From assembly GCF_900156425.1 (NCBI RefSeq), contig NZ_FTNO01000001.1, forward strand, positions 1,550,001 through 1,614,000: a stretch of DNA of 64,000 bases, in the 5' to 3' direction. Both the position numbers and the translations under genes were made by a program. The notes beneath the pieces are model-generated. The model worked only from the letters and a program-made list of their open reading frames with translations, did no database searches and had not been told where the DNA came from. The stretch is from Haladaptatus litoreus (GTDB lineage: Archaea; Halobacteriota; Halobacteria; Halobacteriales; Haladaptataceae). This document shows positions 1 to 64,000 of this stretch, piece after piece; the first letter of the stretch is position 1; every line of letters begins with the position of its first letter.

Positions 1-72
1 TTCTCGGCGTTCGACGCAGGTCGAAACAGCGAGAGAACCGTCGATGGCGACGGAGGAATCAATGGCGATTGA
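1..72 (+). CDS. glpA: GlpA C-terminus (partial)
   Basis: This is an open frame entering from the left edge and stopping at TGA 70-72. It codes for the last 23 residues, ending GINGD. It overlaps the start of glpB, and glpB and glpC follow directly, so it is inferred to be the end of glpA, the FAD-bearing catalytic subunit of anaerobic glycerol-3-phosphate dehydrogenase. The visible part holds no diagnostic motif, so the name rests on gene order. Confidence 0.6.
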   Translation, partial: FSAFDAGRNSERTVDGDGGINGD

Positions 73-1342
73 AGACGATGTCGTCGTCATCGGGGGCGGG
101 TTGGCCGGAATGACAACCGCGCTGTCCGCGGCCCGCGAGGGGTCGCGGGTCAGACTGCTTTCGCACAAAGAGAGCACCCTGCGGTTCGCCAGCGGGCTTA
201 TCGACGTGCTGGGCTACGCCGGGAACGAAATCGTCTCGAATCCGTTCGAGACGATTTCGGAGTTGCCGGACGAACATCCCTACCGGAAAGTCGGCGAGTC
301 CGGCGTCCGCGCCGGACTCGCCCTGTTCGATTCGGTGGCCGACTACGCGGGCGACCACACCGACAAAAACGCCCTCGTGCCGACCTTTGGCGGGCGAATC
401 AAACCGACAGCGCGCTACCCGAAACACACTGCACCCGGATTGGCAAGCGACCAACGAGACACCCTGCTCGTCGGCTTCGAGACAATTGTTGACTTCGACG
501 CCCCGCTGGCCGCGGAACATCTCGCGGAAACGGTTCCGTTCGACGTTCGCGGCGTGACGCTGTCGTTCCCCGGCGAGTTTCGAACCGACGCCAAAATCAC
601 CAGACTCGCCCACGCGCTGGACAAAAACGAGCGCGTCGAAATCGGAAGTAGCGAGAACGTCTCCCAGTCGGAACCGGTTCGAATCGCACTCGCCGAGCAA
701 ATCAAGCCACATCTCGGCGATGCGGAACGAATCGGCTTTCCCGCGATGTTGGGCGAAGACCATCCCGAGGACGTTCGGGCGACGCTCGAACGAAAGTTGG
801 GCGTCGAGGTGTTCGAAATTCCGATGGGGCCGCCGAGTCTCCCCGGGATGCGCCTCGAAGCGCAGTTCGAAACCGCGCTGAAGGAGGCGGGCGTTCGAAT
901 CACGACCGGAAATCCGGTCGTGGATTTCGAGGGCGACGAGCGGATTTCGGCGGTCATCGTGGAGCGAAACGGCGCGCCGATTCCGTTTCACGGAGAACAG
1001 TTCGTGCTGGCGACCGGCGGACTGGTCGGGAAGGGAATCGACTCCGACCGCGAGGGCGTCCACGAACCGATTTTCGACTGCTACGTTCCTGCCCCCGAAG
1101 ACCGATACGACTGGTCGGAAGAGGGAGCGTTCGACGACCATCGGTTCGCTCGATTCGGGGTGCAGGTAGACGACGAACTTCGCCCGCTCGATTCGGCGGA
1201 CGAACCGGAGTTCGAGAACCTCCGCGCTGTCGGCGGCGTTCTCGGTAACTGCGACGTTTCGGCGGAGAAATCAGCAAGCGGCGTCTCGCTTTCGACCGGC
1301 GCTGTTGCGGGACGAAAGGCAAGCGACGAGGTGAATCCATGA
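62..1342 (+). CDS. glpB: Anaerobic glycerol-3-phosphate dehydrogenase subunit B
   Basis: Subunit of the membrane-associated GlpABC complex that oxidises glycerol-3-phosphate to dihydroxyacetone phosphate and passes electrons through GlpC to the quinone pool. Haloarchaea use it for glycerol catabolism. The N-terminus has a Rossmann dinucleotide-binding motif (VVVIGGGLAGMTTAL, about residues 7-21), and a GlpB-like C-terminus with GGVLGNCD precedes the stop. I chose ATG 62 (protein starting MAIEDD) over the in-frame ATG 44, because the motif then starts about 10 residues in, as is usual. The ATG 62 start overlaps the glpA stop by 11 nt. The gene overlaps glpC by ATGA (1339-1342), so the three are probably translationally coupled. 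Confidence 0.93.
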   Translation: MAIEDDVVVIGGGLAGMTTALSAAREGSRVRLLSHKESTLRFASGLIDVLGYAGNEIVSNPFETISELPDEHPYRKVGESGVRAGLALFDSVADYAGDHTDKNALVPTFGGRIKPTARYPKHTAPGLASDQRDTLLVGFETIVDFDAPLAAEHLAETVPFDVRGVTLSFPGEFRTDAKITRLAHALDKNERVEIGSSENVSQSEPVRIALAEQIKPHLGDAERIGFPAMLGEDHPEDVRATLERKLGVEVFEIPMGPPSLPGMRLEAQFETALKEAGVRITTGNPVVDFEGDERISAVIVERNGAPIPFHGEQFVLATGGLVGKGIDSDREGVHEPIFDCYVPAPEDRYDWSEEGAFDDHRFARFGVQVDDELRPLDSADEPEFENLRAVGGVLGNCDVSAEKSASGVSLSTGAVAGRKASDEVNP

Positions 1343-2682
1343 GTGAAAAGGAAGCAGAATCACGAAATCCATCCGAACTGCAGGACGTATTCAGCGGCGA
1401 ACCGATGGACCTCAGACCGGGGTCGGACGACTGTTACAAATGCTCCACCTGCGACACGGAGTGCCCGGTCGCGGAAGTTGACGACGACTTCCCCGGGCCG
1501 AAGTTCCAGGGGCCGGAGCAGTGGCGACTCAAGCGCAAGGACGACCACGACATCGACGATTCGGTGATGTCCTGTTCGAACTGCATGCGCTGTGATAACG
1601 CCTGTCCATCCGAAGTGCCGCTCTCCCAGATGCACAACACGGCCCGCGGCGAGTACGTTGACGAACAGATGTCGAAGTTCTCGCGCGAGTACATCCGAAA
1701 CCGGATTCTGTCGAACTACGGCAGACTCGCGCCCCTTGCCTCTAAATTCCCGCGACTGACGAACTTCGTCATGGGACTGTCCGTGACGAAGTTCGTGAAC
1801 GAGAAAGTGATGGGAATCACCAGCCAGCGCGACTTCCCCGAATTTGCCACGGAGACGTTTACGGATTGGTGGGAGAAGCGAGGCAGCGAAGCCACCTCGA
1901 AAAAGCGAGCGCGGGAGGCGCGGGCAGAACGCGGCGAGGTGGCAGAAAACGACGACAAGCGAGTCGCCTACTTCCACGGCGACTACTCGAATTACAACAC
2001 GCCGGAGGTGGCGAAATCGATGGTTCGCGTCTTCGAGCAGTTCGGCTACGAAGTCGCCGTTCCCGACCAGCGCTGTTCCGGCACGCCGATGTTCGCCAAC
2101 GGTATGATGGACGACGCGCGCCGGGCCGCGAAGTTCAACATCGAAACCTTCGCCGCCTTGGTCGAGCAGGGCTACGACGTGATTTGCTCGTGTACGTCCT
2201 GTTCGATGGCGCTCAGGCAGGAGTACCCCGAACTCTACTCGTTCGACGGAACCGCGAAGGTCGCCGCGAACACCTTCGAAGCCCTCGAATATCTCCGCGT
2301 TCACGAGGATTTGGAGGGTGAACTCGCCGATTCGTCGGTTCCGGAATCCGAGTTCGGCGAACTGGCCTACCACGCGCCGTGCCACGCCAGAAATCAGGGA
2401 CTCGACGGGCAGGCCGTCGAACTGCTGTCCGCACTCGACGGCACCGACCCGGTGGACGTGGGCGACTCCTGTTCGGGTATCAGCGGCACCTACGGCTGGA
2501 AATCGGAGAAGTACGACACGTCGATGAAAATCGGCGACGAGATGTTCGAGCACATGGAAGACGTAGAAAGCGAAACGGGAATGACCGAATGTCCGACCTG
2601 CGCGATGCAGATGAACCACGGGACGGGCTACGACATTCGCCATCCGCTCGAAGTGCTGGATTCGGCGCTCGTGGACGCCTAA
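1339..2682 (+). CDS. glpC: Anaerobic glycerol-3-phosphate dehydrogenase subunit C
   Basis: Iron-sulfur subunit that anchors the GlpAB dimer at the membrane and hands electrons to quinone. Two ferredoxin-type 4Fe-4S motifs are visible: CYKCSTCDTECP (about residues 32-43) and CSNCMRCDNACP (about 79-90). Two cysteine-rich CCG-type domains follow, with CSCTSCSMAL in the middle, APCHARNQG later and CPTCAMQMNHG near the end. These are the heterodisulfide-reductase-like modules of the family. At 447 aa it has the expected length. It is the last gene of the glpABC operon, and about 110 nt of apparently non-coding sequence follow. Confidence 0.94.
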   Translation: MSEKEAESRNPSELQDVFSGEPMDLRPGSDDCYKCSTCDTECPVAEVDDDFPGPKFQGPEQWRLKRKDDHDIDDSVMSCSNCMRCDNACPSEVPLSQMHNTARGEYVDEQMSKFSREYIRNRILSNYGRLAPLASKFPRLTNFVMGLSVTKFVNEKVMGITSQRDFPEFATETFTDWWEKRGSEATSKKRAREARAERGEVAENDDKRVAYFHGDYSNYNTPEVAKSMVRVFEQFGYEVAVPDQRCSGTPMFANGMMDDARRAAKFNIETFAALVEQGYDVICSCTSCSMALRQEYPELYSFDGTAKVAANTFEALEYLRVHEDLEGELADSSVPESEFGELAYHAPCHARNQGLDGQAVELLSALDGTDPVDVGDSCSGISGTYGWKSEKYDTSMKIGDEMFEHMEDVESETGMTECPTCAMQMNHGTGYDIRHPLEVLDSALVDA

Positions 2683-2792
2683 AGCCACAGCATTCGATTT
2701 CTTCACGCCAGTAAATCAGGGACATCGAACTCAATACCTCTAAATATCACTCCGAAGTAACGTTTTAGCCGACTCGGTGACTGCATACTCCC

Positions 2793-3134
2793 GTGTTCGA
2801 TAGCCTTCACCGCGAACTCGCGCTGTTCGAGCGTGCAGTGCAGATACTCAAACTCGTCCGGGAGAACGACCCAGTTGGTATTCGTCGTCTGTCACGCCAA
2901 TCGGGACACGAACACCACGAAACCCGCGCCGCGCTTGGGATGCTGGAAGACGAGGGATACATCGAAGCGACGCCGGAGGGAGCAGTTCCGACGGAAGAAG
3001 CGGAGACGTTTCTAACTGAGTTGGACGAGTCGCTCGACGACGTTTCAACACGAATCGAAGCACTCGCGTCCTGTCACCTCTCACGGTCAGCCGAACTCAC
3101 CCAACCGCCCGAATTTACTCACGCGAAACGCTGA
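2793..3134 (+). CDS. Winged-helix transcriptional regulator
   Basis: This 113-aa protein starts at GTG 2793. Residues about 15-70 have the pattern of a winged helix: an N-terminal helix (LALFERAVQILKLVRE), a helix-turn-helix (GIRRLSRQSGHEHHETRAALGMLEDEGYIEA) and a wing with PTEEAETFL. The last 40 residues are helical and then low in structure. A role as a DNA-binding regulator is inferred from the fold pattern. The target is unknown, though glpABC lies directly upstream on the same strand. Its 3' end overlaps a convergent 38-residue gene by 20 nt. Confidence 0.7.
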   Translation: MFDSLHRELALFERAVQILKLVRENDPVGIRRLSRQSGHEHHETRAALGMLEDEGYIEATPEGAVPTEEAETFLTELDESLDDVSTRIEALASCHLSRSAELTQPPEFTHAKR

Positions 3135-3231
3135 CGTTTCGCATCTCCCCGCCACAGTCCGGACACTCGCCGGGATGCTTGAGCGCGCTCACGCGGTTGC
3201 CACACTGTTCGCACTCGTAGGTTGCAGTCAT
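3115..3231 (-). CDS. Rubrerythrin-like zinc-ribbon microprotein (38 aa)
   Basis: A short frame starts at ATG 3231 and ends at TAA 3115, coding 38 residues that begin MTATYECEQCGNRVSA. Two Cys pairs, CEQC and CPDC spaced about 17 residues apart, form a one-knuckle-pair zinc ribbon like the C-terminal rubredoxin module of rubrerythrins. Similar 35-45 residue proteins are common in haloarchaea and are often labelled rubrerythrin-like. It is convergent with, and overlaps, the regulator upstream. The function is unknown: metal binding is well supported, but redox activity is only a guess. Confidence 0.75.
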   Translation of the reverse strand: MTATYECEQCGNRVSALKHPGECPDCGGEMRNVSVSRE

Positions 3232-3324
3232 CTCAGTAGAGATACGTCGGCAAGTCAGTTAACTCTGATTCACGTCGAAAATTCGGTTTGCGTCGAAAAC
3301 AACCCCGCCAATAGCCGAATCGAG

Positions 3325-4344
3325 TCAGTAATCGAGGTCGTCGGTGTAGCGGTCAAGGAGAAGGACTGCACCACCACCGACGAGCGCGGCGAAAACCGCA
3401 CCGCCGAGAACGGTCGGCGTCCACGCGAACGTATCCGCTCCGAATATCTTTTCGACGGGGAACCGAAGCGCCCCGACCATCAGACTGACGAGGAACGTGA
3501 GTGTCGCCGCGCGATAATGGTCGAGCGCCCACGCGACGACCTTCGAAATCGTCAGTACGCCGATTCCGGCACCGACCATGAACGTGATGACAACGGAACC
3601 CGGCGCGACGAGAGCATCGACCGAACCGCCGTTTGCGAGTCCGAGAACCGCGTCTTTGAACCCGTGTAAGTTGTTCGAGAGATATTCGTACTGGCCGAGG
3701 AGATAGAGTATGAGTGCCCCGGAAATGCCCGGCAGCACCATCGCGCTGATGGCAATCATGCCCGTGAAAAAGATGAGCGGGAGTGGAGTCGCACCGCCGG
3801 TTTTCTCGACCGCACCGGCCACGAGAAACGCGAGGACGAACCCGGCGATGGCCGCGCCGATTTGGCCCGGCGTCTCGACCGAAACTTCATCGTAGAGGAC
3901 GATGGCCGACGCCGCGATGAGGCCGAAGAAGAAGGCAAAGAGGAGCACCGGAACCTGTTCGCTCGCGAGCGTTACCAATCCGGTGACCGTCAGAATTGCG
4001 GTTGCGATTCCGGCACCGAGGGCGAGCAGGAACGGTAAGTCCATCTCTTCGAGCATCGCCAGAACCTTCGCCCGTTCGTCCGGGTTGTGTATCTGGAACA
4101 CGCTCGTTACAATTTTGGGATTGAACGATGCGACTGCCGAAATGAGTCGCTCGTAGATTCCCGTGATGAGGGCAATCGTCCCGCCGGAGACGCCGGGCAC
4201 CGCGTCGGCGGCACCCATGCAGATCCCCTTCAGGTAAATCGTCAAGAGGGCGCGCATTGCTCCGGGGTTTCCGGGCCAATCAAAAAACGATTCCCATCCA
4301 CGCTCGACGGTACTCGATTCTCGCTCGTCTCTCGTCACTGCCAC
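3325..4344 (-). CDS. DUF368 polyprenyl-phosphate transporter family protein
   Basis: A 339-aa multi-spanning membrane protein. It carries the DUF368 signature close to the N-terminus (KGICMGAADAVPGVSGG, then TIALITGIYERLI) and a related second half (SAMVLPGISGALILYLLG), consistent with the internal repeat of the family. Bacterial DUF368 members (PopT) were shown to move undecaprenyl phosphate across the membrane for carrier recycling. Here the gene lies 74 nt downstream of aglB on the same strand, so the archaeal substrate may be dolichol phosphate released during glycan transfer (inference). It starts at GTG 4344; an internal ATG is possible, but it would lose part of the soluble N-terminus. 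Confidence 0.88.
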   Translation of the reverse strand: MAVTRDERESSTVERGWESFFDWPGNPGAMRALLTIYLKGICMGAADAVPGVSGGTIALITGIYERLISAVASFNPKIVTSVFQIHNPDERAKVLAMLEEMDLPFLLALGAGIATAILTVTGLVTLASEQVPVLLFAFFFGLIAASAIVLYDEVSVETPGQIGAAIAGFVLAFLVAGAVEKTGGATPLPLIFFTGMIAISAMVLPGISGALILYLLGQYEYLSNNLHGFKDAVLGLANGGSVDALVAPGSVVITFMVGAGIGVLTISKVVAWALDHYRAATLTFLVSLMVGALRFPVEKIFGADTFAWTPTVLGGAVFAALVGGGAVLLLDRYTDDLDY

Positions 4345-4418
4345 TCGCTACGAGAAGCATGAATATGAGGATAGGGGCCGGAGACGAATCAAACGAAAAA
4401 ACGAAACCGATTGCTGGT

Positions 4419-7400
4419 TCAGTCGCGCCGAGCGATGACCAACGTCGCCGCATACGCACCGACGAGACTGCCTCGCGTCAGCGGCGACGCGGGGCCGGGA
4501 AGCGAGTTCGACTCGTTTCCTGTCGAGTTGTTGCCGACCGAACCGTTTCCGGCAGACGAGTTGTCTCCCGTCTGATTGCCGGGGTCACTCGGGCCTGCGG
4601 AGTTGTTGCCGGTCGAATTGTTCGCGCCTTCCACCGGAATCGTCTGCTGTTGGTCAACCGACACTGTGACGGGACTGTCATCCTCGCCGAGCACTTGGGC
4701 TTCCGAAACCTGTGCTGTGCCGTTCGTGAACTCGAAGCCGTCCTCGCCAGCGGTCTGTGGCGTTCGGAACTCATATGGCCCGGTCGCACGGACGCTGACG
4801 TTCGTGTAGCCTTCGTCAGTTCCCCACTGGTCGTAGCCAGTCGTGGAGTACGGCAGGGTCATCGTGAACTCGCCGTTCTCGTCGGTCTGAGCCATCTGCG
4901 TGTAGGTGAACGCACTTCCAGTGTCGGTCTGCATCCGAACCGAGGCGGTGATGTTGGTGTTCGCGGGGCCGGTTCCTTCCACCGTTGCACCCTCGACTCG
5001 CTCGAAGGTCTTCACCCACGATGGCGACGTGCGGAAGTAATCCTGTGTGGAGACGCCTGCTTGTTGGAGCAGTCCCACCCGCTGACTAAGCACCTGATAG
5101 TGCGACGGAACCTGCGTCGATTGTGACTGACTCTCTTTCACGACGCGGTAGTGTTCCATCGCCGGGATGCGCTCGCTCGGATACGGCCCGATACCGCCGA
5201 TTTGCGCACTCCCGTCCTCTCTGACGTATTTACGGGCTTCCTGCATCGTGTCGAACCGCTTTACGACCGTGTCGTTCGCGTTTTGCGAGAGGGCACTTGG
5301 AGCGACCTTGAGGGGTTGTCCGTCCTGTCCTTGCGTCGTTTTCCAGTCCAGCACGATTGGTCTTGGCTCGACCGCGCTTCCGTGATAGCGGTACAGTCGA
5401 ACCATCTGGCTGTCGTAGTACGGCTGTTTGTGTTGGGCGATTCGGCTCTGTCGGGTGTAGATGGAATCGTAGTAGTCGCCCGCCGAGGCGTCGTCTTTGA
5501 ACACCGTCGGCGCGAAGAACTTCACGTTCCCTGGCTGGCCGTTCGTTTCGACCATCTTCCAGTCGACCATCACGTACTTGGTCTGCTCGTTTTCGTCACC
5601 GAGGTTGTTCAGCACTTCGTTCGCCTCGGATTCGTTCTGGGCAAGCAGGTAGTTCGCGGCAGTGGTCGCTCCTTCTTGGAACGGGTTGGCGTTCGGGATT
5701 CGCTCACCTTCGACCGTAATCCAGTGACCGTAGTCCCACCACGACATGACGCCGTAGCTTCCCTCCGGATAGTCGTAATCGCCGTCACCTTCCGTGTAGG
5801 TGCCGTAATACTCCATCGAGTTTCCGGCACCGCCGTAGTTGCCTTCCTGTGGCGTGTTGGTCTGCATCCACTCCAGTGTGCCATCCCACTGGGTAACAGC
5901 ACCGGGAGCGGTGCTGTTACCCGTCTGAGCCGCGGTGGCCGTCTGGCCGTTGCCGACCTGTACCGGCATGACCAATCCGGGGATGACGAGCATCACGACG
6001 AAAACGACCGCCAGCACTTGATACATCTCGACGTTCCGAATCGTATCGCGCGTCGCGCTGTCGAATCCGACCGCCCCGAGAATCCATCCGAGGAGGTAGG
6101 CGTTCAGCACTGCGACCGGAACTGCGAGATAGTAGTTGAATCGAACCTGCGTGAACGCGGCGGCGGTGATGAAGGCGGCCCAGACGAGGACGAGGAGCTT
6201 TTCGGCCTCGTGTTCGTCTGCCGAAACCGCGCGCCAGACCATCACCAGCGCGCCGAGAATGGCGGTGAAGAACATCAGGCCGTACTGCGGGATAACCGCC
6301 GACGAAAGCGACTGTGATCCTTGCAGGAACGGTTGTGCCTCACCGATGGTTCGCTGTGCCGCGCCCGCGTTGAACCCGACGAACCGAACCAGATTCGTCT
6401 GAATCAGATTGAACAGGTTCGGGAGCGCCACGTAGACGAGTAGGGTTCCGATGCCGAGAATGCCGAAGATGGCGACCGGATACAGCATCGGCGAAACATC
6501 TCGGTCGTCCCACTCGCGCGCCAACCACGTCATAAATCCTGCGCCAATCGAGACGGCGAACGCCATGAGCGGTTGGAGGATGGAGAACTTCGTCGCGCTG
6601 AACGAAATCGTTCCGAGCGGAACGAGCAAAAGGAGGCCCGTCACACCCATGCTGACCGAAGCGACAAAGGCGAGATGGTCGGGGCTGATGCCGCGGACGT
6701 AATCCGCGGTCAGTTTCAGCATGAAGAAGACGCCGAAGATGCCGATGAGGAGAATACCCGGCGGCCACGTCCAGAGGTAGAGTGCGGTCGCAACACCTGC
6801 GAGGACACTGTAACCGAGTGGGCGGCGAACCGCCGCGAAATCACGGTCGGCCAGAAGTTCGAAGACGGGGCGTTCCCGTTCGGCAATCGAAACGGCGACC
6901 ATCATCGCCAGCACGGCGAGGGTCTGGAAGAACGGCTCTACGACGTTGTGGTCGGCGAACCCGACCAATCCACGGCGGAGGAACTCACCCGGAATCAACG
7001 CGAGGACGAGGACGCCGAATACACCGCCAAGACGGCCACCGAGTCGCTTTCCGACGAAGTAGGTCGGAACCGCGACGAGCGTACCGAACACCGCCGGAGC
7101 GACCAGTAGCGTCAGCGCGACCGTTTGCTGCGATGGGTCGCCGAGCCCCACGATTAGCGCGGCAGTTGCGACGAGTTGGTCGTAAAGCGTCCCGAACTGC
7201 CCGACGCTCGTCCCTTGGGGGTAGTACGTCCACGGGTCGAACGGCATCGTCGCGGGCCAGTTGTTGACTGTGTACTGTACTTGTCGGAGATGGTACCATG
7301 CGTCGTTACCGGCGAAGAACACCTCGCCGTTGCGGGTGAACCTATCGTAGGACTGCAGGCGAACCCACAACATGAATCCCAGCAGGAGCGCGAGCGCAGG

Positions 7401-7484
7401 AATGTGATACCAGTCTTCTATCTGGTCGAGGACGGAGTCAGCGAGATTGGAGGACTCCTCGACCTGTTCTGTGCCTTGGCTCAT
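4419..7484 (-). CDS. aglB: Dolichyl-phosphooligosaccharide-protein glycotransferase AglB
   Basis: Oligosaccharyltransferase of the STT3 family. It transfers the lipid-linked glycan to Asn in Asn-X-Ser/Thr on S-layer and other exported proteins, at the outer membrane face. The protein has 1021 residues. The N-terminal half has about 12-13 membrane segments. The catalytic acidic motifs are visible as GNDAWYHLR (Asp61) and FADHNVVE (about 177-183). The acceptor-binding motif WWDYGHW lies at about residues 582-588 and starts the extracellular domain. A Ser/Asn/Gly-rich low-complexity linker and a final hydrophobic stretch close the protein. It heads a probable two-gene unit with DUF368. Glycosyltransferase and flippase genes follow upstream. 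Confidence 0.97.
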   Translation of the reverse strand: MSQGTEQVEESSNLADSVLDQIEDWYHIPALALLLGFMLWVRLQSYDRFTRNGEVFFAGNDAWYHLRQVQYTVNNWPATMPFDPWTYYPQGTSVGQFGTLYDQLVATAALIVGLGDPSQQTVALTLLVAPAVFGTLVAVPTYFVGKRLGGRLGGVFGVLVLALIPGEFLRRGLVGFADHNVVEPFFQTLAVLAMMVAVSIAERERPVFELLADRDFAAVRRPLGYSVLAGVATALYLWTWPPGILLIGIFGVFFMLKLTADYVRGISPDHLAFVASVSMGVTGLLLLVPLGTISFSATKFSILQPLMAFAVSIGAGFMTWLAREWDDRDVSPMLYPVAIFGILGIGTLLVYVALPNLFNLIQTNLVRFVGFNAGAAQRTIGEAQPFLQGSQSLSSAVIPQYGLMFFTAILGALVMVWRAVSADEHEAEKLLVLVWAAFITAAAFTQVRFNYYLAVPVAVLNAYLLGWILGAVGFDSATRDTIRNVEMYQVLAVVFVVMLVIPGLVMPVQVGNGQTATAAQTGNSTAPGAVTQWDGTLEWMQTNTPQEGNYGGAGNSMEYYGTYTEGDGDYDYPEGSYGVMSWWDYGHWITVEGERIPNANPFQEGATTAANYLLAQNESEANEVLNNLGDENEQTKYVMVDWKMVETNGQPGNVKFFAPTVFKDDASAGDYYDSIYTRQSRIAQHKQPYYDSQMVRLYRYHGSAVEPRPIVLDWKTTQGQDGQPLKVAPSALSQNANDTVVKRFDTMQEARKYVREDGSAQIGGIGPYPSERIPAMEHYRVVKESQSQSTQVPSHYQVLSQRVGLLQQAGVSTQDYFRTSPSWVKTFERVEGATVEGTGPANTNITASVRMQTDTGSAFTYTQMAQTDENGEFTMTLPYSTTGYDQWGTDEGYTNVSVRATGPYEFRTPQTAGEDGFEFTNGTAQVSEAQVLGEDDSPVTVSVDQQQTIPVEGANNSTGNNSAGPSDPGNQTGDNSSAGNGSVGNNSTGNESNSLPGPASPLTRGSLVGAYAATLVIARRD

Positions 7485-7537
7485 CGAATGAAAGGTCTGG
7501 CAAAGTGGGGATAAGCCTTATGATGGCGCTCTGGTGG

Positions 7538-9013
7538 TTACCAATTTAGGAAGCGTCTTGGGATGTATGTTTCGAGCCGAGAGCCATCCAGAACACTGCC
7601 AACAGTAGTACGCATCGCTGGACTCACAACTAACAATACACCTACGTAGGTTGTCACACCGACTGCGAGCAGTATTCCGAGGTCAAACCACGACCGAACG
7701 ACTACGACCCGACCGACCGCAGAGACGACGAAAAACATTAGCGCACCCACACCTATCTGTGTACGCAGTGGTCGTGGAAAGAGTTTGACCGACGGAACCT
7801 CCCGTTTGACGACGTATGCCGTGGAGACGTAAATGAAGCTTTCAGCGACGATAGTTGCAACGACGACACCGATAGCACCAAATTGGTGCGTAAGAACGAC
7901 ACCGAGGAGGATATTGGCCGCCAATGCAATACTGGAAATCCGCATATTAACATCCGGCCTGTCGAGACCGTTCATTGTCTGACTAAGAGGGGTCGTTTGT
8001 GTCGAAACGAAACGATAGGCTGCGATACCTGCGATAAGCGATGCCCCGAGCGTGTACTTCGGCCCGTACACCGTCACGACGAGTGCCTTCGGAATCGAGA
8101 GTGCGCCAAAGAGTATCGGTATGGCGAGGATGCTCGCAAACGAGATTGTGTTTGTGATTTCTTGCCCCACCGTCCGTCCTTCGCTCGCCAGTCTGCTCAC
8201 TCGGGGCATCAGACCACTTCCTGCGAGCGTTGCGACAAACGTTGCGGGCATCGTCAACTGGGCCGCCACTTCGTAGTTGGCCGCGGTTGCAGGCACCAGT
8301 AGAACACCCAACAAAATCATATCAAAACGGTTGTAAAGCGTCGCAAAAAAGTCGGTGGGTATGCTATATCGAGCATACCGAAAAAGACTCCGAAGGGTAC
8401 CGAGCGACGGAATTGTAGGCCGTACCCGGAGATAGAAGATGATAATAGGAAACGTCACTGCCGTCGCTCCTACGAGTCCGTACACCATTCCGTCTGCTCC
8501 GTACCCCGCAAAGACAAAAACGAAGACGATCTGCAACGGAAGCGTAAGATATGAACGAAGTGCATCGATCCATGTCGCAATTCCGATTTGACCTCTTGCT
8601 TTCAGAACGCGGTCGAACGACTCGTAGTTCGACTCTGACACAAGTAGTATCACGAACAGGAGCGGTGCCATTGTAAGACCACTGTACGAACGCAAATTGT
8701 CCGCAAGCAGTAGCGCCACACCAGACGCGAAAAGAATCCAAACCGCGTTGAACAAGAACTGGGCACCAATAATCTCCCGTCGTTTTGTCGCGTCCTCGGA
8801 GAATCGTTTCTTGCTTGCTGTTGCCCATCCGGTTAATGGTCTGTCGGCGAGTTTCGTCGCTCCGAACAAGAGATAGTAGCCCCCGAACATCGTCGGGCCG
8901 AGTTCCCGTGCGAAGAGGATGCTTGCGAAAAACCCGGTTGCCGCCATTGCAAATTTGGCGATGGTCGCTTTCGCTGTCTCGCTCCCAAGATTCACGTCCG
9001 TTGCTTCGGTCAT
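7538..9013 (-). CDS. Oligosaccharide flippase (Wzx/MATE-like)
   Basis: A 491-aa polytopic protein with about 12-14 hydrophobic segments. The N-terminus (ATIAKFAMAATGFFASILFARELG) matches polysaccharide-biosynthesis flippases of the Wzx/RfbX group. Members move lipid-linked oligosaccharides across the membrane; AglR plays such a role in Haloferax. Directly upstream of aglB in reading direction, with glycosyltransferases next to it, it is the likely translocase for the glycan made by this cluster (inference from position). The assignment to a flippase is secure, but the orthologue name is not. Confidence 0.88.
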   Translation of the reverse strand: MTEATDVNLGSETAKATIAKFAMAATGFFASILFARELGPTMFGGYYLLFGATKLADRPLTGWATASKKRFSEDATKRREIIGAQFLFNAVWILFASGVALLLADNLRSYSGLTMAPLLFVILLVSESNYESFDRVLKARGQIGIATWIDALRSYLTLPLQIVFVFVFAGYGADGMVYGLVGATAVTFPIIIFYLRVRPTIPSLGTLRSLFRYARYSIPTDFFATLYNRFDMILLGVLLVPATAANYEVAAQLTMPATFVATLAGSGLMPRVSRLASEGRTVGQEITNTISFASILAIPILFGALSIPKALVVTVYGPKYTLGASLIAGIAAYRFVSTQTTPLSQTMNGLDRPDVNMRISSIALAANILLGVVLTHQFGAIGVVVATIVAESFIYVSTAYVVKREVPSVKLFPRPLRTQIGVGALMFFVVSAVGRVVVVRSWFDLGILLAVGVTTYVGVLLVVSPAMRTTVGSVLDGSRLETYIPRRFLNW

Positions 9014-9031
9014 TGTATTATTTTCGCAAGC

Positions 9032-9967
9032 TTATAATTTTGAAATATTTATATTTGAACAACTTGACGAGATAGTATCTATTGTTGACTCAAGAATAGA
9101 GTAACCTCGTTCTCCAACCAACGAACGGATAAACAAGCGGTAAAACGGCCATTCGAACGGATACGCAACGATAGCTTGAGTCGCATAGTACAGTGCTCGG
9201 GGGCGGTTTCCGGCATCGTGTGCCATCTTCCCGAACTTACGATACTTCCATCCGGAAACAAACCGCCCCCCGTGCCGGTCGACGACAGCGTCATATTTTT
9301 TCAGCAATCGAGGATAAGCAATCGTTTTTGCAGTTTCGAAATTCCCGCTCATTTTGTTTGGAGAATCGATAGCATACTTGACAAGTGGTTCCTCTACGCA
9401 ACCGATTTTGAACTCCAGTGCAACACGAAGATACCACTCACGGTCTTCCCACAATGGAAACTGTTCTGAAAAGTTTCCAACTATCTCTAATGCGTGTTTA
9501 GAAACGATGACTCCTGACGGTGGACCGACAACGTTTCTACAAAGTAGTTTCTTTACTACGTCCCCATCTATATCCGTTTTCGCCACATTTCGGATGTTGC
9601 CATTTTCCCAGACCATGTATCGCCAACAGGTACATAATTCAACATCTCTGTTTTGTATTGCCGTAACCTGTTTTTCGAGTTTCGTCTTTAACCATTGGTC
9701 ATCATCGTCCAAGAACGCAACATATTTTCCATTCGCAGACCGGATTCCTTCATTTCGGGCGTGCGACAATCCACATGGATCACCATGATAGATATATCGT
9801 ACATTGTCAATTTCTGCGACCGCTTCGTTATATTTATCCGAATCATCAACGACTATGAGTTGGATATTTGAGTACGTCTGGTCAAGTACACTCTCAACTG
9901 CACGTATTACTCGTTTAGGTCGGTTATATGTCGCGATAACGACACTGACGAGAGGAATTTCAGGCAT
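9032..9967 (-). CDS. Family 2 glycosyltransferase
   Basis: A 311-aa GT-A fold transferase that moves a sugar from a nucleotide or dolichol donor. It has PLVSVVIATYNRPKRVIRA at the N-terminus, the nucleotide-binding VVDDSD, and a DxD-type FLDDDDQW at about 95-102. ATG 9967 is chosen over an upstream in-frame start at 10006, because it gives the normal distance to the first strand and overlaps the upstream sulfatase-like gene by only 8 nt, which suggests coupling. The C-terminal portion is helical without membrane segments. Base composition is markedly more A/T-rich than in the flanking genes, suggesting transfer. Confidence 0.87.
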   Translation of the reverse strand: MPEIPLVSVVIATYNRPKRVIRAVESVLDQTYSNIQLIVVDDSDKYNEAVAEIDNVRYIYHGDPCGLSHARNEGIRSANGKYVAFLDDDDQWLKTKLEKQVTAIQNRDVELCTCWRYMVWENGNIRNVAKTDIDGDVVKKLLCRNVVGPPSGVIVSKHALEIVGNFSEQFPLWEDREWYLRVALEFKIGCVEEPLVKYAIDSPNKMSGNFETAKTIAYPRLLKKYDAVVDRHGGRFVSGWKYRKFGKMAHDAGNRPRALYYATQAIVAYPFEWPFYRLFIRSLVGERGYSILESTIDTISSSCSNINISKL

Positions 9968-11276
9968 AACCAAGATCTTCGAGTCGTCCGAGAATCTCAT
10001 CGTCAAGATCTTGTTTCTCGTTATCTACCGATCGCTTATCACGTTCGACAAGCAAGGTTTCCAGTCGATCACGGGCACTGGAGTACGGTGATGTTCCAAA
10101 CTCTTCCCAGCCTTCGAATGTTTCGTAGCCGTAGAAATCCCCAGTAACAAGACCGCCTAATTCATCATCCATATGCGACAAATCATCAAAACCTTTGTTC
10201 TGTAATGCAAGATAATTTCGCTCACAAAGTCCGTGGTACTCAACTACGAATTCCCCATCATCCGTAATGCTAAGTAGGTCCCTTCCGCGAGAGTTTGTTT
10301 CTATACCTGCGGAGTGGAGAGTTGTTTGATAGACATCGCAGAGATTTACCGATTCGCTAATCTCGACATTGGAACCATTCCCAGTATATATCGATAGTGG
10401 GACATTTGTCAACTCTGGATGCAAGCCATACAGATGCCCCCAAGCATCATGCTCTCCAAGGAGTTCTCCGTGATCACCAACAGTTATGATGGTATCAAAA
10501 TCCGCGCGTAGACTGTCGAAAACCTGTCTATAGATGTGAGAAAGATATCGAACACTATCATCATATGCAGTTTTGATATCCTTCGGTGGGTCACTCGGAC
10601 GATCCATGCTCGCATACAGAGTATCGATATTTACGTCAACCGATTTGAAAGGCTTCGGAGGATCGTATGGAGCATGTGCCTCCATGAGATTGACAAAGAG
10701 AAATTCTTTCTCGCCAAACTCCGCGTTTTGAATCAAGTCAAGTGCCATCTCTGCACCTCCGGAGACGACTTTACTGCCAATACCCATATCACGAAGTTTC
10801 AATTTGACACCATGTTTAACCGAAGGTAACGTTCGATAGTCGCCAAAGACACATCGCTTTAGTGCGATAGCAAAGCGTTCATATCCCATGTCTCGACTTT
10901 CCGCAATGAATTTCTCCCAATCAAACATCCCCTCTTCGAGGCCTTCAAGGCGGAAATTACCTTTGAAATCATCGAATCCTCGGTGAGCTTCGAACGCTGG
11001 AGAAATATTCGGATTCGCACTGAACGCTCGCGTTGTGTAATCGTTGTTTGATAATGTCTCCGCAAGTAATGGTTCCTCACAGTCAAAGCTCTGTGAACCT
11101 GCATGAATTCCAACCTCACTCGCGTATTTACCCGTAAACAGGGATGCGTGTGCGGGAACTGTCCAGTGACTCGTACTCCACGCATTCTCGTATCTGCGAC
11201 CAGGAAGCCAATCGAAATGTTCGTCGAATTTGTCTTTACGCAGTGTATCTAAAACGATGAGTGCAATGTTTGTCAT
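9960..11276 (-). CDS. Sulfatase-like alkaline-phosphatase-superfamily hydrolase
   Basis: A 438-aa protein of the sulfatase/alkaline phosphatase fold. Metal-site motifs are visible: NIALIVLDTLRKD at the start, HWTVPAHASLFTGKYASEVG (about 37-56) and VGDHGELLGEHDAWGH later. The usual Cys/Ser of a formylglycine sulfatase (CxPSR) is absent. The nucleophile region reads TVPAHAS, so a phosphotransferase or phosphodiesterase role is at least as likely as sulfate hydrolysis. Sulfated or phosphate-linked sugars occur on haloarchaeal S-layer glycans, so a decorating or trimming role in this cluster is plausible. It overlaps the next gene by 8 nt and is low in GC. Confidence 0.8.
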   Translation of the reverse strand: MTNIALIVLDTLRKDKFDEHFDWLPGRRYENAWSTSHWTVPAHASLFTGKYASEVGIHAGSQSFDCEEPLLAETLSNNDYTTRAFSANPNISPAFEAHRGFDDFKGNFRLEGLEEGMFDWEKFIAESRDMGYERFAIALKRCVFGDYRTLPSVKHGVKLKLRDMGIGSKVVSGGAEMALDLIQNAEFGEKEFLFVNLMEAHAPYDPPKPFKSVDVNIDTLYASMDRPSDPPKDIKTAYDDSVRYLSHIYRQVFDSLRADFDTIITVGDHGELLGEHDAWGHLYGLHPELTNVPLSIYTGNGSNVEISESVNLCDVYQTTLHSAGIETNSRGRDLLSITDDGEFVVEYHGLCERNYLALQNKGFDDLSHMDDELGGLVTGDFYGYETFEGWEEFGTSPYSSARDRLETLLVERDKRSVDNEKQDLDDEILGRLEDLGYA

Positions 11277-11279
11277 TAT

Positions 11280-11957
11280 TTATTTCCGGTAACGAATGGC
11301 GTCTACGGATTCCCAGATTCCTTTCCGCCACAGCCAATCATTTATTCGGCCTATCGTTGTATCTGGTATAATAACGTTTTCGTATCGAGTGGGGAACTCC
11401 GTTCGCAGTTTAGATTCCATTTCGCAGTCAATAGTCGCTCGTGGCAGTTTGGGATGTACCATCCGAACGCTGTCGCTGTACCGACAGTCTCCGTCGGCAT
11501 CACGCTCCATTCGCCAACCAAATTCTGTATCGTCACGCCATCCAGCGTAGTCGCTGTTGAAGCCATCTACTGCCAGCGCTGTATCCCGTTTGAATGATAA
11601 GTTACAACCGACGTACTTTCGAACGCCGCCGTACGTTCGACCTCCTCCGACTCCTCCTTCGAGGCAAACGAGGTTCGGATGCGAGTCGAACTCGGCTAGG
11701 ACGTTCGAGAGCCATTCCTTCTCGGGGCGGCAGTCATCGTCGGTTAGTGCGACGATGTCAGAATTTGCGGCCTCTATCCCCGCATTTCTCGCCTCACATA
11801 TGTCGAGATTCGCGTCGTTTACGACGATAGCTTCAAAGCTATTGATGTTCTGTAATTCGAGATGCGAAATGACTTCTTCGTGACTGTTCGACGGTATCGT
11901 TGGAATCACGACCGAGAGCTTCGGTTGTGACGCGGTGATAACGCGCTCTATTGTCAT
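11280..11957 (-). CDS. Family 2 glycosyltransferase, short form
   Basis: A 225-aa GT-A protein. The start carries LSVVIPTIPSNSHEEVI and VVNDANLDICEARNAGIEAA. The metal-binding region reads IVALTDDDCRPEKEWL, and GWRDDTEFGWRMERDAD supplies the ED-type acidic residues seen downstream in the family. It is shorter than typical (about 280-330 aa), but both key acidic sites are present, so it may be functional. It lies 3 nt downstream of the GT4 gene and 3 nt upstream of the sulfatase-like gene, all on the same strand, which indicates one operon. Substrate unknown. Confidence 0.8.
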   Translation of the reverse strand: MTIERVITASQPKLSVVIPTIPSNSHEEVISHLELQNINSFEAIVVNDANLDICEARNAGIEAANSDIVALTDDDCRPEKEWLSNVLAEFDSHPNLVCLEGGVGGGRTYGGVRKYVGCNLSFKRDTALAVDGFNSDYAGWRDDTEFGWRMERDADGDCRYSDSVRMVHPKLPRATIDCEMESKLRTEFPTRYENVIIPDTTIGRINDWLWRKGIWESVDAIRYRK

Positions 11958-11960
11958 CCG

Positions 11961-13115
11961 TTAGTCCTCCAGAGGCATTCGTTTGACAACACTCCGTAAT
12001 CCGTGCTGAAACGCTTCATATCGGTATTTTTCGGCGTGCTCCTGAATCACGTCGCAATTGTACGTACTCGGGTCGAAGCTTCGAACCGTATCACGAATCG
12101 ATTCCACGTTCGGTTCAAACAGTTCGCCGCTCACACCCTCCTCAACTTGGTACTTCGTGAACCCCTCGTTCACGCCGAGGAGTGGCTTTCCGGCCATCAA
12201 TGCTTCCGCACCGACGAGGCCGAAGTCCTCCTGCACTGGTGCGTAAATCACACCGGTCGAACGAGCGACCAGCGATTCAATATCGCCTACGAACCCTCGG
12301 ACTTCGATGTTGTCGTGACCTCGTGCAATCCGTTCGAGTTTTTCCTTATCGGCACCATCTCCAGCAATGACGAGTCGCTCGTCCAGTTCCGTAAACGCCT
12401 CCGCGAGCAGTGGCATTCGTTTTTCGGGCGCGAGTCGTGACCACGTGATAAAGTAGCCATTGTCGCCATCGTTGCGCCAGCCGCCGGTTACCGGGGGGTA
12501 GATGACCTCCGCGTCGCGATGATAATATCGGCGAATACGGTCGCGGATGAGTTCACTATTGGCGACGAACGTATCGACGTAGTCGTTCGCTTCCTTGTCC
12601 AACGCGCGCCACCACTTCGCGTATGTCTTCAGCGCGAACCGAACGCCGGGATAGTCGAACGAACTCATCCGGTCACGATAGAGGTCGTACAGCCATCGCG
12701 GCGGACTGTGTGGATAGTGGATAATCGTCTGATCAACGGTCGGAACGTAGTGTTTGGACAGCGGGGCGCTCTCCAGAATCACATCGTATCGCGTGAGGTC
12801 GGGATGCGCATCGGTCATGTCCATCGCCACGGACAGCGTTTCAAACGGGTTCGAACCTTCGTTTTTCCATGCGAGGAGATGTTTCGACAGACCACGTGCG
12901 TACTTTTTTTGCTTGATTGGGATGACACGTACGTCGTCCGGAATCTCCGTTCCGGGATAGACGTACATCGTATAAATCGGCGCGTCGAGTGTCCGAGCAG
13001 CTTCGATGGCGAACTTTTCCCCGCCACCGATCTGTGGGAATCGGTCGTGGAGAATGGCGACGGAGGGAGAGGTATCGGACTCTGAATCGTGCGAACCCGA
13101 ATCCGTCTCGCTCAT
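11961..13115 (-). CDS. Family 4 glycosyltransferase
   Basis: A 384-aa GT-B fold retaining transferase. The N-terminal domain opens with VAILHDRFPQIGGGEKFA, the acceptor-side glycine loop. The C-terminal domain has the linker motif WSRLAPEKRMPLLAEAF and the nucleotide-sugar-binding EDFGLVGAEALMAGKPLLG (an EX7E-type site). It overlaps the upstream family 2 gene by 4 nt (ATG 13115 against a stop at 13112). It is part of the glycan assembly operon and probably acts on dolichol-linked sugar on the cytosolic side; the specific sugar is not predictable. Confidence 0.88.
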   Translation of the reverse strand: MSETDSGSHDSESDTSPSVAILHDRFPQIGGGEKFAIEAARTLDAPIYTMYVYPGTEIPDDVRVIPIKQKKYARGLSKHLLAWKNEGSNPFETLSVAMDMTDAHPDLTRYDVILESAPLSKHYVPTVDQTIIHYPHSPPRWLYDLYRDRMSSFDYPGVRFALKTYAKWWRALDKEANDYVDTFVANSELIRDRIRRYYHRDAEVIYPPVTGGWRNDGDNGYFITWSRLAPEKRMPLLAEAFTELDERLVIAGDGADKEKLERIARGHDNIEVRGFVGDIESLVARSTGVIYAPVQEDFGLVGAEALMAGKPLLGVNEGFTKYQVEEGVSGELFEPNVESIRDTVRSFDPSTYNCDVIQEHAEKYRYEAFQHGLRSVVKRMPLED

Positions 13116-14254
13116 TCGAACGCCTCCCGCAGTTCCTCATCAATCTCCCACGTTCCGTCGCCCTCACCACGCAGTAGTTCCAAACTCGCACGGAACAGCG
13201 ACACCTGCGCGTCGAAAATCGCGTACAGCGGTTGCAGCGGTCCGAGTCGGTCGTTTCCGCCCAATCGAACGAAGGCCGCCAGCGCGCCGGGGACGGCCAA
13301 TCCGAACGGCCCCGTCGCAACCAGCGCAGCACCGGTCAGCAATCCAATTCCCAGCGCGACCAACCACGGAGAGACGATCATGAACCACCAGTTGAACGGA
13401 AGCACGAATCCGCCGTAGTTGCCATACTTTCCGAGGGCGTCACGGTGCTGGAACAGCAGTCGAATCAGACCCATTCCGCGCCGGTCTTTCTGCAATCTAC
13501 GCTTTTTGAAATCGGAGTGTGAGGCCTCGCTGTACCGAATCTCTGGGTCGAAGACGACGCGCTTTCCGTTTCGGCGAATCTTCAACGCGAGTTCGGTGTC
13601 GTCCGCCAGCGAGTTCGGGTCGAGGGGAACGATGGCATCGTTTTCGAACGCCGAAAACGGCCCGTGGAAGATGAGCGTCGAATCGAGATGGGATTCGAGC
13701 GTCTGGACGTGCGCCTGCACGCCGCGGTAGCCTTCCTCGACTTCGCTCCCGCCGAGAACGTCCGCGTTCTGTCCGGTAACTGCCGCGACCTCGGGGTCGG
13801 CAAGATTCGCTGCGGCAACGCGGAGGGCGTCGTTTGCGACGAACGAATCGCAGTCGGTCTTCACGACCATTTCGTGTTTCGCGGCGGCGTATGCGTCGTT
13901 GAGCGCCGGGGCGAGGCCGCGGCGCTCTTTCTCCTTGATGAGATTCAGCGAGGGAGCCTCGTGGTCGGCGAGGTACTCACGAATCAGGTCGGGCGTCTCG
14001 TCGTCGCTCGAATCGACGACCACGAGTTCGACTTTCTCCATGGGGTAGTCGAGTTCGAAAAGGTCGTCCAGTTTTTTCTGGATAATGTCTGCCTCGTTGT
14101 ACGTCGGCAGAATGATACTGACAGTTGGCTCCGTCGCTTGTTTTTCTGCGGGCGACCCGTCAGGACGAATCAGCCCGTACAGCGCGAGAAAGGCGAGATA
14201 GGGGATTGCGGCGACCGCGACGACGACCGCGGCAGCCTTCGCAAGCCGGTTCAT
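13112..14254 (-). CDS. Membrane-anchored family 2 glycosyltransferase
   Basis: A 380-aa protein with an N-terminal membrane helix (residues about 5-30), a GT2 domain and one or two C-terminal helices (WLVALGIGLLTGAALVA). The GT2 core shows VSIILPTYNEADIIQKKL, VVDSSDDETPD, VVKTDCDSFV (DxD), DDTELALKIRRNGKRV and a QKDRRGMG motif in place of the processive QxxRW. This layout resembles membrane transferases that extend dolichol-linked glycans. It is the promoter-proximal gene of the leftward glycosylation operon and is divergent from aglJ, with about 105 nt between them. Confidence 0.87.
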   Translation of the reverse strand: MNRLAKAAAVVVAVAAIPYLAFLALYGLIRPDGSPAEKQATEPTVSIILPTYNEADIIQKKLDDLFELDYPMEKVELVVVDSSDDETPDLIREYLADHEAPSLNLIKEKERRGLAPALNDAYAAAKHEMVVKTDCDSFVANDALRVAAANLADPEVAAVTGQNADVLGGSEVEEGYRGVQAHVQTLESHLDSTLIFHGPFSAFENDAIVPLDPNSLADDTELALKIRRNGKRVVFDPEIRYSEASHSDFKKRRLQKDRRGMGLIRLLFQHRDALGKYGNYGGFVLPFNWWFMIVSPWLVALGIGLLTGAALVATGPFGLAVPGALAAFVRLGGNDRLGPLQPLYAIFDAQVSLFRASLELLRGEGDGTWEIDEELREAFE

Positions 14255-14359
14255 ATTCGGTGGTTGGGCGGTTTGTTTTAAACATCTATGGATTGTCCCG
14301 GTCGGAAATCCGAGAGGAAAAGGTTGGGCTTTTAGCCCCCGGTGTCTATCTCCCCGACA

Positions 14360-15271
14360 ATGCCCGACTCCGAGGACGTGTGCGTGCTCATCCCGACGCT
14401 GAACGAAGCCGAAACTATCGGTGAGGTTATCGACGGGTTTCAGGAGCAGGGCTTTTCGAACGTTCTCGTCGTAGACGGTAACTCCGACGACGAGACGCAG
14501 GAAATCGCGCGGAACCGCGACGCTCGTGTCATCGTACAGTCAGGGGTCGGAAAGGGCCAGGCGGTCCGTGAAGGCATCGAGAACGTCGAAACCGAGTATT
14601 TCCTGATGTTAGACGGCGACGGGACGTACAACCCGGATGATGCCGACGTGATGCTTAAACCGTTAGACGATGGCTACGAACACGTCATCGGGAACCGATT
14701 CGCCAACATGGAAAACGGGTCGATGACTAAACTGAATCGGTTCGGCAACCGAATCATCAATCAGGCGTTTTCGGTCATTCACGGCCGGGATTTCGGCGAC
14801 ATTCTCAGCGGCTATCGAGCTTTCTCCCGAAAGTCAGCGGAGCGCGCCTATCTCACGTCCGACGGGTTCGGTGTCGAAACCGAACTGGCCGTCGAATGCG
14901 TAAAACACAGCGTTCCGACGACAGTGGTTCCGATTACCTACGAAGAGCGCCCCGACGAATCGGAGACAAACCTCCACCCAATCTGGGACGGCGGGGACAT
15001 TATCATGACGCTCTATCAGTTGGCCAAGACGAACAACCCGCTCTTCTATTTCGGAAGCGTGGGAATGTTGAGCGGCCTTATGGGGGTCATCATCGGCATC
15101 TACGTCGGCGTGGAGTGGTTCATTCCGCCGCGCGTCTCGCACGAAGTCCTCGCCGTCGTCTCCGGAGTCGCCATCATTTTCGGCGTACAACTGCTCATGT
15201 TCGGCGTGCTGTCGGATATGATAGTCACGCTTCACCGAGAACAGATGCGGCGGATGGACGAACGGCGATAA
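14360..15271 (+). CDS. aglJ: Dolichyl-phosphate hexosyltransferase AglJ
   Basis: AglJ adds the first sugar to dolichol phosphate in haloarchaeal N-glycosylation. The protein (303 aa) starts at ATG 14360 (MPDSEDVCVLIPTLNEAETI), in preference to GTG 14342, because the start then matches known AglJ proteins. It shows the DPM1-like DGDGTYNPDDADVM metal site, FGDILSGYRAFSRKS and DGFGVETELAVE. Two C-terminal membrane helices follow (about residues 230-255 and 265-290). It is transcribed away from the other glycosyltransferase genes. A perfect hairpin overlaps its stop codon. Confidence 0.92.
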   Translation: MPDSEDVCVLIPTLNEAETIGEVIDGFQEQGFSNVLVVDGNSDDETQEIARNRDARVIVQSGVGKGQAVREGIENVETEYFLMLDGDGTYNPDDADVMLKPLDDGYEHVIGNRFANMENGSMTKLNRFGNRIINQAFSVIHGRDFGDILSGYRAFSRKSAERAYLTSDGFGVETELAVECVKHSVPTTVVPITYEERPDESETNLHPIWDGGDIIMTLYQLAKTNNPLFYFGSVGMLSGLMGVIIGIYVGVEWFIPPRVSHEVLAVVSGVAIIFGVQLLMFGVLSDMIVTLHREQMRRMDERR

Positions 15272-15282
15272 AATCGCCGTTC
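15260..15282 (+). terminator. Hairpin overlapping the aglJ stop
   Basis: A perfect 10-bp stem, GAACGGCGAT pairing with ATCGCCGTTC, has a 3-nt AAA loop and spans the TAA stop of aglJ. T-rich runs follow (15283-15318). It sits between convergent genes, so a bidirectional terminator role is likely. Confidence 0.5.
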
Positions 15283-15325
15283 TCGTTTCCGATTTCTTGT
15301 TTTCTCTTTCCCGTTTTTCGCGGTG

Positions 15326-15976
15326 TCAGGCAATATCCCGACTGGTGTCGATAGCGACCGATTCGGTGAGTTCGAGTTTGATGGTTTCCGGGAGTGCACG
15401 CCCGCCGCGGAACTTCGGCACCGCCAACCGGTTTTCGACCCTATCTCCGGAAATCTCGGTGCGCAGTTGGAACACCACATCGACGGCGTGTTCCGTGATG
15501 TCGCGCTGGTCGGGGACGCTCCGGCCGTCGAGGCAGTGAAGCACAGCGAGGCTGTCGGTGCCGCGAACGTGACTCTGCAGGTCGTGCAGGAAGTTCCGGT
15601 ATCTGGTCGGGTCTTCGCGTTCGAGCAGGTCAACCGGGTCTACGACGAGCGTCGAATCGCTCGGCAGTCGCTGAAACAGTCGCCGGGCGTGGTCGAGCGG
15701 CGCATCGCCGGGTATGTAGCGAACTTCAGGTGTCCGTCTGTCGGATGCGCGCCGAAACTCCGCGCTCACGGATTCCTCGGTGCGGTCGGTCGTGAGATAG
15801 AGCGTGGGGCGACTCGACGTGAACTCCGACAGGAGGAGTTCGGCTTGGCTCGCGGGGGGTGCACAGAGAGCGACGCTGCTCCCCGGTGGCAGTCCCCCCT
15901 CAAGTTTCCGGCCGAGAACCGGAACGCCGGTCGAAAGTCGCTCTCCCATAAATACGACAACTCCGACAGCGTTCAT
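15326..15976 (-). CDS. RecA/RAD55-like HTR-type protein with degenerate P-loop
   Basis: A 216-aa protein starting at ATG 15976 (MNAVGVVVFMGERLSTGV). It has the KaiC/RAD55-like core seen in haloarchaeal HTR-like proteins: LGRKLEGGLPPGSSVALC, then LYLTTDRTEESV and a Walker B-like STLVVDPVDLLE. The Walker A position reads APPASQAELLL, without the GKT/S residues, so ATP hydrolysis is doubtful. The start overlaps the stop of the MinD-like gene by ATGA. Because of an upstream frameshift, the naive open frame reads through as a 430-residue fusion; I treat this as a separate gene. Confidence 0.8.
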   Translation of the reverse strand: MNAVGVVVFMGERLSTGVPVLGRKLEGGLPPGSSVALCAPPASQAELLLSEFTSSRPTLYLTTDRTEESVSAEFRRASDRRTPEVRYIPGDAPLDHARRLFQRLPSDSTLVVDPVDLLEREDPTRYRNFLHDLQSHVRGTDSLAVLHCLDGRSVPDQRDITEHAVDVVFQLRTEISGDRVENRLAVPKFRGGRALPETIKLELTESVAIDTSRDIA

Positions 15977-16618
15977 AAGTGTTTGGACAGGATAGCCGAC
16001 GCGAGAGCATCGTATGCCCGAGCGACGGATTCGTCGGGAAGGACGGGCGGGGCAACGTCGGGAATCGTCGCCAAGACCGGGCTGTCGAGCAGTTGCTCGA
16101 TGCCGGGCGGCGGCCGTTCCGTTTGGGTCACGACACACCCCACGGTGGGCGTGTTCAGCGCGCGCCATCGCCGCGGTTTTGGCCGTATCGCGGAGACAGG
16201 CGGGGTCTGTCGTCGTCACCAGCAGAGCTTGGTCTGCGGCGCGGAGTGGCGTGACGGCGTCCGGCCCTGCCCCGGCGGGACAGTCCACGAGGACGTGGTC
16301 TGCACCGTTTTCGAGTCGAGAGAGTGCGGCAGGGAGATGAATCCCTCGGCTTCCGGATTGCGGAGCAGGAACCACTCTAACTCCGGAAAGTCCGGATGGT
16401 TCGGGTGGTGGGTGTGAAACGTCCTCGATACTGCCGCCGTTTGCGACCGCCGCGAGTCCCGGTTCGCCGTCTACTTCGGCGAGCAGGTGGAGATTCGGCA
16501 TGTCGAGGTCGGTGTCAACCGCGAGCACCAACCGGCGAGTTCTGCCGAGTGCACCCGCAAGACCGAACGTCGTCGTCGTTTTTCCACAGCCTCCCTTTCC
16601 CCCTGCGATGGCGAGCAT
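15973..16618 (-). pseudogene. MinD/ParA-like ATPase, frameshifted at a GC dinucleotide run
   Basis: The N-terminal two thirds are a normal MinD-family ATPase: deviant Walker [18 protein letters not shown] at about 5-21, [14 protein letters not shown], and VLVDCPAGAGPDAVTPLRAA as switch II. After AKTAAMARA the reading frame turns into Arg-rich nonsense. In the other frame the expected C-terminus continues (LNTPTVGCVVTQTERPPPG, later LATIPDVAPPVLPDES and SAILSKHL) to TGA 15973-15975, overlapping the next gene. The span of 646 nt is 2 nt short of a whole frame. The break lies at the alternating GC run 16158-16166, so slippage or a sequencing error is the simplest cause. Intact, it would be about 215 residues. 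Confidence 0.8.
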
Positions 16619-16699
16619 ACCGTGATTGGTTCCGTCATCCGATTTAAAATTCGGGGCGACCCGTGGCTTTCAAGACTGGTGGTGACGCCTGTTCAAACG

Positions 16700-17611
16700 A
16701 TGCGGGACGACCACCTCATTGATACGAAACAACTCGCGCGCGAGGACATCGAAGCCGTCCTCGACCGCGCCGCCGAAATCGACGCCGACCCGTCGGCGTT
16801 CGCCGACCGACACGCGGGGAAACTGCTCGGCCTGCTGTTTTACGAACCGAGCACTCGCACGAAGATGAGCTTCGAAACCGCCATCAAGCGCCTCGGCGGA
16901 GACATCGTCGATATGGGTTCCGTCGAATCGTCCAGCGTGAAGAAGGGAGAAACCCTCGCCGACACGACGCGCGTCATCGAGGGCTACGCCGACGCGCTCG
17001 TGCTTCGCCACCCGAGTCAGGGCGCGGCGAAGATGGTGGGTGACTTCGTGGACGTTCCCCTGCTCAACGCGGGCGACGGCGCGGGCCATCATCCGACGCA
17101 GACCTTGCTCGACCTCTATACGATTCGGGAAAACGCCGGACTGGACGACATCACCATCGGCATCATGGGCGATTTGAAGTACGGACGGACGGTTCACTCC
17201 CTCGCGCACGCGCTGACGAACTTCGACGTTCGTCAGCACTTCATCAGTCCCGGCAGTCTGCAACTCCCACGGAGCGTCCGGTACGACCTGCACGAAGCGG
17301 GTGCGAGCGTTCGCGAGCACACCGACATCGAGGACGTGCTTCCGAATTTGGACGTGCTCTACGTGACGCGCATTCAGCGCGAACGCTTCCCCGACGAGAA
17401 CGAATACCGGGAGATTGCTGGCGAATACCGTATCGACATGGAGACACTCGAAAATGCGACGGACGATTTGACCATCATGCACCCGCTTCCCCGCGTCGAT
17501 GAAATCGCACCGGAGGTGGACGACACGGAGTACGCGACCTACTTCGAACAGGCGCACAACGGCGTTCCGGTGCGGATGGCGATTTTGGATTCACTGCTGG
17601 AGGAACAATGA
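16700..17611 (+). CDS. pyrB: Aspartate carbamoyltransferase catalytic subunit
   Basis: PyrB condenses carbamoyl phosphate with aspartate in the second step of pyrimidine synthesis. The protein (303 aa) starts at ATG 16700, [16 protein letters not shown]. The open frame extends further upstream, but that part is Arg-rich and antisense to the MinD gene. The carbamoyl-phosphate site STRTKMSFE is at residues 51-59, and [14 protein letters not shown] and [10 protein letters not shown] are also present. The gene overlaps pyrI by ATGA (17608-17611), so the two subunits are translationally coupled. Confidence 0.97.
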
Positions 17612-18069
17612 GCGACCACGAACTTCGCGTCAGTAAGATTCGAAACGGCACCGTAATCGACCACATCCGCGCCGGACAGGCGCTGAACGTCCTCGCCATC
17701 CTCGGCATCGACGGCACCGACGGTGAGGCAGTAAGCGTCGGAATGAATGTCCCCAGCGACCGAATGGGGCAGAAAGACATCGTAAAAGTGGAGGGCAAAG
17801 AGTTGAGCCAGAACGAGGTGGACGTGCTGTCGCTCATCGCTCCCGACGCGAGCATCAACATTATCCGCGAGTACGAAGTGGCAGAAAAACATCGGTTAGT
17901 GCGTCCCGAGGAAGTCGTCGGTATTCTCTCCTGTCCAAACAGCAACTGTATCACGACGAAAGACGAACCAGTCGAGTCGAAATTCGAGGTGCTTGCGGAC
18001 GGCGTCCGATGCGAATACTGCGACACCATCATCCGAACCGACCTCGCCGCACATATCAGCGTCAAGTGA
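17608..18069 (+). CDS. pyrI: Aspartate carbamoyltransferase regulatory subunit
   Basis: PyrI binds nucleotide effectors (CTP, ATP) and assembles with PyrB into the allosteric holoenzyme. The 153-aa protein has the N-terminal allosteric domain ([20 protein letters not shown]) and the C-terminal zinc domain with SCPNSNCI and [10 protein letters not shown] supplying four cysteines. The length is normal. It follows pyrB with a 4-nt overlap, and a 75-nt gap then leads to a secreted-protein gene. Confidence 0.97.
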
Positions 18070-18144
18070 TAAACGGCGGCTTAACCCGCCAAACTGGCCA
18101 AAACGGTCGGTTTAGTTTATGCCGTCCCTCGGACTCGTGGAGGT

Positions 18145-19005
18145 ATGAGAATCCCAATCGGCCAGCGGACTACAGTCGTGTCTGCACTCGTTTTATCGGT
18201 TCTCCTCGCACTCTCGGGAGTAACACCGCTCGCTGGCGGCGTCGGTTCGACTCCGAACGCGAACTCGACTCCGAACGCGAACCCGACCATCGGCGACAGT
18301 TCCGAAGCGAATGGCCAGTTCAATCAATTCGGACAGTTCGGTCAACTCGGCCAGTACAAGGTCTCCATCGACAACGCGACGATTCGAACGTGGGTACTGC
18401 GAAACGCGACGCTACAGAACGCGACGGTAGATACCGTTCGCGTTCGCAGACTCCAAACGGACGATGAAGTCCGTCGAAACGTCACACTGCGCAACGTGGA
18501 TGTCGCCGAGGTTGAAATCGAAGAAGGCGAACTGCGCAACGTGACCGCACAGCGAATCGTCGTCAGAAATCGGTCCATTCTCGACATTCCGGGCGGCGAT
18601 ATCTTCGACCCGGGCGTAAGAGACCGTGTCATCGAGCGTACCGTCCTCGCCGACGTGACCGTAGAAGGCGCGAATCTCGACACGCTGGTCGTACAAAATA
18701 TGACCGTCCGAAATGCGGACGTGCCGGAACGTTCCGCCGAGTCGCCAGTTCCACCTGCCGCGACAGACCCCTCATCAACACCGCGCCCAGACGTCGTAAT
18801 TCAAAACGGAACCGCGGAATCGGCAATCGTTCGAAACGCGACCGCCGGGGAGTGGTCGGCGGAGGAAATCAATAGAGGCAGCGAAGGACAGGAAAACGCG
18901 ACGAGTTCGCCCGGAAACGGCTCCGATAACGGGAATGATTCCGGCAACGGGAACGACTCCAACACCCGAAACGACTCCAACACCCGAAACGACTCTGACA
19001 ACTAA
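18145..19005 (+). CDS. Secreted repeat-rich hypothetical protein
   Basis: 286 residues with a clear signal sequence (VVSALVLSVLLALSGVTPLA, about residues 11-30). The mature part is built of short degenerate repeats alternating hydrophobic beta strands with Asn-Ala/Val-Thr turns, for example NATIRTWVLRNATLQNATV, NVTLRNVDVAEVEI and NMTVRNADV. This is the look of a right-handed beta-helix or adhesin-like stack. Many Asn-X-Thr sites make it a good AglB substrate. The C-terminus is a low-complexity Asn/Asp/Ser/Gly tail with an 18-nt tandem DNA repeat near 18955-18998. No enzyme motif was seen; function unknown. Confidence 0.75.
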   Translation: MRIPIGQRTTVVSALVLSVLLALSGVTPLAGGVGSTPNANSTPNANPTIGDSSEANGQFNQFGQFGQLGQYKVSIDNATIRTWVLRNATLQNATVDTVRVRRLQTDDEVRRNVTLRNVDVAEVEIEEGELRNVTAQRIVVRNRSILDIPGGDIFDPGVRDRVIERTVLADVTVEGANLDTLVVQNMTVRNADVPERSAESPVPPAATDPSSTPRPDVVIQNGTAESAIVRNATAGEWSAEEINRGSEGQENATSSPGNGSDNGNDSGNGNDSNTRNDSNTRNDSDN

Positions 19006-19631
19006 AACAGACTTTTCGTGTCTATTTCTACTGTTTCGGTTTGCGACCCATTCGAAAACGCATCGCCAACCAGTCGAAATCGCGGAATCCAAACGTCCTC
19101 GCCGTCTCGGATTTCGAGCCCCGGAACGACCCCGAAAACCGACCCAAACGTTTGAGATGCGGTTTCGTCTCCATCAGTAGCCGAAATCGTGAGTTCGACG
19201 GCCTCGAAATGCGCGTCGTCCCACGACCCAAGGGAGTTTTCCACGTCGCTTCCGTCAGGATGCAGTTCGACCCGGAACCCCCACGGGGTCATGACGAACG
19301 TTCGTCTTCCATCCCGGTCGCGCACCGACCACCCCGCGTTCTCCGCCCGGTCACAAATCGCGTCGAACTCGCTCGTACAGAGTCCGAGGTGGTCGAAATG
19401 CGACTCTCGTCCGGGTGCGAGCGTGACGTTCGCGTAGCCTCGCTCTGCGTCCTGAAGACGTAGGCGAAAGTCCTCCGGAATCGAGTCGTCTGCATCCAAC
19501 GCGTGAGATTCGCCATCGACGTGGCCGAATCGGTGGTTCAGTGGCAAACCGAACTCCGCAAGTCGTCGCTCCGCACCGCTCACGTCCTGCGTGTTGAAGT
19601 GGAGATGAAAGAGTCTCGTCGGGGTGTGCAT
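19002..19631 (-). CDS. VOC/glyoxalase-fold protein
   Basis: A 209-aa protein with vicinal-oxygen-chelate features: an N-terminal HLHFNTQDVSGAERRLAE, a His in FDHLGLCTSEFDAICDRAE, and TPWGFRVELHPDG, which places a Glu and His as possible metal ligands. A second partial repeat follows (HFEAVELTISA). ATG 19631 is preferred to GTG 19649. It is convergent with the secreted protein gene, overlapping it by 4 nt. It could be a dioxygenase, glyoxalase or resistance protein; the substrate cannot be read from the sequence. Confidence 0.78.
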   Translation of the reverse strand: MHTPTRLFHLHFNTQDVSGAERRLAEFGLPLNHRFGHVDGESHALDADDSIPEDFRLRLQDAERGYANVTLAPGRESHFDHLGLCTSEFDAICDRAENAGWSVRDRDGRRTFVMTPWGFRVELHPDGSDVENSLGSWDDAHFEAVELTISATDGDETASQTFGSVFGVVPGLEIRDGEDVWIPRFRLVGDAFSNGSQTETVEIDTKSLF

Positions 19632-19676
19632 ACCCCGATAGTCGTTCACGTCCGAAAAAACGGTTCGGTTACGGCT

Positions 19677-20591
19677 TTACTCTTCGACGTCTTCCGCTTC
19701 GTCGTCCTCGCCTTCCGCTTCGAGTTCTTCGACGATTTCGTCCTCGTCGATGTCGGCATCTTCGAGTGCTTCTTCGAGGTCGGCACCGCCCATGCCGCCC
19801 ATTCCACCCATACCGCCCATCATGCCACCGGCGGAGCCGTCGATGGTTTCCTGCACGATGACGCGGTCGAGGTCGAGTCGGTCGATAACGTCCTGTGCGA
19901 TCTGCTGTTTCTGGAACATCCACTGCTGGTTCATCGAGAGCTGTGGCGTCGCCTCGATGTACAGTGTCTCCTTTTCGACCGTCTCGGTTTCGCCGTCCTC
20001 GTCCTCTTCCTCGACTTCGTCCGTCTCAATCCACATGTCGAGGTCGGCGTCGATGTACATCGAGAACAGGCCTTTTGCCTTCTCGTCTTGGTCATCGACT
20101 TCTTCGAGCACTTCGTACTCGTATTCGATATCCTCGCCTGCGAGCGGGTGGTTGAAGTCCACACGCGCGCGGCCGCCGATGATGGTTTCGACGTAGCCCT
20201 GCTGGCCGTCAACGTTGACGCGCGCGCCGGGGTATCGGTCGTCTTCCTGAATCTTGTCGGCGCTGACGGTTCGTACTTCTTCGTTGTCGTACTCGCCGAA
20301 CGCGAGTTCGACCGTCACGTCGCCTTCCGCGCCCGCTTCCTTGCCGTAAATGTCCTCTTCGACATCCTCGAAGATGTGACCCGCACCGAGAACGATGGTG
20401 CGCGGGCCGAACTCTCGGCCTTCGGCTTCGACGCCTTCTTCTTCCGCAACCTCTTCGCTGGTCGTGTCCACGAGGTCGCCCTCTTCGACGGTTCGCGCGG
20501 TGTAATCGAGACTGATGAAGTCGCCTTCTTGCAGTCCATCCTGCTGTTCGGTTTCTTCTTCGGTCACTTCTGCTTCTTGTTCGTCACTCAT
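19677..20591 (-). CDS. FKBP-type peptidyl-prolyl isomerase (SlyD-like, long)
   Basis: This 304-aa protein starts at ATG 20591 (MSDEQEAEVTEEE). An acidic N-terminal tail leads to the FKBP domain: GDFISLDYTARTVEEGDLVD, FGPRTIVLGAGHIFEDVEE, then an IF insert and the returning FNHPLAGEDIEYEYEV. A C-terminal domain (about 190-260) is followed by a Gly-Met stretch, GMMGGMGGMGGMGG, and an acidic end. It is a folding helper that isomerises X-Pro bonds. The C-terminal extension is typical of archaeal long FKBPs, and the Gly-Met linker is reminiscent of chaperonin tails. Confidence 0.92.
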   Translation of the reverse strand: MSDEQEAEVTEEETEQQDGLQEGDFISLDYTARTVEEGDLVDTTSEEVAEEEGVEAEGREFGPRTIVLGAGHIFEDVEEDIYGKEAGAEGDVTVELAFGEYDNEEVRTVSADKIQEDDRYPGARVNVDGQQGYVETIIGGRARVDFNHPLAGEDIEYEYEVLEEVDDQDEKAKGLFSMYIDADLDMWIETDEVEEEDEDGETETVEKETLYIEATPQLSMNQQWMFQKQQIAQDVIDRLDLDRVIVQETIDGSAGGMMGGMGGMGGMGGADLEEALEDADIDEDEIVEELEAEGEDDEAEDVEE

Positions 20592-20696
20592 ACACGAAAC
20601 GACACTCGTTCGCCCCTTAAGAATCACGTTTCGCCCGCGAGAGAGTGCATCGTCGAAGAGGGACGTTTACATCCCTCCTTCGTGTAGTTTTCGCCG

Positions 20697-21461
20697 ATGG
20701 ATGCGCCAGAGGCCGTCACGTTCCTCGCCGGGTCGCCGGAGCGACTGCGCTTGCTTACCCATCTCCGCGAGCAGTCCGGTTCCCCGCGGGACGTAGCCGA
20801 CGCGACGGACGTTTCCCGCCGGAGCGTTCAGCGAAATCTCTCGGAGTTCGCAGACCGTGGCTGGGTCGAAAAGAAAAATGGTGTTTACGAACTCACCACC
20901 AGTGGCGAACTCGTCGCGCGAACCCACACAAAATACGTCGAGACGCTCGGTACGATTTCGGCATACGATTCTTTCTATCGACATCTTCCGGATGCAGACC
21001 ACGCACCAGACCCCGGATGGTTGGCCGACGCAACGCTCGTTACTGCCACCGCCGACCAGCCACAGGCCCCGGTGAACCACTACGTGAAGCGACTGCGCGC
21101 GCGAGAAACAGAAACAGTTCGAATACTCGCTCCCGTCCTGAGCAGATTGTATCACGACGCGCACGCGGAACTCGTGCTGTCTGGCGTCGAAACGGAACTA
21201 ATCATGCCCCCGGACCGAATCGAAACCGCTCGGTCTTCCAACCCGCTCGAATTTCGACTCGTCAGTCGCGCCATCGACATCTACGAACACGACGGCCCGA
21301 TTGACTTTGGCCTCACGCTCGGCGACGATTGGGCGTTTGCGGGCGCGTACGACGATGACGGTCAACTCCGTGCACTGCTCGAATACGACGACCCGAATTT
21401 TTTCGACTGGGCTGAAACTCTCTATCAGCAGTATCGAAATCGTTCGTCCCCCATTCGCTGA
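20697..21461 (+). CDS. Winged-helix regulator with C-terminal sensor domain
   Basis: 254 aa. Residues 1-75 form an ArsR-like winged helix (PERLRLLTHLREQSGSPRDV, then VSRRSVQRNLSEFADRGWVE). The remainder resembles the FilR1/DUF1724 sensor domain of archaeal regulators, with a beta-rich end (IDFGLTLGDDWAFAGAYDD). Such proteins sense a small ligand and repress or activate nearby genes. It is divergent from the FKBP gene by about 105 nt, and coaD follows 50 nt downstream. The ligand is unknown. Confidence 0.82.
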   Translation: MDAPEAVTFLAGSPERLRLLTHLREQSGSPRDVADATDVSRRSVQRNLSEFADRGWVEKKNGVYELTTSGELVARTHTKYVETLGTISAYDSFYRHLPDADHAPDPGWLADATLVTATADQPQAPVNHYVKRLRARETETVRILAPVLSRLYHDAHAELVLSGVETELIMPPDRIETARSSNPLEFRLVSRAIDIYEHDGPIDFGLTLGDDWAFAGAYDDDGQLRALLEYDDPNFFDWAETLYQQYRNRSSPIR

Positions 21462-21511
21462 CGGCGGGGAGTTCCGAAGGTGATAAACCACGCGGAACCA
21501 TTCGCCGGTGT

Positions 21512-21991
21512 ATGGACGTGGCGTTGGGTGGGACGTTTGACCCGGTACACGATGGTCACCGGGCGTTGTTCGAGCGAGCGTTCGAACTCGGCGACGTGAC
21601 AGTTGGACTGACGAGCGACGACCTCGCGCCGAAAACGCGCAACGAAGACCGGAACGTTCGGTCGTTCGCGAAGCGAAAGGCCGACCTCGAAGCCGAACTT
21701 CGACCGTTCGCCGACCAGAAAGACCGCGAGTTCGACGTTCGAAAACTCACCGAACCGACCGGTATCGCCACCGAGGAAAAGTTCGACGTTCTCATCGTTT
21801 CCCCCGAAACGAAACACGGCGGCGAGCGAATCAACGAAATCCGGGAAGAGCAGGGATTCGACTCGCTCGAAATCGTCGTCGTCCCGCACGTCGAAGCCGA
21901 GGACGGCGATATAATCTCCAGCACGCGAATCGTCAAGGGCGAAATCGACGAACACGGCAACCTCACCCCGGCCCAGAGCGGACGCGACTGA
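21512..21991 (+). CDS. coaD: Phosphopantetheine adenylyltransferase
   Basis: Transfers AMP from ATP to 4'-phosphopantetheine to form dephospho-CoA. The archaeal type (159 aa) has the nucleotidyltransferase motif GGTFDPVHDGHRALF at residues 6-20 and the second signature ISSTRIVKGEI near the C-terminus. The middle contains VGLTSDDLAPKTRNEDRNV. The start at ATG 21512 puts the first strand at residue 2, as in homologues. Confidence 0.93.
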   Translation: MDVALGGTFDPVHDGHRALFERAFELGDVTVGLTSDDLAPKTRNEDRNVRSFAKRKADLEAELRPFADQKDREFDVRKLTEPTGIATEEKFDVLIVSPETKHGGERINEIREEQGFDSLEIVVVPHVEAEDGDIISSTRIVKGEIDEHGNLTPAQSGRD

Positions 21992-22006
21992 GATTTTCTC
22001 CGCCGT

Positions 22007-22327
22007 CTACCACGACGGCGGTTGTAATCCTGCTTCTTCCAGAATCGTCTTCCACCGCTGTTGAATCGTCAGTCGAGCGACACCAATTGCATCCGCCACC
22101 GCTTGCTGTGAACGCTGGTCACCTTCGATGAGCGACCCGGCGTAGAGGCTGGCCGCCGCGACGGCGCGCTTCGACCGGTCTTCAGGGTCGTCCACGTCGG
22201 AGATCGTCGTGAGAAAGAGATCGGCCGCGCGCGAGCGAGCGCCGGTTTCGAGTTCCAGGCGGTCGGCGGCCTGTTGGAGTTCGGCGAGCCACGCTTCGTT
22301 TTCGACTTGGTCACGTGCCCGATACAC
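22007..22327 (-). CDS. Minimal TFB-like cyclin-repeat protein
   Basis: A 106-aa protein starting at GTG 22327. Residues about 35-106 match the second cyclin-like repeat of archaeal transcription factor B: RSKRAVAAASLYAGSLIEGD, SQQAVADAIGVARLTIQQRW and KTILEEAG. It has no zinc ribbon and no complete first repeat, so it is about a third the size of a true TFB. Such stand-alone proteins occur in haloarchaea. It may modulate pre-initiation complexes or bind DNA through the recognition helix (inference). It is divergent from tRNA-Leu. Confidence 0.72.
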   Translation of the reverse strand: MYRARDQVENEAWLAELQQAADRLELETGARSRAADLFLTTISDVDDPEDRSKRAVAAASLYAGSLIEGDQRSQQAVADAIGVARLTIQQRWKTILEEAGLQPPSW

Positions 22328-22413
22328 GACACGAGGTAGTGCGCCATCCGTTATAAACGCTCGTCCGACGAGAGCGACAGGTTCTTATCGCAGAGTTCGG
22401 AAGTTGATGTTGC

Positions 22414-22498
22414 GTGCGGGTAGCCAAGCTAGGCCAACGGCGCAGCGCTTAGGACGCTGTCCCGTAGGGGTCCGCCGGTTCGAATCCGGTCCCGCACA
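22414..22498 (+). tRNA. tRNA-Leu (anticodon TAG)
   Basis: An 85-nt class II tRNA. The acceptor GTGCGGG pairs with CCCGCAC, with discriminator A and no encoded CCA. The anticodon arm is CAGCG-CTTAGGA-CGCTG with anticodon TAG. A long variable arm follows, and the T arm reads CCGG-TTCGAAT-CCGG. A partial copy of its 3' end lies 103 nt downstream of its own end. Confidence 0.97.
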
Positions 22499-22661
22499 TT
22501 TTGCCACGAGCAATCTCGCGAGTGGTAAAACTGTGCCGAGCAGATTCAAAGTAGACGAGACGCACGCCCGGGAAGCGAAGCGACCCGGAACGTCTTGGCG
22601 TGGTTCGAATCCGGTCCCGCACATTTTACCACGAGCAACTCCACGAGTGGCAAAGTTGGAC
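22499..22661 (+). repeat. tRNA-tail hairpin element after tRNA-Leu
   Basis: Hairpin A (22499-22534) is closed by TTTTGCCAC and GTGGTAAAA. Hairpin B (22543-22611) is closed by GATTCAAA with TTCGAATC and an inner GAGACG/CGTCTT stem. The 3' strand of hairpin B belongs to a 22-nt duplicate of the tRNA-Leu 3' end (22602-22623). A second, diverged copy of hairpin A follows (22624-22661). The same architecture recurs after tRNA-Ser, tRNA-Thr and the tRNA-like gene at 61.4 kb. Confidence 0.75.
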
Positions 22662-22708
22662 TACCTCCGAAAAATATGAAAGGTCATCACTCGCCGCTCA
22701 GCACAACT

Positions 22709-22864
22709 TTAGTGATCGCTGAAACCGTCGATAACGCCGCCGCAGTCCGGGCACGACACCATTTCTGTGCCGGTGCTTTTGTGTCCAGTTGGGTTTCCGT
22801 TGCGAGTTGTCTTCGAGGTACTTCCGCCGAGCAGTTCAGAACTACAGTATGGGCACTCTTGCAT
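22709..22864 (-). CDS. Zinc-ribbon microprotein (51 aa)
   Basis: A frame starting at ATG 22864 and ending at TAA 22709 codes 51 residues: MQECPYCSSELLGG at the start, then a Ser/Thr/Asn-rich loop, then MVSCPDCGGVIDGF. The two CPxC knuckles, about 34 residues apart, indicate one zinc ribbon. Codon use and the paired cysteines argue for a real gene. No partner or function can be inferred; nearest neighbours are the tRNA-Leu element and an RNA-binding protein. Confidence 0.62.
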   Translation of the reverse strand: MQECPYCSSELLGGSTSKTTRNGNPTGHKSTGTEMVSCPDCGGVIDGFSDH

Positions 22865-23012
22865 GATACTCACTCACGTTCGATACGTGGTAACATCCGG
22901 CAACACACGATGTACCTTGATATACTTTGTGCCGAAGAGACGATTCAGTAGGGAATCGTGGCAATCAGTTTGGAACGACGTGAAAGCCAACGAAAATCAA
23001 CAAGGGTCGTCG

Positions 23013-23432
23013 TCAGGCGAGTGCGTCGCGGGCGTTTTCGACCGCGGCGTCTTTCTTCGCGGGATAGGCCTCGACCTTTGCGCGGAGGGTGATTCCCTCG
23101 CCGAGTTCAATCGTGTCGCGGTACGCCGACTGCTTGTCGAGCGAGACGAAAAACGAACAGTTGTCGTCCACGCGCTCGTCCAGTTCGTCGCGTACTTGGT
23201 CGATATCGGCGAGTTCGCGGAGTTTGCCGAGGACGTGGCGCATCTCGTCGGCGTTTTCGACGCGCGCCGAGAGGACGATGATTCTATCGCCGTGGTGTCC
23301 TTCGCTCTTCATTCGGTCGATTTCGACTTCCTCGGGGAGATACGTTTCGAGGGCGGTTTCGACGCGCTGGTCGTCCTCGGTCGCGTAGCAGAACGTCCGC
23401 AGGTCGATGTAGTGGAAGGGAACGCTGGCCAT
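23013..23432 (-). CDS. RNA-binding protein, PF01877/DUF54 family
   Basis: A 139-aa protein with the archaeal RNA-binding (PF01877) pattern: VPFHYIDLRTFCYATEDDQR at the N-terminus, LPEEVEIDRMKSEGHHGD, IIVLSARVENADEMRHVL and SFFVSLDKQSAYRDTIELG. The family has a ribosomal-L5-like alpha/beta fold and is assigned RNA binding on structural grounds. The gene lies 29 nt upstream of a 62-aa protein gene on the same strand, so it may be co-transcribed with it. Confidence 0.85.
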   Translation of the reverse strand: MASVPFHYIDLRTFCYATEDDQRVETALETYLPEEVEIDRMKSEGHHGDRIIVLSARVENADEMRHVLGKLRELADIDQVRDELDERVDDNCSFFVSLDKQSAYRDTIELGEGITLRAKVEAYPAKKDAAVENARDALA

Positions 23433-23461
23433 GATGGATGTACGAGTGGAAAAAAGAAAAG

Positions 23462-23650
23462 TTACTCTTCGTCTTCGACGGCTTCGAGCGAATCCTCGGG
23501 GATGCCCGTTTCCTGTCCGTCCTCGAAGCTAATCGTGTACGTGGCGTCGCCGAACATGCTCTCCATGACCTGCGTGATTTTGCCCTCTTCGCCGTCGTAG
23601 TCGCTGTGCTGGTCGTGCAGGATGACGTGGTCGTCTTCCTCGAAGCTCAT
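23462..23650 (-). CDS. Small SH3-barrel-like protein (62 aa)
   Basis: A 62-residue acidic protein: FEEDDHVILHDQHSDYDGEE, GKITQVMESMFGDATYTISF, then EDGQETGIPEDSLEAVEDEE. The pattern of five short strands with a central GKITQV and final IPEDSLEAVE fits a KOW/SH3-like mini-barrel, similar to DUF1918-type haloarchaeal proteins (recalled, not checked). It lies upstream of the RNA-binding gene on the same strand with 29 nt between. Function unknown. Confidence 0.7.
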   Translation of the reverse strand: MSFEEDDHVILHDQHSDYDGEEGKITQVMESMFGDATYTISFEDGQETGIPEDSLEAVEDEE

Positions 23651-23836
23651 ACCGCCGAATAGCCCGCCCGATGGTAAAAAGCGACCGATTCCGGAGTGTC
23701 GGCGACCGAAGGCTTATTCTGCCTGCCGGAATACCGTGGCACATGATTACACTCGCTCCATCTCCTCTCCCGTCTCGTCGGTTGCATCGTCGGTCGCGCT
23801 CCACAGCACCACGGTCACGACCCCACGCGACCAACG

Positions 23837-24391
23837 ATGACGCTCGATGACCTGTGGTTTCTCGCCACCGAGGCGGAACAGCGCGCCGAGCAGGCCTACC
23901 ACGGACTGACGGACGCCCATACGCAGTTCTTGGAGTTCTCGCGAACCTACGACGTTTCTCGTCGACGGTTTCGGACGCTCGCTCGCAGGGTGTCAGAGAG
24001 CGGCGCACCTTACGGCGCGCATACTGCCGTCTATCGACCGTCAGGCGAACTGCTCCTCGTCTGGCACGAAGGCGTGGATATGTGGGTGCTTCCCGGCGGC
24101 GGCGTCCGCGACGGGGAATCCTTCCGCGAAACGGCAGAGCGGGAGTTGGGCGAAGAGGCGGGAATCGAGGCCGAGTACGAGGGACTGGGAATTGCGACCC
24201 GAACCGCGATACAGTGCGGCGAATATTCGACGTGGGGCGTCCTCCCGGTGTTCGAGGCGAAAGCTGAGACGACCGCGCTGATGGTCAACGACCCCGATGG
24301 CGAGATTACCGATGCGAAGTGGTTCGCGGAACTGCCCGAAAACACCCGCGACCGCGAGCAGTTGTGTGCGTGGCGAGACGACCGATTTTAA
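23837..24391 (+). CDS. Nudix hydrolase
   Basis: 184 aa. A helical N-terminal region of about 55 residues precedes the Nudix fold. The Nudix box is complete: GVRDGESFRETAERELGEEA followed by GI (about residues 92-113), with the REXXEE metal-binding core. It hydrolyses a nucleoside diphosphate linked to another group; the actual substrate is not evident. The ATG 23837 start is used. It is convergent with the following gene, separated by 9 nt. Confidence 0.9.
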   Translation: MTLDDLWFLATEAEQRAEQAYHGLTDAHTQFLEFSRTYDVSRRRFRTLARRVSESGAPYGAHTAVYRPSGELLLVWHEGVDMWVLPGGGVRDGESFRETAERELGEEAGIEAEYEGLGIATRTAIQCGEYSTWGVLPVFEAKAETTALMVNDPDGEITDAKWFAELPENTRDREQLCAWRDDRF

Positions 24392-24400
24392 ATTTTGAAT

Positions 24401-25225
24401 TCATTTTCCGTGCGAAACGCCCTCGCGCGAGTCGGCGTCTATTCGCCGAATCGCACCGCGAGCGTTGCTGGATTCGTAGCCGAAGAACACGTCGTTCGCG
24501 TATGCATCCGCGACTTCCGTGGCGTGAATGAGGTTGTCGATGTCGATGTCAACCGCGTAGAGTTCGATGCTGAACGGAATGTCGAGGGCGTCCTCGAACC
24601 CGGTTGCGATGACTTCCAACCAGTAGGTCGTGGAGTAGGCCATGTCGTACAGCGGGACGACGAACTCGTCTACGTACTCCGAGAGGGCGTCCAAATCCAG
24701 TCCGGCGCGTTCGTAGAGGTGGCCGGGATAGGGGTCGGGATAGAGCGTGAGATAGGTCTTCCCGGGAATGCGTTCCGTCGCGTCGGCGACGAACTCTGTG
24801 ATGACGTTGGCGCGCCATTCCTGCCAGTCGTCGTAGTCGCTTTCTTCGAACTGGGATTCACACTGGTCGCAGTGACAGTACTCCGCGCGCGGGAATCCGA
24901 TGTCGTCCAGTCGAACGTCGGGGTTTGCCTCCGCGGCGTCGGAAATCATCTCTAACAATCCTTCGCGGTAGGATTCACGGGTTGGACAGATGTAGCCCCA
25001 ATCGAAGTACGTTCGCTCGCGGGTCGCCAGTTCGCCCTCGTCGCTCACCGGAACCAGCGAGGGGTCGTTTTCGGCGGCGTTGCTGTCGCCGAAACAAGAA
25101 ATCATGTTCACGCCAGACTCAACCGGTTCGGTCGCGCGTCCCGTCACGTCTTTCATCTCGTAGAAGCCCCATTCGAACTCGGGCCAGTCGAGTTCCTCCG
25201 GATTTCGAGTCACCACGCCGTACAT
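24401..25225 (-). CDS. TIM-barrel glycoside-hydrolase-like protein, possibly 5'-truncated
   Basis: 274 aa from ATG 25225 (MYGVVTRNPEELDWPEFEWG). The frame stays open to a TTG at 25288, inside a 32-nt palindrome. Features suggest a TIM barrel of the glycoside hydrolase/Cys-His-rich type: PTRESYREGLLEMISDAAE, DIGFPRAEYCHCDQCESQF with a CHCxxC cluster, YLTLYPDPYPGHLYERAG and DEFVVPLYDMAYSTTYW. The region just before ATG 25225 (YPDEHNYRI) looks coding, so the protein may start upstream or may have lost its N-terminus. Hydrolase activity is an inference from fold-like motifs only. Confidence 0.65.
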   Translation of the reverse strand: MYGVVTRNPEELDWPEFEWGFYEMKDVTGRATEPVESGVNMISCFGDSNAAENDPSLVPVSDEGELATRERTYFDWGYICPTRESYREGLLEMISDAAEANPDVRLDDIGFPRAEYCHCDQCESQFEESDYDDWQEWRANVITEFVADATERIPGKTYLTLYPDPYPGHLYERAGLDLDALSEYVDEFVVPLYDMAYSTTYWLEVIATGFEDALDIPFSIELYAVDIDIDNLIHATEVADAYANDVFFGYESSNARGAIRRIDADSREGVSHGK

Positions 25226-25263
25226 GATTCGATAGTTGTGTTCGTCCGGGTAATCGGTTTCGG

Positions 25264-25295
25264 ACGCGAGTTGGGTCGGCCGACCCAACTCGCGT
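25264..25295. repeat. 32-nt perfect palindrome at a gene 5' end
   Basis: ACGCGAGTTGGGTCGG is followed immediately by its exact reverse complement, a zero-spacer palindrome. It covers the only upstream alternative start (TTG 25288) of the hydrolase-like gene. It may mark a rearrangement boundary or act as an operator. Confidence 0.7.
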
Positions 25296-25377
25296 TCCTT
25301 TCGACCACCGTCGTCTTTTCAACCACTTTCGAGTGCGCCCGGCATCTTTAGGGGGCTGTAGGTGCTGTTATCTATCC

Positions 25378-25641
25378 ATGCTTCAAACGCTCTTTCGCGT
25401 CGTAAAATCCGGAATTGGACTGCTAACTTCCACTGCTCCCGCACCCTCGGGAGGTAATTCCTTGGACAAACTGAACGTCATCTCCCTGCTCGTGCAGGCC
25501 GGAAACGCATTCCGGAAAGGAGAGCCGATGAAAGGCGCGATTTTAATCGGCGCGGCGACCATCGCGCCGAAAAACCGAAAGCTGTCGTACCTCGTGCAGG
25601 GCGTGGTCACGGCGGACAACATTCGAAAGCGGTTCAAGTAA
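25378..25641 (+). CDS. Small conserved-looking hypothetical protein (87 aa)
   Basis: Starts at ATG 25378: MLQTLFRVVKSGIGLLTSTA. It is basic and moderately hydrophobic, with LDKLNVISLLVQAGNAFRKG, then MKGAILIGAATIAPKNRKLS and VVTADNIRKRFK. Two amphipathic or weakly membrane-associated helices are possible. Its basic charge is unusual for a haloarchaeal protein. A strong hairpin follows at 25660-25692. No family recognised. Confidence 0.6.
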   Translation: MLQTLFRVVKSGIGLLTSTAPAPSGGNSLDKLNVISLLVQAGNAFRKGEPMKGAILIGAATIAPKNRKLSYLVQGVVTADNIRKRFK

Positions 25642-25659
25642 CGTCCGACCGCTAACCGA

Positions 25660-25692
25660 CCGTTCGGTTCGCGCCCACCGCGAACCGAACGG
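25660..25692 (+). terminator. Perfect 14-bp hairpin
   Basis: CCGTTCGGTTCGCG pairs with CGCGAACCGAACGG around a 5-nt CCCAC loop, 19 nt after the stop of the 87-aa gene and 41 nt before the acyl-CoA dehydrogenase start. A terminator or RNA-stabilising role is likely. It lacks a clear T run. Confidence 0.5.
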
Positions 25693-25733
25693 CGATGGGA
25701 AAAGTAAAGGATTGACTGCCCGCATTTTCAGGT

Positions 25734-26876
25734 ATGGACTTCAGTCTCTCCGCAGAGCAGAAACAGATTCGGGACATGGTCGCGGAGTTCGTAGACGAGG
25801 AAATCAAACCTCGCGCCGCAGAAATCGACGAAACCGACGAGTTCCCCGCAGACCTCGTGGACGAGATGGCCGACCTCGGCCTGATGGGAATGCCGTTCCC
25901 CGAGGAGTACGGCGGGGCCGGACTCGACTACCACTCCTACGCAATCGGACTCGAAGAAATATCGCGCGGTTCGGGCGGCCTCGGCACCATCGTCGCGGCC
26001 CACACCAGTCTCGCGGGCAACATGCTCTACGAGTTCGGCAACGAAGAACAGAAACAGGAGTACCTCACGCCACTCAACGAGGGCACCGACATCGGCGCGT
26101 TCGCGCTCTCGGAACCCGGCGCAGGAAGCGACGTTCCGGCGATGGACACCACCGCGGAAAAGGACGGCGACGAGTACGTCCTGAACGGCGGCAAACTCTG
26201 GATTTCGAACGGCTCGGTTGCTGAAACCGTTACCGTCTTCGCCAAAACCGACGAGGACGCGGGCAACAAGGGCATCTCCTCGTTCGTCGTCCGACCCGAG
26301 GAAGATGACGGCTTCTTCGTCGAGGGGACAGAGCACAAACTCGGCGATAAGGGCTGTCCGACCGCAGAACTCCGATTCGACGACATGCGGATTCCGGAAG
26401 ACCGCCTGCTCGGGAAGGAAGGCCGCGGCTTCGTTCACGCGCTGAAGACGCTGAACGGCGGTCGAATCACCATCGCCGCACGCAGTATCGGACTGGCCCG
26501 CGCCGCGAAGGACGACGCGCTCGAATACGCCCAACAGCGAGAGCAGTTCGACCGGCCGATCAGCGACTTCCAGACCATCCAGCACAAACTCGCGGACATG
26601 GACACGAAGGTTAGCGCCGCGAAACTCCTGATGCATCAGGCTGCAGACCGCAAGATTCGCGGCGAAGATTACATCAAGCAGGCTGCGCAGGCCAAACTGT
26701 TCGCCAGCGAAATCAGCCGCGAAGTCGCAAACGAAGGCATCCAGATTCACGGCGGCTACGGCTACACCACGGATTTCGACGCGGAACGCTACTACCGCGA
26801 CGCCAAACTGAACGAAATCTACGAGGGGACGAGCGAAGTACTCCGGAACACTATCGCTGCGCAGATGCTGGACTGA
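25734..26876 (+). CDS. Acyl-CoA dehydrogenase
   Basis: A 380-aa FAD-dependent enzyme that introduces the alpha-beta double bond into an acyl-CoA. Three-part architecture: an N-terminal helical domain, a middle beta domain with FALSEPGAGSDVPAMDTTAE and WISNGSVAETVTVFA, and a C-terminal helical domain with GGRITIAARSIGLARAAKDD, QIHGGYGYTTDFDAERYYRD and IYEGTSEVLRNTIA. The Glu of YEGTSE is the expected catalytic base. The length is typical of short-chain and branched-chain types. No electron-transfer flavoprotein or ligase gene is adjacent, so the substrate is unknown. Confidence 0.95.
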   Translation: MDFSLSAEQKQIRDMVAEFVDEEIKPRAAEIDETDEFPADLVDEMADLGLMGMPFPEEYGGAGLDYHSYAIGLEEISRGSGGLGTIVAAHTSLAGNMLYEFGNEEQKQEYLTPLNEGTDIGAFALSEPGAGSDVPAMDTTAEKDGDEYVLNGGKLWISNGSVAETVTVFAKTDEDAGNKGISSFVVRPEEDDGFFVEGTEHKLGDKGCPTAELRFDDMRIPEDRLLGKEGRGFVHALKTLNGGRITIAARSIGLARAAKDDALEYAQQREQFDRPISDFQTIQHKLADMDTKVSAAKLLMHQAADRKIRGEDYIKQAAQAKLFASEISREVANEGIQIHGGYGYTTDFDAERYYRDAKLNEIYEGTSEVLRNTIAAQMLD

Positions 26877-27048
26877 ACAGTCGGTCGTTTTTCGACAGAC
26901 TACTCGGTTTTCGACAGGTTACTCGCATTTTACACGGGTCGACGAGCCAACAATTCAACGAGCGCATGAACAGTCCGCCGAATCCTGAGTGAGCCCTCAC
27001 ATTGTAGCCGAAATTCACATTCGGTTACGAACCCTATATCTCGTGGTC

Positions 27049-27501
27049 ATGGGGGGATACGTAGTCGCAATCGACGGGTCACAGGAAAGCATGGATGCGC
27101 TTCGTTACGCAATCGGCCTCGCACGCGACACGGGTGCGAACATCACGGCGATTCACATCGTCGTTCCGAATCAGCAGTTCACGGCGGGTGACACCGCGCC
27201 GACGAGTTTCGCGGAGGCCGAGCGCGACATCCTGCTGTCGAACATCGAAGATGCCGAAACGCGCGGGCAGGAACTGTTGGACGAAGCGTCGGCAGTCGCG
27301 AAACAGGAAGGGTTGGAGATAGAAACCGGACTGCTGTACGGCGAACCGGTCGAACGAATCACGGAGTACGCCGACGAGAACGAGTTCGAGGCCATCTTTC
27401 TCGGCCACCGTGGAACGTCGGAACGCTACGAAGGCCTGTTCGGAAGTACTGCGAAGAACGTCGCGGGACGAGCGACCGTTCCGGTGACGATTGTGAGGTA
27501 A
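27049..27501 (+). CDS. Universal stress protein (UspA family)
   Basis: 150 aa, starting at ATG 27049 (MGGYVVAIDGSQESMDALRY), chosen over an upstream in-frame GTG. The Usp fold is complete and ends with an ATP-binding motif, GHRGTSERYEGLFGSTAKNV (G-2X-G-9X-GS), followed by VTIVR. Proteins with this motif bind ATP and act in stress adaptation. A TATA-like CTATATC lies 15-20 nt upstream. A 13-bp hairpin follows the stop. Confidence 0.92.
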   Translation: MGGYVVAIDGSQESMDALRYAIGLARDTGANITAIHIVVPNQQFTAGDTAPTSFAEAERDILLSNIEDAETRGQELLDEASAVAKQEGLEIETGLLYGEPVERITEYADENEFEAIFLGHRGTSERYEGLFGSTAKNVAGRATVPVTIVR

Positions 27502-27511
27502 CCGCTCTGCT

Positions 27512-27541
27512 ATGCGAACCCTCCGACCGGAGGGTTCGCAT
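27512..27541 (+). terminator. 13-bp hairpin after the usp gene
   Basis: ATGCGAACCCTCC pairs perfectly with GGAGGGTTCGCAT around a GACC loop, 11 nt downstream of the usp stop. Likely a terminator or 3'-end stabiliser. Confidence 0.55.
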
Positions 27542-27600
27542 CGGCGGCGATATTGACGGGAGGCGGTATGCTATTACCCCTCCCACACGACGACTCGCAC

Positions 27601-28890
27601 ATGAACGTCGAACTCTCCCAATCGTCACTCTCGGGAACGGCGCGGGCACCGTCGTCGAAGAGCTACACCCACAGAGCGATTCTCGCCGCGGGCTACTCCG
27701 GCGGCGCGCTGGTGTACGACCCACTCGTGAGTGCCGACACCAAAGCCACGATGCGGGCCGTGGACGCCTTCGGCGGCGACGTAACCGACACCGGAGAGGC
27801 CCTCGAAATAGACGGCTTCGACGGGGAACCGCAAATTCCGGCGGACGTTATCGACTGTGCGAACAGCGGGACGACGATGCGACTAGTTTCCGGAACGACC
27901 GCACTGGTGGACGGCATCACGGTGCTGACCGGCGATTCGTCGCTTCGCTCGCGCCCGCAAGGGCCGATGCTGTCGGCTATCGAGCAACTCGACGGCCGGG
28001 CCGAGAGCAGTCGCGGAAACGGCAAAGCTCCGCTCGTCATGAAGGGGCCGGTGTCGGGCGACACGGTGTCGATTCCGGGGGACGTTTCGTCGCAGTACAT
28101 TTCCGCTCTGCTGATGGCGGGCGCGCTGACCGAGGACGGTATCGACATCGAACTCGAAACAGAACTCAAATCGGCACCCTACGTTGACATCACGCTCGAA
28201 CTGCTGGCCGATTTCGGCGTCGAAGCCGAAAAAGACGGCCGAACATTTTCAGTTCCGGGCGGGCAGTTCTACGAACCGACCGACGGCGAATACCACGTCC
28301 CCGGCGATTTCTCGTCAATCTCCTATCTGCTCGCGGCGGGCGCAGTCGCGGCGAAGGAGGACGAAGAACTTCGAATCAGAGGTGCGTACCCGAGCGCGCA
28401 GGGTGACACGTTCATCGTGGACGTGTTAGACAGGATGGGCGCGGACGTGAACTGGAATCGGAACGACGGTATTCTCACGGTGAAACGCTCGTCGCTTTCG
28501 GGCGTTGAAGTCGATGTGGGCGATACTCCGGACTTGCTTCCCACCGTCGCCGTCCTCGGCGCGATTGCCGACGGCGAGACGACAATCGTCAACTGCGAAC
28601 ACGTCCGGTACAAGGAAACCGACCGCGTGGCCGTGATGGCGAGCGAACTCGACGCCCTCGGCGCAGTCGTCGAGGAGGAAGAAGACGAACTCACGATTCG
28701 GGGAGAAGAATCCGATTTGTCGGGAACGGACGTGGCGGGCCACGGTGACCACCGAATCGTCATGTCACTCGCCGTCGCCGGACTCGTCGCCGATGGAACC
28801 ACGACGATTGCAGGTGCGGAACACGTCGATGTTTCCTTCCCGAATTTTTTCGAAGTGCTGTACGACCTCGGCGCGAAGATAGAGCGATAG
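27601..28890 (+). CDS. aroA: 3-phosphoshikimate 1-carboxyvinyltransferase (EPSP synthase)
   Basis: Transfers enolpyruvate from PEP to shikimate-3-phosphate in aromatic amino-acid synthesis. 429 aa from ATG 27601 ([20 protein letters not shown]); an upstream in-frame ATG at 27553 would add an unrelated tail. Family motifs: [18 protein letters not shown] for the PEP/shikimate site, [26 protein letters not shown] and [15 protein letters not shown]. It is on the same strand as aroC, 560 nt away, with a lipoprotein gene on the opposite strand between them. Confidence 0.96.
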
Positions 28891-28941
28891 CGTTAGTCGG
28901 AACCGGAATCCCGGTGTGAAATTGGGAGTCGGGCGGTTTCG

Positions 28942-29346
28942 CTAACTGGTCGTCCCGTACCCTTCGTCCGAATTTTGGCACGTCGCGGTGATGCCGATGC
29001 CGTCCATTCCGACATCGACTAAAATCGTGTTCGTCTCACAGCCCCACATATCCCACTCCGCGACGCGCCACATGCCGTTGTCGACCTCGACTCGTACCTC
29101 GTATTCGCCTGCTTCCAGCACGTTTTTGCGGGTTCCGACCCACCCGGGCCAGAGGGAGAACTCCGACTCGTACGCCTCGTCGGAGTCCAGACCGTGAACC
29201 GAGACGAAAATAGCGTGTCTGCTATCGAAGTAGTTGCGAACACGGATGCTAACCGGGTTCGCGGGCGGGCTATCGGAGGGGAGAACTCCGACACAGCCGG
29301 GAAGGCCTGCAAGACCAAGCAGGGCGGCGAAACGACGCCGTTTCAT
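28942..29346 (-). CDS. Predicted lipoprotein (134 aa)
   Basis: Starts at ATG 29346 (MKRRRFAALLGLAGLPGCVG); a GTG 5 codons upstream is less likely. A short signal with paired Arg and a lipobox LPGC (Cys at about residue 18) predicts a lipid-anchored exported protein. The mature part is beta-rich: VSIRVRNYFDSRHAIFVSVH, LWPGWVGTRKNVLEAGEYEV and TNTILVDVGMDGIGITATC. It resembles haloarchaeal Ig-like lipoproteins, but I do not recognise a named family. Confidence 0.75.
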   Translation of the reverse strand: MKRRRFAALLGLAGLPGCVGVLPSDSPPANPVSIRVRNYFDSRHAIFVSVHGLDSDEAYESEFSLWPGWVGTRKNVLEAGEYEVRVEVDNGMWRVAEWDMWGCETNTILVDVGMDGIGITATCQNSDEGYGTTS

Positions 29347-29449
29347 CGGATTGCCTTTCACTGCCGGGGTATAAATTTTCTTTTGCGATGCGTGGCGAAA
29401 CGTACCGCCTCCTACAACATCTAAATGGCCTGCACGCAGAACAGGGTGT

Positions 29450-30643
29450 ATGAACGGAAATCGGTTCGGACGCCTGTTTCAGGTCACGACCTACGGCGAA
29501 AGCCACGGCGAGGCGATGGGCGTCACCATCAGCGGTTGTCCAGCGGGACTCGAACTCACCGAAGACGACGTACAGCGCGATTTAGACCGGCGAAAACCCG
29601 GGCAGTCCATGATAACGACTAGTCGGGGCGAACCGGACGAAGTCACCATCAACAGCGGGGTGCAGGACGGCTACACCACCGGAACCCCAATCGGAATGGT
29701 CATTCAGAACAAGGACGCCCGGTCGGGCAAGTACGAACCGTTCATCACAGCCCCGCGGCCGAGCCACGGCGATTTTACCTACTCCGCGAAGTTCGGAACC
29801 CGAAACTGGGGCGGTGGCGGTCGGTCGTCCGCGCGCGAGACGGTGAACTGGGTCGCTGGCGGCGCAATCGCGAAGAAAATCCTCGCCGAACACGGCGTCG
29901 AACTGAAAGCACACGTCAACCAAATCGGCGACGTTCAGGCGGACGACGTGACGTTCGAGGACATCAAAGAACACAGCGAGGAAAATGAAGTTCGATGTGC
30001 CGACCCGGAAGTGGCCGAGGAGATGCTCGAACTGATAGATGAGTACCAGAAAGAAGGCGACTCTATCGGTGGGTCGATTTACTTCGAGGCGCGCGGCGTC
30101 CCACGCGGACTCGGTGCGCCGCGCTTCGACAGCGTCGAAGCGCGGCTCGGACAAGCGATGATGGCGGTTCCGGCCAGCACTGCCTTCGAGTTCGGACTCG
30201 GCAGGGAAGCCCGCGAATGGGCCGGACACGACAGAAACGACGAGTGGGAGTTCGCATCCGAGTCGCCGCGCGACTCGGATGCGAGCGGGAAGGATGGCGA
30301 ACCACGACAGGTTCCGAAGCCGAGTTCGAACCGCCACGGGGGACTCCAAGGCGGAATCACGACCGGAGAGCCGATTTACGGTGAAGTGACTCTCCACGCG
30401 CCGACTTCGATTCCGAAAACGCAGACCACGGTGGACTGGGAGACGGGCGAGGAAAAGGAGGTGCAGGTCGTCGGGCGACACGACCCGGTTCTGCCGCCTC
30501 GCGGGGTTCCGGTCGTCGAAGCAATGCTGGCGCTGACGCTCGTCGATTTCATGCTTCTGGGAGGGCGAATCAACCCCGACAGGATGGATGATAAACTGGG
30601 AGAGTACGACACGGACTACCACCCGACTCGGCCCGAGACGTAA
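29450..30643 (+). CDS. aroC: Chorismate synthase
   Basis: Converts EPSP to chorismate using reduced FMN. The protein (397 aa) has GRLFQVTTYGESHGEAMGV at the start, RRKPGQSMITTSRGEPDEV, ARSGKYEPFITAPRPSHGDF, GGGRSSARETVNWVAGGAIA, and GGLQGGITTGEPIYGEVTLH and RHDPVLPPRGVPVVEAMLAL late. All signature regions are intact. A linker of about 25 residues near 265-290 is low in complexity and encoded partly by a 33-nt near-perfect palindrome (30252-30284). Its proximity to aroA suggests coordinated aromatic biosynthesis. Confidence 0.96.
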   Translation: MNGNRFGRLFQVTTYGESHGEAMGVTISGCPAGLELTEDDVQRDLDRRKPGQSMITTSRGEPDEVTINSGVQDGYTTGTPIGMVIQNKDARSGKYEPFITAPRPSHGDFTYSAKFGTRNWGGGGRSSARETVNWVAGGAIAKKILAEHGVELKAHVNQIGDVQADDVTFEDIKEHSEENEVRCADPEVAEEMLELIDEYQKEGDSIGGSIYFEARGVPRGLGAPRFDSVEARLGQAMMAVPASTAFEFGLGREAREWAGHDRNDEWEFASESPRDSDASGKDGEPRQVPKPSSNRHGGLQGGITTGEPIYGEVTLHAPTSIPKTQTTVDWETGEEKEVQVVGRHDPVLPPRGVPVVEAMLALTLVDFMLLGGRINPDRMDDKLGEYDTDYHPTRPET

Positions 30644-30686
30644 TTTTATTGCTCTCCGTCGCATCTCATAGGATAGTACTCCGACC

Positions 30687-31019
30687 ATGCACTCTGACGG
30701 AGGGATGGACGCGAGTGGGCCGACGGTCGTAGCGAGCGAACCCCGTGGATACCACGTGTATCACGATTCGCGTGACACGTACTCGCTCAGCGAAACCGTT
30801 ATCGAAGCGGTTGCGACCATTCGAAACCGCGACCCGACCGACGACCCGATTCCGTTGGCGAGCATCATCGACCCGGACGCACTCGATTCGCTGTTCGCTA
30901 ACACACATCGCGGGTCGGAACGAAGCGGGGGGCACGTCGTGTTTTTGGTCGATGGACTGGAGGTGTTCGTCCACGCCAACGACCATATCTTCATCCGCGA
31001 ACAATCGGCCGACACCTAA
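30687..31019 (+). CDS. HalOD1 output-domain protein
   Basis: A 110-aa protein consisting of a single HalOD1 domain, a haloarchaeal output module usually linked to signalling genes. Typical features: GYHVYHDSRDTYSLSETVIE, AVATIRNRDPTDDPIPLASI, IDPDALDSLFANTH and a C-terminal VFLVDGLEVFVHANDHIFIR. It has a close paralogue at 33571-33927. The two flank a CHAT-domain gene and a DUF7503-type microprotein. The mode of action is unknown; regulatory protein interaction is the usual suggestion. Confidence 0.85.
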   Translation: MHSDGGMDASGPTVVASEPRGYHVYHDSRDTYSLSETVIEAVATIRNRDPTDDPIPLASIIDPDALDSLFANTHRGSERSGGHVVFLVDGLEVFVHANDHIFIREQSADT

Positions 31020-31137
31020 CGTCGGCTTCCGAAGGGTGCGGTCGCGGATTCTGGGTACTCTACAACTGTTTTAATATATTAGGTCGAAATTTAATACGAC
31101 ACAGAACGCTATCTAACGGTGTGGGGGTCGCATACCA

Positions 31138-33204
31138 GTGCTTAGGTTTGAACCACTCACGGACGCCGAACTCGCCGTCATCGACTCCATCGAGCGGCGA
31201 CGGTACGTCCTCGGCGTTTCGTCCGCAGTAAATCCTGAACCAGCGGACGAAACGCAGTTTCACTTTCCGATTGACCGGGCAGTTCAGATTTCGACCGACG
31301 AACTCCGCCTCGACCAGCGCGTCGATACCTTCGTCCGTGGGGCGCAGGGAGAACCGCTGTTCGAGGTGAGTTCCGACACTAACGAACAGTTGCCTGCGGG
31401 AATCTACACCGTCGAACTGAATGCGCCCGTCAAACTCTACCTTCGAGTCGATGGGGAACTCTCGGTTCGGGCGACTATGGACAGCATCGTTTTCCGGTTC
31501 GACCCCGCGGAAGTACGCATCGGTGCGCGCTCGTATCACAAGCGTCCGGCGGTCACGGTGACGACGACGGACGACCCGAAAGACGTGTTTTTCGCCCTCT
31601 CGTCGTTGTCGTCCGCCCTGAAAACGACGACCTGCGAACGCTCGTATCCGACCCTTCGTGGCCATCCACCGAGCGTCGAACTGGGTGACGAACTGCACGT
31701 TCCCGACGAACTGGAACGACCGAATACGGGCATCCGCCTCGAACTGCCGCCGACGCTTCGCTCGGCATACGTTTCGGCCCCGCTCGCGTACTACCTCGGT
31801 GCGGAGGTGGTTCCCGGCGACGACCCGAAACTGGTCGCGGGCGGATTCGAATATCCGCTGTCGGAGACGAATTTCGAAACCGAAGTCGAGCGCGTGTTGA
31901 AACAGGTGTTTTTCCTCGACTGTCTTACGCGGACGGAGGGCTACTACCGAGTGAATCTCTACGAACGCGAGCAGGTCGAACGCACCGCAGACCTCACTTT
32001 CGATTTCGCAGACCTGTACGATCGACCCATCGCCGAGCAGTTGTCAGAGTATCTCTCCGTTCCGTTCGACCGACTCGCCCCGTGGATGCCGCGCTGGCCC
32101 CTGACTGCGCACGTCGCGCCGACGCCGGAGCGAATCGAGGCCCTTCCGTTCGTGGTGAACGACCTCGGCATCGTCAAAACGCCGCGGGCGACACCGGCAT
32201 CTGTAGACGACATGCTATCGTCCGCGTTGGATTCGTTTCTTCGGACAACACGGGATGAGGGTACGACGCGGAATGAGGGTACGACGCGTGGATTGCGGGA
32301 AAATGATTCGCGATTCGTCCGCGTGCACGCGGACGAATCGCTCGAACAGGCGTGGTTCGCCGACGACATTCCGCTTCGTGCGACGAAAGCGATGCCGCAG
32401 GCGTTTCGGAACAAACTCGACCGGGAACCGAGCGCCGATACCATCGACATCGCCGTCGTCTGCAACGACTCGGCGATGGCAGTGGACGAGGGCGTCGAAA
32501 CCGCCTACGGCCGTCGGTCTGAGGTATCCTTCGACGTGACGTTTCACGACGACTGTTCGATGGACGAACTGCGTTCCGTCCTCGAATCCGACGTGGATTT
32601 CCTCCACTACGTCGGGCACATCGACGACGAGGGCTTTCGCTGTCGGGACGGCGCGCTCGACGCGACGACGCTGACGACTGTGGGGGTAGCGACCTTCCTC
32701 CTCAACGCCTGCCAATCGTACGAACAGGGTGTCGCGCTCATCGACGCGGGCGCGGTCGGCGGCGTCGTCACGTTTCACGAGGTGGTGAACGACGGTGCCG
32801 CGAAAATCGGGTACGCGATGGCGAGATTGCTGAACCTCGGATTTCCCCTTCGCTCGGCGCTCGCGCTCGCTCGCGCCGAGAGCATCGTGGGGAGTCACTA
32901 CCTCGTCGTCGGCGATGGGAGCGCGGACGTGGTGCAGGTCGAGGACGGCGTTCCGACCCTCTGTGACATCGTCACCCGCGACGACGGCGAGTACGACGTG
33001 ACGCCGCGAACCTACCCCTCGCGGGAGGGGAAAGTCGGGACGATGGCATTCCCGCTGGTCGAATCGAACGACCAGCATTTTCTCGTACCGGGGGCGACCC
33101 GGACGTTCCGACTGACTGCGGACGAGTTACGCCAGTATCTCGTCTGGCATCAGTCTCCCGTGCGAAAAGACGGCGATTTGGTGTGGGATGAACTCTCACT
33201 GTAA
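31138..33204 (+). CDS. CHAT (caspase-like) protease-domain protein
   Basis: 688 aa from GTG 31138. The first ~400 residues are beta-rich without a recognised family. The last ~250 residues match a CHAT domain of clan CD peptidases: the catalytic His lies in VDFLHYVGHIDDEGF (His494) and the Cys in FLLNACQSYEQG (Cys525), followed by the expected IDAGAVGGVVTFHEVVNDGA helix-strand region. The spacing between the two residues is normal. It may cleave a partner on signal, as CHAT proteins do in bacterial and eukaryotic pathways. A linker with Thr-Arg-Asp/Asn-Glu-Gly repeats and a palindrome precedes the CHAT domain. It sits between two HalOD1 genes, and no transmembrane segment is evident. Confidence 0.75.
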   Translation: MLRFEPLTDAELAVIDSIERRRYVLGVSSAVNPEPADETQFHFPIDRAVQISTDELRLDQRVDTFVRGAQGEPLFEVSSDTNEQLPAGIYTVELNAPVKLYLRVDGELSVRATMDSIVFRFDPAEVRIGARSYHKRPAVTVTTTDDPKDVFFALSSLSSALKTTTCERSYPTLRGHPPSVELGDELHVPDELERPNTGIRLELPPTLRSAYVSAPLAYYLGAEVVPGDDPKLVAGGFEYPLSETNFETEVERVLKQVFFLDCLTRTEGYYRVNLYEREQVERTADLTFDFADLYDRPIAEQLSEYLSVPFDRLAPWMPRWPLTAHVAPTPERIEALPFVVNDLGIVKTPRATPASVDDMLSSALDSFLRTTRDEGTTRNEGTTRGLRENDSRFVRVHADESLEQAWFADDIPLRATKAMPQAFRNKLDREPSADTIDIAVVCNDSAMAVDEGVETAYGRRSEVSFDVTFHDDCSMDELRSVLESDVDFLHYVGHIDDEGFRCRDGALDATTLTTVGVATFLLNACQSYEQGVALIDAGAVGGVVTFHEVVNDGAAKIGYAMARLLNLGFPLRSALALARAESIVGSHYLVVGDGSADVVQVEDGVPTLCDIVTRDDGEYDVTPRTYPSREGKVGTMAFPLVESNDQHFLVPGATRTFRLTADELRQYLVWHQSPVRKDGDLVWDELSL
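32310..32341. repeat. 32-nt perfect palindrome inside the CHAT gene
   Basis: GCGATTCGTCCGCGTG is followed at once by its exact reverse complement. It codes part of a charged linker (SRFVRVHADESL) between the N-terminal region and the CHAT domain, next to a 17-18 nt tandem repeat coding RDEGTTRNEGTTR. Confidence 0.8.
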
Positions 33205-33239
33205 CGGCTGACTAAATCGCTACTGTTCGGCCCCCTCAA

Positions 33240-33377
33240 TTACGGCCCGTACACCGCCAGCGTGCCGACGCCCGCCGCGGCGGTGCCTGCTTGTGAAAGC
33301 AGGCACGCCGCCATGAACAGCACGCCTATCATTCGCGGGTTCTCGCTAAGGTACGATTTGAACGTCTGGTCGGTCAT
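33240..33377 (-). CDS. DUF7503-type hydrophobic microprotein (45 aa)
   Basis: A frame starting at ATG 33377 and ending at TAA 33240 codes 45 residues starting MTDQTFKSYLSENPRMIGVL and continuing FMAACLLSQAGTAAAG, then VGTLAVYGP. I recognise this as the haloarchaeal DUF7503 type, a short protein with one hydrophobic stretch often found beside HalOD1 and DUF7504 genes. It is antisense to the surrounding cluster. A strong 10-bp hairpin (33283-33306) lies within the frame. Function unknown; a signal peptide or a small membrane peptide are both possible. Confidence 0.8.
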   Translation of the reverse strand: MTDQTFKSYLSENPRMIGVLFMAACLLSQAGTAAAGVGTLAVYGP

Positions 33378-33570
33378 CGGTACGAGATGGATACCAACCT
33401 CGACTCACTTCGGTATGAGCCGCGTAGAACGCGATTAACGAACCCTACGCGGACGACAGGCGAGAGCTACGTCGGATACGCACGGCTTTCGGTTTCGGTA
33501 CGTCGCCCATAACCACACTCATTTGACTGACACAAATTTTTTACGCCAGTCAATCGCATAGTTTATTCTG

Positions 33571-33927
33571 ATGAGTAGGGTGAACACGGGCCTCGATGGA
33601 AACGACCCGAAACCGACGCCTGTTGCGAACGAAACCGGCTATCACGTCTACCACGACGCGACGACCGATTGGGAACTCAGCGAAACTCTGCTCAGTGCAA
33701 TCGCCGTAATTCGGAATATAGACCCGACTAAAACACCGATTCCGTTGATGAACACAGTTGACTCGGACGCGCTCGACGCTCTGTTTGCCAACACACACGA
33801 CGGCCGAGAGCGGAGGCAAGGACACATCGTGTTCACCATCTCGGGACTCGAAGTGTTCGCGCACGCCAACGGACACGTCTTCATCCGCGAACGACCCGAA
33901 CTCGACGGAGTCGGCGATGTACTCTAA
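33571..33927 (+). CDS. HalOD1 output-domain protein, paralogue
   Basis: 118 aa. Clearly paralogous to the protein at 30687: GYHVYHDATTDWELSETLLS, IRNIDPTKTPIPL, SDALDALFANTHDGRER and ISGLEVFAHANGHVFIRE align one to one. The short N-terminus (MSRVNTGLDGNDPKPTPVAN) and C-terminus diverge. It is followed after 78 nt by the ATPase-like/HTH gene on the same strand. The two paralogues may compete for one partner (inference). Confidence 0.85.
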   Translation: MSRVNTGLDGNDPKPTPVANETGYHVYHDATTDWELSETLLSAIAVIRNIDPTKTPIPLMNTVDSDALDALFANTHDGRERRQGHIVFTISGLEVFAHANGHVFIRERPELDGVGDVL

Positions 33928-34005
33928 CCACTATTTGACGATGACAACCTGCAACGGAGAATCCTCCACCATGACTTCAAACGACCGAATCACGAGCAAG
34001 CGACC

Positions 34006-34923
34006 ATGACCGAACCAACATTCGATTTCGACGTGGAACGTAGCATCCTCGTCTCCGTCCCGGCCCTCTCCAATGCTGTCTGTGACGATGGACACCAACT
34101 TTTCGACGCCGAAACGGAGTCCGTCGTCGCAGTGCTGTACGACCGCTCGGCAGACACGTTTCTCCGAACGTGGCGCGACAGCGTCGGAACGGTGCCGAAG
34201 TACGCCCAAATCGTCGATGTTGAACAGACGATTCGGTCTACGGCGACCGAACCGACGAGCGGTGCGAGCGGTACCCGCGGTACCGTCGTCCAAACCGTTC
34301 AACGACCCGACGACCTCAGTGGGGTCGAAACCGCCATCGAATCGGCGCTGGCGTCCGCGACCGGCAAAACGACGCTCGTGTTCGATTCTCTCACATCGTC
34401 ACTCGAACACGTCTCGCTCGCCGAAATGGTGCCGTTTTTCAGACAGCTCACCGAACTGCTCGCGGATTTCGGTGCGACCGGCTACTTCTACCTCGACCGT
34501 TGCGCTCACGACCGCACGACGGTTGCGACGCTTCGCGCATTGACGAACGCGACGGCCGAACTCACCGACGACGGAGCCGAGTGGTCGGTTCATCGGCGGA
34601 ACCCACCCACTCCGGACACTCCGTCGCTCGACGTGGTGTTCGACGTGCTTCGCTCGAAACGACGACGCGAGACGCTTCGGTATCTGCTTTCGAACCGCGG
34701 CCCAGTGGATGTCAAAGAACTGGCCACCGCAGTCGCAGACTTCGAGGAAGACGACTGCGCGACGAGGAACCAACATCGCAGATACTACACGACGCTGTAT
34801 CAACTACATCTGCCGAAATTGGACGACGCGGGCCTCATCGACCACGATACCGCGAATCATCGAGTCTCGATTCGGGAGATGGCGGATTTGGTCGCACCGT
34901 TTCTCGCCCTCGCCGAGGAGTAG
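34006..34923 (+). CDS. DUF7504-like RecA-fold protein with C-terminal DUF7344 HTH
   Basis: 305 aa. The N-terminal ~190 residues have a RecA-like strand pattern (SILVSVPALSNA near residue 13, TTLVFDSLTSSLEHV, FRQLTELLADFGATGYFYLD) but no P-loop. The C-terminus (about 200-300) has VVFDVLRSKRRRETLRYLLS and a winged-helix-like tail ending VAPFLALAEE, which fits the haloarchaeal DUF7344 domain. Such proteins are proposed regulators. Its place after HalOD1 and near the CHAT protein suggests a shared signalling unit. Names of the DUFs are from memory. Confidence 0.72.
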   Translation: MTEPTFDFDVERSILVSVPALSNAVCDDGHQLFDAETESVVAVLYDRSADTFLRTWRDSVGTVPKYAQIVDVEQTIRSTATEPTSGASGTRGTVVQTVQRPDDLSGVETAIESALASATGKTTLVFDSLTSSLEHVSLAEMVPFFRQLTELLADFGATGYFYLDRCAHDRTTVATLRALTNATAELTDDGAEWSVHRRNPPTPDTPSLDVVFDVLRSKRRRETLRYLLSNRGPVDVKELATAVADFEEDDCATRNQHRRYYTTLYQLHLPKLDDAGLIDHDTANHRVSIREMADLVAPFLALAEE

Positions 34924-34954
34924 CCCCTTTTAGCGTCGCGCTACAACGACGGGT

Positions 34955-35584
34955 ATGGACGCGAATCAGGAAACGCGCTCGAACCCGTTCAGCATGGACG
35001 AGGCCTGCACGAACTGCGATTTGTGCGAAACCCGCACGAACGTCGTTCACGGGTACGGGGACGTGGGTGCTGAGTTCCTCTTCGTCGGCGAGATGCCGAG
35101 CGCAGGGGCGGACGAAACAGGGATTCCGTTTACCGGGGATTCTGCGGGAGAGCGATTGCAGGACATCCTCGGCAGACTGGGCCTGAGCGAATCCCCGCCC
35201 GACGCGGACGAGCCGGAGATCGAAAACGCGTTTTTGACGTATCTGACGCGATGCTACCATCCCGAACGCGGCCCGAACGACGGCGAAATCATGACCTGCG
35301 AGCCGTATCTGAACGCCGAAGTTCGGATGATAAATCCGGAAATCCTCGTCCCCGTCGGGGAGCGTGCCCTGACTGAAATCGCCACGGAGTACACGACGAC
35401 GCGCGCGAGCGACCTCGACATCACGGACGACCACGCGACGACGATTCGCGGCCGGGGATTCGAACTCGTGCCGATGGTGCATCCGGGAAAACAGACCGAC
35501 GAGCAGACAGAGGCATTCGTGAAAGCATTCTCCGAGTTGATGGGGACCGACTATCGCCAGACGAAAGGCCGACAGGGACGATAA
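34955..35584 (+). CDS. Uracil-DNA glycosylase, family 4-like
   Basis: 209 aa. It removes uracil from DNA. The Fe-S cluster ligands are seen as CTNCDLC (Cys18, Cys21, Cys24) and Cys100 and Cys115 in RCYHPERGPNDGEIMTCEPY. Motif 1 reads GEMPSAGADETGIPFTGDSA rather than the usual GEAPG, and motif 3 is PMVHPGK. These variations are shared by haloarchaeal members in my recollection, so activity should be tested rather than assumed. The start ATG 34955 lies 31 nt after the preceding stop. Confidence 0.88.
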   Translation: MDANQETRSNPFSMDEACTNCDLCETRTNVVHGYGDVGAEFLFVGEMPSAGADETGIPFTGDSAGERLQDILGRLGLSESPPDADEPEIENAFLTYLTRCYHPERGPNDGEIMTCEPYLNAEVRMINPEILVPVGERALTEIATEYTTTRASDLDITDDHATTIRGRGFELVPMVHPGKQTDEQTEAFVKAFSELMGTDYRQTKGRQGR

Positions 35585-35596
35585 AAACGAGGTAAA

Positions 35597-35797
35597 TTAC
35601 CAGTACGGATTCTGCCGCCACTGCTTCGATTTCGCGCCGAGAACGGAGAGTGCGACGATAAACACGATACAGAGCGCGAGGGTGGCGACGGCCGCAACGT
35701 CCGAAAGGAGGGTCGCCACGAGCAGTGCGAGTGCGCCGAGCACGAGCACTGCGAGGGTAACAACGCCGAACAAGGCGAGGGGTTTCGTTCGTTTCAT
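35597..35797 (-). CDS. Small membrane protein (66 aa)
   Basis: Two hydrophobic segments, LALFGVVTLAVLVLGALALL and VAAVATLALCIVFIVALSVL, are separated by only a few residues. The ends are basic and Trp-containing (MKRTKPLA at the start, KQWRQNPYW at the end). No family recognised. It is convergent with the uracil-DNA glycosylase gene, 12 nt apart. Confidence 0.65.
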   Translation of the reverse strand: MKRTKPLALFGVVTLAVLVLGALALLVATLLSDVAAVATLALCIVFIVALSVLGAKSKQWRQNPYW

Positions 35798-35865
35798 AGG
35801 GAAACTGAGAACAGACGGGGCATAAAATGGTGGCTTTCAAGGCCGTCCCGCGCCGATTGCCGAGT

Positions 35866-36633
35866 ATGACTACCATCGCCGTGCTGGCCGACCCGCCGCG
35901 CGAGGGATTCGTTCTGCCGGAACTCGCAAACTCATCGCCGCTCTCGGAGGCCGAGGTAGCGGAACTGTACGCCGAAATGCTGAAAGACACGTTCGTCGCC
36001 GCCGCGAAAAGCGGCGGCGACCTGCTGGTCAACTACCGCCCCGACGACGCGATTCCGGACGAGTTCGCGGGTGAAATGAGTTCGGAGGAAGAACTCCGGG
36101 AACTGGCGGAGGAAGCACTGGAGGACGTGACACTCGGCGAAGACGAGGAGATTCGCTTCGAGGTGCAAGTCGGAGAAACGTTCGCGGGTCGCGCCGGAAA
36201 CACCGCGACCCACTTACTGGAACAAGAAAGCGTGGATTCCGTCGCAATCGTGGACGGAACCGCGCCGATGCTGACGCGCAAAGACCTCGACAGCGCGGCG
36301 ATGAAACTCCGCCGGAGCGAGGTCGTCCTCGGCCCCGCCGAGGACGGCCGAGCGTACTTCGTCGGTCTGAAAGATACCATCGACTTCACGGAAGCCTACG
36401 CGACACCCGAACTGGAAACACTGACCAAGAAAGGCGTTGACGCGGGCCACGAAGTCGATTTCATGCCGACGATGACGAACGTGCGGACGGGCGAGGATTT
36501 GCGCTCGCTGGTTCCCCTGTTGAACGCTCGAATCGCCGCCGGTCGAATCGTTCCGGTCAACACGGCGACGTATCTCCACGAACTCGGTCTGCGCGTCGAA
36601 GAAGTGGACGGAAAACGCGAAATCGTTCGGTAG
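35866..36633 (+). CDS. DUF2064-like nucleotidyltransferase-fold protein
   Basis: 255 aa starting at ATG 35866 (MTTIAVLADPPREGFVLPEL). A GT-A/nucleotidyltransferase pattern is seen: IAVLADPPREG at the N-terminus, SVAIVDGTAPMLTRKDLDSA in the middle, and VVLGPAEDGRAYFVGLKD, which resembles the GPxxDGGYxLxGL motif of DUF2064 proteins. It is likely a sugar or nucleotide transferase, but no substrate can be named. An upstream frame extension to 35827 is not needed. Confidence 0.72.
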   Translation: MTTIAVLADPPREGFVLPELANSSPLSEAEVAELYAEMLKDTFVAAAKSGGDLLVNYRPDDAIPDEFAGEMSSEEELRELAEEALEDVTLGEDEEIRFEVQVGETFAGRAGNTATHLLEQESVDSVAIVDGTAPMLTRKDLDSAAMKLRRSEVVLGPAEDGRAYFVGLKDTIDFTEAYATPELETLTKKGVDAGHEVDFMPTMTNVRTGEDLRSLVPLLNARIAAGRIVPVNTATYLHELGLRVEEVDGKREIVR

Positions 36634-36663
36634 CCGAATCGCCGAAATACGGTACTGCGGCCG

Positions 36664-38109
36664 TCAGTCTGCGGTCGTGGCGGATTTTTTCTTTTCCGAC
36701 GGCGTTCCGATTCCTAGCCCTGTTGCGGCCATCGCGAACAGGATGAGCGGCGAGAGGAAGCCGAAGAAGTAGTACGGCGCGTACTGAAGCGTCGGAACGC
36801 CCAGCGCTGTGGCCATGTACACTGCTCCGGCGTGCCACGGAATGAGCGCGCCGGTCGGAGTTCCGGCGGCCTCGACCGCCCGCGAGAGGTCTTTGCTCTC
36901 CAGTCCGTACTCCTCGTAGAGGTTTCGGAGCGTCATTCCGGGAACGACGATGCTCATGTACTGCTGGGCCGTGAGAACGTTGGTGAGTGTGGCCGACGCG
37001 CCGGTTCCGGCGACCAGTCCCCCGACACTGCTGACCCTCTTCGAGAGGTGGTGGGCGAGCACCGCCAGCGTGCCAGTCGTCTCCAGCAGGCCACCGAGGG
37101 TGAGCGCCGCGACGACGACGCTAATCGTCCACGCGGAGCCTTCGATGCCGCCGCTCGCCAAGAGGTTGTTCACCATGTCCATCCCCGTCTCCGGGCTGGT
37201 GCCGCCGAGAAGCACCTGCCAGCTCTCGGTGAACGACTGCCCTTGCACCAGAATGGTCACTATCGCGCCGGAGAAGACGCCTGCGAGGAGCGACGGAAGC
37301 GCGGGGTAGCCGCGCAGTGCGAGTCCGAAGGTGACGACCAGCGGGAGGAAGACGAGCAGTGAAAGCGAGTACGTGCCCGTCAGCGCGGTCTGAATCTGGC
37401 CGACGCTTCCGGTCGAACCGCCGCTAACTGACTGCACGCCGAGGAAGGCGTAACCGAGGACGCCGATTCCGAACGCGAGGATAGTTCCGGTTCGCATTCC
37501 CCGGATGTGGTCGTAGAGATTGGTGTTCGTGACTGCTGCTGCGAGATTCGTGGTGTCGGAAAGCGGCGACTGTTTGTCACCGGCGTAAGCTCCCGAGAGG
37601 ATGGCACCCGCCGTCATCGGGGCGGGAACGCCTAGTCCGGAACCGATGCCGATGAAGGCCACACCGAGCGTTCCCACCGTCGTCCACGAGGAACCGATGG
37701 AGAACGCGACGAGGCCCGACAGCACCGCGGTGACCGGAAGGAAGATGGTCGGCGAGAGGAGTTGGAGGCCGTAGTACATCAGTCCCGGAATCGTGCCGGA
37801 GCTAATCCACGTCGCGATGAGCGCGTAAATCGTGAACAGGATGAGAACGGCCTGCAAGCCCATCAGAAGGCTGTCCGCAACGCCGCCGTACAGGTCGTCC
37901 CACGACATACCCAGTCCGTAGTAGCCGACCAGTCCGGTGAATGCGATGGCCCACAGCAGAGGAATGTGTGGGTCCATCTTCAGCCAAGCCGAGCCGACAC
38001 CTAAGAATACGACCGTTGCGAGAACTGGCAGGAGCGCCAGTCTCAGCGACGGCCGCCGGTTCTCCGGTAGCTCTGCGTATGTGAGGGGTTCGAAATCCAG
38101 TGACGCCAT
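36664..38109 (-). CDS. Na+/H+ antiporter, NhaC family
   Basis: 481 aa with about 11-12 membrane segments. Characteristic stretches: FSIGSSWTTVGTLGVAFIGI, GAILSGAYAGDKQSPLSDTT, and GALIPWHAGAVYMATALGVP near the C-terminus. NhaC proteins exchange Na+ (or a metabolite such as malate or lactate) for H+ across the membrane, which is important for salt and pH balance in halophiles. The C-terminal tail is short and basic (SEKKKSATTAD). Single gene, divergent from tRNA-Ser by about 145 nt. Confidence 0.93.
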   Translation of the reverse strand: MASLDFEPLTYAELPENRRPSLRLALLPVLATVVFLGVGSAWLKMDPHIPLLWAIAFTGLVGYYGLGMSWDDLYGGVADSLLMGLQAVLILFTIYALIATWISSGTIPGLMYYGLQLLSPTIFLPVTAVLSGLVAFSIGSSWTTVGTLGVAFIGIGSGLGVPAPMTAGAILSGAYAGDKQSPLSDTTNLAAAVTNTNLYDHIRGMRTGTILAFGIGVLGYAFLGVQSVSGGSTGSVGQIQTALTGTYSLSLLVFLPLVVTFGLALRGYPALPSLLAGVFSGAIVTILVQGQSFTESWQVLLGGTSPETGMDMVNNLLASGGIEGSAWTISVVVAALTLGGLLETTGTLAVLAHHLSKRVSSVGGLVAGTGASATLTNVLTAQQYMSIVVPGMTLRNLYEEYGLESKDLSRAVEAAGTPTGALIPWHAGAVYMATALGVPTLQYAPYYFFGFLSPLILFAMAATGLGIGTPSEKKKSATTAD

Positions 38110-38255
38110 CGTACCCGTTTCGATGCACCAAGGGAATTAAACGGTTATGGTTCAATGTCTGTGGGTAATCGTTAGGCGAATAATCTATTCGTCCCGACAC
38201 GTCGGTGGAACCAGACCGACAGTTCTTAAACCCGGTATCCAGTACTGTGGGGTGT

Positions 38256-38338
38256 GGTGGGATGGCAGAGCGGCCTATTGCGCCTGCCTTGAAAGCAGGT
38301 GGCGTCATGCCTCATGGGTTCAAATCCCATTCCCACCG
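38256..38338 (+). tRNA. tRNA-Ser (anticodon TGA)
   Basis: An 83-nt class II tRNA. The acceptor GGTGGGA pairs with TCCCACC, with discriminator G and no encoded CCA. The anticodon arm is CCTGC-CTTGAAA-GCAGG. A long variable arm follows, with T arm ATGGG-TTCAAAT-CCCAT. Confidence 0.97.
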
Positions 38339-38480
38339 TTTTTCACACGACTATTCGGCGAGCGAACGCTCCGCGGAGCGTTCGCTCGCCAGTCAGGAGT
38401 TGGGAAAACGGCGTCTGGATTTGAATTAGACCGAGGTTCTGCGTTTCACGCAGGTTCTCGGGCGTTGTTCAAATTTCAGT
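38339..38480 (+). repeat. tRNA-tail hairpin element after tRNA-Ser (decayed)
   Basis: Hairpin A is closed by CCGTTTTTC (its 5' end is in the tRNA) with GGAAAACGG and contains a 34-nt perfect palindrome at 38357-38390 (arm GGCGAGCGAACGCTCCG). Hairpin B (38418-38475) pairs GATTTGAA with TTCAAATT and CCGAG with CTCGG around a CTGCG/CGCAG stem. The final strand is a degenerate copy of the tRNA T arm. The remainder to 38759 holds no gene I can support. Confidence 0.7.
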
Positions 38481-38759
38481 CACAGTACAGTCTACTGATT
38501 CCCTTCTTCGACTTCTGCGAATAGTCGTGATTCGAAAACCGCGTGCAGTGGGCGTAGTAAGAACCAACTCACGATTGCGGCGTGTGGACTGACGAATGCG
38601 ATTCCTATCGAGAGCAAAAAACGACTGGAGAGACGACGAACCGTACCCCCAGAATAGCAACTGCTCGTGATCTGAGTCCTTGAGCCATGCTCCACAAAAT
38701 CCTACCCCACACTGCCCTCACACCAACCTTTTTCGCGCCGACAGACCTCCCGCGAACAC

Positions 38760-38953
38760 ATGGGCGCACTTTCCGACCTCCGCGTGCTGGATTCCGAGAT
38801 ATGCTGGTTTCCGTCGAACAACCCGGAAGCGGCGAAACCGTGACGATTGCGGGGACGCCGATTAAGATGACTGAGACGCCGCCGGAACCCGGAACTCGTG
38901 CGCCACTACTGGACGAACATCGCGAGTCGGTGTTTCGAGAGTGGAATCGGTGA
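38760..38953 (+). pseudogene. Collapsed class III CoA-transferase remnant
   Basis: Two ends of a CaiB/BaiF-type CoA-transferase are fused, with the middle missing. An N-terminal start at ATG 38760 reads MGALSDLRVLDSE, typical of this family. The C-terminal part, in another frame, reads DMLVSVEQPGSGETVTIAG, TPIKMTETPPEPGTRAPLLD and EHRESVFREWNR before TGA 38951-38953. An intact gene would be about 1.2 kb, so roughly 1 kb was lost. Intact relatives transfer CoA between organic acids; no activity is expected here. Confidence 0.8.
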
Positions 38954-40019
38954 GCGAGAGCGCGGGCGTCGAATCCGGACTCGAAATCTCGCTCGAGCCG
39001 TCCCACGCAGAATCGTCTTCGTCGTCGTTCGCGCCATTCCACCAGTCGCCTTCCTCGTCTTCGTCGTCGCCATCTTGCCAATCTCCATCGTCCCAGCCAT
39101 CGTTTTCGTCGTTCCCGTTGTTCCAGTCACCATCGCCGTTGCCAGTTCTGTCGTTCTGTGCGTTTCCGTTCCCATCCACGCGAACGACCTCGATACCCGA
39201 AAGCATCGGGTCTTCGATTTCGTGGATGAAGCGCACGTCAATCGCGCCGTCTTGCGGTTCCACGGCGAACGATTTCACGGTTCCTCTGTCGTGACCCAGT
39301 TCCTCGTACATGTCGTAATCGTCGAGGACTCGCTGTCCTTCGATTTCGACATCGAATTTTCGCGGCCCTTTCTCGTCGTAGTCGTTCCAACCGGAGTTAC
39401 CGAAGTACGACTCCACGAAGTAGAGTCGGACGACGTATCTGCCATCTTCGACCGGGAAGCGATACTGCATCTCTGTGTTGTCGCTGAAGTCGTTTGGATT
39501 GTCGGCGTCGTATCGCCTGCTTTGGAAGACCGCTTCGGGCGTTCCGCTGGGAACGGACGGCGTCGTTGCGATTTGGTCGCTCGTCGTGTTCGTGTGACTG
39601 CCGCTTTGGCGTGCGTTTCCGAACCGCGATGGGCGCTGTTCGGAGTCCTGTTCCCAGTCGGGGCCGCCATCCGACATCGCAATGCGCTGGCCACCCACGT
39701 TGACGCGGTAACGCACGGTTTCCTCGGATGGCTGTGCTGTGGTCGTCTGTGTCGTTGGCGGTGTCGTCGTTTGCGTCGTTTGCGGTTGCTGGGTCGTGGA
39801 CTGTGCCGAGTCAGTCGTTGACTGCTTTTCGGTGGTTTCAGTCGCCTGTGTGCTGGTCGGTGTCGGTTCCACCGTCGTCGTTCCGTCGTCCATTCCGCCC
39901 GGTGACGACCCGAGGATTCCGGGAATCCCCGCAACGATAATCATCCCGGCGACGAAAAAGACCAGTCCACCACCGATGAGTGCACCGTGAATAAATCCAC
40001 CCGATGACGCGCCTGACAT
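38862..40019 (-). CDS. Membrane-anchored malectin-domain protein
   Basis: 385 aa from ATG 40019 (MSGASSGGFIHGALIGGGLV). One membrane helix near the N-terminus is followed by a Thr/Gln-rich linker, heavily O-glycosylation-like, and a malectin domain from RYRVNVGGQRIAMSDGGPDW to FIHEIEDPMLSGIEVVRVDG. Malectin folds bind glucosides or carry carbohydrate-binding roles. After it comes an Asn/Asp/Gly/Trp low-complexity tail. The last ~30 residues are antisense to the CoA-transferase remnant, so the C-terminus was probably extended by the deletion that made that remnant. Likely exported and cell-attached. Confidence 0.82.
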   Translation of the reverse strand: MSGASSGGFIHGALIGGGLVFFVAGMIIVAGIPGILGSSPGGMDDGTTTVEPTPTSTQATETTEKQSTTDSAQSTTQQPQTTQTTTPPTTQTTTAQPSEETVRYRVNVGGQRIAMSDGGPDWEQDSEQRPSRFGNARQSGSHTNTTSDQIATTPSVPSGTPEAVFQSRRYDADNPNDFSDNTEMQYRFPVEDGRYVVRLYFVESYFGNSGWNDYDEKGPRKFDVEIEGQRVLDDYDMYEELGHDRGTVKSFAVEPQDGAIDVRFIHEIEDPMLSGIEVVRVDGNGNAQNDRTGNGDGDWNNGNDENDGWDDGDWQDGDDEDEEGDWWNGANDDEDDSAWDGSSEISSPDSTPALSLTDSTLETPTRDVRPVVAHEFRVPAASQSS

Positions 40020-40146
40020 GTTTCTCAAATCCCCCTCGCGTGCGGCACCATGACCCGTTCTCACCGTTCTACGGAGTTAATTATACACCTGCTAAAGTGC
40101 AATTCTCTCGAACTATTTCGACCGAAATTGCCTGTTCTATTTAAAC

Positions 40147-40860
40147 ATGCATGATTCAGCAAGCAGAAAGACGAACTGGGTGCTCTCGCATCTCCCTCAA
40201 GTGAGTACGATTGCCGAAATTGCACTCCCAGCGAGCGAATTTGCGCTCCGCGAAGCGTTCTCCCGAATCCCCGGAGCCAGATTCGAAATCGTAGGAGTCG
40301 TCGCACACGATGCCGAACACGTTATGCCGCAGATGCGGGCGACCACGTCGGATATTGCGGTTCTCCAGTCGGTGTTGGAAACCGACCCGTCTGTTATCGA
40401 TTTTACTCTTCTTACGACTCGTGACAATCGCGGACTGTTCTGGATGAGCTGGTGTGAAACCGTTCGAGAAATCGTTCATCTGCTAGCGAAAAGCGACACG
40501 ACCGTTCTCGCCGCGCGCGCGGCGAACAGCGAGTGGCGGTTTCGAATCCAATCGGGAAACCGAGACGCGCTTTCTTCCGTCTACGAATCGTGCCGTGATG
40601 CGGGGTTTCCAGTCGAAATCCAAAACGTTCACGAACAGACGACGCTGGCCAAAGATTCGCGGGGACTCACGACACAGCAGTACGAAACGCTCCGAACCGC
40701 AATCGACCGCGGTTACTACGACATACCACGGAACGCAACCACGGAAGACCTCGCGGACGAACTGGGGGTGTCTCATCAGGCCATCTCGGAGCGACTCCGC
40801 CGTGGCCATCGCAGTCTCGTAAAGAGCGGTCTGTCGTCGTCGGGCGACGGTCGTGTGTAG
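40147..40860 (+). CDS. Bacterio-opsin-activator-like HTH regulator
   Basis: 237 aa. The C-terminal ~65 residues hold the haloarchaeal HTH_10 domain: LTTQQYETLRTAIDRGYYDI, PRNATTEDLADELGVSHQAI and SERLRRGHRSLVKSG. The N-terminal half has a sensor-like alpha/beta pattern (ATTSDIAVLQSVLETDPSVI) without a recognised ligand motif. Such proteins control opsin and other energy genes, but the target here is unknown. A TATA-like CTATTTAAAC immediately precedes the ATG. Confidence 0.85.
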   Translation: MHDSASRKTNWVLSHLPQVSTIAEIALPASEFALREAFSRIPGARFEIVGVVAHDAEHVMPQMRATTSDIAVLQSVLETDPSVIDFTLLTTRDNRGLFWMSWCETVREIVHLLAKSDTTVLAARAANSEWRFRIQSGNRDALSSVYESCRDAGFPVEIQNVHEQTTLAKDSRGLTTQQYETLRTAIDRGYYDIPRNATTEDLADELGVSHQAISERLRRGHRSLVKSGLSSSGDGRV

Positions 40861-40920
40861 ATACCCGCGCGCTGACGACGGAAGGGAATCCTTTTCGTCC
40901 CCCCGGACTGACGTGCGAAC

Positions 40921-41241
40921 ATGGACTGGCCCCACGACCCAGACGGCGAGGAAGGGAGCGAGGGCGGACGGAAGTACGGACTCGCAATCCTCGCGAAGAA
41001 ACTGGACGAAGACGAGGATTTCCCGCTTTCCAGCGAGGAGTTCGCCGAGAAACACGCAAACGAACCGATTCGCATCAACTACAAGAAAGTCGTAAGCGTC
41101 GCCGACATCTTCGAGCACGTCGAACCGGCAGAGTACGAGACGATCGTGGATTTCCACCGCGGCGTCGGTGCCGCAATGCGTTCCGGTGGCTTCTGGGACT
41201 ACCACCCGGTCGGCGAAAATCCGGAAAAGAAACGAGCCTGA
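40921..41241 (+). CDS. DUF5785-like small protein (106 aa)
   Basis: A 106-aa acidic protein: MDWPHDPDGEEGSEGGRKYG, ILAKKLDEDEDFPLSSEEF, FAEKHANEPIRINYKKVVSV, then ADIFEHVEPAEYETIVDFHR and GFWDYHPVGENPEKK. I recall haloarchaeal DUF5785 proteins with this layout. No motif indicates an activity. Conserved single-domain proteins of this kind are often in housekeeping gene neighbourhoods. Confidence 0.7.
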   Translation: MDWPHDPDGEEGSEGGRKYGLAILAKKLDEDEDFPLSSEEFAEKHANEPIRINYKKVVSVADIFEHVEPAEYETIVDFHRGVGAAMRSGGFWDYHPVGENPEKKRA

Positions 41242-41269
41242 GAACGTCGAATTTGCGTACTAACTCTAC

Positions 41270-42019
41270 TTATTCCCCATTTTCTGCGGAGTGCCATCGC
41301 TCCCCGTCACCGCCGGGTGTTGCGGCAGGTGGCGCGCGTCGGCTATCCCTGTCTGCGTGGTCGTCGGAAAGGTTCAGTTCCTCGTCCACATTCCACGTCG
41401 GATGGCTTCTGGCTTCCGCCTGCACTTTCTCCTCCAAGAGATTGACGGCGACCCGATTCGCACCTTCCGGAATGATGAGGTTGGCGTGCTTTTTCGTCGG
41501 TTCGACGAACTGCTCGTGCATCGGTTTCACCGTGGAGAGATACTGGTCCATGACGCCTTCGAGGTCGCGTTCACGGTCCACCACGTCGCGCTCGATTCGC
41601 CGGAGGATGCGAACGTCGGCGTCGGTTTCGACGTAGACCTGCAAGTCCAGCATCTCGTTGATTTCCGAATCGTAGAGGGCGAGAATCCCTTCGAGAACCA
41701 CTACGTCGGTCGGTTCGACCGTAACGTGCTCGTCTTTCCGGTTGTGCATCGTAAAATCGTATTGGGGCATCTCGATGGTCTGGCCGGAGAGGAGTTCATC
41801 GAGATGGTCTCGGAGCAGTTCCCATTCGAATGCGGACGGATGGTCGTAGTTGACTTCTTCGCGCTCCTCGAAATCGAGGTGTGAGAGGTCTTCGTAGTAG
41901 TTGTCCATCGGAATGCGAGTGACGGAGTCGCTCACGTCCTCGGTTACCTCGCGGGCAACGGTGGTTTTTCCCGCACCGGTTCCCCCTGCGATGCCGATAA
42001 CGAACGACGGAATGGTCAT
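41270..42019 (-). CDS. udk: Uridine kinase
   Basis: Phosphorylates uridine/cytidine to UMP/CMP in the salvage pathway. 249 aa from ATG 42019 (MTIPSFVIGIAGGTGAGKTT). Walker A GGTGAGKT, DNYY, YDFTMHNR and VVVLEGILALY (Walker B-like) are all present, then RRIERDVVDRERD and QYLSTVKPMHEQFVEPTKKH. The C-terminus has an additional disordered, acidic/His-containing tail of about 45 residues after the core. ATG 42019 is preferred to a start 30 nt upstream. Confidence 0.93.
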   Translation of the reverse strand: MTIPSFVIGIAGGTGAGKTTVAREVTEDVSDSVTRIPMDNYYEDLSHLDFEEREEVNYDHPSAFEWELLRDHLDELLSGQTIEMPQYDFTMHNRKDEHVTVEPTDVVVLEGILALYDSEINEMLDLQVYVETDADVRILRRIERDVVDRERDLEGVMDQYLSTVKPMHEQFVEPTKKHANLIIPEGANRVAVNLLEEKVQAEARSHPTWNVDEELNLSDDHADRDSRRAPPAATPGGDGERWHSAENGE

Positions 42020-42194
42020 TATCGGGTCACTATCGGGGAGTCGCTTCAATTGCTCGGAACGAAAATTGGTAACTGAGAAGATAGTTATGTGCGAAGTTCA
42101 CTTCTGAATCGGCGTTTTCATGGGTTCTCATTTCTGAGACGCAAATCACGATTAGGACAACTTATAGGCCAGTACGTCAAACCCACTGCCAACA

Positions 42195-42953
42195 GTGACG
42201 AACGCCCAGATTACGTTGGTTCAAATCGACAACTACGGCCCGTGGACCGTGACGCCGGAACCGCGCCGGGAAGTAGACCTCCAGACGCTCCAATCGCGTC
42301 TGTACGCCGATCTCTCACAACTCATCGGCAATCGGCAGGGCTACGTCTTTTTCACCCGGTTCGACAACATGGTCGCGGTGACGAACGGCCTGTCGATGGA
42401 CGACCACGCGCTCGTACAGGAATCGGTCGCAAACCGCTACCCGGTGACGGTCAGTCTCGGGGTCGCCACCGGAACCAGCCCGGTGCAGGCGCTCGCGGAC
42501 GCAACCGAACAGTTGCAGGATGCGGGAAGCGCGCAGGACAAATCGCGGCGCGAAATCCTCCGCGGACGAACCATCGACGAGGAGTTCCGAACCGACGACG
42601 ACATCCAAATCGCACATTTCGACGTGAACGACATGACTGGCAACTTCACCGACGAAGTGAACGCCTTCGACTCGTTCATCCACATCGAACAGGGCTATGC
42701 GGAACTGATGAAGTACATGCGCGAAGCCCACGACTCGCTCTCCTTCTTCGTCGGCGGCGACAACGTCATCGCGGTTTGCCCGGAACTTGACGAGGCCGAA
42801 TACGAGGACGCCATTCGACACGTTCGGGAGACGGTAGAAGTCGAACTGAAAGTCGGCGTCGGAAACGGTCGCGTTCCACAGGACGCCGGAATGGCGGCAA
42901 AGCACGCGCTGGAAACGTGTCGCGCGGACGGCAGTAACGTGGAGTTCCAGTAA
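42195..42953 (+). CDS. gch3: GTP cyclohydrolase III (archaeal type)
   Basis: 252 aa from GTG 42195 (MTNAQITLVQIDNYGPWTVT). Converts GTP to formylamino-ribosyl-pyrimidine phosphate, an early step in archaeal riboflavin and F420 precursor synthesis. Motifs resemble tandem GGDEF-like domains: FFTRFDNMVAVTNGL, then SFFVGGDNVIAVCPELDEAE and KVGVGNGRVPQDAGM. The length is normal. About 175 nt separate it from the divergent udk gene. Confidence 0.9.
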   Translation: MTNAQITLVQIDNYGPWTVTPEPRREVDLQTLQSRLYADLSQLIGNRQGYVFFTRFDNMVAVTNGLSMDDHALVQESVANRYPVTVSLGVATGTSPVQALADATEQLQDAGSAQDKSRREILRGRTIDEEFRTDDDIQIAHFDVNDMTGNFTDEVNAFDSFIHIEQGYAELMKYMREAHDSLSFFVGGDNVIAVCPELDEAEYEDAIRHVRETVEVELKVGVGNGRVPQDAGMAAKHALETCRADGSNVEFQ

Positions 42954-43050
42954 CGAACTGGACTCCGACAGCAGACCATAGGTATTCGCAGGAGACAGGA
43001 ATAAAGGTGCCGGGGATAGCTTTTAGCATGGTTGTGTCAAACGTTCACAT

Positions 43051-43614
43051 ATGGACGCTGAAGTCACAATCCGGGATATGATGACCCGCGAATACGTGGG
43101 GGTCAGTGAATCCGACTCCGTGCTCGGCGCAGTACAACTCATGCAGACGGAAGGCGTGGGGAGCGTCGTCGTCCTTCGGGGACGCGAACCGGTGGGAATC
43201 ATGACCGAATCGGACGTCGTCGGCCTCGTCGCGGACGAAAAGGATGCTACCGAAATCACCGTCGCCGACGTGATGACGAGTCCGGTCGTCTCGATGCGGG
43301 CAGACCGCAGTCTCGCGGACGCCGCGGGAGTAATGGCACAGCAGGGAATCAGACGGCTCGTCGTCACCCGCGACGACGAGATGGTCGGCCTACTCACCGA
43401 ACGGGACGTGATTTCCGCCTCGGCATCGCCGTCGAGCATTACGTCTTCCCCCGAACCGGAGGTGGGCGACGCCGAACTCGTCGGAACGATGGAAACGAAC
43501 GGCGGCGACACCGAATACGAAGGCCAAAGCATCTGTGAGGTTTGTGGAAAACTCACGCGGGAACTCGCGAACGTCAATGGCCAACTGGTTTGTACCGACT
43601 GCCGCGAGTATTAG
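43051..43614 (+). CDS. CBS-pair protein with C-terminal zinc ribbon
   Basis: 187 aa. Two CBS repeats are present: IRDMMTREYVGVSESDSVLG to PVGIMTESDVVGLV (about 8-65), and VADVMTSPVVSMRADRSLAD to MVGLLTERDVISAS (about 70-130). A short linker leads to a zinc-binding tail, CEVCGKLTRELANVNGQLVC then TDC. CBS pairs bind adenosine nucleotides and sense energy status. No fused enzyme is present, so it probably regulates a partner. Confidence 0.88.
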   Translation: MDAEVTIRDMMTREYVGVSESDSVLGAVQLMQTEGVGSVVVLRGREPVGIMTESDVVGLVADEKDATEITVADVMTSPVVSMRADRSLADAAGVMAQQGIRRLVVTRDDEMVGLLTERDVISASASPSSITSSPEPEVGDAELVGTMETNGGDTEYEGQSICEVCGKLTRELANVNGQLVCTDCREY

Positions 43615-43658
43615 ATAGCTAAGCGACATCTTCTGCAAATAGCATCGATTGAGCCGAA

Positions 43659-43667
43659 TTTTAAAAA
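43659..43667 (+). promoter_or_regulatory. TATA-like box before the first binding-protein gene
   Basis: TTTTAAAAA lies about 25-33 nt upstream of ATG 43692, the right distance for leaderless transcription common in haloarchaea. Confidence 0.4.
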
Positions 43668-43691
43668 TCTCGAAAGGTAGTTTTATGTACC

Positions 43692-45059
43692 ATGAGTCGA
43701 TACCCATTGCTATCCATGAGATATGGTATCGAACGACGTGACGTTTTGAAAGGTGTCGGAACCGCTGGAATAGCCGGGCTTGCGGGCTGTATCGGCGGTG
43801 GCGGCGCTGGAGACGGTGGCGGCAATGGAGACGGAGATGGCGGTGGCAACGGCGGCGGAAACGGTGGTGGCCCGGACGTTATCAACGTTATCGGCTACCC
43901 GCAAAGTGGTATCCAACTGTTCCGCGACTACTACAAAAACACCGACGGGAGCCACGACATCATCGTTCCCGACGGACTGCTCGACGCCGACCTCCCGAAG
44001 GAGGTCAGCAACGACATGCAGAACGTCACCGGAACCGCTCCGGCGGCCTCCGGGCCGAATCAAGAGGCGTTTACCGAGATGTACCGCGACGAATACGACA
44101 GCGCACCGGGTGTGTTTACCGCACACTCCTACGACGCAGTCGCCATCCTCATTCTCGCCAACGCGGCGGCGGGTGCGAACGATGGCGAAAAGATACGCGA
44201 CCAGATGCGCCGAGTCGCCAACCCCGGCGGGCAGAAGTTCGGCCCCGAAAACTTCGTCGAAGCTGTTGAGGCTGCAGCGCGCGGTGAGGACATCAACTAT
44301 CAGGGCGCATCCAGCGTGGTCGATTTCAACGAGAAAGGCGACCCGGCCTCCGCGGCTTACAATGTGTGGAAGTTCGCTCCGGACACGGACGCGGGTTCGG
44401 AAACCGTCGATACCATCAACTTCGAGGGCGATGCTGGCGGGGACATGGCGGACAGTTCACCCGGAGGACAGAACCGGGAAGTCAAAGTCGGAATCTTGCT
44501 CCCCGAAACCGGTGACCTCGGTTCCGTCGGGAGCGAGATGATTCAGGCGGCGAAACTGCCGGTTCAGCAGGTGAACGACGCGGGAATCAGCGTGACGGTC
44601 GATTCGCAAGTCGAGGACTCACAAACGACGAAACAGGCCTCACTCTCCGGTGCGAACGCACTCGTCAGTGCGGGCTACCCGGCCATCTGTGGCCCTGCTT
44701 CGTCCGGGAACTACATCCCAGTGAGCAAGCAGGTGTTCACCAAACAGAGCATCGTCGGCTGTTCGCCGTCGAGTACGGCGCTCACGGTGACGAATTTGGA
44801 GGACAACGATTACGTCTTCCGCACGGCTCCGAGCGACTTGCTTCAGGGCCAAGTTATGGCGCAAGTCGCCGCGGAACGACTGAGTGGAAAAACCGCATCG
44901 ACGCTGTTCGTGAACAACAGCTACGGCCAGCAGTTGTCCGAGAAGTTCTCCTCGTCGTTCACGGAAGAACAGAACGGCGAAATCCTGAACAAAGTGTCGT
45001 TCAACAAGGGCGAAAGCTCGTACACCTCCGTCATCAACAAAGCGACAAATTCGAACTAG
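43692..45059 (+). CDS. Branched-chain amino-acid-type ABC substrate-binding protein, permuted order
   Basis: 455 aa. The N-terminus has a Tat motif ERRDVLKG and lipobox LAGC (about Cys33), then a Gly-rich linker: a lipid-anchored binding protein. The mature part has segments of a type I (LivK-like) binding fold in the wrong order: DVINVIGYPQSGIQLFRDYY (about 60) to KGDPASAAYNVWKFAPDTDA comes first, and only then VKVGILLPETGDLGSVGSEM (about 264) to ESSYTSVINKATNSN, which ends the protein. In the usual order the second block is N-terminal. A second permuted paralogue follows. The substrate is probably an amino acid or urea-like compound, judged from the adjacent Liv genes. ATG 43716 is an alternative start. 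Confidence 0.88.
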   Translation: MSRYPLLSMRYGIERRDVLKGVGTAGIAGLAGCIGGGGAGDGGGNGDGDGGGNGGGNGGGPDVINVIGYPQSGIQLFRDYYKNTDGSHDIIVPDGLLDADLPKEVSNDMQNVTGTAPAASGPNQEAFTEMYRDEYDSAPGVFTAHSYDAVAILILANAAAGANDGEKIRDQMRRVANPGGQKFGPENFVEAVEAAARGEDINYQGASSVVDFNEKGDPASAAYNVWKFAPDTDAGSETVDTINFEGDAGGDMADSSPGGQNREVKVGILLPETGDLGSVGSEMIQAAKLPVQQVNDAGISVTVDSQVEDSQTTKQASLSGANALVSAGYPAICGPASSGNYIPVSKQVFTKQSIVGCSPSSTALTVTNLEDNDYVFRTAPSDLLQGQVMAQVAAERLSGKTASTLFVNNSYGQQLSEKFSSSFTEEQNGEILNKVSFNKGESSYTSVINKATNSN

Positions 45060-45162
45060 TCCCATTTCCCCGCTCGAAGTCGTTCCGCAAAAACGGTCAT
45101 CGATTCTGACACCTGTTGTATCGGCAAGAGAGGGATGAATCGACCACTATTTGTAACGATAG

Positions 45163-45171
45163 TTTAAAATA
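45163..45171 (+). promoter_or_regulatory. TATA-like box before the second binding-protein gene
   Basis: TTTAAAATA lies 37-45 nt upstream of ATG 45208, so the second gene can have its own promoter even though it shares direction with the first. Confidence 0.4.
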
Positions 45172-45207
45172 GATTTTTCCTGCAGAACGACGACAGTTCC
45201 CCCGGGT

Positions 45208-46491
45208 ATGAGACACAAAATCGACCGTCGCACCTACCTTCGGGGGATGGGTGGCGTAGGTGTCGCGACGACCGCTGGCCTGATGGGGACGCTCCAACAG
45301 GACGGCGGCCCGGATATGCTCACTATTATCGGCTATCCGCAAAGCGGCATTCAGTTGTTCCGAGACCTGTACGCAACCGGACAGAACCTCGACGTTCTCG
45401 TCCCGGACGGCCTGCAATCTTCGACGCTTCCGCAGGAAGTCGGCAACGACATGCAGAACGTCACAGGAACCGCACCCGCCGCCGCCGGGCCGAACCAAGA
45501 TGCGTTCAATCAACTGTTCCAAGACCAGTACAACCAACCGCCGGGCGTGTTCACTTCACAGTCCTACGATTCAGTCGCAATCCTGATTCTGGCGAACGCC
45601 GCGGCAGGCGAGAACACCGGGTCGGCCATCCGCGAACAGATGCGCCGAATCGCCAACCCCGGCGGACAGGAGTACGGACCACAGAACTTCGTTGAGGCGG
45701 TTCAAGCCGCCGCGAACGGCGACGACATCAACTACCAAGGAGCATCGAGCACGACCGACTTCGACCAGAACGGCGACCCCGCCGCGGCCTCCTACGACGT
45801 ATGGAAGTTCGCGCCACAGACCGAAGACGGCATCAGAACCGTGAACACGCGCCGATTCGAGAGCAACGCGGGCGGGCCGAGTGCGAACAGCGCACCCGGC
45901 GGAACCGGGCGAACCATCCGGGTCGGTATCCTGCTTCCGGAAACCGGCGACCTCGGCTCTGTCGGGACGCCCATGATTCAAGCGTCCAGAATCCCGATTC
46001 AGCAGGTGAATCAGGCCGATGTAGACCTGCAAGTCGAAACGCAGGTCGAAGACACGCAAACCGACAGACAGGCGGCGTTGTCGGGTGCGAACGCGCTCAT
46101 CAACGCGGGATACCCTGCCATCTCCGGCCCGGCGTCGTCAGGCAACAACATCCCGGTTGCGAGCGAGGTGTACATCCCGAACGAAATCGTCGGCTGTTCA
46201 CCGTCTAGTACGGCGATTACCGTCTCGCGCTTGCAGGACAACGACTACGTCTTCCGAACCGCACCGAGCGACCTGCTTCAGGGCCAAGTGATGGCACAAG
46301 TCGCCGCCGAACGACTCGGCGCGCAATCCGCTTCCACCCTGTTCGTGAACAACGACTACGGCCAACAGTTGTCCGAACAGTTCTCGCAGTCGTTCCAGCA
46401 AGACCACAACGGACAGGTCAACAATCAAGTCGCGTTCAACATCGGCGAATCGTCGTACACGTCGGTCATCAATCAGGCGTTGGGCGGGTAA
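45208..46491 (+). CDS. Second ABC substrate-binding protein, same permuted order
   Basis: 427 aa, paralogous to the preceding protein through its whole mature length. It starts with a Tat-like DRRTYLRGMGGVGVATTAGL but has no lipobox Cys, so it may be released or anchored differently. The C-half-type block begins early, MLTIIGYPQSGIQLFRDLY (about residue 36), and the N-half-type block starts at about 236, IRVGILLPETGDLGSVG, ending in ESSYTSVINQALGG. Sequence between them (SNAGGPSANSAPGGTG) is a flexible linker. Divergence between the two paralogues is moderate, so both have been kept under selection. Confidence 0.88.
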   Translation: MRHKIDRRTYLRGMGGVGVATTAGLMGTLQQDGGPDMLTIIGYPQSGIQLFRDLYATGQNLDVLVPDGLQSSTLPQEVGNDMQNVTGTAPAAAGPNQDAFNQLFQDQYNQPPGVFTSQSYDSVAILILANAAAGENTGSAIREQMRRIANPGGQEYGPQNFVEAVQAAANGDDINYQGASSTTDFDQNGDPAAASYDVWKFAPQTEDGIRTVNTRRFESNAGGPSANSAPGGTGRTIRVGILLPETGDLGSVGTPMIQASRIPIQQVNQADVDLQVETQVEDTQTDRQAALSGANALINAGYPAISGPASSGNNIPVASEVYIPNEIVGCSPSSTAITVSRLQDNDYVFRTAPSDLLQGQVMAQVAAERLGAQSASTLFVNNDYGQQLSEQFSQSFQQDHNGQVNNQVAFNIGESSYTSVINQALGG

Positions 46492-46620
46492 CAAAAGTCG
46501 GATTCACTACGCTGTTTTTTCGGTCTGAATTCTCGGGATTCGAGAGGTAGCATCCACGACGGAGTTGATAAAAACCTACTGACAAAACGAAGAAGTGACT
46601 GCGCGTTGTACTGTCCGCAA

Positions 46621-46887
46621 ATGGCCACCGGTGATTCGGACTTTACCGGCACTGTCTTGGGGATACTCATGATTACGTTCGGTATTTCGCCGACGGTACT
46701 GTTTCTGCTTGGATTGACCGCGAGAGCGTCATTTATAAGCAATTTTGGAGTCGTGCTCGACCAGTCATTCGTGAGCATGCCAATCGTACAACTCATCGTA
46801 AGCATCACCGGTTTGTTTCTAGCAGGAATGGGAGTTTTGACGATAAAATACGGACGTTCGGAGATAGATACGCCTGGACTGTACTGA
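46621..46887 (+). CDS. Small membrane protein (88 aa)
   Basis: Starts at ATG 46621 (MATGDSDFTGTVLGILMITF). Hydrophobic segments at about 10-35 (VLGILMITFGISPTVLFLLG) and 50-75 (IVQLIVSITGLFLAGMGVLT) suggest two membrane helices. It lies at the converging point of the binding-protein genes and the Liv operon. No family recognised and no clear link to transport. Confidence 0.55.
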   Translation: MATGDSDFTGTVLGILMITFGISPTVLFLLGLTARASFISNFGVVLDQSFVSMPIVQLIVSITGLFLAGMGVLTIKYGRSEIDTPGLY

Positions 46888-46931
46888 GTTGAACGACCGG
46901 GCAAAAACACCAGTTTGGTAAAAAATCGGCG

Positions 46932-47639
46932 TTAGCCGCCGAGGAACTCCTGTCTAACCTCGTCGTCCGCCAGCAGGGCGTCTCCTGTGTCCATGAACCG
47001 GTTCCCACCCTGCACGAGGACGTAGCCGCGGTCACAGCGTCGCAGAGCCTCCTTCGCGTTCTGTTCGACCATCAGAATCGCGGTTCCGGAGTCGTTGATT
47101 TCGTCCACCTTGTCGAACATCTCGGCCACGAGGTCGGGGGCCAATCCCGCACTGGGTTCGTCCAGCATCAGTAGGTCAGGGTCGAGCATCAGCGCCCGCC
47201 CCATGGCGAGCATCTGCTGTTGGCCGCCGGACATCGTTCCGGCCTTCTGCTCCCTACGTTCGTCCAGAATCGGGAAGCGTTCGAACACTTCGGAAAGCGC
47301 GTCGTCCGGCACTTCGTCCAGAATGTACGCGCCCATCTCCAAGTTCTCCTGCACGGAGAGCGACCCGAAGATGTTGTCGTTCTGCGGGACGTAGCCGAGT
47401 CCCAAATGAATGATGTCCTCCGGCGTTTTTTGCTGAATTTCGGTTCCCTCGAAGGTGACCGTCCCACCCATGTAGGTCGTCAGCCCGAAGACGGATTTCA
47501 TCACGGTCGATTTCCCGGCTCCGTTCGGGCCGACGATGGTGACGTACTCGCCATCTTCGACGCGCATATCCACGTCGTCGAGGATTTGTAAGTCTTCGCC
47601 GTACCCCGCGTCGAGGCTGTCGATTTCGAGCAGTGCCAT
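46932..47639 (-). CDS. livF: Branched-chain amino-acid ABC transporter ATP-binding protein LivF
   Basis: 235 aa. ABC ATPase: Walker A GPNGAGKST at about 37-45, the Q-loop region, signature MSGGQQQMLAMGRAL, Walker B LLMLDEPSAGLAP and the H-loop region later. Sequence character (VPQNDNIFGSLSVQENLEMG) matches LivF rather than LivG. It overlaps livG by one nucleotide (TAATG). It powers uptake with LivG, LivM and LivH. Confidence 0.95.
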   Translation of the reverse strand: MALLEIDSLDAGYGEDLQILDDVDMRVEDGEYVTIVGPNGAGKSTVMKSVFGLTTYMGGTVTFEGTEIQQKTPEDIIHLGLGYVPQNDNIFGSLSVQENLEMGAYILDEVPDDALSEVFERFPILDERREQKAGTMSGGQQQMLAMGRALMLDPDLLMLDEPSAGLAPDLVAEMFDKVDEINDSGTAILMVEQNAKEALRRCDRGYVLVQGGNRFMDTGDALLADDEVRQEFLGG

Positions 47640-48472
47640 TAAACTTCGTCCCCCAGATAGGCGTCGATGACCTGCTCGTTCGAGCGAATGTCCGCCGGTT
47701 CGCCCTCGGCGAGCACCTTCCCTTGGTGCATGACGATAACGTGTTCGCAGTTGTTCATGATAACGTCCATGTCGTGTTCCACGAGCAGGAACGTGTAGCC
47801 ACGTTCGCGCAGTTCGTGGACGTGTTTCAGTAGTTTCTTCTCCAGCGACGGGTTGACGCCCGCCAGCGGTTCGTCCAACAGCACCATCTGCGGGTCGGTC
47901 ATGAGCGCCCGCGCCATCTCCAGCAGTTTACGCTGGCCGCCGGAGAGGTTACCTGCGTACTCCCCCGCGAGATGGTCGATTTCGAAGAAATCGAGCATCT
48001 CCCACGCTCGGGCGAGAACTTCCTCTTCCTGTTGTTCGACGGTGCCGCGAAGCCCCGGCGTCACCGACCGCCAGAGTTTCTCGCCTTCCTGCGCTTTCGG
48101 CGCGAGCATCATGTTTTCGAGCACAGTCATCTCCGCGAGTTCGCGGGCGATTTGGAACGTCCGCACTAGTCCGCGATTGGCGATTTGGTACGGGCGCTGT
48201 CCGGTGATGTCCTCGTCGTCGAAGTACACCGCGCCGCTGTCCGGTCGGTGAACCCCGGTGATGAGGTTGAACGTAGTGGACTTTCCGGCCCCGTTCGGCC
48301 CGATGAGGCCAGTGAACGACCCCTGTTCGACGGAGAACGTCGCACCGTCAACCGCGGTAATCCCGCCGAACGTCTTGCGGAGATTTTCGACTCGAAGCGG
48401 CGTTTCGCTCAAATCCACCGTCTCGCGCCCGATGTCGAGCGTTTCTTTCTGTTCGGATTCGCTCGCAGTCAT
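47639..48472 (-). CDS. livG: Branched-chain amino-acid ABC transporter ATP-binding protein LivG
   Basis: 277 aa. Walker A GPNGAGKSTTFNLITG, signature LSGGQRKLLEMARAL and Walker B MVLLDEPLAGVNP. The segment GLVRTFQIARELAEMTVLEN is typical for LivG. The N-terminal ~25 residues are an acidic extension. It overlaps livM by 4 nt on one side and livF by 1 nt on the other. Confidence 0.95.
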   Translation of the reverse strand: MTASESEQKETLDIGRETVDLSETPLRVENLRKTFGGITAVDGATFSVEQGSFTGLIGPNGAGKSTTFNLITGVHRPDSGAVYFDDEDITGQRPYQIANRGLVRTFQIARELAEMTVLENMMLAPKAQEGEKLWRSVTPGLRGTVEQQEEEVLARAWEMLDFFEIDHLAGEYAGNLSGGQRKLLEMARALMTDPQMVLLDEPLAGVNPSLEKKLLKHVHELRERGYTFLLVEHDMDVIMNNCEHVIVMHQGKVLAEGEPADIRSNEQVIDAYLGDEV

Positions 48473-49791
48473 TGCTCGTCACCTCCTCGTCCGCCGTCGG
48501 TCGCTGGCTTCGGTTCTGCCGTGCCACCGCCACTGCGCGGACGCGAGAGCGGGATGCTCGCGGCCTCCTCTTTCCGGTGGCCGAGCACGCCCTCCGGTCG
48601 ACGTTGCATTATCAAGATGAGCACGACGCCCATGATGACCAATTGCAACGCGTTGATGTTGTTGATGGTGTACGCGACGAACGGCGAGACGTTGCCCGCG
48701 AATATCGGGCCGATTGCGTCGGCGAACGTGTTCGGCGACGCGGAAACGTCGTACACCTGCCGGATGATGTTTTTCAGGTACAGCGGCCCTTGGAACAGCA
48801 ATCCGGCGAACACCGCCGCACCGAGAACGCTGCCAGTGTTAGACCCCGCACCGCCGATGATGAGGGCCAACCAAACGAAAAACGTCACCTGCGGCCTGAA
48901 CGATGTCGGCGTGATGGCACCCTGCCGGAGTTGCCAGAGGATGCCCGCCAGTCCCATCAGCGCACAACCGAGCATGAACGACTTGATTTTGAACCGGTCG
49001 GTGTCCTTGCCGAGGGCGTTCGCAACCTCCTCGTCCTCCCGGATGGCTTTGAGAACTCGACCAAACGGCGATTCGCCGGTTCGCTTGAGCAACCAGTAGA
49101 ACCCGGCGACGAAGCCCATCAGGATGATTGCGTAGGTCAGCGAATCGAGCACCGGCCCGACACTGCCGCCTACGAGTGGATTCAACACGTCTTCCACCGC
49201 CGCGTAAGGAGCGCTGTCGAACAGCGGTTGCAGTGGGTCGTCGTAGTTCAACAGCAGACCGCGACCGCCGCCGGTTCCGAGATTTCTGCCGAATATCACG
49301 ACGTTTTGGAACTGATTCGACATCACGGTGAACCGGACGATTTCGGACATCGCGATGGTTACGATGGCGAGATAGTCGGCCCGTAACCGCAACGCCGGAA
49401 GCGCGATGAGTAAGCCGAGAAGCGCCGCCGCGAGCATTCCGGCGATGATGCCGACCCAGAGCGGCAGGCCGAGTCCGGAAACGGTCGCGGCCCCCGCAGT
49501 CGCGCTTGCTGGTGGTTTCGAGACGATGGCCATCGTGTACAATCCGACAGCCATGAATCCCGCGATACCGATGTTGAACAGCCCGGTGTATCCCCATTGC
49601 AAGTTCAGCGCGAGCGCCAGCATTCCGTACACTGCGATGAGGAACGTGAGACGCGCGAGGGAGTTCAACTGGCCGCGGAACGAGTAGCCGAGCGCCGACC
49701 CGGCGAGGAGATACAGCGCGTATAGACCGAGAAGCGCGCCGATGATGAGCATCGTGTCGTTGACTTCGAAGTCGCGGAAACTCGCGCTCAT
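48469..49791 (-). CDS. livM: Branched-chain amino-acid ABC transporter permease LivM
   Basis: 440 aa with about 9-10 membrane segments. The LivM signature region is visible: LALNLQWGYTGLFNIGIAGF near the start, and the EAA-like loop GRVLKAIREDEEVANALGKD with LMGLAGILWQLRQGAITPT. Forms the translocation pore with LivH. The C-terminal tail is Pro/Gly/Arg-rich and cytosolic. Confidence 0.95.
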   Translation of the reverse strand: MSASFRDFEVNDTMLIIGALLGLYALYLLAGSALGYSFRGQLNSLARLTFLIAVYGMLALALNLQWGYTGLFNIGIAGFMAVGLYTMAIVSKPPASATAGAATVSGLGLPLWVGIIAGMLAAALLGLLIALPALRLRADYLAIVTIAMSEIVRFTVMSNQFQNVVIFGRNLGTGGGRGLLLNYDDPLQPLFDSAPYAAVEDVLNPLVGGSVGPVLDSLTYAIILMGFVAGFYWLLKRTGESPFGRVLKAIREDEEVANALGKDTDRFKIKSFMLGCALMGLAGILWQLRQGAITPTSFRPQVTFFVWLALIIGGAGSNTGSVLGAAVFAGLLFQGPLYLKNIIRQVYDVSASPNTFADAIGPIFAGNVSPFVAYTINNINALQLVIMGVVLILIMQRRPEGVLGHRKEEAASIPLSRPRSGGGTAEPKPATDGGRGGDEQ

Positions 49792-50903
49792 GCGGTCGTC
49801 CTCCCTGCGAACAGTCCCTGCGGCTTGAACAGCAGGATGAGAATCATCATGCCGAACGCGGCCGCCCGGCCGAACTCACCCGGAATCCAGATGATGGCCA
49901 AGTCCCACGTCAGTCCGATGACCAACCCGCCGAGAATCGCACCGTAAATCGACCCGATGCCGCCGAGGATGACCGCGGCGAAAATCGGGAGCAAGAGGAG
50001 CCAGCCGAACTGGAAATCGATGGTTCCCGTCCAGAGAACCATCAGGTAGCCAGCGACCCCGGTCAGGCCGCCGCCGATTATCCACGTCCAGCGAATGACG
50101 CGCTCGGTCGGAATCCCGGTGATTCGCGCGAGGTCTTCGTTGTCGGCCATGGCGCGCATCGCCTTGCCGAGCTTCGTTCGCTGAAGCAGGACGTGAACGC
50201 CAACCATCAGCCCTACCGTCGAAACGAGCAGCGTGAGGTCGTGTGCCGTCACGGGAACGGTTCCGTCCCAGAGCAGAAGCCGCCACGAGGGAATCTCCTG
50301 TGACGCCGTCGTGCCGCGGTTCTGCGTCGAGAAGACGAACACGATGAGGTAGCGAAGCATGAACGCGACGCCGACGCTGGTGATGAGCAGTGCGATACCG
50401 CCCGCATCGCGCATCGGTCTGTACACCACGCGGTCGATGAACAGTGCGAGTGCAATCGTTCCCAGTCCGGCGAGAACGAGTCCCAAAATGACTGCGATTG
50501 GCGTCGTCGCAATCGTGATGTTGAGGTCGCTCGCGTACACGGTACCGCCAGCCCCGACCAACAGCAAGCCCGGAAGGCTGGATTGGCTGAATCCGGATAC
50601 GAGGTACGTCACCGCCCAACCGGTGAACGCACCGCTCGTGATGTAATCGCCGTGAGAGAAGTTGGCGAAGTTCAGAATACTGTACGTCATCGATAGCCCG
50701 ATTCCGGCAAGACCGATGATAAGTCCGCGCATGAGTCCGCTCCAGACGAGCGAACCGACGTCGGACACGAGTAGGTCGCCGGATAACAGGCGGCTAACGA
50801 AATCCACGACGAGAAGCGTCGCAAAGAGGCCGACGACCACGAGCAGTGGTCGTTCGACCACGAGGCGTCGTCCACGTGAATAGGTTTCATTTACGCCGTC
50901 CAT
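49788..50903 (-). CDS. livH: Branched-chain amino-acid ABC transporter permease LivH
   Basis: 371 aa, about 8-9 membrane segments. LivH signature: IGLAGIGLSMTYSILNFANF, SHGDYITSGAF, then GKAMRAMADNEDLARITGIP (EAA loop). It is the first gene of the leftward livHMGF operon, each overlapping its neighbour by 1-4 nt. The operon converges on the two binding-protein genes about 440 nt away across a small membrane-protein gene, so the complete system lies together. Confidence 0.95.
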   Translation of the reverse strand: MDGVNETYSRGRRLVVERPLLVVVGLFATLLVVDFVSRLLSGDLLVSDVGSLVWSGLMRGLIIGLAGIGLSMTYSILNFANFSHGDYITSGAFTGWAVTYLVSGFSQSSLPGLLLVGAGGTVYASDLNITIATTPIAVILGLVLAGLGTIALALFIDRVVYRPMRDAGGIALLITSVGVAFMLRYLIVFVFSTQNRGTTASQEIPSWRLLLWDGTVPVTAHDLTLLVSTVGLMVGVHVLLQRTKLGKAMRAMADNEDLARITGIPTERVIRWTWIIGGGLTGVAGYLMVLWTGTIDFQFGWLLLLPIFAAVILGGIGSIYGAILGGLVIGLTWDLAIIWIPGEFGRAAAFGMMILILLFKPQGLFAGRTTA

Positions 50904-51113
50904 TGGTAACTCTCCACACGATAATCGGTTCCGGTCAAACTATTAAACCTTTCCGACAGAGTCACCGGGCGAATTTCGGTAACGGCGGCATACTTCCGAT
51001 TGTTCGACAATTGTGTCCGATTCTTTTGTTTTCCCACTGTTTACTCGAAAGCGTGTTTATTTTCATTACCGGCTACCGACACACATATGCCGAGCGGTGT
51101 TGGAGGCACAGGT

Positions 51114-52313
51114 ATGCCTATTCAGACCCTGGACGACCTCGCCGTCCAAGGGACGACCCTCGGCGTGCGCATCGACATCAACAGTCCGTTGACCGAGTCT
51201 GGTGACCTCGCCGACGACGCGCGACTCCGGGCGCACGTCGATACCCTCTCGGAACTGTTGGAACGCGGCGGAAAGGTGGCGATTCTCGCTCACCAAGGGC
51301 GGCCCGGTAGCGACGATTTCGCAAGCCTCTCCCCGCACGCGGAGCGACTGGACGAACTACTATCCTATCCCGTCTCCCACTGCGATGCGACGTTTTCGGG
51401 AGACGCGCGAATGGCGGTCGAAAACCTCCGCGAGAGCGAAGCGGTCGTCCTCGAAAACACCCGTTTTTACAGCGAGGAGTACATGGAATTTCCGGCAGAA
51501 GAGGCCGCTGAAACCCATCTCGTTGACCGTCTCGTCCCAGAACTCGACGCCTACGTTAACGACGCGTTCGCGGCAGCCCACCGCTCTCAGCCCTCGCTCG
51601 TCGGCTTTCCGACGCGACTTCCGGGCTACGTCGGCAGAGTCATGGAAAACGAACTCGACGTGCTCGGCGACATCGACGCGACACCGCGCCCGCGGGTGTA
51701 CGTCGTAGGCGGTGCGAAGGTGTCCGACTCCATCGCCGTCGCAAAGAACGTACTGGAGCGCGACCTCGCAGACCACGTCCTGACGGCGGGCGTCGTCGGC
51801 AACGTCTTCCTGTTCGCCGACGGTGCTGACCTCGGCGACGCCAGCGCAGACTTCATCCACGACCAAGGCTACTGGGACTACATCGACGACGCCGCAGACC
51901 TCCTCGAAGCTTACAGCGATAAGATTCACCTGCCGAAAGACGCGGCAGTCGAACGCGACGGCGAACGTGCGGAAATCACGCGCGGCGACTTCCCGCCGAA
52001 AGAGGACGAGGGTGCGATGGACATCGGCGACGCAACCATCACCGCCTACTCGAAGATTCTCCGGAACGCGGGAACCGTCATCCTCAACGGGCCAGCGGGT
52101 GTCTTCGAGGACGACACGTTCGCAGACGGAACCCGCGAACTGTACACCGAGGCCGTGAACGCCGAGTACAGCATCGTCGGCGGTGGCGACACCGCGGCCG
52201 CGATTCGGAAGTTCGGCCTGTCCGGATTCGACCACGTCAGCACTGGTGGCGGCGCGTGTCTCCGGATGTTGACCGGCGACCCGCTCCCTGCGGTGGAAGC
52301 ACTCTCACGATAG
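51114..52313 (+). CDS. pgk: Phosphoglycerate kinase
   Basis: Interconverts 1,3-bisphosphoglycerate and 3-phosphoglycerate with ADP/ATP. 399 aa from ATG 51114 (MPIQTLDDLAVQGTTLGVRI). A Shine-Dalgarno GGAGG at 51102-51106 lies 7 nt ahead of this ATG; ATG 51087 upstream is the alternative. The motifs DINSPLTESG, LAHQGRPGSDDF, VYVVGGAKVSDSIAVAKNVL and VGGGDTAAAIRKFG, GGGACLRML are in place. The open frame extends further upstream to 51000, but that part lacks similarity. Confidence 0.95.
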   Translation: MPIQTLDDLAVQGTTLGVRIDINSPLTESGDLADDARLRAHVDTLSELLERGGKVAILAHQGRPGSDDFASLSPHAERLDELLSYPVSHCDATFSGDARMAVENLRESEAVVLENTRFYSEEYMEFPAEEAAETHLVDRLVPELDAYVNDAFAAAHRSQPSLVGFPTRLPGYVGRVMENELDVLGDIDATPRPRVYVVGGAKVSDSIAVAKNVLERDLADHVLTAGVVGNVFLFADGADLGDASADFIHDQGYWDYIDDAADLLEAYSDKIHLPKDAAVERDGERAEITRGDFPPKEDEGAMDIGDATITAYSKILRNAGTVILNGPAGVFEDDTFADGTRELYTEAVNAEYSIVGGGDTAAAIRKFGLSGFDHVSTGGGACLRMLTGDPLPAVEALSR

Positions 52314-52327
52314 CTAGCACACGATAG

Positions 52328-52804
52328 ATGGTCACGATAGAGGCGGCGACGAGCGCGGATATGGACACCGTCACCGACCTCTGGGTCGAACTCGCGCGCG
52401 ACCAACGCGCACACGGTTCTCATCTCCTTCCGGACGAGAACCGTAGTACGATTCGTGACAGTGTCGCCCGGCATATCATCGAAAACACCCTTCTCGTCGC
52501 CCGCGATGGAGGCATCGTCGGATTCGTGATGTTCGACCTGCAGTCGGGAATGTACGAACAGGCGACGACTCGTGGCATCATCCAGAACGTCTACGTCGAA
52601 CCCGGACACCGCGATTCGGGAATCGGTTCGATGCTGTTGGATGCCGCCGAAACGGCGCTCGTCGAACGCGGGGCCGAACGGTTGGCTTTGGAAGTGATGG
52701 CGAAGAACGAAAACGCCCGGAGACTGTACCGAAATCGGGGGTACGAACCGCATCGAATCGAGCTGGAAAAATCGGTCGAAAACGATAACCACTCAAAGGA
52801 GTAG
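52328..52804 (+). CDS. GNAT N-acetyltransferase
   Basis: 158 aa. Four-motif GNAT fold with the acetyl-CoA site VYVEPGHRDSGIGSMLLDAA followed by RLALEVMAKNENARRLYRNR and GYEP, which is motif B. N-terminal part: ADMDTVTDLWVELARDQRAH. The substrate cannot be inferred; it may act on small molecules, peptides or protein N-termini. It starts 14 nt after the pgk stop and may be co-transcribed. Confidence 0.88.
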   Translation: MVTIEAATSADMDTVTDLWVELARDQRAHGSHLLPDENRSTIRDSVARHIIENTLLVARDGGIVGFVMFDLQSGMYEQATTRGIIQNVYVEPGHRDSGIGSMLLDAAETALVERGAERLALEVMAKNENARRLYRNRGYEPHRIELEKSVENDNHSKE

Positions 52805-52821
52805 CCACAATCACCATCTGC

Positions 52822-52895
52822 GCCAAGGGAGCTTGGGTGGTTCAAGCACTCGATTTGTAATCGAGAATACGTGGGTTCAAATCCCACCCTTGGCT
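52822..52895 (+). tRNA. tRNA-Thr (anticodon TGT)
   Basis: 74 nt. The acceptor GCCAAGG pairs with CCTTGGC, with discriminator T and no encoded CCA. The D arm is GCTT/AAGC, the anticodon arm CTCGA-TTTGTAA-TCGAG, and the T arm GTGGG-TTCAAAT-CCCAC. It starts 17 nt downstream of the GNAT stop. Confidence 0.97.
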
Positions 52896-53065
52896 GTTTT
52901 GTCCGCGCCAATCTCGGCGCGGAGAAACACCGACGTGGCGATTTGAATCAGACCAGACACAACCCGCGCAGTGAGGGCGAGGTGCGAAGCACCTTGATAT
53001 GAACGGCGAAGCCGTGAGCGAACGAGCAGGAATGTCTGGCCGAGGTTCAAATCCCACCCTTGGCT
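52896..53065 (+). repeat. tRNA-tail hairpin element after tRNA-Thr
   Basis: Hairpin A (to about 52930) is closed by TCCGCGCC and GGCGCGGA with flanking GTTT/AAAC. Hairpin B (52940-53053) is closed by perfect 8-bp GATTTGAA/TTCAAATC and 7-bp CCAGACA/TGTCTGG stems and contains two small hairpins (GGTGCGAAGCACC, CGGCGAAGCCG). The 3' strand merges into a 22-nt exact duplicate of the tRNA-Thr 3' end (53044-53065). Confidence 0.8.
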
Positions 53066-53155
53066 TCGACTTCATTCCTCAGAATCCATTTCGTCGAGTG
53101 TCATCTCGAAATCAGACTAACTATCAGTAACTCGATGCTACATCGAGTACAGTCC

Positions 53156-53845
53156 ATGAACCGGGTTCTGAAGGCAAAGCCGTCCACCGCGCAACCGCTT
53201 CTCGCGCTCATCATCACGACAGTTCTCCCGCTGGTGGGCCTCGCGTTTTTGAACTGGAATTTCGGGACGCTCCAACTGCTGTACTGGCTGGAAATCTGGA
53301 TAGTCCTCTTTTGGTCTGCGGTGGAAATCCTGTTCGCAGAACGAACGCACGACCCTACGAAAGCGATGGCACTCGAAGACGAAGTGCTTCAGTTCGAGGG
53401 ATTCCGACGGAAAATCGGGGGATTCGAAATCTCGTGGAGCTATCCGCCAGTGTACCCGCGGAACGTTTCGACAGCACTTCGCCTCCTCCTCGGCGGCGGA
53501 GTGCCGCTGGTGATTCTCTCACTCGCGCTCGACCCACTCGGATGGCTCAGTTTCCGCGCTCTCACGAAACTTTCGACGGTGACGATGCTGTTCGTCGCTG
53601 GCTGTTGTTTCGTCAGTCGTGGAATCGTGGTTCGGGACGCCTCCCCCGGACGGCGACAGTTCGAAAGGGTTTCCGACCTCGGTCTGTACCAGCAGGCGGG
53701 ACAGTATTTCCCCTTCGTCGGCGGATTAGTGCTGTTGATGGCCGCCGACAGGGCCTCCCCACCGACGATATTCGTGCTGTTCGTGCTGGTGAAACTCGGC
53801 TACGAACTGCTTCGCCACCGCCCCGGTCGAATCCCGAAACACTAG
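53156..53845 (+). CDS. DUF6498-like integral membrane protein
   Basis: 229 aa starting at ATG 53156 (MNRVLKAKPSTAQPLLALII). About five to six hydrophobic segments, including ALIITTVLPLVGLAFLNWNF, LLYWLEIWIVLFWSAVEILF and ALRLLLGGGVPLVILSLALD. The YWLEIWIVLFW pattern recalls DUF6498 proteins (from memory). Function unknown. The next gene follows after 6 nt and also carries membrane helices, so they may form a unit. Confidence 0.68.
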   Translation: MNRVLKAKPSTAQPLLALIITTVLPLVGLAFLNWNFGTLQLLYWLEIWIVLFWSAVEILFAERTHDPTKAMALEDEVLQFEGFRRKIGGFEISWSYPPVYPRNVSTALRLLLGGGVPLVILSLALDPLGWLSFRALTKLSTVTMLFVAGCCFVSRGIVVRDASPGRRQFERVSDLGLYQQAGQYFPFVGGLVLLMAADRASPPTIFVLFVLVKLGYELLRHRPGRIPKH

Positions 53846-53851
53846 AACCGA

Positions 53852-54406
53852 GTGACGCGGTATTTTCGAGACGAACCGAACTGGATAGAACCCACTCACA
53901 TCGAATTGCCGGAGGGAAAACCGAGTATCGAAGCTTCCGCAAATCGTGAAACCGTCGCCCGTGCGGGTGTCGCACACGCATTCCTGTCCGATTTGATGAA
54001 ATACTGGTACTACGGCCTGCTCGGGCCGCTGTGGGCCGTCAGTATCGCGGGGATTCTCGCGGTCGGAAGCGACCTGTGGTGGATGGCCGAGGTGATGGCG
54101 ATTACGACGGTTGTTCTCGTTGTCGCGTTCGTTCCGGTGAAAACCGCGGAGTACGTCGCCGAATACGATCACATGATGTACCGCATGTACGACGACGAAA
54201 TCGCCGGGTACGACGAATTGTTGGCCGAAGTGCAGTGGCGACTCGGATTTCGGGACGTTGCGAATATTTCGGTTCAGCAAGGGCGTATCGACCGCCGACT
54301 CGGAACGCAGACGATAGAACTCGAAGCGAAAGACGGTCGGCAGATTCGACTCGCCAACCTACCCGAGGGACACGCCATTCACAAGGAACTGGAATGCCGT
54401 ATCTAG
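53852..54406 (+). CDS. Membrane protein with C-terminal PH-like beta domain
   Basis: 184 aa from GTG 53852. The first ~55 residues are soluble, with two hydrophobic segments at about 50-95 (WYYGLLGPLWAVSIAGILAV, VMAITTVVLVVAFVPV). The C-terminal ~70 residues are a beta-rich domain (RLGFRDVANISVQQGRIDRR, then TIELEAKDGRQIRLANLP) with the look of a bacterial PH domain. It is coupled to the preceding membrane protein by a 6-nt gap. Function unknown. Confidence 0.65.
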   Translation: MTRYFRDEPNWIEPTHIELPEGKPSIEASANRETVARAGVAHAFLSDLMKYWYYGLLGPLWAVSIAGILAVGSDLWWMAEVMAITTVVLVVAFVPVKTAEYVAEYDHMMYRMYDDEIAGYDELLAEVQWRLGFRDVANISVQQGRIDRRLGTQTIELEAKDGRQIRLANLPEGHAIHKELECRI

Positions 54407-54761
54407 TGGTGTTTTTGTTTACGACCCGGCCTTTCGGCAGTTTTATGCGAAACGAACCCACACCCCATTCCTCTAGTATTGGGACAGTTTCTCGGCCGAC
54501 ATCATGCCGGTGCTAACCTTCACGAAGGTCAACTAAAACCGCAAACTCTGATGATGTCTTCCAAACCATTTATTGTTGATTCACCGGACGGGAGCGGGAT
54601 ATGTTTCACTGCAAAAATGACTAATTCAGGCGACACAACCATTGGAGGACAGAATTAATCTGCTCTTAACGTCGCGTCCCGCTTTGTGAACTGTTGTTGG
54701 CCGACCGACCGTCCACAACTATCGGCCGGTTTTATACCGATACGGTGCTTGTCCGTTTTTC
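54407..54761. other. Intergenic region with one doubtful micro-ORF
   Basis: 355 nt without a convincing gene. The only candidate is a 35-codon frame from ATG 54551 to TAA 54658 (MMSSKPFIVDSPDGSG onward), with no paired motif and no clear Shine-Dalgarno, so I do not call it. The region is relatively A/T-rich and contains TATA-like runs (GGTTTTATAC near 54730) ahead of the next gene at 54762. Confidence 0.4.
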
Positions 54762-55148
54762 ATGAGCCGCACCCAGAGCGTCCCCCTCTGGATGGCCTCC
54801 CCCGAGGAGTTCCGGAGTACGCTGAAAATGGTGTTGAGTACGGCGTACAAAAACGACCGCCGGTTCGACCGCTCGTGGACGTTTAGCTATCCAGACGACG
54901 ACCTGTCTGACCTGATGGTCGAGATTACGCATTTGGAAAAAGGTGGAACGGAAGTGCTGATGAACCCACCACAGCCGACGAAACCGCCGGAGCAGGCCGT
55001 CGTCAAGGATTTCCGCGACGTGCTCGGCGACCTGCTGTTGAAGGGCCACCACCGAGGTATCGAGTTCGACCGGTCGTGGACCCTGCGCTATCCCGAGGCC
55101 GACCACCCCGACCTGATGGTCGAAGTGACGCACGTGAGAGGCGATTAG
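54762..55148 (+). CDS. Internally duplicated hypothetical protein (128 aa)
   Basis: 128 aa with two clearly repeated segments: RRFDRSWTFSYPDDDLSDLM then VEITHL in the first half, and IEFDRSWTLRYPEADHPDLM then VEVTHV near the C-terminus. The rest is less conserved (MASPEEFRSTLKMVLSTAYK and VVKDFRDVLGDLLLKGHHRG align loosely), so the protein is an ancient tandem duplication of a ~60-residue unit. No family recognised. Composition and start are normal. Confidence 0.72.
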   Translation: MSRTQSVPLWMASPEEFRSTLKMVLSTAYKNDRRFDRSWTFSYPDDDLSDLMVEITHLEKGGTEVLMNPPQPTKPPEQAVVKDFRDVLGDLLLKGHHRGIEFDRSWTLRYPEADHPDLMVEVTHVRGD

Positions 55149-55280
55149 AGCAACCCGAAAATTTTGACCCTCGACGGTGTTCCGGCAGGCATGGAATTTA
55201 CTGTCGTTCGAGGAAATATCGTGGGTGTCAGAAACGGCCGCCTCGTTTAGATTGACATTTTCGACAGTTCTTGAGTCGCC

Positions 55281-55574
55281 TTAGACATCGTCTAACTCCA
55301 TATCCTCTTCCGCATCGCCCGACCCGATGCCGAGCGTGGCGGCGGTTTCGATGGCATCCAAGCCGTCGATTTCACAGAGGTCGGCGACGGATTCCTGCGG
55401 AACGACGACGCGAAGGGACTCGAACGCGAGTTCGGCATCGACTTCGCCGTCGAGTGCTTCGACGCGCGATTCGACCCCTTCGGGGTCCGCATCATCCAAT
55501 CGAAGCACGAGCGTCACCGATTCGTCTCTCGGGTCGTCGCGCATTCTCCGAACGGGGTGTGAAAGGTACGTCAT
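55281..55574 (-). CDS. Hypothetical acidic protein (97 aa)
   Basis: From ATG 55574, which overlaps the stop of the peroxiredoxin gene by ATGA. Sequence: MTYLSHPVRRMRDDPRDESV, VTLVLRLDDADPEGVESRVE and VVVPQESVADLCEIDGLDAI, ending in an acidic tail. A short alpha/beta domain is possible, like a regulatory ACT or ferredoxin-like half. No family recognised. Probably co-transcribed with bcp; function unknown. Confidence 0.68.
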   Translation of the reverse strand: MTYLSHPVRRMRDDPRDESVTLVLRLDDADPEGVESRVEALDGEVDAELAFESLRVVVPQESVADLCEIDGLDAIETAATLGIGSGDAEEDMELDDV

Positions 55575-56023
55575 TCGAGCGTCGAAAGGATTTCCGTGGC
55601 GTGACCGTCGGGCGAGACATCTTCGAAGACGTGTTCGATTGTTCCGTCGGAACCGACGACGAACGTGTTTCGGAAAACGCCGTCGAAGGTGTTGCCGAAC
55701 ATGTTTTTCTCGCCGTAGGAGTCGTAGGCGTTCGCGACCTCGCCGGATTCGTCGCTGAGCAGTTCGAAGGGGAGGTCGTGTTTCTCGCGGAATTTGTCGA
55801 GGTCGGAAATCGGGTCGTCGCTGATTCCGAGGACGGGAACGCCGCGTTTTTCGAACGCTTCCCACGAATCGCGGAAGCCACACGCCTCCGTGGTGCAACC
55901 GGCGGTGTCGGCGCGCGGATAGAAGTAGACGACCACTCTGCCGTCGAAGTTGTCGAGTGAAACTGTTTCACCCGCATGATTCGGAAGTTCGAACGATGGT
56001 GCCTGCTGGCCGGGTTCGAGCAT
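55571..56023 (-). CDS. bcp: Peroxiredoxin, BCP type
   Basis: 150 aa starting at ATG 56023 (MLEPGQQAPSFELPNHAGET). Upstream in-frame starts exist but would add an unrelated tail. Thiol peroxidase that reduces hydroperoxides. The active site ADTAGCTTEACGFRD holds the peroxidatic Cys43 and a second Cys48, spaced as in BCP peroxiredoxins. FYPR and the GTIEHVFEDVSPDGHATEIL end are also typical. It overlaps the next gene by 4 nt. Confidence 0.93.
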   Translation of the reverse strand: MLEPGQQAPSFELPNHAGETVSLDNFDGRVVVYFYPRADTAGCTTEACGFRDSWEAFEKRGVPVLGISDDPISDLDKFREKHDLPFELLSDESGEVANAYDSYGEKNMFGNTFDGVFRNTFVVGSDGTIEHVFEDVSPDGHATEILSTLE

Positions 56024-56063
56024 GGCAGTCGCTTCGAAGCGAGCGACGAACTGCGTTACGGAG

Positions 56064-56234
56064 TCAGTTGCCAGCGACGAGAAAGGTACGCCCGCCTTTC
56101 CGTTCGAGGTGAACCGCACCTTCTTCGGTTGACGTTTGGACATACGCCGCGACTTCACTGGCAGAGAGTCCGGACACGTCTGCGGAATTCCACGGTCGCC
56201 GCTCCGATTGTGGGGTTCGCGTTTCGGAGTTCAT
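56064..56234 (-). CDS. Small hypothetical protein (56 aa)
   Basis: From ATG 56234 (MNSETRTPQSERRPWNSADV). Sequence SGLSASEVAAYVQTSTEEGA, VHLERKGGRTFLVAGN. A short helix followed by two strands resembles a mini-domain with a GGRTFLVAGN end. It lies 40 nt upstream of bcp. Coding is plausible but weakly supported. Confidence 0.45.
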   Translation of the reverse strand: MNSETRTPQSERRPWNSADVSGLSASEVAAYVQTSTEEGAVHLERKGGRTFLVAGN

Positions 56235-56389
56235 GTCTGCCCTTTGTCCGGTCAACTATTGAAGGCGAGCATAGCGGAGTGAAAGTGAAAATAGTTCGAA
56301 GTGAGCGGGAGTCACAGGTGTTTGCGTGTCGTTCTGTACTGTCGTCACCTTTTTTACAAAGAAGAGCCACCAATTTTTTAGGATTCAAG

Positions 56390-56524
56390 ATGAACTATCT
56401 TCCAGTGGATGGAACATTGTCCAACGATGACCGAGAGAGAATTAAACGATTTATCGAAACACCCCGCCACGAGCGAAATCCGGAGTTGCTCTGTCCAAGC
56501 GGGGATGACGACCAATCCGACTAG
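56390..56524 (+). CDS. Small hypothetical protein (44 aa)
   Basis: From ATG 56390: MNYLPVDGTLSNDDRERIKR then FIETPRHERNPELLCPSGDD. Acidic, haloarchaeal-like composition with one Cys. Its stop overlaps the end of a minus-strand winged-helix fragment. Only modest support. Confidence 0.42.
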   Translation: MNYLPVDGTLSNDDRERIKRFIETPRHERNPELLCPSGDDDQSD

Positions 56525-56721
56525 TTCGATAGCGTAACCGTTTCACCGTCCTGTTTTACCAGTTCGCGCTCTCGCAGGGTTCGGACGATAGTGTACAGTG
56601 ACATCTTCGGCAGACCCAGCCCGTTTTGCAGTTCGTCCATCGTCGCGCTTCGCGCTGTCGTGAGGTACAGATAGAGAAGATCTAGACGACGTGGACTCTC
56701 GCTACGGATTTCATATCTCGA
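56521..56721 (-). pseudogene. Winged-helix fragment without an upstream start
   Basis: An open stretch of 66 codons from just after a TAG (56722-56724) to TAG 56521-56523 codes a convincing winged helix: RSESPRRLDLLYLYLTTARS, ATMDELQNGLGLPKMSLYTI, VRTLRERELVKQDGETVTLS. No ATG, GTG or TTG lies between the upstream stop and the internal ATG 56640, which would leave only 39 residues and cut off the first helix. The gene is therefore either 5'-truncated or starts at an unusual codon. It overlaps the 5' end of the following plus-strand gene. Confidence 0.5.
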
Positions 56722-57011
56722 CTAAATCCGAAGGGGCAATCAGCCACCAGCAGATATTCTCCGACGACGTGGGAACCGTCTTCGACAGCCTGCTCATGTG
56801 GTACGCCCAGCAGGTCGATAGGAGCACGGCGGTGGAGGACGTTCTCGGGATCCTCCTGATGGAGTCGAACGCCAGGGTACGCTATTCGCCGCGCTGTTTC
56901 CGCGGCGTCCTCGAAACACACGACCTCTCGCCGGACGACAGCATCGCCGACCTGTTCGAGGCGATTCGGGACGCGAACGGTGTCGTGTTCCCGCCGGAAA
57001 CCGACCGGTAA
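56691..57011 (+). CDS. Hypothetical protein (106 aa)
   Basis: From GTG 56691: MDSRYGFHISTKSEGAISHQ, QIFSDDVGTVFDSLLMWYAQ and DLSPDDSIADLFEAIRDANG. Mostly helical, acidic, no named family. The 5' end overlaps the divergent winged-helix fragment by about 30 nt. The two may have been neighbours disrupted by a rearrangement. Confidence 0.55.
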   Translation: MDSRYGFHISTKSEGAISHQQIFSDDVGTVFDSLLMWYAQQVDRSTAVEDVLGILLMESNARVRYSPRCFRGVLETHDLSPDDSIADLFEAIRDANGVVFPPETDR

Positions 57012-57077
57012 ATTATCCGTCGTGATAGTAGGGGGAGGGTTTTATGTTCCGGACTTCGATATATAGACTAGCTGACT

Positions 57078-57518
57078 ATGAGCGCAACGGAACAGGAACC
57101 TGTGGACGAGGACGAACCGGTTGCGGAGACGCAGGTCGTCGAATTTCGACTCGGCGACGACATCTGTGCGATAAATATCGACCAAGTGGACAGCATCGTC
57201 GAAGTGAAACGGGTCACGCGGATTCCGCGCACGTCCGACTCCATCGAGGGCGTGATGGATCTCCGCGGCACGACGACCACCATCGTCAATCCGAAAACAG
57301 TGCTGGGTCTTCCCGACTCCGGTACGGGCGACCGCGTCGTCGTTTTCGAGACGGAAGACGAACGAAGTATCGGCTGGGTCATCGACGAGGTGAACCAGGT
57401 CGTGAGCGTGGACGAAACGGACGTAGACGATTCTGTGGAAAGCAAGTCGGTTCACGGCGTCATTCGACAAGACGACGAGTTCGTCATCTGGGTCAAGCCC
57501 TCGGAAATCAATGTCTGA
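57078..57518 (+). CDS. cheW: Chemotaxis coupling protein CheW
   Basis: 146 aa. CheW links CheA kinase to receptors in the chemosensory array. An acidic N-terminal stretch precedes the paired beta-barrel core: VVEFRLGDDICAINIDQVDS, RVTRIPRTSDSIEGVMDLRG, TTTIVNPKTVLGLP, VVFETEDERSIGWVIDEVNQ and a C-terminal DDEFVIWVKPSEI. ATG 57078 has a TATA-like TTTTAT about 34-39 nt upstream. No other che gene is in view. Confidence 0.93.
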   Translation: MSATEQEPVDEDEPVAETQVVEFRLGDDICAINIDQVDSIVEVKRVTRIPRTSDSIEGVMDLRGTTTTIVNPKTVLGLPDSGTGDRVVVFETEDERSIGWVIDEVNQVVSVDETDVDDSVESKSVHGVIRQDDEFVIWVKPSEINV

Positions 57519-57560
57519 GGCGGGTGGAGTAGTACCCGGGGCTTTTGCGGCGGAGAGTAC

Positions 57561-57588
57561 GGCGGTCTTAGGGTGTGCTAAGACCGCC
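57561..57588 (+). terminator. 11-bp hairpin after cheW
   Basis: GGCGGTCTTAG pairs perfectly with CTAAGACCGCC around a 6-nt loop, 42 nt after the cheW stop, and runs into a T-rich stretch (TTCGTTCCTTT). Probable terminator. The rest of 57519-57823 holds no supported gene. Confidence 0.55.
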
Positions 57589-57823
57589 CTTCGTTCCTTT
57601 CAGCGAGTGTATAACAAAGGTGGAATCCGGGTATTCGTAAATACTGTTCAGCCCTCGACAGCAGTCCTGTCGCGGCGCTCAGGACACGACAGAGGCGAAT
57701 TACCTATGAGATTTCCGAACGCTAGGCAAACGGTAGGTCGGGGTCGCAACGCACAGCAGAACAAACGCCATCTTTCATTCGGTCAGCAATGAGTATGAAC
57801 GACAGTTTGGGGGTGTCACGCTA

Positions 57824-59644
57824 ATGTGTGGAATCATCGGTCGCGTCGGCGAAACAGACGACGCCGTGGAAGAACTGCTCGTCGGCCTCGAGAACTTGGA
57901 ATATCGAGGATACGATTCGGCGGGATTGGCGGTGAAAAACGGGCGTGGCCCGGCAGTGTTCAAGCGAGAAGGCCAGATTTCGAACCTCAAAGATTCGCTT
58001 GCGACCGAGGTTCCTGCCGGAGGACTCGGCATCGGCCACACCCGCTGGAGCACGCACGGCCCGCCGACCGACGCGAACGCACATCCACATACGGGGTGTT
58101 CCGACCGCGTCGCGGTCGTTCACAACGGTATCATCGAGAACCACGACGACCTCCGAAAAGAACTGCAAGAACGCGGTCACACGTTCCAGAGCGACACGGA
58201 CACCGAGGTCATTCCGCATCTGGTGGAAGAACACCTCGCGGACGGTGCCACCCCTGAACAAGCCTTCAGACGGACGATTCGTCGGCTTTCGGGGAGCTAC
58301 GCCGTCGCAATGCTGGTAGACGAGAGCGACGCAATCTACGCAACTCGTTCCGGCTCTCCCCTCGTGTTGGGTGTTCGAGAGGGGAAATACTTCCTCGCCA
58401 GCGACGTGCCCGCATTTTTGGATTTCACCGACGAGGTCATTTTCCTCGACGACGGCGACATGGTCGTCATCGAACCGGGACAGCACGAAATCACGACGCT
58501 CGACGGGGAAGCGGTCGAACGCCCGACCCAGATTATCGAATGGGACCCGGAAGACGCCGGAAAAGGCGGCTACGACCACTACATGCTAAAGGAGATTCAC
58601 GAGCAGCCGACCTCGCTTCGGCAGACGCTTCGTGGCCGCGCAGACCCCGCAACCGGGGACATCGCTCTCGAAGATTTCCCGCCGGGAACGTTCGAGGAAA
58701 TCAGTCGCGTCCAGTTCGTTGCCTGCGGAACGTCCTACCACGCGGGACTCGTCGGCAGCCACTTCATCGGCAGTCGCGGCCTGCCAGCGCAGACGTTCCT
58801 CGCGAGCGAGTACGCCGTCTCCGCGCCGCCCGTGGACGAGAACACACTCGTCGTCGGCGTCACCCAGAGCGGGGAAACTGCGGATACGCTTTCCGCACTG
58901 CGGCGCGCCGAAGCAGGTGGCGCGCGGACGCTCGCCGTCACGAACGTCGTCGGTTCGACGGCGGCGCGAGAATGTGACGACGCGATGTTCATCCGGGCCG
59001 GGCCGGAAATCGGCGTTGCGGCGACGAAGACGTTCTCCTCGCAGGTGGTGTCGCTCTCCCTCCTCGGGGAACGACTCGTCCGAGACGTGGTCGGACGACG
59101 GAGCGACGACACACAGGACGTGCTGTCCGCACTGGCAGACCTCCCCGACCACGTCCAGCGGATTCTCGACTACACGAAGGCCCACCGAGTCGCAAAGCGG
59201 TACCGCGACTCCGACTCGTACTTCTTCATCGGTCGGGGGTCGGTGTTCCCGGTCGCGCTGGAAGGCGCGCTCAAGTTCAAGGAGATTTCCTACGAACACG
59301 CCGAAGGCTTCGCGGCAGGGGAACTGAAACACGGGCCGTTGGCGTTGGTAACGCCCGCAACTCCCGTGTTCGCGGTGTTTACCGGTCGTCACGATCGAAA
59401 GACGTTGAGTAATATGAAGGAAGTCGAAGCCCGCGGCGCACCGGTCGTCGCGGTTGCCAGCGAAACCAACGAGGAAATCGTCCAGTATGCGGACGACGTA
59501 CTGACCATACCGGACACGCATCCCGACGTTGCGGGGATTCTGGCGAACGTGCAACTGCAACTGCTCTCGTACCACGCCGCGGCGCAACTCGACCGACCCA
59601 TCGACAAACCGCGTAATCTGGCGAAGAGCGTGACAGTCGAATGA
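57824..59644 (+). CDS. glmS: Glutamine-fructose-6-phosphate transaminase (isomerizing)
   Basis: 606 aa. Makes glucosamine-6-phosphate from fructose-6-phosphate and glutamine, feeding amino-sugar synthesis. The start fixes Cys2 (MCGIIGRVGETDD) as the N-terminal nucleophile. Glutaminase loops WSTHGPPTDANAHPH and HNGIIENH are present, then two SIS domains (FVACGTSYHAGLVGSHFIGS, GVTQSGETADTLSALR, YFFIGRGSVFPVALEGALKF, EISYEHAEGFAAGELKHGPL) and a C-terminal SVTVE. Confidence 0.96.
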   Translation: MCGIIGRVGETDDAVEELLVGLENLEYRGYDSAGLAVKNGRGPAVFKREGQISNLKDSLATEVPAGGLGIGHTRWSTHGPPTDANAHPHTGCSDRVAVVHNGIIENHDDLRKELQERGHTFQSDTDTEVIPHLVEEHLADGATPEQAFRRTIRRLSGSYAVAMLVDESDAIYATRSGSPLVLGVREGKYFLASDVPAFLDFTDEVIFLDDGDMVVIEPGQHEITTLDGEAVERPTQIIEWDPEDAGKGGYDHYMLKEIHEQPTSLRQTLRGRADPATGDIALEDFPPGTFEEISRVQFVACGTSYHAGLVGSHFIGSRGLPAQTFLASEYAVSAPPVDENTLVVGVTQSGETADTLSALRRAEAGGARTLAVTNVVGSTAARECDDAMFIRAGPEIGVAATKTFSSQVVSLSLLGERLVRDVVGRRSDDTQDVLSALADLPDHVQRILDYTKAHRVAKRYRDSDSYFFIGRGSVFPVALEGALKFKEISYEHAEGFAAGELKHGPLALVTPATPVFAVFTGRHDRKTLSNMKEVEARGAPVVAVASETNEEIVQYADDVLTIPDTHPDVAGILANVQLQLLSYHAAAQLDRPIDKPRNLAKSVTVE

Positions 59645-59645
59645 A

Positions 59646-59676
59646 TCGGGCGGGTAAGCTTCGATTACCCGCCCGA
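59646..59676 (+). terminator. 12-bp hairpin after glmS
   Basis: TCGGGCGGGTAA pairs with TTACCCGCCCGA around a 7-nt loop, starting 2 nt after the glmS stop. Probable terminator. Confidence 0.55.
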
Positions 59677-59732
59677 ACCTACCTGAACGGTCGGCGCGGT
59701 TTAATCGCTCACCGGCCCCATTTTCTCCACGA

Positions 59733-60692
59733 ATGAACGCCGTCGTACTCTCTCTGGACGCCGAACTCGCGTGGGGGTACCACGACCTCTCCGAGATTCC
59801 TGACCACGTCGAGAGCGCGCGCACCTCGTGGTCACGACTCCTCGCACTCTTCGACGAGTTCAACGTCCCGGCTACATGGGCCGTCGTCGGCCATCTCTTT
59901 CTCGACTCGTGTGACGGAACCCACGCAGACCACGCGACGCCGACGGACGACTGGTTCGGCCGCGACCCGGGTGGCGTTGCCGAGTGCCATCCGCAGTGGT
60001 TCGCGGACGGCCTCATCGAAGACATCGCCGACGCGAGCGCGAACCACGAAATCGCCTGTCACTCGTTTTCGCACGTCGAATACGGCGACGTTCGAACCAG
60101 TCGGGAAATCGCCGTCGCCGAGACGCGAACCAGCCTCGAAATCGCGGACGACAGCGGCTACGATGTGGAATCGTTCGTCTTCCCGCGGAATAGCGTCGGC
60201 CACCGGGACGTGCTCGCGGCCTACGGCTTTACTTGCTACCGCGGCACCAGACCCGAACTCTGGTGCGACAAAACCCGATTTCGGTCGTTGGCCAAACTCA
60301 TCGACCGAACCGTGAGCAGGACGGGGCCACCCCTCGTGACTCCGGAAACGGACGACTACGGACTGGTGAACATCCCGGCTTCGATGTTCCTGTTCGGCGA
60401 CGACGGTCGCGTTCGCACCCTCACGAAGAACGTCTGGGACGACCCCGGTATTCGCTCGGCGAAGCGCGGCATCGACCGCGCCGCGGAGGCCGACGATGGC
60501 GTCTTTCATCTCTGGATGCGCCCCGGAAACTTCACCGAAGAGCGCGATTTCGAGCGCCTGCGCGTCGTCCTCGAACACCTCGCCATGCGCCGGGACGAGG
60601 CCCGAGTGAAGGTGCTGACCATGGGACAAATCGCGGGGCACCTCCGGGAGGAAGACCCGACGACGACGCGAACCCCAATCGGCCCTCGATGA
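59733..60692 (+). CDS. Polysaccharide deacetylase family protein
   Basis: 319 aa. NodB-like domain: MNAVVLSLDAELAWGYHDLS (metal Asp), HEIACHSFSHVEYGDVRTSR (His pair), PRNSVGHRDVLAAYGFTCYR and MWDDPGI-type C-terminal segments. Members remove N-acetyl or other acyl groups from sugars in polysaccharides; here it may process exported glycans. No signal peptide is obvious, so it may act in the cytosol. Confidence 0.85.
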   Translation: MNAVVLSLDAELAWGYHDLSEIPDHVESARTSWSRLLALFDEFNVPATWAVVGHLFLDSCDGTHADHATPTDDWFGRDPGGVAECHPQWFADGLIEDIADASANHEIACHSFSHVEYGDVRTSREIAVAETRTSLEIADDSGYDVESFVFPRNSVGHRDVLAAYGFTCYRGTRPELWCDKTRFRSLAKLIDRTVSRTGPPLVTPETDDYGLVNIPASMFLFGDDGRVRTLTKNVWDDPGIRSAKRGIDRAAEADDGVFHLWMRPGNFTEERDFERLRVVLEHLAMRRDEARVKVLTMGQIAGHLREEDPTTTRTPIGPR

Positions 60693-61159
60693 CGGCGAAA
60701 AAGAGTTTTTGAGGTTTGTAGTCGTGGACGAGTTGGACTTCTTCGACACTGGTCTTCGGATAGCATCACAACTGTAAAACACAGACCGACAGCGACCGCA
60801 GAAGTCACGACTCCACACACGCTCACTCGTCACTCGCTCCTTGCAGTCGCTCGTCCCTCGTTTGCCCTCGATTTCGGCAGGACGAATTTCCGAAAAACAG
60901 CTGACTAAATTTGGGTTGGCCGGGCGCGCGAGCGCGCCCGGCCTTTGGTGGCCTGGTGGTAACGGGCGAGCGAACAAGGGAATGAGTGGCTCTGCCACGA
61001 GTGACCGCAAGAGCGAGGGCGTGACCTAAAGTCGTGACTTCTGCGGTTACGTGTGTTGTACCGGTCTGTCATTGAAACTGAACTCCGAAAAATCACCTCC
61101 AACCGTCTCGCTGACTCCCTTTCTCACTTTTCCTCGGCACGTCCGTTCTCGTAAAAGCG
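60693..61159. repeat. Foldback (inverted-repeat) element in a gene-free stretch
   Basis: Within a 467-nt gene-free stretch, an 18-nt perfect inverted repeat pairs 60795-60812 (ACCGCAGAAGTCACGACT) with 61030-61047. Further imperfect arm similarity runs inward (CACTCG, CCCTCG, GCGAGC), with outer CAGACCG/CGGTCTG at 60781-60787 and 61062-61068. The centre holds a 26-nt hairpin (GGCCGGGCGCGC, GA, then its complement) at 60918-60943. The whole looks like a MITE-like hairpin element of about 250-290 nt without a transposase. Confidence 0.65.
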
Positions 61160-61403
61160 GAAGGGGCGGGATTCGAACCAGAGCCAGAGGTTCCTACTCG
61201 TCTCACTGTCGTTCGACTCCGTGGGCGTGCCACTGGCAGGATGCGAATCGCTATTTCGGTTTCACTCCTCGTCTTCGCTCGTCGCAGAAACGGAAGGGGC
61301 GGGATTCGAACTACGCCCGGACATGCTCACTACGTTGCGCGTGCCCGATCTACTTCGAATCGCTATTTTGGTTTCACTCCTCGCCTTCGCTCGTCGCAGA
61401 AAC
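61160..61403 (-). repeat. Two tandem tRNA-tail hairpin elements
   Basis: Read on the minus strand from the tRNA-like gene at 61404-61487. Two extra copies of its 20-nt 3' tail (GTTCGAATCCCGCCCCTTCC) end at 61292 and 61160. Each copy is preceded by hairpin A (GTTTC/GAAAC closed; both contain GCGACGAGCGAAG) and by hairpin B. B1 (61303-61361) pairs GATTCGAA with TTCGAATC; B2 (61171-61249) pairs GATTCG with CGAATC, with GCCAG/CTGGC inside. Confidence 0.75.
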
Positions 61404-61487
61404 GGAAGGGGCGGGATTCGAACCACGCGAAGCCTGTCAAGCTCCCACCGACAAATCGGTGGTGCTCTACCACTGAGCCACCCTTCC
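61404..61487 (-). tRNA. tRNA-like gene, isotype unresolved (possible pseudo-tRNA)
   Basis: 84 nt. The acceptor GGAAGGG pairs with CCCTTCC, and the D arm GCTC/GAGC and T loop TTCGAAT are intact. The T stem is GCGTGG against CCCGC, needing a bulged T. The anticodon arm is ambiguous: the first hairpin, CCACCGA-TTTG-TCGGTGG, has no 7-nt loop, whereas a second arm GGAGC-TTGACAG-GCTTC would give anticodon GAC (Val) at the cost of a 17-nt insertion. A 3-nt loss from a Thr TGT-type arm would also explain the first hairpin. Confidence 0.42.
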
Positions 61488-61591
61488 ACGATTTACACAT
61501 TGGGAGGAACTATCTTTGTTATGGGCGGGCTGAAGACAGTTCATCTACGGCTTCGACGCCCACAAACAAACCGATTGTGGGCGATAGAAGT

Positions 61592-62602
61592 TTAGACCGT
61601 CAGTTCCCCGACGAGCGAGCGAAGCCCCACGGAGAGCGAAACCGTCGGCTCGTAGCCCAGTTCGTCACGTGCCCTTTGCACGTCTGCCCTACTGTGGTCG
61701 ATGTCACCCTGTCTGGGTTCGACGTGGACGATGTCGGAATCCGAATCGCTCGCGTCCCGAACCGCCTCCGCGAGTTCCCGAATCGTCACGCTCTCCCCAG
61801 TTCCGACGTTGAACGCCTCGCCGGTTCGGTCGGTGACTGCCGCGCGGAGATTCGCCTGCACCACGTCGGAGATGTGGACGAAATCTCGCGTTTGGGTGCC
61901 GTCTCCTTCAATCGTAATGTCGTCACCCCTGCGAGCCTGCTCCATGAACACCCGAACGACCGCACTGTACTCCGGATTCTGTCGCGGTCCGTAGATGTTA
62001 AAATATCGCAGCACGACTGTCTCAAGCCCGTAAAGGTCGGAAAATCGCCGTGTGTACTGGTCGGCGACGAGTTTGTCGATGCCGTAAGGCGAGGTCGGCG
62101 ACTTCCGCGCCGATTCCGAAATCGGCACCGACTCGGGGTGACCGTACACCGCCGCACTGGAGGCGAGGACGACCCGGGCGTCCTCCCGCCGGGCGCAATC
62201 GAGGACGACTAGCGACCCGTTGCCGGTGACGGCGTGGCTTCGAAGCGGGTGTTCGACCGACTGCTCGACGCTGACCATCGCGGCCTGATGAAAGACCGTA
62301 TCGACGCCCGCCATCGCGTTTCGCACGGCTTTCGGGTCGCGCACGTCGCCCTCCACGATGTCGGCGTTTTCGGGAACGTTCCCGCGATTGCCGGACGAGA
62401 AGTCATCGAGAACGCGAACCTCGTTCTCGGAAGTGAGGGCATCCACGAGGTGACTACCGACGAATCCCGCGCCGCCCGTGACGAGAATCGTCTGGTCTGT
62501 CGGAGACGGAATCGTGGCCGAATCCGAACCGGCGATGTTGAGCGAATCGCCGGTTCGGGCGAAACTGTCGGGTCGCTCCGAATCGTCGATGTCACCGCTC
62601 AT
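61592..62602 (-). CDS. NAD-dependent sugar-nucleotide epimerase/dehydratase
   Basis: 336 aa short-chain extended dehydrogenase. After an unusual ~35-residue acidic N-terminal extension comes ILVTGGAGFVGSHLVDAL (NAD-binding), then VFHQAAMVSVEQSVEHPLRS, LASSAAVYGHP and the catalytic YGIDK. ETVVLRYFNIYGPRQNPEYS is typical of UDP-glucose 4-epimerase relatives. It produces or interconverts sugar donors, which the N-glycosylation cluster could use. It overlaps the next gene by 4 nt (62599-62602), so they form an operon. Confidence 0.92.
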   Translation of the reverse strand: MSGDIDDSERPDSFARTGDSLNIAGSDSATIPSPTDQTILVTGGAGFVGSHLVDALTSENEVRVLDDFSSGNRGNVPENADIVEGDVRDPKAVRNAMAGVDTVFHQAAMVSVEQSVEHPLRSHAVTGNGSLVVLDCARREDARVVLASSAAVYGHPESVPISESARKSPTSPYGIDKLVADQYTRRFSDLYGLETVVLRYFNIYGPRQNPEYSAVVRVFMEQARRGDDITIEGDGTQTRDFVHISDVVQANLRAAVTDRTGEAFNVGTGESVTIRELAEAVRDASDSDSDIVHVEPRQGDIDHSRADVQRARDELGYEPTVSLSVGLRSLVGELTV

Positions 62603-64000
62603 TCCATATACCCGAGTCCGCGGAGTCGGTCTTCCACGTCGTCGAAGTCGGCTTCGACCGCAGTCGCGCTCCCCGCCTGCCCGTATTCGCGCTGTGAAAC
62701 CGCCCGGCGTCCCGGTTTCGACCCATCGTGGAAAATTTCTTTCAGCACGCGACCGTCCGCGTCAGAGGGAACCGCCTCGTCGAGCGCGTGAAGAATAGTC
62801 GGGGCAACGTCGGTTACGTTCGCGTCGGTGGCACTCGCACCCTGTTCGACGCTCGGCCCCCACGCGAGGAAAATTCCTTCCGGTCTATGGCTGGCGACTT
62901 TGCTCCCGCTATCCCGAAATACGTCCCGCGTCAGCGACACCGCGGTTTCGTACTCCTCTTTTCCTTTGACGACGAGGTCGGGCGAATGCGGATCGGTCGG
63001 AAACAGTTCGTCGCCGTCGTGAACGTCGAGGGCACGGTTTTCGGTTTCGGGGTCGGTCAGCCCCTCGAACAGGGAACGAAGTTCGCTTTTGATTGCGGGG
63101 ACGTCTTCGGGCGCGACGACGCCGGGGTCGAACCGAATCGTATCGTTGACGTAGACGTTGCCCGACCCGTGGGCGAACGCAACTGTTTCCTCGAACTCCA
63201 CGTCGTACAGGTTGTGCTCGCCGGGAACCTGCGCGGCGACGGTATCGACGACGGATTTCGGCAGGTGTTCGACCAGCGACTTTTCGCTCACGCCGAGTCG
63301 GGAGAGAAGCCCTTGAACGCGGTTTTTCGTCAGTCCGACGCGAGCGAGCGCGCCGCGGGTTCCGTCTCCACCTTTCCGCTGGAGGTGTCCTTCGCGCTCC
63401 AGCAGGGTGTTGAGGAAGACGAACCGCGAAATCGGGCCGAAGCCGTGGTCGGAGACGATGAACAGCGCGGAATCCCGGGATTCCGTGTACTCCATCACCT
63501 CGCCGAGAATGTCGTCCAGTTCGCGGTAATGATCGAGCAGCGCGTCTTCCTCCCAGATGAGATGCTGAAGTCTGTCCGGTGCGGTGTAGACGAAAAAGAA
63601 CAGTCGCCACTCCTCGTCCATCAGCCGACCCATCAGCTTCCTGCGGGTCTCGAGCAGGGTAGACAGTTCCTCTCGAAATTCGTCCGGTCGGTTGCGAAAC
63701 TCGTCCCACGAGAGGCCGATTCGGTAGTCTGGAATCGTCTCTTTCAACTCTTTTCCGAACTCCGTCGGGTGGGTGAACCGCTCGTCCATCTCCGGCGTCA
63801 TCATCCCCGTGACGAGCGTCCCGTCAATTTCGCTGGCCGGGTAGGTCATCGGCACGTTGCCCACGACGGCGGGCGAGAGGATGTCCCAAAGTTCGGGCCG
63901 TCGCACGTCTGCACTGGTGTTCATCCGGTGGGTGTACTCTCGCTCCAGATGCTGGAAGCCGTACAGGCCGTGTTTGTCGGGCCACACCCCCGTCGCAATC
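62599..64000 (-). CDS. Alkaline-phosphatase-superfamily phosphodiesterase (5' end beyond the window)
   Basis: An open frame running off the right edge; at least 467 residues are visible, beginning IATGVWPDKHGLYGFQHLER. The core is of type I phosphodiesterase/nucleotide pyrophosphatase: MTYPASEIDGTLVTGMMTPE, IVSDHGFGPISRFVFLNTLL, DVEFEETVAFAHGSGNVYVN and HRPEGIFLAWGPSVEQGASA, with Asp/His metal ligands. Related proteins act in glycan or lipid phosphate metabolism in haloarchaea. Partner of the epimerase by a 4-nt overlap. Confidence 0.85.
   Translation of the reverse strand, partial: IATGVWPDKHGLYGFQHLEREYTHRMNTSADVRRPELWDILSPAVVGNVPMTYPASEIDGTLVTGMMTPEMDERFTHPTEFGKELKETIPDYRIGLSWDEFRNRPDEFREELSTLLETRRKLMGRLMDEEWRLFFFVYTAPDRLQHLIWEEDALLDHYRELDDILGEVMEYTESRDSALFIVSDHGFGPISRFVFLNTLLEREGHLQRKGGDGTRGALARVGLTKNRVQGLLSRLGVSEKSLVEHLPKSVVDTVAAQVPGEHNLYDVEFEETVAFAHGSGNVYVNDTIRFDPGVVAPEDVPAIKSELRSLFEGLTDPETENRALDVHDGDELFPTDPHSPDLVVKGKEEYETAVSLTRDVFRDSGSKVASHRPEGIFLAWGPSVEQGASATDANVTDVAPTILHALDEAVPSDADGRVLKEIFHDGSKPGRRAVSQREYGQAGSATAVEADFDDVEDRLRGLGYME

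Follow-up and report, generated by a model that had tools for sequence, protein, structure and literature searches.

Many transfer RNA genes of Haladaptatus litoreus and other haloarchaea are followed by short units in which a hairpin core stands ahead of a copy of the 3′ end of the same tRNA. We read these units as tRNA-tail hairpin cassettes, that is, attC-like DNA elements that would use G53|T54 of the tRNA T-loop as exchange site, and give this reading a probability of roughly 45%. Its observed base comprises the cognate structure of the units, their exact tail-to-tail edges, their arrays, cores that are both shared and replaced, and covariation. Taken together, they look like a minute DNA element of cassette type that is founded on tRNA genes and so far undescribed. 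Coordinates below refer to the window, the whole 64,000-nt stretch of contig NZ_FTNO01000001.1 (positions 1,550,001–1,614,000) that was analysed.

Units in the window

The minus strand contains GTTCGAATCCCGCCCCTTCC three times and no more, with low coordinates 61404, 61292 and 61159, and with up to two mismatches there is no further copy in the whole 4.67-Mb genome. An earlier note on this DNA had placed the three tails 112 and 132 nt apart; their number and the first distance stand, while the second measures 133 nt. Each extra tail is preceded by a hairpin A and a hairpin B, as had been described (Table 1). Specifically, a unit 3′ of the tRNA-like gene consists of a T-run with hairpin A (the trailer), an inverted T-loop box, the hairpin B core and the tail copy. 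Hairpin B of unit 1, one of the ten units of the covariance model described below, matches that model with 73.8 bits (E 3.2e-11) and has a fold z-score of −2.65 against shuffles. Hairpin B of unit 2 is alone no better than shuffles (z −0.91) and was unmatched by the ten-unit model in the own-genome search. The NNAGA/GCGTNG arrangement had been claimed for both units but holds for unit 1 only; the internal loop of unit 2 is ATCCTGC/GCTCTGG, a separate core type that is present in other genomes too.

Three other tRNAs of the window, tRNA-Leu(tag), tRNA-Ser(tga) and tRNA-Thr(tgt), have one unit each, in agreement with the earlier description of hairpin B behind them. At tRNA-Ser(tga), the tail copy is decayed past the T-loop box. 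By eye, hairpin A frequently displays a CGC-GA...GA-GCG pattern with possible tandem G-A pairs (e.g. window 22499–22530 and locus L022), and a hairpin resembling it also lies 3′ of tRNAs that have no unit.

Table 1 Features of the window that belong to the hairpin units and their hosts.
Feature	Position	Strand	Basis and remarks
tRNA-Leu(tag), unit host	22414–22498	+	ARAGORN / Rfam tRNA model
Trailer hairpin A after tRNA-Leu(tag)	22499–22530	+	sequence
Hairpin B after tRNA-Leu(tag), type A core	22543–22611	+	model match 69.2 bits (unit in model); fold z −1.90
Tail copy of tRNA-Leu(tag)	22603–22623	+	exact, 21 nt
Second copy of hairpin A, after tRNA-Leu(tag) tail copy	22624–22654	+	sequence
tRNA-Ser(tga), unit host	38256–38338	+	ARAGORN / Rfam tRNA model
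Hairpin B after tRNA-Ser(tga), core CCGAGGTTCTGCG	38418–38475	+	model match 64.8 bits (unit in model); fold z −4.77
tRNA-Thr(tgt), unit host	52822–52895	+	ARAGORN / Rfam tRNA model
Hairpin B after tRNA-Thr(tgt), long core	52940–53053	+	model match 46 bits, E 1.8e-5 (unit outside model); fold z −5.41
Tail copy of tRNA-Thr(tgt)	53045–53065	+	exact, 21 nt
Tail copy 2 of tRNA-like gene	61158–61178	−	exact copy of nt 53–73
Hairpin B, unit 2	61170–61249	−	type B core ATCCTGC...GCTCTGG; sequence
Trailer hairpin A, unit 2	61260–61290	−	one mismatch to unit 1 trailer
Tail copy 1 of tRNA-like gene	61291–61311	−	exact copy of nt 53–73
Hairpin B, unit 1	61303–61361	−	box GATTCGAA, type A core GTAGA...GGCGTAG, T-loop box TTCGAATC
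Trailer hairpin A, unit 1	61372–61402	−	sequence; begins with T-run after N73
tRNA-like gene	61403–61487	−	cmscan RF00005, 44.1 bits; ARAGORN tRNA-???; fold

Census and distribution over the class

The Rfam tRNA model located 46 tRNA loci in the H. litoreus genome, and the DNA downstream of each was inspected. A clear tail copy follows 16 of these 46 tRNAs by hand count, the first copy lying 89–231 nt downstream, and a decayed unit follows four more (L018, L031, L036 and L039). The hand count is preferred over a scripted count of 19 of 46, which includes L024 (spurious), L053 (a partial tRNA) and L018 (decayed). Ten units of this genome served to build a covariance model; one of them (L029) was entered in core orientation, opposite its tRNA. 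At E ≤ 0.1 the model yielded 13 matches in the same genome; all 13 are directly 3′ of tRNA genes and 12 are on the tRNA strand.

A covariance search beyond the window had been suggested in the earlier note, and there the model matched 304 of 391 sampled class genomes and 73 of 86 genera, probably a lower bound with 12 candidates scored per genome; within Haladaptatus, all nine genomes matched. Over the phylum, 62 of 392 genomes matched, every one of them in the window's own order, with 310 of the non-matching genomes being of unlisted order. The 35 loci from a pattern scan of named genomes are all haloarchaeal by title, Actinarchaeum halophilum being placed in Halobacteria by taxonomy. A type A query also matched two plasmids, once 3′ of a tRNA-Val and once within a tRNA-Cys.

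One hundred loci, mostly a top-scoring and non-random sample, contained 141 model matches: 125 distinct units with a tRNA 26–450 nt upstream on the same strand, 15 others and one duplicate that was dropped. The hosts of the 125 units cover 28 anticodon types and the tRNA-like gene. The expectation that matches would lie mainly 3′ of tRNA genes is thus borne out, and most of the other 16 are explained. Nine of the 15 are second-strand readings of one palindrome, L056 is a true inversion, L107 follows a tRNA-like gene missed by ARAGORN and L140 lies at a contig end; L149 has no recognised tRNA, and L104 and L141 are weak and far from a tRNA. An Rfam scan of the window returned tRNA as the sole family and none for the units. 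Among best-ranked titles and abstract openings of the open-access literature we found no description of the units, although one may exist in subscription journals, which are mostly outside that search.

The cores fall into types, and two families recur over many genera. Type A is NNAGA/GCGTNG. For type D, TCAGGGAGYG/GACCGTGG, matches exist in 46 of the 145 class genomes, spread over 25 of 58 genera, and the control gave 0. In 15 loci fetched out of the 46 genomes, all 16 type D places are 37–310 nt 3′ of a tRNA, and their tail copies have 0–2 mismatches in 14 cases and four in one, the remaining one (L287) having been mis-anchored by the script. Type B, the core of the window's second unit, is found in other genera as well. 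Type C was seen within the genus Haladaptatus alone; as a class-wide family it is unsupported (1 of 145 genomes with a strict pattern).

Covariation of the hairpin stems

In the ten-unit alignment, 88.8% of cells are paired, compared with 76.7% in shuffled alignments and 20–56% with the partner slid. The 137 distinct rows, whose alignment was fitted to the model, give 92.1% against 80.1% shuffled and at most 55% slid, with 94.2% of cells paired in helix 1 and 89.1% in helix 2. In this model-fitted set, 14 of 17 pairs display double-sided changes. The stems therefore covary in relatives, and the compensatory change in both alignments upholds the earlier suggestion of a structure under selection in which pairing is kept despite base changes. 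The common anatomy of 126 non-redundant sequences (from 141 after dropping 11 named rows and duplicates) is an outer arm, an unpaired spacer, an inner arm and a variable top.

On the tRNA-sense strand, the inner stem has 41 G-T against 4 A-C cells, 23 of the 41 coming from one position and mainly from one core family. The outer stem has 34 G-T against 21 A-C cells, and in its two outermost pairs, past the T-loop box, A-C is as frequent as G-T. To judge from these base counts, the inner stem speaks for folding of the tRNA-sense strand, as RNA or as single-stranded DNA. A chance palindrome was rejected on the grounds of the unique tail, the excess of pairing over shuffles, the position of 13 of 13 matches 3′ of tRNAs and the covariation. 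The ideas of an H/ACA RNA, a k-turn or a REP (GTAG) element were dropped, since the internal-loop bases vary among core types.

Extent and host match of the tail copy

For the tail copies we used 119 of the 125 units, leaving out six without a GTTCRA anchor; this anchor forces agreement at G53. Identity to the host tRNA is 94–100% at nt 54–68 and 85–90% at nt 69–73, drops to 53% at the first base past N73 (control 50%), amounts to 39–46% at positions +2 to +5 (control 28–47%; both T-rich) and is then near background. At nt 52, agreement is 61%. Because identity is high up to N73 and then falls sharply, the tail copy extends from nt 53 or 54 to the discriminator N73. Against other tRNAs, the copies agree at 23–57% at the positions where tRNAs are most variable, with 79% at nt 62 and 85% at nt 72. 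At most two mismatches to the host within nt 62–73 were found in 107 of the 119 copies, and none of the 119 units convincingly bears the tail of another tRNA. The 5′ box pairs in a tRNA-specific manner with nt 54–65 and scarcely beyond (118 units).

The T-runs after tail copies, internal or last, equal those after the tRNAs themselves (3.8–4.0 T in 8 nt; control 1.7). Since the T-run after the tRNA is as strong as those after the copies, tRNA transcription is probably terminated ahead of hairpin B, each unit providing a usable 3′ end. As far as sequence can tell, the T-runs favour a DNA cassette over an RNA.

Gain and loss of units and exchange of cores among Haladaptatus species

We compared 46, 44, 47 and 26 tRNA loci in four Haladaptatus species. 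In the last of these, G008, 26 of 56 loci were read and several had been picked for model matches, so this species was excluded from the presence count. Among the 41 tRNA types common to the three fully read species, the tail copy is variable at 21, present in all at six and in none at 14; the earlier note had proposed such a comparison between strains. Clean pairs of empty and filled sites exist at Glu(ttc), Val(tac), Lys(ttt) and Leu(caa), where the empty species' trailer reappears in the filled species downstream of the final tail copy. The unit at Ser(gga) has an internal trailer similar to the local one. Arrays comprise up to four units, and three identical 111-bp units stand in tandem 3′ of tRNA-Lys(ttt) in G008, in line with the claim that units can multiply. 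At Leu(tag), G008 and G005 have a unit pair in common, which in G005 is flanked by one more unit toward the tRNA and another beyond; some of these arrays hint that new units may arise on the tRNA side. The units at Phe are ordered differently in G000 and G002.

Once a parse artefact had been removed (a whole second tRNA read as core at Gly(gcc) in G005), 65 of 76 units had a counterpart elsewhere with a core identity of 70% or more. The nearest core belongs to a different tRNA type in 46 of these 65 units. Trailers are less than 60% identical in 43 of the 46 cross-type pairs, and two of the other three are Ala(cgc)/Ala(ggc), with the whole unit in common. Conversely, trailers at least 80% identical accompany cores only 48–64% identical (random pairs 54%) at Lys, Ser(cga), Leu(tag), Phe and the tRNA-like gene. 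The Ser(tga) unit of G008 has a host-type box and a copy with G57, as in its closest relative at Leu(taa). Where the other species agree at a cell, changes affect the copy alone in 64 instances (six within the T-loop box and 58 outside it), tRNA and copy jointly in three, and the tRNA alone in none. The T-loop box TTCRAATC is common to 41 of the 46 own-genome tRNA genes examined. The earlier idea of a mobile hairpin that would copy the host tail is supported in so far as tails are host-specific and units multiply; what the data show is that the core hairpin is traded between tRNA loci while box, trailer and tail remain those of the host.

Inversion and inserts inside tRNAs

Behind tRNA-Val(cac), the core lies in reverse orientation between the two T-loop boxes (L056:1501–1568; own genome C2:1492018–1492085), the sole clear inversion seen; it fits recombination at the T-loop. 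On a Haloarcula halophila plasmid, a type B core with a short hairpin separates nt 53 from nt 54 in a tRNA that is intact in other respects (L158:616–758), by eye a tRNA-Cys, in a tight cluster with nine ARAGORN tRNAs. Either this tRNA-Cys is broken or the insert is removed at the RNA level; the insertion at 53|54 likewise fits recombination at the T-loop. By-eye inspection of this tRNA-Cys and of type A units recognised no bulge-helix-bulge at the 53|54 borders. Inserts at 53|54 in tRNA sequences without a first tail are found at L158, L146, L082 and L053. At the last three (L053 being in the own genome, 3′ of tRNA-Leu(gag)), 3′ halves of tRNA-Leu or tRNA-Phe are repeated after the gene, with different hairpins inserted right ahead of TTCRAATC.

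Cassette model and alternative explanations

In the cassette model, the tRNA-sense strand would fold at the DNA level as a single-stranded hairpin with the T-loop box as its outer arms, and strand exchange at G53|T54 would add, remove or reorder units. Such exchange would be harmless to the tRNA because no unit lacks a full tail or a terminator. The folded arms would be recognised by a recombinase acting in trans, most likely a haloarchaeal tyrosine recombinase, much as attC hairpins of integrons are by IntI; the tRNA T-arm would take the attI role, and cores would pass between tRNA types via TTCRAATC. Several observations speak against this model. Integron cassettes should at times bring a foreign tail, whereas 0 of 119 units did, and all three host-specific tail changes are mirrored in the copy, which is no prediction of a plain attI × attC exchange. 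The linkage of core and trailer is loose, unlike that in integron cassettes, and A-C is as common as G-T in the outermost two pairs. Copying or conversion of the local tail better accounts for the lack of foreign tails and for tails that change in concert, the local-like trailer within the Ser(gga) unit also fits local duplication, and the clean edges could equally be explained by deletion or slippage between the 20-bp direct repeats.

One alternative is passive recombination, with hairpins and tails as mere by-products: units would be gained and lost through slippage between the 20-bp tails and cores exchanged as short conversion tracts via the 8-nt T-loop box, with no dedicated enzyme. The three identical tandem units at Lys(ttt) of G008 are in line with it, the G57 of the G008 Ser(tga) unit suggests a conversion tract ending within the T-loop box, and tail and copy changed in concert in three of three cases. 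We nevertheless consider it unlikely, as it leaves unexplained the compensatory upkeep of structure in core families that recur class-wide, the restriction to tRNA ends, the way new trailers sit precisely between N73 and the older one, and the inserts at 53|54 inside tRNAs. Highly improbable, in our estimate, is that each unit is the att scar of a deleted virus or plasmid once integrated at the tRNA 3′ end. Haloarchaeal proviruses are described as leaving partial tRNA copies, such as a 22-nt duplication at a tRNA-Ala of Haloquadratum (PMC3119063), and tRNA 3′ ends as being preferred by archaeal integrases (PMC8371274). However, strict type A and type D core patterns had 0 exact matches in a viral contig collection, and one type A query had no credible match in 50,697 phage records (best E 0.5), which distant forms could escape. 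Moreover, units lie 26–450 nt 3′ of the tRNA, mostly too close for a usual gene, and cores of the same type follow many tRNA types.

If it functioned as RNA, the hairpin would be transcribed together with the tRNA; it might be processed into a trailer RNA, act as a decoy for enzymes that bind the T-arm, or switch by pairing the inverted box with one tail or the other, the cores being functional domains exchanged by gene conversion. The covarying stems, the excess of G-U over A-C on the sense strand of the inner stem and the location of the hairpin on the tRNA's strand are consistent with such a function; so are a Leu(tag) core 100% identical between two species with a trailer of 82%, a T-loop box much better preserved than the remaining tail copy (6 versus 58 changed cells) and a copy that ends at N73, the mature 3′ end. 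We regard such a function as rather unlikely: the T-run between tRNA and hairpin is as strong as at other tRNAs, so read-through should be low, units vary in presence at 21 of 41 tRNA types shared by three sister species, and one core is inverted. In addition, a relaxed Rfam scan of eight loci returned tRNA, plus matches under their gathering scores, and no other RNA family, and G-T wobble is possible in single-stranded DNA too.

Relation to known elements

Among the attC features described in PMC8946536 are a spacer, extrahelical bases, a variable terminal structure and strand choice. The units resemble attC in their succession of outer arm, spacer, inner arm and variable top and in being imperfect palindromes, and they resemble integron arrays in their direct arrays, near-uniform orientation and empty and filled sites. 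They differ from integrons in containing a tRNA tail and terminator in place of an ORF, in having the tRNA T-loop box as arms and in changing the core without the trailer. Longer cassettes with genes seem unlikely, as the units examined are no more than 450 nt from their tRNA. The base consensus of integron R′/R″ is GTTRRRY/RYYYAAC; the units depart from it, as C56 interrupts the purine run of their arm G-TTCRAATC (by eye). No integrase was recognised by eye among the ORFs of window 58000–64000. We do not class the units as an integron, because they lack this consensus and the recombinase is inferred. A haloarchaeal integron-like system with gene-free cassettes is possible, if doubtful: the T-loop would be its insertion site, each cassette a replacement tRNA 3′ end with terminator, and the exchangeable single-stranded DNA hairpin its recombination site.

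Five euryarchaeal casposons overlap 4–7 nt of tRNA 3′ ends (PMC4046053). In contrast to casposons, the units are too short for cas1 or polB (tail-to-tail about 100–250 nt), duplicate the whole of nt 53–73 and have a conserved structured core at just one of their ends; a casposon or Cas1 target was discarded, as this spacing excludes cas1 and polB between terminal inverted repeats. Growth of unit arrays on the tRNA side would resemble CRISPR polarity. With proviruses and plasmids that integrate at tRNAs by tyrosine integrases, the units share a direct repeat of the tRNA 3′ part to the gene end, as described in PMC3119063 and PMC8371274; they differ in their tail spacing of about 100–250 nt, their arrays, their conserved hairpin and the lack of a viral relative in the searches made. 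Haloarchaeal PATEs and SMR are described as short, non-coding, palindromic and multi-copy (PMC3119063), as the units are. Unlike PATEs, SMR and REP elements, the units are tied to tRNA genes in 13 of 13 own-genome matches and have arms matching the host tRNA. REP elements, too, are short, non-coding, palindromic and multi-copy, and mitochondrial double-hairpin elements and yeast GC clusters are tiny, structured and mobile without an enzyme of their own. To our knowledge, the mitochondrial hairpin elements are neither bound to tRNA tails nor equipped with host-matched arms.

If the cassette model is correct, a repeat element of most sampled haloarchaeal genomes has so far been without any name known to us, masked in tRNA trailers as apparent annotation noise. 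It would be a natural case of structure-guided DNA recombination at archaeal tRNA genes, would bear on tRNA ends as integration hot spots and would constitute a family whose tail, T-loop box and core are separable as host match, exchange site and payload, respectively. Should the hairpin instead function as RNA, a structured RNA would be linked to tRNA genes across the whole class.

The tRNA-like host gene

The host of the two tandem units scores well above the Rfam tRNA cut-off (44.1 bits versus 29). Fold prediction gives it an acceptor, a D arm and a T arm with a bulged T stem, and the anticodon loop is replaced by a predicted 7-bp stem with a 4-nt loop. The gene is kept in three sister species, and neither here nor there does ARAGORN find a valid anticodon. 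A functional elongator tRNA was ruled out for want of a 7-nt anticodon loop (predicted 4-nt loop) and a valid anticodon (ARAGORN). A strict-pattern search recovered the gene in 12 of 145 class genomes, 5 of 58 genera and four haloarchaeal family groups. Its constant parts are the D arm and the T arm (bulged T stem, TTCGCGTGG preceding TTCRAATCCCGC), and a variable hairpin stands where the anticodon arm is expected; loci are window 61403–61487 (minus strand), L107, L217, L251, L254 and L271–L280. Open frames on the plus strand run antisense to the tails (window 61051–61476, 61221–61595 and 61241–62212), with readings GRGGIRT... or EGAGFEP...; annotated genes on open frames over tRNA tails are likely spurious.
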